DNA of 17,741 bases from Candidatus Schekmanbacteria bacterium RIFCSPLOWO2_02_FULL_38_14 (GTDB lineage: Bacteria > Schekmanbacteria > GWA2-38-11): positions 1 to 17,741 of the forward strand of contig MGDH01000023.1 of assembly GCA_001790855.1 (NCBI GenBank). The letters are read 5' to 3'. Made by a program: the position numbers and the translations under genes. Shown one piece after another: positions 1 to 17,741 of this stretch; positions within the stretch are counted from its first letter, which is position 1, and the number at the start of each line of letters is the position of its first letter. A model generated the notes under the pieces. That model was not told where the DNA came from. It saw only the letters and a list, made by a program, of their open reading frames with translations, and did not search any database.

Positions 1-20
1 TCAAAATAAACTTTATACCG

Positions 21-64
21 TTACTGACATTTTTACTCGGCAGTTAACTGACATATTGACTTGG
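21..64. repeat. Imperfect tandem repeat, possible end of an insertion element
   Basis: Two imperfect copies of a unit of about 20 bases (21-40 and 44-64) share TTA(A)CTGACAT, a short variable middle and ACT(T/C)GG. Tandem terminal repeats of this sort are seen at the ends of some IS21- and IS481-like elements. No transposase is in the window, so this would be an end whose body lies outside it. The assignment is an inference; the repeat itself is visible. Confidence 0.35.
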
Positions 65-116
65 CTTTAACATGAAATTAAAAGTAATCCATTATATCTA
101 TTTTTATTCCTAAAAA

Positions 117-171
117 TGTAGAAACAAGCCTTTAGGCTTGTTAATAACAGACCTGAAGGTCTGTTTCTACA
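117..171. repeat. Double-hairpin palindromic repeat, copy 1
   Basis: The outer arms TGTAGAAACA (117-126) and TGTTTCTACA (162-171) are perfect inverted repeats. Between and overlapping them are two hairpins with 8-bp stems: AACAAGCC-TTTA-GGCTTGTT and AACAGACC-TGAA-GGTCTGTT. A second element with the same arms and plan lies at 6825-6898. This copy lies downstream of lgt and could also act as its transcription terminator, though no clear T-run follows. Confidence 0.8.
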
Positions 172-192
172 ATTTAGATTTTTATATTTGAA

Positions 193-242
193 ATAACTTT
201 ATAGAAGATATGAAAGATGAAAAATAAAATTTATAAAGTTAT
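193..242. repeat. AT-rich 11-bp inverted repeat after lgt
   Basis: ATAACTTTATA (193-203) is mirrored by TATAAAGTTAT (232-242), with 28 bases between. It lies just past the lgt stop codon. It may fold in the transcript but lacks the G+C of a normal terminator stem. Confidence 0.35.
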
Positions 243-245
243 ATT

Positions 246-1028
246 TTAATCGTTTTTCCCAGCTAATTTCTTTTTCCTCATTATTGTCATCATGAAGATT
301 GCAAAAACTATCAATATAAGGCTTATGAGCTGGGAAGTGGATAATAATCCATTTAAAACAAACCCTCTTTCATCACCCCTGAAGAATTCAACCGTAAACC
401 GCATTACTGAATAAAGGATTATATATGTCCATGCTATCTGGCCATCAAATTTTTTAAATTTTTGAAACCAGTTGAGAAAAAGAAATATAATAAAATTTGA
501 AAGAGATTCATAAATCTGTGTTGGATGAACAGGAATATTCAGCACGGGCTGGGCAAGGGAATCCGGATTTTTAAATGTTACTGCCCATAGGATATTTGTC
601 TCTTTTCCGTAGCAGCATCCGGCAAAGAAACAACCGAATCTTCCTAATGTGTGGGCAAGAGGAATTGCCGGAGCAAAAAGGTCAAGGGTTTTCCATATTG
701 GCAATTTATTCTTTTTTATTAAAAAATATCCTGTTGCAAATGCAGTTAGAAATCCACCGTAAAAGACCAGCCCTCCTTCCCAGATTTTAAAGATTCCAAG
801 AATGTCACCTTCAAAATTCCTGTATTCAATAATTACATAAAAAATTCTTGCCCCTAAAATTCCTGAGAGGACCAAATATATAGTTATGTCCAGAATCTTC
901 TGGTAGCCCAATCCGTTATATTTTGCCTGTTTTGATAAATAAAAAAGGGCAAGAAGTATTCCAAAAGCAATCAATACGCCATAGGTGTGAATCTTTAGCG
1001 GTCCGATGGAGAAAAGAGTTGGGTGCAA
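246..1028 (-). CDS. lgt: Prolipoprotein diacylglyceryl transferase
   Basis: Lgt moves the diacylglyceryl group of phosphatidylglycerol to the lipobox cysteine of prolipoproteins at the inner membrane, the first step in lipoprotein maturation. The 260-aa product is strongly hydrophobic with about seven membrane segments and has normal family length. It starts with the typical HPTLFSIGPLKIHTYG region. It carries GGLVFYGG (near 86-92), the signature arginine segment GRFGCFFAGCCYG (129-141, the Cys-rich variant rather than the GxxNFxNxE form), VHPTQIYES (167-175) and RGDERG (217-222). The start is TTG at 1026-1028. AAAGGA lies 8 bases upstream, and no in-frame ATG fits better. It stands alone, divergent from dacA. 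The lipoprotein at 3615 would be one of its substrates. Confidence 0.95.
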   Translation of the reverse strand: MHPTLFSIGPLKIHTYGVLIAFGILLALFYLSKQAKYNGLGYQKILDITIYLVLSGILGARIFYVIIEYRNFEGDILGIFKIWEGGLVFYGGFLTAFATGYFLIKKNKLPIWKTLDLFAPAIPLAHTLGRFGCFFAGCCYGKETNILWAVTFKNPDSLAQPVLNIPVHPTQIYESLSNFIIFLFLNWFQKFKKFDGQIAWTYIILYSVMRFTVEFFRGDERGFVLNGLLSTSQLISLILIVFAIFMMTIMRKKKLAGKND

Positions 1029-1183
1029 ATCAATAAATCCTTTCTTTTGAAATTTTAATCACAAAAACAAAGTTTAAATGACATTCTCGGTCAACCTGTT
1101 GAGTTTTGTTGTTTGGGATTGGGAGAATGTATATTAAATTACAATTGTCTAAGTCAAGGTAAAAAAATAATATCTTATGATGC

Positions 1184-1213
1184 TTGACAACTTGAGAGTC
1201 AAAGGCGTATATA
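1184..1213 (+). promoter_or_regulatory. Sigma70-type promoter for dacA
   Basis: TTGACA (1184-1189) and TATATA (1208-1213) are separated by 18 bases. The predicted start of transcription is near 1220, giving a leader of about 40 bases before the GTG start at 1259. Confidence 0.6.
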
Positions 1214-1258
1214 TGCGCAAATTTTTTTTTAACATAAGACTAATTATGGAGGGTTTAG

Positions 1259-2509
1259 GTGAGAAGATATAAAAAGTTATTTTCATTATTGCTTGCAGGA
1301 ATATTTCTTTTTTCGTTTTTCAACTTTACAGAGGCGAAGAAGACAAGGAAACAGAAAAAGGTTTCCAAACCGCGTATTGCTTCTTCAAAACCTTTGGTTT
1401 CTAAAAATTTTGTAGGAGCGGCTGAAGACCTTCCAGTCAAGTCATCAATCCTTGTTGAGGCTGAAACAGGGCAGATACTGTTTGAAAAAAATCCTCATGA
1501 AAAACTTCCACCTGCAAGCATTGTGAAACTAATAACAATGCTTGTGGTCATGGAAAGAGTAAAAGAGGGAAAGGTCAAACTGACAGACGAGGTGAAAGTC
1601 AGCAGCTATGCTGCTCAGATGGGAGGCTCTCAGGTTTTCCTTCAGGAGGGTGAAGTCTTTCCATTGGAAGAGATGATGAAAGCAATTACAATAGCCTCAG
1701 CAAATGACGCTTCTTATGCAGTGGCAGAGTTTATAGACGGAAGTGAAGAGGCTTTTGTTGAAACAATAAATGAAAGGGCAAAAGAGCTTGGAATGAAGGA
1801 CAGCCATTTTGTAAATACACATGGGCTTCCTCCTGAAAGGGGAGAGACTGAACAGAACCTTACATCTGCCTATGATCTCTCTTTAGTGGCAAGAGAGCTT
1901 ATTAAATACCCTGCTATATTGCAGTGGTGTTCGATTCGGCAGGAAAAATTCAGGGGCGGGAAGTTTACCCTGACTAACACCAACAAATTGATAGAAAAAT
2001 ATGATGGCATGGACGGGTTTAAAACAGGATATACAGAAGAGGCTGGGTTCTGTCTTGTTGCTACTGCCAAGAGAGGGGAGAGAAGGCTGATATCTGTTGT
2101 GCTTGGCGCGGAAAGCAACAAAGAAAGATTTGCAGAGACAAAAAGGCTTCTTGATTACGGGTTTAATTTTTTCAGAAAAATAACAGCCTTTAAAAAAGGC
2201 GAGATTGTCGGAGATGTTCCTGTTGAGAATGGCGAGGCAAAAAAAGTTAAGGTTGAAGTGCCAAAGGATGTATTTGCTGTTGTTAAGAAAAAGGATGAGA
2301 AGAGGGTAGAAAAAAAGTTTTCAGGTGTGTCCCAGTTGACTGCACCGGTAAAAAAAGGGGTTAAGGCGGGCGTTGTTACAGTAACTTTAGATGGTAAAGT
2401 TATTGCAAAGGCAGATGCTGTGGCATCAAAAGATGTGGAAAAAGCAAAGTTGATTTTGAGGATATTGCGGAAGCTTGGGCTGTCGTGGATTTTGTATGAT
2501 GAGGAGTAG
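1259..2509 (+). CDS. dacA: D-alanyl-D-alanine carboxypeptidase (PBP5/DacA family)
   Basis: A low-molecular-mass penicillin-binding protein (MEROPS S11) that removes the terminal D-Ala from peptidoglycan pentapeptides in the periplasm. The 416-aa product has a positively charged, hydrophobic signal peptide ending near TEA (residue 26). The catalytic motifs are in order: SIVK (Ser87/Lys90), SAN (147-149) and KTG (255-257). After the catalytic domain comes a beta-rich PBP5_C-like region rich in Lys (about 300-395). A basic amphipathic end (KLILRILRKLGL) would anchor the protein to the membrane. The start is GTG with GGAGGG at 1248-1253. An upstream ATG at 1246 overlaps this ribosome site and is not in frame. 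The gene has its own promoter and faces the dodecin-like gene tail to tail. Confidence 0.93.
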   Translation: MRRYKKLFSLLLAGIFLFSFFNFTEAKKTRKQKKVSKPRIASSKPLVSKNFVGAAEDLPVKSSILVEAETGQILFEKNPHEKLPPASIVKLITMLVVMERVKEGKVKLTDEVKVSSYAAQMGGSQVFLQEGEVFPLEEMMKAITIASANDASYAVAEFIDGSEEAFVETINERAKELGMKDSHFVNTHGLPPERGETEQNLTSAYDLSLVARELIKYPAILQWCSIRQEKFRGGKFTLTNTNKLIEKYDGMDGFKTGYTEEAGFCLVATAKRGERRLISVVLGAESNKERFAETKRLLDYGFNFFRKITAFKKGEIVGDVPVENGEAKKVKVEVPKDVFAVVKKKDEKRVEKKFSGVSQLTAPVKKGVKAGVVTVTLDGKVIAKADAVASKDVEKAKLILRILRKLGLSWILYDEE

Positions 2510-2566
2510 GAAGATGTCCATCGCAGTCATGCAAAAACTGAAACTACCCTTGACAATTCAAAGAAA

Positions 2567-2764
2567 TTAAATAAGTGGAAATAATGGAACCGTTGTACTA
2601 GCTTGATAATTCAGTAACTCTTTGACGACAGGTTTCATAATCTCAGCGATTCTTATGTTTTTAAGAGTTTTGCTTGCGATCTCCACTGCATTTTTTGCAG
2701 CTGCTTCCCATGATTTTTCAATTGTTCCTACCAGTTCGATAATCTTATAAATACTTTCAGCCAT
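2567..2764 (-). CDS. Dodecin-like flavin-binding protein
   Basis: Dodecins are small proteins that assemble as dodecamers and store or buffer flavins (FMN, lumichrome, riboflavin). The first 45 or so residues fit the family well: YKIIELVGT, SWEAAAKNAVEIASKTL and IRIAEI, including the Trp of SW. The last 20 residues (KELLNYQASTTVPLFPLI) are a poor match to the usual ending with its K-V-x-x-Y-R/Q and a final SFKY-like strand. The whole is 65 aa, slightly short. Expression signals are good: AAGGAGG at 2771-2778, six bases before the ATG, and a separate promoter at 2853-2882. I see no single-base shift that restores a normal C-terminus without a stop. The gene is either a divergent dodecin or one worn at its end. 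Confidence 0.72.
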   Translation of the reverse strand: MAESIYKIIELVGTIEKSWEAAAKNAVEIASKTLKNIRIAEIMKPVVKELLNYQASTTVPLFPLI

Positions 2765-2796
2765 GACTTTCCTCCTTAATAGAAATTAAAAAGGGA

Positions 2797-2814
2797 CAGA
2801 TTTATTTCAATCTG
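2797..2814. repeat. Short inverted repeat in the dodecin leader
   Basis: CAGATT (2797-2802) and AATCTG (2809-2814) form a 6-bp hairpin within the predicted 5' leader of the dodecin-like gene. It resembles half of the dispersed GGGACAGATTTATT-type repeat found in many genomes. No regulatory role is shown. Confidence 0.3.
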
Positions 2815-2852
2815 CCTCGCAGTTAATACCACCAATAACAGATTCAAGATAA

Positions 2853-2882
2853 ATTATATTACCCGAATCTTTTCCCAGTCAA
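2853..2882 (-). promoter_or_regulatory. Promoter for the dodecin-like gene
   Basis: On the minus strand TTGACT (complement of 2877-2882) and a perfect TATAAT (complement of 2853-2858) lie 18 bases apart. Transcription would start near 2846, leaving a leader of about 80 bases. This supports the dodecin-like ORF being a real, independently expressed gene. Confidence 0.65.
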
Positions 2883-2947
2883 CAGATAAACGAGAAAAAC
2901 AGATAACCGCTATGATTGTTTCAGATGCGGAGTGAGGAGAGAAAAAA

Positions 2948-2990
2948 GAAGAAAAAATAAAATCCCCCCCCTGCTGCAAGAGCAGGGAGG
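2948..2990 (-). terminator. Intrinsic terminator of the cold-shock gene
   Basis: Read on the minus strand, CCTCCCTGCT-CTTGC-AGCAGGGGGG (complement of about 2966-2990) forms a 10-bp GC-rich stem with one G-U pair. It is followed by ATTTTATTTTTT. It lies just past the csp stop codon and separates csp from the dodecin-like gene. Confidence 0.85.
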
Positions 2991-3003
2991 AATTTTCATT
3001 CAA

Positions 3004-3204
3004 TTATAGCTTTGCTACATTGATTGCTTTGGGACCTTTTGGGCCTTTTTCAATGTCAAAACTGACCTTGTCGCCCTCTGCAAGAGTTTTAAATCCATCA
3101 CCCTGTACAGAAGTATGGTGGACAAAAGCGTCATTTCCATCTTCATTTGTAATGAATCCAAAGCCTTTGCTGTCGTTAAACCACTTCACTGTTCCTTGTG
3201 CCAT
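3004..3204 (-). CDS. Cold-shock protein, CspA family
   Basis: A 66-aa single cold-shock domain (OB-fold) protein that binds single-stranded RNA and DNA, acting as an RNA chaperone or antiterminator. It matches the family along its full length: [15 protein letters not shown] with RNP1 (KGFGFI, 13-18), RNP2 as AFVHHTSV (26-33, His for the more common Phe), and the basic end [10 protein letters not shown]. Start ATG at 3204 has AAGGAGG (complement of 3213-3219) eight bases away. The gene has its own terminator. Its leader of about 110 bases holds a terminator-like hairpin, see the separate entry. Nothing shows whether it is cold-induced or constitutive. Confidence 0.96.
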
Positions 3205-3250
3205 TTCTTCAACCTCCTTTACTGTAAATTAAAATCTTAGAAAGCCATAA

Positions 3251-3288
3251 CAAAAAAAAGACCACAAAGGCAAAAGTCTTTGTGGTCT
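3251..3288 (-). terminator. Terminator-like hairpin inside the csp leader (possible attenuator)
   Basis: On the minus strand AGACCACAAAG (complement of 3278-3288) pairs perfectly with CTTTGTGGTCT (complement of 3259-3269). Two further pairs can close an AAAA-type loop. The stem is followed at once by eight T (complement of 3252-3259). This is a textbook rho-independent terminator. It lies 47 bases upstream of the csp start codon and about 27 bases after the predicted csp transcription start. No other minus-strand gene lies upstream until the stop of the molybdopterin subunit at 4432, so it probably does not serve another gene. Confidence 0.75.
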
Positions 3289-3322
3289 CATAAACGTCAA
3301 AAACTTCTAAAATTCCAATATT

Positions 3323-3351
3323 TTTGTAACCTTTCCTTAAAATTTAGTCAA
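3323..3351 (-). promoter_or_regulatory. Putative csp promoter
   Basis: On the minus strand TTGACT (complement of 3346-3351) and TACAAA (complement of 3323-3328) are 17 bases apart, placing the start near 3316. The -10 box is only a 4/6 match. If this is the promoter, the terminator-like hairpin is transcribed as part of the csp leader. Confidence 0.5.
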
Positions 3352-3416
3352 GAAATAAATGAACTTTTCTTTCCATTTGCCTTTTTTGCCATCTTACGAT
3401 ATCTTTTCTCCATAGA

Positions 3417-3529
3417 CCTGTCTGCGTGCCACGCACAGGCAGGAGCGACCTCCTCCCTGCCTGCGGCAGGCAGGTAAATTTTGGTTTTCAGTTAATTCAG
3501 TTAATTAAGTCTAACCGAGGTCGCTTCCT
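3417..3529. repeat. Cluster of palindromic repeats between csp and the lipoprotein gene
   Basis: Three structures lie together. CCTG-TGCGT-GCC-ACGCA-CAGG (3417-3439) is a hairpin with a 2-base bulge. CCTGCCTG-CGG-CAGGCAGG (3456-3474) is a perfect 8-bp stem. GGAGCGACCTC (3442-3452) is mirrored by GAGGTCGCTTCC (3517-3528) with one extra base, so it encloses the second hairpin. A 9-base tandem duplication (CAGTTAATT twice, 3489-3506) sits inside. The stretch 3205-3614 holds no gene that I can support; it contains the csp leader, this cluster and the lipoprotein promoter region. Confidence 0.75.
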
Positions 3530-3589
3530 ACTTCAACAATTGAAAGGGACATGACCATGGTCTGGACAAAACTAAAAAAATATTTTATG

Positions 3590-3595
3590 TATAAT
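3590..3595 (+). promoter_or_regulatory. Possible -10 box for the lipoprotein gene
   Basis: A perfect TATAAT lies 19 bases upstream of the ATG at 3615. The only -35-like hexamer, TGGACA at 3563-3568, is 21 bases away, which is too long for a good promoter. No clear ribosome site precedes the ATG, so the transcript may have a very short leader. Confidence 0.35.
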
Positions 3596-3614
3596 TAATA
3601 AAGCGAAACTAGCC

Positions 3615-4430
3615 ATGAAGAAAGAAAATGTTTTATCAATAATTTTAATAATTTATTTAACTGGCTGTGCTGTCCATCTGGTGCCTAAAGGTAATCCTGA
3701 AATAAAAATTTCACCTTCTGGTCTAATGGTTGAGCAAGAATCGCGAGGGATTAAAGTATCTGTGGATGGAGGAATGAGTAAATTTACAAAATTTGACAAA
3801 TATACTCCTGTATTTTTGATAATAAAGAATAATACAGATAAAATAATCAGCCTTGAATACGGAAATTTCACAATAAAAGATGAAGCAAATAATATTTACA
3901 AACCTTTTTCCATAAAAGAGGTTATTGGAAGCGTTGAACATAATAAGCCTTTCCAATTAGCTAAATGGGATGGAAGATTTATAGGTAATAACAGAAAGGT
4001 ATTGGTAAATAAAAATAATGGAGTATTTTTAGTTAAAGAAAATGGATGGAAAGTTGTGAAGGATGATTCTAAAGGGAAGAAGAGGGGTTATGTGTTTATC
4101 TATCCATTTTATGACCCATTTTACAATCCATTTTTTGACTATCCTTTTTATCCCTATGGTCCTTATAGCCCCTACTATGGGAGAATGTTTTATCCTTATG
4201 ATTATTACTATTACTATGGATATTATAATCCATATAGACCATATACTTCTCCGTATTACAGAGAAGATTATTATACTCATCTGCCAATGGATATCCTCCC
4301 TCACAGGGAAGTTAGCGGATATCTATATTTTCCACAGGTGCTTAAGACAGCAAAGGATGAAATCAGGCTTTCAGTGGATATAGAAGAAGCTGAAAGAGTG
4401 ATGGAGTTTTCCTTCAAAATCAATAAATAA
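3615..4430 (+). CDS. Hypothetical lipoprotein with a Tyr/Pro/Phe-rich tract
   Basis: A 271-aa protein with a short signal peptide and lipobox LTGC (cysteine at residue 17), so it should be lipid-modified by Lgt and anchored to a membrane. Residues 20-135 look like a beta-rich domain (a SVDGG segment, then TPVFLIIKNNTDK). Residues about 155-225 are a low-complexity tract made mostly of Tyr, Pro and Phe with Asp, Gly and Asn (blocks such as YPFYDPFYNPFF and YDYYYYYGYYNPYRPY). A second short beta-rich segment closes the protein. I do not recognise the family. Aromatic tracts like this occur in surface or envelope proteins, but no function follows. Its stop codon is one base from the stop of the convergent molybdopterin subunit gene. 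No ribosome site is evident. Confidence 0.82.
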   Translation: MKKENVLSIILIIYLTGCAVHLVPKGNPEIKISPSGLMVEQESRGIKVSVDGGMSKFTKFDKYTPVFLIIKNNTDKIISLEYGNFTIKDEANNIYKPFSIKEVIGSVEHNKPFQLAKWDGRFIGNNRKVLVNKNNGVFLVKENGWKVVKDDSKGKKRGYVFIYPFYDPFYNPFFDYPFYPYGPYSPYYGRMFYPYDYYYYYGYYNPYRPYTSPYYREDYYTHLPMDILPHREVSGYLYFPQVLKTAKDEIRLSVDIEEAERVMEFSFKINK

Positions 4431-4431
4431 C

Positions 4432-6708
4432 TTACCTGCCGGTTTTGCTTTCTAATGCCTTTAAAACTCTTTCAGGGGTGATGGGAATCTCTTTTATCCT
4501 GACGCCAATTGCGTTTGAAACAGCGTTGGCAATTGCCTGAGAGGTGCACTGAATCGGACCCTGTCCAACTTCCTTTGCTCCAAAAGGACCATAGGGGTCA
4601 TTTGTTTCAACAATTATTGTCTCTATGTCAGGCATTTCAATTGGCCTTGGAGTTCTGTAATCAAGAAAAGACGGATTCATTACCACGCCATTGTCCATTA
4701 AACATTCTTCATAAAGGGTTTGTCCCATACCAGAAAAAACCTGGCCCTCAATTTGTCCTTCAACTGCCATTGGATTAATGGCAAAGCCTACATCGTGGGC
4801 AGCAGTCATCTTTAATAATTTTACAAATCCGGTCTCCGGGTCAACTTCGACCTCAGCAATCTGTGCGCCAAAGGAGTAAGCCATTGAAGAGTTGCCTTCA
4901 AGGGTTTTAGGGTCTGCTGCCTGAATTGGAGGATTGTAAAATCCCTTACCCATTATGTATCTTCCCTCAGCCGAGTTAAGGGCTTCACTAACAGCATCAG
5001 AAAAGTTCATTGTTTTATCAGGATTCTTTTTAGATGAGATTTTCCCATTTCTGAAGAGCAGATCTCCTTGTTTTACCGCTAATTTTTCCGCAGCAATTTT
5101 TGCAATCTGCTTTTTGGCATCCAGAGCGGCTTTTTTGACTGCGTTTCCTGTTGTAAATGTTCCCCTTTGGGAAATTGCGCCTATATCAAGGGGAGTGATG
5201 TCTGTATCTCCTGCAACAACCTGAATATCCTCAAGCCTTATTCCAAGGGTTTCAGCAGCTATTTGAGCCATGGCTGTATATGAACCCTGTCCCATATCCG
5301 GAAGCCCTGTGAACAGATGTACTGTGCCATCTTCCTGAATTTTAAGAAAAGCTGCGGACGTGTCATATAAAAACATTCCCTTGCCACCGGAACGAATCAT
5401 CCCGCATCCAATGCCAATGCCTCTTAATTTTGGAAGTTTGCCATATTTCTTTTTCCAGTTGCTTTTCTTTGCAGCTTTTTTAATACATTCAGTCAAACCA
5501 CAGCTTGCGTAATGCATCTTGCTTGGAGTCGTATATCCTTTTGTAACAGCATTTTTCAGATTAATCTCTACCGGGTCAATTCCTAAATCCTGCGCAATCT
5601 GGTCAATCTGGCTTCCAAAGGCAAATCGCTGCGCAACCATACCTGCACCGTGGTGGAAGAAGTATGGATGGTTATTTGTGTAAACAAGTTTTCCCTCGCA
5701 TTTAGTGCCTTTTATTTTATAAAGCATCTGGAGATTAATGGCAAGGAACCTCAGAACTATAAACTGTGTGGCAAGATATGCTCCGGAATCTATGGTAAAA
5801 TTACTGTGCACTGCGCAAAGAGTGCCGTCTTTTTTAACGCCGGTTTTAAGGTCTATTAAATATTTTCCTCCTCCCCTGTAGACAAGAAATTCTTCATCGC
5901 TTGAAAACCTTAGCCTTACAGGTCTTCCGGTTTTCTTTGAGAGCATGGCTGCAATGTAATGATATGAGCGGTCGCTTCCTCTTCCGCAGAAAGCGCCACC
6001 CACATTTTGAGTTATGATTCTGACCCTGTTCTCAGATAGTTTAAAATTTGAAGCCATATTTTTCTGGATAAAATGGGTAGATTGGATTGGTGTCCAGATT
6101 GATAACTTTTCGGAAGAATCAAAGTGGGCAATGCACATATGATGCTCTGAGAAACAGCTATGGGTTGGATAAATTACAAACCTGTCCTCTCTCACATATT
6201 CAGACTCGGCAAACCCCTCTTCAACATTTCCGAAAGATATGTTTATATTGTCTGGTATGTTATCATCGTAAAACTCATGAACTTTTGGAGATTCCTTTTT
6301 AAGGGCTTCTTCCATGTCAAAAACAGCAGGAAGAGGTTCATAATCCACCTTTATTAATTCTAAGGCTTCTATTGCTGTATTTTCATCAACAGCAGCTACA
6401 GCAGCGACCTCATCTCCGATGAACCTGACTTTATCGCTTGCCAAAACTGTTTCATCAGGACCAGCATAAATCCCTTCAGTATCTTTATTCAGTAAAATGG
6501 CTTTGACTCCCTGAAGCTTTTCAGCCCTTGATATATCTATGTTGAGAATCTTGGCATGGGCGTGAGGGCTTCTCAGAATTTTGCTAAAAAGCATTCCCGG
6601 AAGGATTATGTCTTCAGAAAACTTTGCCTCTCCTGTTGCTTTTACTGCAGCATCCACCCTTGGCAGGCGTTTGCCAACTACAGAGTATTTGTCAGATTTG
6701 ATTGCCAC
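4432..6708 (-). CDS. Molybdopterin-binding subunit of a xanthine-dehydrogenase-family hydroxylase (HcrA-like)
   Basis: The large catalytic subunit (758 aa, usual length) of a molybdenum hydroxylase. It would bind molybdopterin cytosine dinucleotide and act in the cytoplasm with the two genes upstream. The N-terminal domain (KRLPRVDAAVKATGEAKF) and C-terminal cofactor domains are complete. They include VGGAFCG (236-242), DMGQGSYTAMAQIAAETLG (471-489), GDTDITPLD (500-508) and the end AIANAVSNAIGVRIKEIPITPERVLKAL. Two active-site positions are unusual. The conserved Glu of the VGEG/GEP motif is Gln716 (KEVGQGP). The FRGFGxPQ motif reads FHHGAGMVAQ (351-360). The partner FAD subunit points to 4-hydroxybenzoyl-CoA reductase, but these changes make the substrate uncertain. 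The start is GTG with AAGGAGG (complement of 6718-6724) nine bases away. Confidence 0.85.
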   Translation of the reverse strand: MAIKSDKYSVVGKRLPRVDAAVKATGEAKFSEDIILPGMLFSKILRSPHAHAKILNIDISRAEKLQGVKAILLNKDTEGIYAGPDETVLASDKVRFIGDEVAAVAAVDENTAIEALELIKVDYEPLPAVFDMEEALKKESPKVHEFYDDNIPDNINISFGNVEEGFAESEYVREDRFVIYPTHSCFSEHHMCIAHFDSSEKLSIWTPIQSTHFIQKNMASNFKLSENRVRIITQNVGGAFCGRGSDRSYHYIAAMLSKKTGRPVRLRFSSDEEFLVYRGGGKYLIDLKTGVKKDGTLCAVHSNFTIDSGAYLATQFIVLRFLAINLQMLYKIKGTKCEGKLVYTNNHPYFFHHGAGMVAQRFAFGSQIDQIAQDLGIDPVEINLKNAVTKGYTTPSKMHYASCGLTECIKKAAKKSNWKKKYGKLPKLRGIGIGCGMIRSGGKGMFLYDTSAAFLKIQEDGTVHLFTGLPDMGQGSYTAMAQIAAETLGIRLEDIQVVAGDTDITPLDIGAISQRGTFTTGNAVKKAALDAKKQIAKIAAEKLAVKQGDLLFRNGKISSKKNPDKTMNFSDAVSEALNSAEGRYIMGKGFYNPPIQAADPKTLEGNSSMAYSFGAQIAEVEVDPETGFVKLLKMTAAHDVGFAINPMAVEGQIEGQVFSGMGQTLYEECLMDNGVVMNPSFLDYRTPRPIEMPDIETIIVETNDPYGPFGAKEVGQGPIQCTSQAIANAVSNAIGVRIKEIPITPERVLKALESKTGR

Positions 6709-6775
6709 TCAGGAGTTCCTCCTTATTGTTTCCTCTAAAATAATCTTGTGGACAGGCAGGTTTCTGCCCGTTTTT

Positions 6776-6796
6776 GGGCGAACACGAGGTTCGCCC
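6776..6796. repeat. GGGCGAAC hairpin repeat
   Basis: GGGCGAAC-ACGAG-GTTCGCCC is a perfect 8-bp stem, followed by CTAC. In the reverse direction this is the GTAGGGGCGAACCTCGTG type of interspersed repeat that I know from many genomes. It lies in the 260-base gap between the [2Fe-2S] and molybdopterin subunit genes, next to the double-hairpin repeat. Confidence 0.7.
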
Positions 6797-6824
6797 CTAC
6801 TCATAACAAAATCTAAAAAAGTAA

Positions 6825-6898
6825 TGTAGAAACACACCTTTAGGTGTGTTAATTTTTTTTATAAAATAGATTAACAGGTCTAAAGACCTGTTTCTACA
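6825..6898. repeat. Double-hairpin palindromic repeat, copy 2
   Basis: The outer arms TGTAGAAACA (6825-6834) and TGTTTCTACA (6889-6898) are identical to those of copy 1 at 117-171. The two inner hairpins are AACACACC-TTTA-GGTGTGTT and AACAGGTC-TAAA-GACCTGTT. The stems differ from copy 1 by paired changes, so the fold is kept. It lies inside the transcribed region of the three-gene hydroxylase unit and could weaken read-through to the molybdopterin subunit. Confidence 0.8.
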
Positions 6899-6968
6899 TA
6901 ATTTATTTCCATGAGTGAAAGGTGAAACTTAAAACACGCAATTTATCCTTTAAATTTTCCAGATTACA

Positions 6969-7433
6969 CTACTTTCCCTCACTCACTGCTTCTACCGCTT
7001 CAAATATTTTCTTATAGCCGGTGCAGCGGCAGAAATTACCTGCAAGGGCTTTTTTTATCTCGTCTCTATTGGGCATGGGATTTTTATCAAGGAGTCCTTT
7101 TACTAACATTATCATTCCTGGCGTACAATGACCGCACTGTATTGCTCCATGTTTTATAAAAGACTCCTGAATCGGATGCAAAGAACCTTTTTCTGAAATG
7201 CCTTCAATGGTCAGAATGTCCATTCCCTCTGCTTCAAAAGCCAAAACAAGGCAGGAAAGTACAGGAACTCCATTAATAAGCACAGTACATGCCCCGCATG
7301 TTCCAGTTTCACAGCTCTTTTTTGTTCCGGTGTACTGCAGGTTTTCGCGAAGGACCTCAAGAAGGGTTCTGCTTGGCTCAATAGCGACTTCGTAAATATC
7401 CCCATTAACTTTTAATTTAATTAACCTTTTCAC
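6969..7433 (-). CDS. [2Fe-2S] subunit of the molybdenum hydroxylase (HcrC-like)
   Basis: The small iron-sulfur subunit (154 aa, normal length) that carries electrons between the molybdenum site and the flavin subunit. The plant-ferredoxin-type cluster is bound by C41-x4-C46-x2-C49-x11-C61. The second cluster, in the C-terminal four-helix domain, is bound by C100-x2-C103-x31-C135-x1-C137 (CGHCTPG and FCRCTGY). All eight cysteines are present. The start is GTG at 7431-7433 with AAAGGTG about 8 bases upstream. It lies 65 bases after the FAD subunit gene and 260 bases before the molybdopterin subunit gene. The gap on that side is filled with two repeats, which is unusual for an operon of this type. 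Confidence 0.92.
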   Translation of the reverse strand: MKRLIKLKVNGDIYEVAIEPSRTLLEVLRENLQYTGTKKSCETGTCGACTVLINGVPVLSCLVLAFEAEGMDILTIEGISEKGSLHPIQESFIKHGAIQCGHCTPGMIMLVKGLLDKNPMPNRDEIKKALAGNFCRCTGYKKIFEAVEAVSEGK

Positions 7434-7498
7434 AATAACTACACCTTTCTTATTCTCCAGCTAATTACAAATGAATTTCAAAGTTCAAAGCTCAAATT

Positions 7499-8491
7499 TC
7501 AAATGAAATCCAAAACCTTCTCTATCCCTCTCTTTACCAATGTTTCTGCCATCTTTCTTTTGTAAGAAGGGGATGCCCATAGGTATGGAATTACTTTTAT
7601 CTCCTTTGATGCAGCTTTTGCGACTTCATTGATTAAATCAGCACTGATTTTTTTCCCCTTTAGCATGTTCTCAGCCTCTGTTGTTCTTATTGGGAATGAA
7701 GTTACTGCACCGGTAACAATTCTTGCATCCCTGCAAACTTTATTATTTTCAAGGGTAATTTTAATAGCTGTATTTGCAATGGGGTATTCAATTCCATCCC
7801 TGAAAGCGAGACGGGAAAAAGAGCTTTTTCCATCCTGTGAATCTTCAGGAATAAGGATTTCAGTCAGTATTTCATCTTCTTTGAGTATATTTACAGGTTC
7901 TCCTGTTTTGGAGTAGAACTCATCAAGAGGGATTGTTTTAGATGTTCCTTCAGAATTTAAAATTTTTACTTTTGCATTAAGCGCCATCAAGGCAGTGGCA
8001 GTATCTGATGAGAATACAGCGTTACACCTATTGCTTCCTTTTATTACATGGCAGACAGAACCTTTGGTTTTAAAGCAAAGAGGTTTTGCGTCTCTCCAAA
8101 GCTGTGTCTGGTTATAGTACCAGCATCTGGAATCAAGACAGATGTTTCCACCTATGGTTCCCGTATTTCTGATTTGCTGGGAAGCAACAGAGTCCGCTGC
8201 TAAGGAAAGAATAGGATATTTTTTGATGATTATATCAGCTTTTGCAACTGATTGCAATGTTGACATGGGACCTATCTTAAGCCCTTTTCCTGAGAGATAT
8301 TCAAATCCCTTCAGTTCTTTTATTTTTCTAAGGCTCACAAGATGGGCAGGTTTTTTTGCCCTTTGTTTCATTGCCACAAGAAGGTCAGTTCCTCCTGCAA
8401 GGATTTTTGCATTTCCCTTATGTTCTTTCAGGACAGAACACGCTTCCCTGACAGTTTCAGGGCAGTGATAATCAAATTTTGGCAACCGCAC
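7499..8491 (-). CDS. FAD subunit of a molybdenum hydroxylase with HcrB-type [4Fe-4S] loop
   Basis: The flavin subunit of a CoxM/HcrB-family enzyme. The FAD pyrophosphate loops are ILAGGTDLLVA (30-40) and TIGGNICLD (112-120). Between them and the C-terminal domain is an inserted loop with C123-x15-C139-x7-C147-x8-C156. In Thauera aromatica 4-hydroxybenzoyl-CoA reductase, cysteines 122, 138, 146 and 155 of HcrB bind an extra [4Fe-4S] cluster; the spacing here is identical. The flanking RCWYYNQTQLW and CHV segments also fit. I take GTG at 8489-8491 as the start (330 aa). It has AAAGGA 8 bases upstream and gives the usual opening RLPKFDY. A longer reading to 8551 would place the promoter inside the gene. 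First gene of a probable three-gene unit. Confidence 0.88.
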   Translation of the reverse strand: MRLPKFDYHCPETVREACSVLKEHKGNAKILAGGTDLLVAMKQRAKKPAHLVSLRKIKELKGFEYLSGKGLKIGPMSTLQSVAKADIIIKKYPILSLAADSVASQQIRNTGTIGGNICLDSRCWYYNQTQLWRDAKPLCFKTKGSVCHVIKGSNRCNAVFSSDTATALMALNAKVKILNSEGTSKTIPLDEFYSKTGEPVNILKEDEILTEILIPEDSQDGKSSFSRLAFRDGIEYPIANTAIKITLENNKVCRDARIVTGAVTSFPIRTTEAENMLKGKKISADLINEVAKAASKEIKVIPYLWASPSYKRKMAETLVKRGIEKVLDFI

Positions 8492-8519
8492 AGAATTTTT
8501 CCTTTGAAAAATTGGAATT

Positions 8520-8548
8520 AAAATAAAAAAAATAACTCTTGATGTCAA
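8520..8548 (-). promoter_or_regulatory. Promoter of the molybdenum hydroxylase unit
   Basis: On the minus strand a perfect TTGACA (complement of 8543-8548) and TATTTT (complement of 8520-8525) are 17 bases apart, with transcription starting near 8513. This lies downstream of the ATG at 8551, so it favours the GTG start at 8491. Confidence 0.6.
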
Positions 8549-8565
8549 CAAGAAATAACTTTCTC

Positions 8566-8593
8566 TTGACTTAAAAAAAATTATTTATAATAT
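8566..8593 (+). promoter_or_regulatory. Possible promoter for the DHS-like gene
   Basis: TTGACT (8566-8571) and TAATAT (8588-8593) are 16 bases apart in a very AT-rich stretch. The start would be near 8600. It is divergent from the hydroxylase promoter, with the two -35 boxes 17 bases apart. A perfect TATAAT at 8641-8646 overlaps the translation start region and lacks a -35 box. Confidence 0.4.
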
Positions 8594-8647
8594 TTTAACA
8601 CTCATTTCAAAAAGCAACTTTGTGGCTTGGTTCAATAATCTATAATT

Positions 8648-9757
8648 GTGGAAATGGAGAAAATGGGTAATTCAAGAAAATATTTTTTAAAAAGTGAGAT
8701 AATAAATCCTGAACCTATTCAAGGGGACTTGAATGTTTCAGAACTTGTTGATAAATATTTTCTTGCTTATAACAGCAAGAGGATAAAGGAGATATGCCAG
8801 CTTCTTACAAAAAAGGTTTTAAAGAAAGATGTAACTGTAGGACTCAGTCTTTCAGGGGCATTGACTCCTGCAGGACTTGGCAGGTCTGTTGTAGTTCCTC
8901 TCATTAAAAGCGGGTTTGTTGACTGGATAACTTCAACAGGTGCAAACCTCTACCACGATACACACTTTGGATTGAACCTTGAACTCAGGCAGGGGAGCCC
9001 GTTTTTAGACGACACAGAACTTAAAAATGAAAAAATAGTCAGAATCTATGACATAATATTTGACTATGATGTCCTTCTTTCTACAGACAGGTTTTACCGT
9101 GAGATTCTCAGGTTGCCAGAATTCCAGAAAGAGATGGGTACAGCAGAGCTGCATTATCTTATAGGGAAATATCTTTTTGAGCGTGAAAAAGCTCTCGGGA
9201 TAAAAATACCAACTCTTCTCTCATCTGCTTACCAGTATGGAGTTCCGGTATACACGCCTTCTCCAGGAGACAGCTCAATAGGAATGAACATTGCAGAGGT
9301 TATTCTTTCAGGAGGAAAGCTGAGAGTTTGTCCCTTTCTGGATGTAAATGAGACTGCAGCAATAGTTCTTGATGCTAAGAGAGCAAAGGGTAAGAGTGCG
9401 GTATTGATTGTGGGAGGCGGGGCGCCAAAGAATTTTATGCTTCAGACTGAGCCTCAGATACAGGAGGTCCTGAAGCTTGATGAAAAGGGACATGATTATT
9501 TTATGCAGATAACAGATGCAAGGGCTGATACAGGAGGGCTGTCAGGGGCAACTCCTTCTGAAGCAGTCAGTTGGGGAAAAGTTGATGAAGAGATGCTGCC
9601 CGATGCAGTAGTCGCATATATTGATTTTACAGTAGCTTTGCCAGTTATTACCAGTTATGTTCTATCAAAGGCAAAGCCACGAAAGCACAAGAGACTTTAT
9701 GATAAGAGAGAAGAGTTATTAGGAAGGCTTCAAAAAGAGTTTTTAAAAAAACCATGA
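8648..9757 (+). CDS. Deoxyhypusine-synthase-like protein (bacterial type)
   Basis: A 369-aa member of the deoxyhypusine synthase fold family. Eukaryotic and archaeal DHS use NAD and spermidine to modify a lysine of eIF5A. Bacteria lack eIF5A, and I understand that some bacterial homologues work on free polyamines (homospermidine- or spermidine-forming). The catalytic lysine is kept in EAVSWGK (Lys311). The N-terminal [14 protein letters not shown] and STGANLYHD segments also fit NAD-binding DHS. Residues that contact spermidine in the human enzyme are changed: the PKHH region is PKNF (260-263) and the DGSDSGARPDE region is [12 protein letters not shown] (294-305). So a different substrate is likely. 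The start is uncertain: GTG 8648, ATG 8654 or ATG 8663. No strong ribosome site distinguishes them. Confidence 0.87.
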
Positions 9758-9791
9758 AAGTCTTTTTTATGATTACAGCGATCAAATAAGA

Positions 9792-9866
9792 GATTACACA
9801 GAAAATCCCCTCTTAGTCCCCCCTTTAGTAAAGGGGGGTGGTGGGGGGATTTAAATCTGTGTAATC
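9792..9866. repeat. Nested palindrome between DHS-like and threonine synthase genes
   Basis: The outer arms GATTACACAGA (9792-9802) and TCTGTGTAATC (9856-9866) enclose AAATCCCC (9803-9810)/GGGGATTT (9845-9852). Inside these lies CCCCCCTTT-AGT-AAAGGGGGG (9818-9838). Three layers of inverted repeat therefore sit one inside another. A related inner core occurs at 13204-13246 inside different outer arms. It may act as a terminator or RNA-stability element after the DHS-like gene. Confidence 0.85.
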
Positions 9867-9891
9867 ACATTTATGAAAGAAGTGAATAAAT

Positions 9892-11241
9892 ATGGAATAC
9901 AGGGCATGGTTTCAGTGTATAAATGATTGTGAAGGGAAGTATGAGTTAAATGAGATAATTTATAACTGCCCCAAATGTGGGGATCTTCTCAGCGTAAGGC
10001 ACGATATGAATAAGCTAAAGAAGAGAAGCGCATGGCAGTGGATGAAGCTTTTTGACGAGAGGTATCGCAGGGGCAAATGGCCCTATGGAAGCGGTGTGTG
10101 GGGTAAAAAAGAAATGGTCTGCCCCAATCTGGAGAACAGTAATATAGTTTCCATGTATGAAGGTAACAGCAATGTATTCTGGGCTGAACGTTTAGGAAAA
10201 GAAATAGGGGTGGAAGACCTTTGGGTGAAACAGTGCGGAAACAGCCATACGGGTTCTTTTAAAGATTTGGGAATGACTGTGCTTGTTTCAATGGTGAAGC
10301 AGATGATATCAGAAGGAAAAAAGATTACTGCTGTTGCATGCGCTTCAACAGGAGATACCTCAGCCGCTTTAGCTGCTTATGCTGCTGCTGCCGGAATTCA
10401 GGCAGTTGTTTTTCTTCCAAGGAATAAAGTTTCCAACGCCCAGCTGATTCAGCCAATCGCAAACGGTGCGCTGACTCTTTCGCTTGATACTGATTTTGAT
10501 GGATGCATGAAGATAGTTCAGGAAGTATGCAGGAAGAACAATATATATCTGGCAAATTCTATGAATTCCCTGAGAATTGAAGGACAGAAGACAGTAAGCA
10601 TTGAACTTGTCCAGCAGTTTGACTGGGAAGTTCCTGACTGGATTATAATTCCAGGAGGAAATCTTGGAAATGTCAGCGCCCTTGGCAAGGGATTTTTACT
10701 TATGAGAGATTTGTGGATGATAAAAAAACTTCCAAGAATTGTATGCGCTCAGGCAGAAAAAGCAAACCCATTGTACCTGAGTTATTTAAAGGGTTTTGAT
10801 GAGTTTAAGCCTATTCATGCAAAAAAAACCCTTGCAAGCGCTATCCAGATAGGAAATCCGGTGAGTTTTAAAAAGGCTGTTAAGGTGCTGAAGGAGTTTA
10901 ACGGAATTGTTGAGCAGGCTTCTGAGCAGGAGTTAGCTGATGCTTCAGCAAGGGCTGACAGAACAGGGCTTTTTAATTGCCCTCATACAGGTGTTGCTTT
11001 AGCAGTATTACTCAAGCTTATTAAAAAGAAAGCCATAAAACCAAATGAAAGGGTAATTGTCATATCCACTGCCCACGGCTTGAAGTTCACTGAGTTCAAG
11101 CTCAACTACCATGAAAGCAGGCTTAAAAATATAGAGCCTCATTATGCAAACCTTCCGGTAGAGCTTCCTGCAAAATATGATGTTGTGCGGGATACCATAT
11201 TCCGTGAGCTTGAGAAGAAGGAGAAGAAAAAAAGAAGCTAA
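9892..11241 (+). CDS. thrC: Threonine synthase-like PLP enzyme
   Basis: A fold-type II pyridoxal-phosphate enzyme that would convert O-phosphohomoserine to threonine. The 449-aa product begins with a zinc-ribbon-like region (C9-x3-C13 and C26-x2-C29) often found in this class of threonine synthase. The PLP lysine is in [10 protein letters not shown] (Lys124). The phosphate-binding region appears as [10 protein letters not shown], followed by [12 protein letters not shown] (a glycine-rich loop) and, near the end, [12 protein letters not shown] and [14 protein letters not shown]. All family blocks are present. The ribosome site is weak (GAAGTGA-type). An ATG at 9873 is out of frame. It follows the DHS-like gene by 134 bases that hold a large palindrome, so the two may or may not be cotranscribed. 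Confidence 0.9.
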
Positions 11242-11299
11242 TGTCAAAGATCTGGATTCCTGCTTTCGCCTGTCTGCCGACAGGTAGGTAGGAATGACA
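11242..11299. repeat. Nested palindrome between convergent genes
   Basis: The outer TGTCA (11242-11246)/TGACA (11295-11299) and ATTCCT (11256-11261)/AGGAAT (11290-11295) enclose CCTGTC-TGCC-GACAGG (11269-11284). The outer part resembles the CTGGATTCCTGC...GGAATGACA repeat. The inner part resembles the CCTGTCTGC...CAGG type also seen at 3417. It lies where the thrC-like and ABC genes converge, so it may terminate both. Confidence 0.65.
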
Positions 11300-11324
11300 G
11301 AAAATAGAATCGTCTGAACCTTAA

Positions 11325-13136
11325 TTATAAATTCAAAGAAGCTCTCTCCTCAAGATGGTACTTATACTGAAGCTCATACAGTTTGTTATATATTCCTCCA
11401 AGGTTTAAAAGTTCCCTGTGGGTTCCAATCTCCTTTACCATTCCCTTGTGCAGGACTATTATCCTGTCAGCGCGTTGGATGGTTGAAAGGCGATGGGCTA
11501 TTATTATTGAAGTCCTTCCCTCCATTAGTTTAAAAAGGGCTTCCTGTATCATGCTTTCAGTTACTGTATCAACGCTTGAAGTTGCTTCATCAAGGATAAG
11601 AATTTTAGGGTTAAAGACCAGAGCTCTTGCAAATAAGAGAAGCTGTTTTTCTCCTGAAGATAAATTTTTGCCCAACTCTTTTACAGGCTCATAGTATCCT
11701 TCCGGGAGTTTTGAAATGAAGTTGTGGGCATTGACAAGTTTGCATGCTTCGATTACTTCATCATCCTTTATGGATATTTCACCAAGCCTGATATTGCTCA
11801 TTATATCACCTGAAAACAGAAAAACATCCTGAAGCACTATGCTAATCTGCTTTCGCAGCCAGAGTTTATCAAATTCCCTGATATCAGTTCCATCAAGCTT
11901 TATCACGCCTTTTTCAATGTCATAAAATCTGCTCAGAAGTTTTATTATCGTTGATTTTCCAGCACCTGTTGCTCCAACAATTGCAATTTTTTCACCCGGG
12001 TTTATCCTGAAACTGATATCTTTAAGGACATAGTTATCAGGGGTATATGAGAAATAAACATTTTTAAAAACTATCCCACCCTCAAGGCTGTCCGGTTTTT
12101 TCTTTTCAGTAAAAACCTCTTCTTTCTCTTCCATCAGGTTAAATATTCTTTCAGAAGATGCCATTGCCTGCTGCATAATGGCATATTTTGTTGAAAGGTC
12201 CCTGATGGGCCTGAAAAACTTTTCAATATATTCTATAAAGGCGACAAGGACTCCGAATGTAAGGGTCTGTTTTATTATCTGCCCTCCTCCAAACCAGATA
12301 ATGAGGGCAACAGCAATTGAACCAATGAGCTCGACAAAGGCGTAGAGGAATGAATCGTAATAAACTGATTTGATGTTTGGAGCGAGATATTCATTGTTTA
12401 TCTTCTGAAACTGCCTGAAATTTTTCTTTTCCCTGTTAAAGAGCTTTACTGTTTCAGAGCCTGTTATGTTCTCATTAAGGAATGAGTAGAGGTCAGAAAG
12501 TTTTGTTCTTATTACTCTGTTGGCTTCCCTTGATTTAGTTCTGAAGATTACGGCAACAATGGCAAGAAGAGGGACAACTGTAAACGTTACAAGCGCAAGT
12601 TCTCTATTCATTTTCAACATCACTATCATGATTCCAATAAGAATAAAAAAGTCTCCGGCAAATCCTGCTATTCCTGCAGTAAACATTTCGCTCAGCGATT
12701 CAACATCGTTTGTGACCCTTGAGACAAGCCCTCCGACAGGATTTTTGTCAAAAAAAGAATATGGCATTTTCTGAAGATGGGTGAAAAGTTTGATTCTCAG
12801 GTCCTGGATAACTCTTTGTCCTGCTAACTGGAGGATATACTGCTGGGCAAAGGTTAAAAGATACTGGGTTATAAGAGCACCAAGAAAGGCGAGTGCTAAG
12901 AAGTTTATTCCTTTCAAGTTTCCTTTGATAATATGCCTGTCAATTGCGAGCTTGATAATATAAGGCTGGGAGAGCATGAGTACAGCTATTAATGGTAGTA
13001 TCAAGAGCGAAAGAAAAATCAGCATTTTATAAGGCGAGAAATAGCCCCATATTTGTTTCAAAAGCTTCAGATCATAGATTTTCATATTCTGAAGGTCATC
13101 ATCAAACTTCTCAAAACTGCCATGATATTCACTCAT
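11325..13136 (-). CDS. ABC exporter half-transporter, canonical Walker B subunit
   Basis: A type IV (MsbA/LmrA-like) half-transporter of 603 aa. A transmembrane domain (about 35-310, six helices) is fused to a nucleotide-binding domain. Motifs are Walker A GATGAGKST (388-396), Q-loop VLQDVFLF, signature LSSGE (492-496, not the standard LSGGQ), Walker B ILILDE (512-517, with the catalytic Glu) and switch His548 in AHRLST. The upstream gene has the opposite pattern, so together they should form a heterodimer with one active and one degenerate ATP site. Such pairs (TM287/288, BmrCD, LmrCD) export drugs, lipids or peptides. The cargo here cannot be told. Start ATG at 13136 has AAGGA 10 bases upstream. 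A 200-base repeat region separates it from its partner. Confidence 0.92.
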   Translation of the reverse strand: MSEYHGSFEKFDDDLQNMKIYDLKLLKQIWGYFSPYKMLIFLSLLILPLIAVLMLSQPYIIKLAIDRHIIKGNLKGINFLALAFLGALITQYLLTFAQQYILQLAGQRVIQDLRIKLFTHLQKMPYSFFDKNPVGGLVSRVTNDVESLSEMFTAGIAGFAGDFFILIGIMIVMLKMNRELALVTFTVVPLLAIVAVIFRTKSREANRVIRTKLSDLYSFLNENITGSETVKLFNREKKNFRQFQKINNEYLAPNIKSVYYDSFLYAFVELIGSIAVALIIWFGGGQIIKQTLTFGVLVAFIEYIEKFFRPIRDLSTKYAIMQQAMASSERIFNLMEEKEEVFTEKKKPDSLEGGIVFKNVYFSYTPDNYVLKDISFRINPGEKIAIVGATGAGKSTIIKLLSRFYDIEKGVIKLDGTDIREFDKLWLRKQISIVLQDVFLFSGDIMSNIRLGEISIKDDEVIEACKLVNAHNFISKLPEGYYEPVKELGKNLSSGEKQLLLFARALVFNPKILILDEATSSVDTVTESMIQEALFKLMEGRTSIIIAHRLSTIQRADRIIVLHKGMVKEIGTHRELLNLGGIYNKLYELQYKYHLEERASLNL

Positions 13137-13168
13137 TGTTCAACATTCCTTAAAATTTGCACCTGCTC

Positions 13169-13274
13169 GTCATTGCGAGCTACCGAAGGGAGCGTGGCAA
13201 TCTCAAATCCCCTTCTATCCCCCTTTTCTAAAGGGGGAGAAAAGGGAGATTGCTTTGCTATTGCTCGCAATGAC
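13169..13274. repeat. Nested palindrome between the two ABC genes
   Basis: The outer arms GTCATTGCGAGC (13169-13180) and GCTCGCAATGAC (13263-13274) are perfect over 12 bases. Next come GCAATCTC (13197-13204)/GAGATTGC (13246-13253), then CCCCCTTT-TCT-AAAGGGGG (13219-13237). The outer pair is the widespread CGTCATTGCGAG type of repeat. The inner AAATCCCC...CCCCCTTT core matches the core of the element at 9792-9866. Inside the ABC transcript it could fold and change the ratio of the two subunits. Confidence 0.85.
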
Positions 13275-13298
13275 AACAAAAAATAATTTATCCCTTTT

Positions 13299-13331
13299 AA
13301 TCTGTGTAATTTTTTTAAAATCTGTGTAATC
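13299..13331. repeat. AATCTGTGTAAT direct repeat
   Basis: AATCTGTGTAAT occurs at 13299-13310 and again at 13319-13330, a 20-base period. The same sequence forms the right arm of the palindrome at 9792-9866. It may be the remains of that outer element without its left arm. Confidence 0.6.
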
Positions 13332-13336
13332 ATCTT

Positions 13337-15115
13337 TCACGCAACCTCCTCCAATTCCTGCATTATCAGTTGCTGGTTGTAGAGTTCATAATATATTCCG
13401 TTTAAAGCAAGAAGTTCTTCGTGAGTTCCAATCTCGCGAATCTCTCCATTTTCCATAACAACTATTCTGTCAGAATTTTTGATAGATTGAATACGGTGGG
13501 TTATGAAAATAGTGGTTTTGCTTCCTATAATCTGTTTTAAGTTTTTCAAAATATCTTTTTCAGTATCAGCATCAACACTTGAGATAGGGTCGTCAAAAAT
13601 AAAAATAGATGCCGGAGAAATTATTGACCGGGCAAGACAGATTCTTTGTTTCTGTCCTCCTGACAGGTTAACGCCTCTTTCGCCTATCATTGTGCTGAAG
13701 CCTTCAGGGAAACCGTCAACATCTTTTGAAAGCTCCGCTATATCAGATGCCTGTTTGAGTTTTTCGCTGTTTTCTGTCTCGTCTGCATAGGCAACATTTT
13801 CACTAATGGTTGTATTGAAGAGAAATGACTCCTGCGGAACATAGCCTACAGATTTTCTCAGAGTATTTAGGGAGAGCTTTGTGATGTCAATTCCGTCAAT
13901 AAAAATCTTTTCTTTTTCAACTTCAAAAAGACGCAGAAGCAGTTTTGCCAGCGTGCTTTTCCCTGACCCTGTCCTTCCTACTATTGCGATTGATTCTCCT
14001 TCTGATATGTTTAGGTTTATATTTTTTAATGCTTCAACAGGAGAACCGTTGCCGTTTCTGTCCTCAGGATATGAAAAGCTCAGGTTTTTAATTCCGATGT
14101 TGCCGCTTAGTGTTTCAAGTTCAATTGTTTCGTTGTTGTCAGCAATTTTTGGTTCTTCTCTTAAGATTTCACAGATTCGCTCAAATGAGGCAAGACCTCT
14201 CTGGATGAGAGCAAATATCCATCCAAGCGCAATTGAAGGCCAGATTAAGAGTGCGAGGTAACCGTTGAATGCAACAAAATCACCCAGCGATATTTCATTT
14301 GACACAACCATCCTTCCTCCCTGCCAGAGGATGATAAGTGTTCCGATACCTCCGAGCGTTCCCATCAGTGGGAAAAGTGTTCCCATCATTGTGACTATTT
14401 TCATCTTGCTTTTTAAATACTCACGGTTCATTTTCAGAAAACTGTTTTTCTCGTTTTCTTCCTGAACATAGGATTTTATAACCTGGATTCCGCTCATATT
14501 CTCCTGCACCTTAGAGCTGATATCACCTAACTGTTCCTGCACAAGTTTTGAGATTTTAAACATCTTTGGAGTAACTTTTTTTACGACAAAAAAGATTACC
14601 GGGTAGGGAAGAAGAGACAGGAGTGTCAGTTTTAAGCTTAGTGCAGCCATTGCTATCATTGCAAAAACAAATGTAAATCCTGTGCTGATGATAGTGAGTG
14701 TTCCAAAGCCAATAAACATCCTTACAGTAGTGAGGTCATTTGTAGCTCTTGAAATTATGTCTCCGGTTTTTCTGTTCTGATAAAAGGATGGGGACTGCTT
14801 CTGGAGATGGCTGAAGAGGTCCTCTCTTATGTCATTTTCCAAGTAACGGCTTGCCCCAAAAAGAAGGTATCTTGAAATTATTCTGAAAATAGTTCCTGCC
14901 AGCGCAATTGAGATAATCAGCAAGGCATAGGTTGTGACAGATTTGAGTTCAAGGTTGTTTTTTAGACTTTCAATAGAAAGTTTCAGTATCCAGGGTATAA
15001 CAAGGCTTGAGGAGTCAAAGATTACTGAAGAGGTAATCCCTCCAATAAACCACCATTTGTATTTTTCAATATAATATTTTAACCGGATGTAATTTTCTTT
15101 CAAAAACATCTGCAT
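13337..15115 (-). CDS. ABC exporter half-transporter, degenerate Walker B subunit
   Basis: Partner half-transporter, 592 aa from the start chosen here. A six-helix transmembrane domain is followed by a nucleotide-binding domain with Walker A GRTGSGKST (380-388), Q-loop YVPQES, a perfect signature LSGGQ (484-488), Walker B FIFDD (505-509) and switch His540 in ITHRIQS. The catalytic Glu after Walker B is Asp (DDPISSVD), the usual sign of the degenerate subunit of a heterodimer. The reading frame is open to a TTG at 15172. However, a strong promoter lies inside that extension with its start near 15128, so ATG at 15115 (or 15109) is the likely start. The ribosome site is weak (AAGAGA). It is the first gene of the pair. 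Confidence 0.92.
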   Translation of the reverse strand: MQMFLKENYIRLKYYIEKYKWWFIGGITSSVIFDSSSLVIPWILKLSIESLKNNLELKSVTTYALLIISIALAGTIFRIISRYLLFGASRYLENDIREDLFSHLQKQSPSFYQNRKTGDIISRATNDLTTVRMFIGFGTLTIISTGFTFVFAMIAMAALSLKLTLLSLLPYPVIFFVVKKVTPKMFKISKLVQEQLGDISSKVQENMSGIQVIKSYVQEENEKNSFLKMNREYLKSKMKIVTMMGTLFPLMGTLGGIGTLIILWQGGRMVVSNEISLGDFVAFNGYLALLIWPSIALGWIFALIQRGLASFERICEILREEPKIADNNETIELETLSGNIGIKNLSFSYPEDRNGNGSPVEALKNINLNISEGESIAIVGRTGSGKSTLAKLLLRLFEVEKEKIFIDGIDITKLSLNTLRKSVGYVPQESFLFNTTISENVAYADETENSEKLKQASDIAELSKDVDGFPEGFSTMIGERGVNLSGGQKQRICLARSIISPASIFIFDDPISSVDADTEKDILKNLKQIIGSKTTIFITHRIQSIKNSDRIVVMENGEIREIGTHEELLALNGIYYELYNQQLIMQELEEVA

Positions 15116-15134
15116 AGTAATTCTCTTTTGGTGA

Positions 15135-15163
15135 ACTATAATTGTTAGAGGAGGCAATGTCAA
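15135..15163 (-). promoter_or_regulatory. Promoter of the ABC exporter pair
   Basis: On the minus strand a perfect TTGACA (complement of 15158-15163) and TATAGT (complement of 15135-15140) are 17 bases apart. Transcription would start near 15128, leaving about 13 bases before the ATG at 15115. It decides the start of the ABC gene. Confidence 0.7.
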
Positions 15164-15170
15164 ATTATTC

Positions 15171-15200
15171 AAAAAGGGGACGGACTGCCGCCCCCTTTTT
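15171..15200. repeat. Strong bidirectional hairpin upstream of the ABC genes
   Basis: AAAAAGGGG-A-CGG-ACTG-CCG-C-CCCCTTTTT forms a 12-bp stem with one mismatch and a 4-base loop. The T-run on one side and A-run on the other would let it terminate transcription in both directions. It lies just upstream of the ABC promoter and shields it from read-through. It also resembles dispersed GGGGACGG repeats. Confidence 0.7.
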
Positions 15201-15210
15201 GATAGAATTG

Positions 15211-15257
15211 CGACAATTCAAATGCTAAAAAAACACGACAATTGAAACGCTAAATAA
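15211..15257. repeat. Imperfect tandem repeat CGACAATT-AA-GCTAAA
   Basis: Two copies of CGACAATTCAAATGCTAAA / CGACAATTGAAACGCTAAA lie in tandem with about 24-base spacing. Like the repeat at 21-64, it may be the end of an insertion element, but no transposase is present. The gap 15173-15343 otherwise holds the hairpin and the toxin-antitoxin promoter. Confidence 0.5.
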
Positions 15258-15297
15258 TATTGGGTCCTAATGTCAATAAATCCTGCCATAAAAAATA

Positions 15298-15324
15298 TTG
15301 ACAAATCCAGTGGTATGATATAAT
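15298..15324 (+). promoter_or_regulatory. Promoter of the toxin-antitoxin pair
   Basis: TTGACA (15298-15303) and TATAAT (15319-15324) are both perfect. The spacer is short at 15 bases, but TGA directly before the -10 box makes an extended -10 (TGnTATAAT). RHH antitoxins normally bind over such a promoter; I see no clear operator palindrome. Confidence 0.7.
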
Positions 15325-15343
15325 GTAATACTGAAGGTGAGCT

Positions 15344-15586
15344 ATGAGCAAAGCAAAAATTGCCATTACATTAGACGAACAATTTATTGAAGATATAGAT
15401 AGACTTGTCAGTACACATATTTTTCAGAGTCGCAGTCAAGCCATACAGGAAGCAGTGGAAGAAAAACTGAAACGATTGAAACGTACCCGTTTAGCTAGAG
15501 AATGCTCCAAACTTGATCTTGATTTTGAAAAGGCAATGGCGGAAGAAGGCATGACTGAGGATTTGAGCCAATGGCCCGAATACTGA
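15344..15586 (+). CDS. Ribbon-helix-helix antitoxin
   Basis: An 80-aa protein whose first 45 residues look like a ribbon-helix-helix DNA-binding domain: the strand [10 protein letters not shown], helix [11 protein letters not shown], then [19 protein letters not shown]. The acidic C-terminal tail ([19 protein letters not shown]) is of the kind that wraps and blocks a MazF-type toxin. GAAGGTGAG lies a few bases before the ATG. Its last 16 bases overlap the toxin gene in another frame, typical of antitoxin-toxin operons. It should repress its own promoter together with the toxin, as known for the family. Confidence 0.88.
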
Positions 15587-15909
15587 GGGGTGATATTAGG
15601 TGGGCAGATTTAAACCCTGTGCGGGGCCGTGAGCAGGCAGGCTTACGACCGGTTTTAATTTTGAGTTACGAAATTTTTAATGAACGTTCTGGAACTGTTA
15701 TTGCCGTGGCTATTACCAGTCAGCCTCAACGTGCAGGGTTTCCTCTCACTCTTGAATTGAAAACAGTAGATTTGCCTAAACGTTCATGGGTTAAAATAAG
15801 TCAGATTCGGACTTTTTCCGTGGAGAGAATTGGAAAAATGATTGCCAAAGCAGATCCTGAAGAATTAGACCAGGTCATTGAAGGACTAAACGAAATAATA
15901 GGGGCATAA
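15571..15909 (+). CDS. MazF/PemK-family mRNA interferase toxin
   Basis: A 112-aa endoribonuclease toxin of the MazF/PemK/CcdB fold that cuts mRNA at short sequences when freed from its antitoxin. The N-terminal [27 protein letters not shown] has the family's GD-I-W-x-L-P and G-x-E-x-x-G-x-R-P-V blocks, here with Gln in the GREQAG segment. The middle [20 protein letters not shown] holds the conserved S-x-x-K-x-x-Q-I-R strand. The C-terminal helix is complete. The ATG has GAGG a few bases upstream inside the antitoxin gene. The stop codon TAA (15907-15909) lies within the left core of an attC-like site. Confidence 0.92.
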
Positions 15910-15960
15910 CAAATCACTCGTGCGGATGACGTGCCGCCACCGCGCTCTTCGGCGTTGGGC
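15904..15960 (+). other. attC-like integron recombination site
   Basis: The left core GCATAAC (15904-15910, 6 of 7 bases of RYYYAAC) contains the toxin stop codon. The right core GTTGGGC (15954-15960) fits GTTRRRY exactly. The total of 57 bases is at the short end of the attC range. The two cores pair imperfectly, and GTGCGG pairs with CCGCGC inside (one G-U pair), giving the hairpin shape attC sites need. Stop codon inside the left core is typical of gene cassettes. No integrase gene and no second site upstream of the antitoxin was found, so a lone or degenerate site is possible. Confidence 0.45.
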
Positions 15961-16056
15961 GGCCACTTCGCAGGTGAGACAGATACTTCAAATGCAACAT
16001 CTCAGACAATGTCGTGTACTGATTGAATCTATCTCAGCAAATTGAGCAAGGAGAGC

Positions 16057-16104
16057 GGGTTAAGATTAACCCTGACAGAGGCGGTCACGAGAGCAACCGC
16101 CTCT
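16057..16104 (+). other. Two hairpins before the glycosyltransferase gene
   Basis: GGGTTA-AGAT-TAACCC (16057-16072) is followed by AGAGGCGGT-CACGAGAGCA-ACCGCCTCT (16077-16104), a perfect 9-bp stem with TTTG after it. The second may be a weak terminator or a leader structure of the following gene. The rest of 15961-16167 shows no gene. Confidence 0.5.
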
Positions 16105-16167
16105 TTGCGTTAATGGACCAAGAGGTAACTAAAAAGTAAACTGGTTGCCAGAAAAGAGATGTTCATC

Positions 16168-17741
16168 ATGGACCACAGTTCAACCAATTCAACGATTAAC
16201 CGCATGGCATTCATCGGCAACTACTTGCCGCGCCAGTGTGGCATCGCCACATTTACTACCGACTTGTGTGAGGCCATCGCCGCCCAATATAGTCAAACAA
16301 CCTGCATTGCCCTGCCGGTCAATGATATCGAGGCTGGTTACGCCTATCCGACCCGCGTTCGGTTTGAGTTGACTGAGAAAGATATTGACTCGTATCACCG
16401 CGCCACCGACTTTCTGAATATCAACAACGTTGACCTCGTGTGCTTGCAACACGAATATGGCATCTTCGGCGGGTTGGCAGGCAGCCACATCCTGGCGCTA
16501 TTACGTGAATTGCGCATGCCCATCGTCACGACTCTGCATACCATTCTGCACGACCCCGACCCAGATCAGCGACGGGTGTTGGAAGAAGTCGCGGCCCTGT
16601 CCAATCGGTTGGTCGTCATGAGTGAGCGCGGCGCGGAATTTTTGCACGAGGTCTATGGTGTGCTGCCGGAGAAGATTGATCTAATCCCCCACGGCATCCC
16701 TGATGTACCCTTTGTAGACCCGAGTTTTCACAAAGACCTGTTTGGCGTCGAGGGCAAAATCGTCTTACTTAGCTTCGGCTTGCTCTCGGCGAACAAAGGG
16801 ATCGAAAATGTCATCGCCGCCCTGCCCGCTATTTTAGCCCGACACCCAAACGTGGTGTACATCATCCTTGGCGCAACCCATCCCCACGTAGTGCGGAATG
16901 AAGGCGAAACGTATCGGCTGTTCCTGCAATGGCTGGCTCAGGAGAAAGGCGTGGAAGGGCACGTAATTTTCTACAACCGATTTGTCAGTTCGGAGAAACT
17001 CGTTGAGTTTATTGGCGCGGCGGATATTTACATCACGCCCTATCTCAACGCAGCGCAGGTAACCTCAGGCACACTCGCCTACACCCTGGGGGCGGGCAAG
17101 GCTGTGATTTCGACACCGTATTGGTATGCGGAAGAGATGTTAGCCAAAGGACGGGGGGCGCTGGTGCCGTTCCGGGATCCGGTGGCGCTGGCCGATCAGG
17201 TGATTGACCTGTTGGATAATGAGGCTAAACGTCACGCCATGCGCAAGCGGGCCTATGTGTTTGGGCGGGCGATGATCTGGCCGCAGGTAGCGCGCCGCTA
17301 TATGGAGAGTTTTGAACACGCTCGGGCGGAACGCCGGCATTTCACCTCGCCTGGCTTCATAATCAAACCGCTCGACAAACGTCCGGGCGAACTGCCCCCT
17401 CTCAAACTGGACCACTTACGCCACATGACGGACGGAACCGGCATACTGCAACATGCCCTTTTCACGGTGCCCAACTATCGCGAGGGCTATACCACCGACG
17501 ACAACGCCCGCGCGCTGATGGTGAGCGTTCTCCTGGAAGCCCTTGGCAACGAAGAGGCCTTAGAACTGTTCTCCCGTTATCTCGCCTTTATTTGGTATGC
17601 CTTCAATACTGAAACCGGACGCTTCCGTAACTTTATGGATTACCAACGTCACTGGCTGGAAGTTGGCGGTTCCGACGATAGCCACGGCCGCGCGTTGTGG
17701 GCATTGGGCACCGTGTTGGGCCGTTCTAACACGCCGGCCCT
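16168..17741 (+). CDS. Glycosyltransferase (GT4-like) with C-terminal alpha-helical domain, partial at the window end
   Basis: One frame stays open from here to the window end (524 codons and counting). The N-terminal half is a GT-B fold glycosyltransferase: AFIGNYLPRQCGIATFTTDL (glycine-rich start), DLVCLQHEYGIFGG, a linking IDLIPHGIPD, then VLLSFGLLSANKGIENVI and the donor-sugar region ITPYLNAAQVTSGTLAYTLGAG with AEEML. From about residue 400 comes a segment with GYTTDDNARALM, like an alpha/alpha-barrel domain found in proteins coded beside GH130 mannoside phosphorylases. The acceptor and product are unknown. Starts at ATG 16159, 16168 or 16204 are possible; AGAGA suits 16168. It is clearly richer in G+C than the genes before 15900, especially at third codon positions. 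Confidence 0.8.
   Translation, partial: MDHSSTNSTINRMAFIGNYLPRQCGIATFTTDLCEAIAAQYSQTTCIALPVNDIEAGYAYPTRVRFELTEKDIDSYHRATDFLNINNVDLVCLQHEYGIFGGLAGSHILALLRELRMPIVTTLHTILHDPDPDQRRVLEEVAALSNRLVVMSERGAEFLHEVYGVLPEKIDLIPHGIPDVPFVDPSFHKDLFGVEGKIVLLSFGLLSANKGIENVIAALPAILARHPNVVYIILGATHPHVVRNEGETYRLFLQWLAQEKGVEGHVIFYNRFVSSEKLVEFIGAADIYITPYLNAAQVTSGTLAYTLGAGKAVISTPYWYAEEMLAKGRGALVPFRDPVALADQVIDLLDNEAKRHAMRKRAYVFGRAMIWPQVARRYMESFEHARAERRHFTSPGFIIKPLDKRPGELPPLKLDHLRHMTDGTGILQHALFTVPNYREGYTTDDNARALMVSVLLEALGNEEALELFSRYLAFIWYAFNTETGRFRNFMDYQRHWLEVGGSDDSHGRALWALGTVLGRSNTPA

Follow-up and report, generated by a model that had tools for sequence, protein, structure and literature searches.

A toxin–antitoxin gene pair ending in a worn attC site: a probable integron cassette stranded in a Schekmanbacteria genome

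Why should a toxin–antitoxin (TA) gene pair end in a sequence that resembles the attC site of an integron cassette, on a scaffold where no integron is seen? The question is raised by a stretch of 17,741 nucleotides, called here the window, which forms the first 17,741 bases of scaffold C23 (35,830 bp) in the source genome G000 (2.68 Mb, 43 contigs, 99% complete). An earlier note, made from the letters alone, had placed at 15344–15960 a TA pair ending in an attC-like site. Open reading frames, Pfam and a covariance model confirm these coordinates exactly. The note's further proposal, an integron cassette, is supported by a covariance search, by intI and further sites in G000, and by relatives of the pair.

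The gene pair and its attC site

The features of the locus are as follows.

15265–15302, + strand: left edge region of the cassette, a leader common to two other G000 loci
15298–15332, + strand: probable promoter/operator of the TA pair, from sequence and from the same elements preceding homologous pairs elsewhere
15298–15303 and 15319–15324, + strand: TTGACA and TATAAT, spacing 15
15344–15586, + strand: antitoxin gene of the RHH (CopG/RHH_1) type, 80 aa (ORF; Pfam PF01402)
15571–15909, + strand: toxin gene, PemK/MazF family endoribonuclease, 112 aa (ORF; Pfam PF02452)
15904–15960, + strand: attC, 57 bp (covariance model, homologous sites, covariation)
15904–15910 and 15954–15960, + strand: R'' GCATAAC and core G^TTGGGC
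C15919 and A15926: positions expected for the two extrahelical bases of attC, in agreement with the family consensus
15961–16158, + strand: right flank of the crossover point, without ORF (sequence comparison)

The toxin lies above the PF02452 cut-off (E 2e-28), and its relatives with solved structures are MazF/EndoA mRNA interferases. The antitoxin scores 21.7 bits against PF01402, where the cut-off is 20.5, and in homologous pairs an antitoxin-like gene likewise lies upstream and overlaps. By its predicted products, a PemK/MazF toxin and an overlapping upstream antitoxin gene, the pair is assigned to the type II TA systems of the MazEF/PemIK class. The probable promoter/operator region contains the imperfect inverted repeat GGTATGATATAATGTAATACT; a generic promoter scan omitted this promoter because the scan demands a spacing of 16–18 nt. 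Toxin dN/dS against eight homologs is 0.04–0.13, which indicates purifying selection on the TA pair as an average across many lineages, without proving that selection acts in the G000 lineage itself. The pair with its attC is present in a single copy in G000.

As the earlier note had read, the toxin stop TAA (15907–15909) falls inside GCATAAC, and 57 bases run to GTTGGGC. The 3′ core is an exact GTTRRRY, and the 5′ GCATAAC is off RYYYAAC at one position. The covariance search that the note had called for was carried out with self-built models, R1 from seven sites and R2 from 18 sites that all lie outside the window. R2 scores the window site at 44.3 bits with E 9.7e-9 over the whole 2.68-Mb genome, and the site is therefore far beyond chance under a model that has not seen it. 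Plasmid R388, which carries a class 1 integron, served as the positive control for R2. Both known cassette attC were found, behind dfrB2 (31150–31206, E 4e-14) and behind the next cassette ORF (31639–31707, E 2e-11), and beyond these two nothing on R388 fell under E 0.6. In the genome of L048, which has a complete integron (locus L149), the model found four consecutive attC on the strand opposite intI. Covariation was also found. Both sides change in 13 of 16 pairs in the 20-site and 58-site alignments, and the score was reached by none of 500 shuffles, alignments A3–A5 having been fitted to the model structure, which biases them toward it; in the unfitted seven-row alignment A2, a shallow one, covariation is weak. 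Homologous attC sites occur behind other copies of the TA pair and behind other genes. Taken as a matter of sequence comparison, the window site is identified as an attC.

Simpler tools give a different picture. The pattern TAACAA-n-GCGTTRGGC has the window site as its sole match in G000, and used alone it would mislead, since the covariance model detected further attC sites in this genome. The search of the window against Rfam returned no match, no attC family being present there at threshold.

Relatives of the cassette and integron traces in the genome

A scan of 84,980 species genomes gave at least 548 loci with relatives of the toxin, of which the best 80 were retained. In these best 80 of at least 548 the toxins are 76–95% identical to that of the window, and the hosts are Deltaproteobacteria, Nitrospirota, Planctomycetota, Brocadia, NC10, Gemmatimonadota and others. 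An attC begins at the toxin stop in 15 of the best 80 loci (E up to 0.1) and ends just upstream of the pair in 11; one or the other position is occupied in 22. The matches are strongly oriented, with 42 on the TA strand versus 2 on the opposite strand. Several of these loci carry a clear homolog of the window site behind the toxin stop, L051 with CATAACAATTCACTCGTGCGGATGGCGTTCCGCCACCGCACAGTTC being one. Several of the relatives stand in arrays, with four consecutive attC in L077 and three in L051; attC flank the pair on both sides in L051, L053, L054 and L120, and the pairs of L077 and L091 lie within arrays.

The boundaries of the homology agree with those of a cassette. In 25 of 77 loci the region preceding the antitoxin contains a left core of the GTTATGY/GTTRRRY type; among random stretches the share is 9%. 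Among the relatives the left limit of homology is TTATGC and the right limit the GTT core, and this TTATGC complements the R'' GCATAAC, as expected because the circular cassette form carries one attC. When the TA-attC stretch was compared with a plasmid collection by blastn, no match was obtained; viral contigs gave pattern matches, and a true relative of the stretch was absent among them.

Two side observations concern the relatives. In L039 (genome G053), a homologous TA pair has GCGTTAGGC before it and, at 5855–5887 behind it, the site GCCTAACAGCGGCTGAAGCCAACGTTGGGC, which at 30 bp is unusually short and is perhaps an attC shortened by deletion. In G060, the Planctomycetota genome of L045, 24 attC-model matches are spread over many contigs (loci L207–L219), several of them behind genes that by eye resemble HicA/HicB, VapBC and other TA genes, and intI was found as fragments only. 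Genomes bearing the TA cassette (G060, G061, G062, G070, G001 and others) repeatedly contain short pieces from the C-terminal part of an integron integrase, which suggests that the 5′ part of intI has been lost repeatedly in such genomes.

The search for intI and for more sites, likewise proposed in the earlier note, yielded the following elements of G000 beyond the window.

C25:29705–29920: IntI relic, the last 72 residues (C-terminal), TIGR02249, 111 bits
C25:41562–41627: second attC, R1 (this site not in the model), 24.7 bits, E 0.006
C15:14800–14859: decayed attC, not preceded by an ORF, 35.4 bits, E 4e-6
C25:28887–29103: junction of a flank shared with G001 C76:13315–13516 (L222); the loci of the C25 features are L135 and L146

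In a second comparison the relic matched the integron integrase at 113 bits, clearly ahead of XerC/XerD, and it is 80% identical to the IntI of G060. It lies on another contig than the window and is all that G000 has of the integrase; a complete intI with attI beside an array is absent from this genome. The second attC directly follows a pair made up of a BrnT-like toxin and a CopG-like antitoxin; each protein scores just below its Pfam cut-off. The earlier note's statement that the site stands alone thus fails for G000 as a whole, given the relic, the second attC and the decayed one, and holds for the 35.8-kb scaffold, where the genome-wide IntI search gave no match and the attC model found no second site.

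G001, a genome of the same family, contains four attC on four contigs and shares with G000 a flank of 154 bp at 94% identity. The identity starts exactly at CGTTAGTCC, and the attC before the GTT are unrelated in the two genomes. The G000 copy of this flank adjoins an attC-like hairpin beside the IntI relic, and a ZIP-type transporter gene lies farther along in both genomes. The stretch C25:29039–29103 is attC-like by eye and was not picked up by the models; it is supported as a real junction because its flank is conserved in G001. We read the flank, from the sequence alignment, as a putative orthologous integration site that received different cassettes, a trace of IntI crossover common to two genera.

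Cassette edges, neighbouring DNA and competing explanations

The left edge of the window cassette departs from that of its relatives: the window has TCCTGCCATAAAA, as against TTATGCCATAAA, GTTATGCCATAAA or GTTATGCC. The canonical boundary G^TTRRRY is absent at this locus, TCCTGCC standing in place of G^TTATGCC. The motif CTGCCATRAAAANNATTGAC has exactly three mismatch-free copies in G000, which precede the window pair (C23:15283), the BrnT-like pair (C25:42213, minus strand) and a small ORF (C29:90936); the C23 and C29 copies have 38 bp in common. By eye, the small C29 ORF appears to be the end of a REP-associated transposase. From the three copies it follows that a leader common to G000 probably took the place of the left part of the window cassette or recombined with it.

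To the right of the GTT, the window sequence is unlike that of every homologous site, as expected of a cassette boundary. The contrast in composition that the earlier note described across the site is real: left of the site the G+C is about 38%, and over about 3.3 kb right of it 52–58%. This right part holds genes for a GT4 glycosyltransferase and a GH130 phosphorylase (57% G+C, about 16.2–19.3 kb, from 16159 to C23:19311) in surroundings of about 38–40%, and the closest relatives found are 58% identical. The block was considered as a second cassette and rejected, as the model search found no attC after it. A hairpin at 16061–16112 before the GT4 gene, attC-like by eye, was also rejected; the model gives no match there. 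The genes conserved in relatives are an ABC exporter pair on the left and a cluster of ftsB, oligopeptide-transporter and phosphomutase genes on the right, from 25.5 kb. These two conserved parts enclose about 10 kb, which G001 and G002 lack next to their ftsB/oligopeptide-transporter cluster. This interval is a mosaic: besides the GT4 and GH130 genes it comprises stretches of low G+C and, at 21.5–24.5 kb, a block with a G+C of about 50%, and within it attC belongs to the TA pair alone. REP-like hairpins with GGGGACGG/CCGTCCCC arms were observed around the island, at 15172–15202 of the window and at about 20000 and 25291–25358 of C23. The earlier note's suggestion that DNA may have entered at this site is plausible; the reading is weakened because the left edge is non-canonical and the G+C-rich GT4/GH130 segment has no attC of its own.

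Two alternatives would deny that the site is an attC at all. The spacing of TAA and GTTGGGC could be coincidental, as the isolated window sequence folds no better than shuffles; an E of about 1e-8 with the left-out model, and the recurrence in many phyla of homologous pairs followed by homologous sites, already refute chance and leave it a negligible probability. The site could instead be a conserved 3′ hairpin of the TA operon, a terminator or mRNA-stability element that is merely attC-like. Loci of the Syntrophaceae type (L074, L077, L078, L085, L091) indeed have a terminator-like hairpin with T-runs right after the stop. The window copy, however, is without a T-run and the terminator scan finds none, while the same model detects sites behind unrelated genes, in arrays and at both class 1 integron attC; the homology of the relatives, moreover, is bounded by TTATGC and the GTT core. 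Such an element is thus a very improbable explanation. By descent and from its sequence, the TA pair is very probably an integron gene cassette that ends in an attC.

How the cassette came to this spot is less certain. The whole TA-attC unit may have arrived inside a larger, horizontally acquired mosaic island (15.2–25.4 kb) and not by IntI here, which agrees with the mosaic composition, with the lack of the stretch in G001 and G002 next to the conserved ftsB/oligopeptide-transporter cluster, and with the non-canonical left edge. The REP-like hairpins and mixed composition of the island, however, suggest several separate events, and no integrase, further attC or single pair of bounding repeats was found in it; arrival with the island is a serious contender, somewhat short of an even chance. 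As against carriage with an island, insertion of the pair by itself through IntI at this locus has about even odds. The abrupt change of composition could also stem from an assembly chimera, the G+C-rich right segment being misjoined to a low-G+C scaffold at a repeated attC/TA sequence, and the assembly is a draft of metagenome type with an N gap at C23:17742–17749. Yet TA and attC are single-copy in G000, the left flank has the leader common to two other G000 loci, and family-conserved genes resume on the scaffold at 25.5 kb; a misjoin is accordingly improbable.

Wear of the site and retention of the pair

Folding of the bottom strand, the remaining check proposed, went against the expectation. 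The hairpin claimed between the cores can be drawn as an attC stem in the window copy; it is not the minimum-energy fold. The 57-nt site has a z of +1.4 versus shuffles, and a 62-nt stretch there gives -0.24. By hand count 3 of the 16 model pairs are non-standard, 2 of the 3 L-box pairs are broken, and the site looks worn. Other sites fold better, with z of -3.0 (L051), -2.3 (L045), -5.1 (the G001 site) and -5.4 (R388), and a second attC copy in L051, one cassette upstream, folds alone as an attC with both bulged bases. Poor folds are also seen at the TA-linked site of L046 (z 0.03) and the C25 site of G000 (z 0.85). Folding the window copy alone would mislead, since it is the comparison with relatives that identifies the attC. 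Because of its poor fold the copy is probably weakly recombinogenic or dead; at present the window attC is likely to have little activity or none.

The most likely account of the locus is that of a once-mobile TA cassette stranded after the decay of its integron and retained by its own promoter and by addiction. A PemK/MazF cassette with its own promoter would have circulated among many phyla, moved by integron integrases, and IntI would once have moved the window copy as well. In this lineage the integron would then have decayed, intI being reduced to the 72-residue C-terminal relic and both surviving TA-linked attC of G000 losing their good bottom-strand fold, so that the pair was left as a solitary cassette. 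In this family the toxin, an mRNA interferase, is neutralised by the antitoxin, which also acts as repressor of its own promoter; when the locus is lost, the toxin is set free. The window pair may behave likewise, and its persistence would be accounted for by its own promoter together with the punishment for losing an addiction module. The low dN/dS and the poor fold at both TA-linked sites of G000 fit retention of the genes alongside erosion of the site once intI is lost. It is a tentative extension, somewhat doubtful as yet, that promoter-bearing TA cassettes outlive their integrons in general, one PemK/MazF cassette lineage consisting, across many phyla, mostly of solitary genomic insertions that are kept by addiction, with attC eroding after intI is lost. 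If this is true, G000, with two TA cassettes, an eroded intI and an integration site orthologous with that of G001, would be a natural snapshot of the process.

The cassette is ordinary in kind, since TA genes of integrons and solitary attC are already known. The superintegron of Vibrio cholerae has 19 TA cassettes, and promoter-bearing cassettes of this kind stabilise large integrons (PMC11023631); set against these, the window pair joins a PemK/MazF toxin to an RHH antitoxin. It resembles the TA cassettes of sedentary chromosomal integrons, which are thought to punish loss, in being a type II pair with its own promoter and an attC directly after it. Unlike them it is solitary, without an array or intact integrase, in a sparsely sampled lineage. 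The window site is a single attC with no integrase nearby, as in SALIN/CALIN, SALIN being the name for a solitary attC lacking integrase (PMC12690207); it differs in its wear and in the IntI relic and other solitary attC elsewhere in G000. With the dfrB2 attC of R388 it shares the 57-bp length and the general layout (R''/R' and L boxes, positions expected for extrahelical bases, a short loop), whereas the R388 site folds strongly. Insertion of cassettes into genomic attG sites (Loot et al. 2024, as relayed in PMC11023631 and PMC12901181) would explain single cassettes scattered over a chromosome, yet an intact attG junction is not definable at the window locus. Integron genes listed from metagenomes already include TA systems, BrnT/BrnA among them (PMC7370490). 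Mildly interesting are the distribution across phyla and the stages of decay that are preserved. Because this one cassette recurs in many phyla with sites from well-folding to worn, the erosion of attC can be traced against intact TA genes. Beyond the well-studied Proteobacteria, a stranded cassette adds one more stage to the life of integrons, and the case lets one test the addiction-based retention of TA cassettes once the integron is gone.

Elsewhere in the window, at 8648–9757, a deoxyhypusine-synthase-like gene (PF01916, 217 bits) was observed in this bacterial genome, adjoining a threonine-synthase-like gene.
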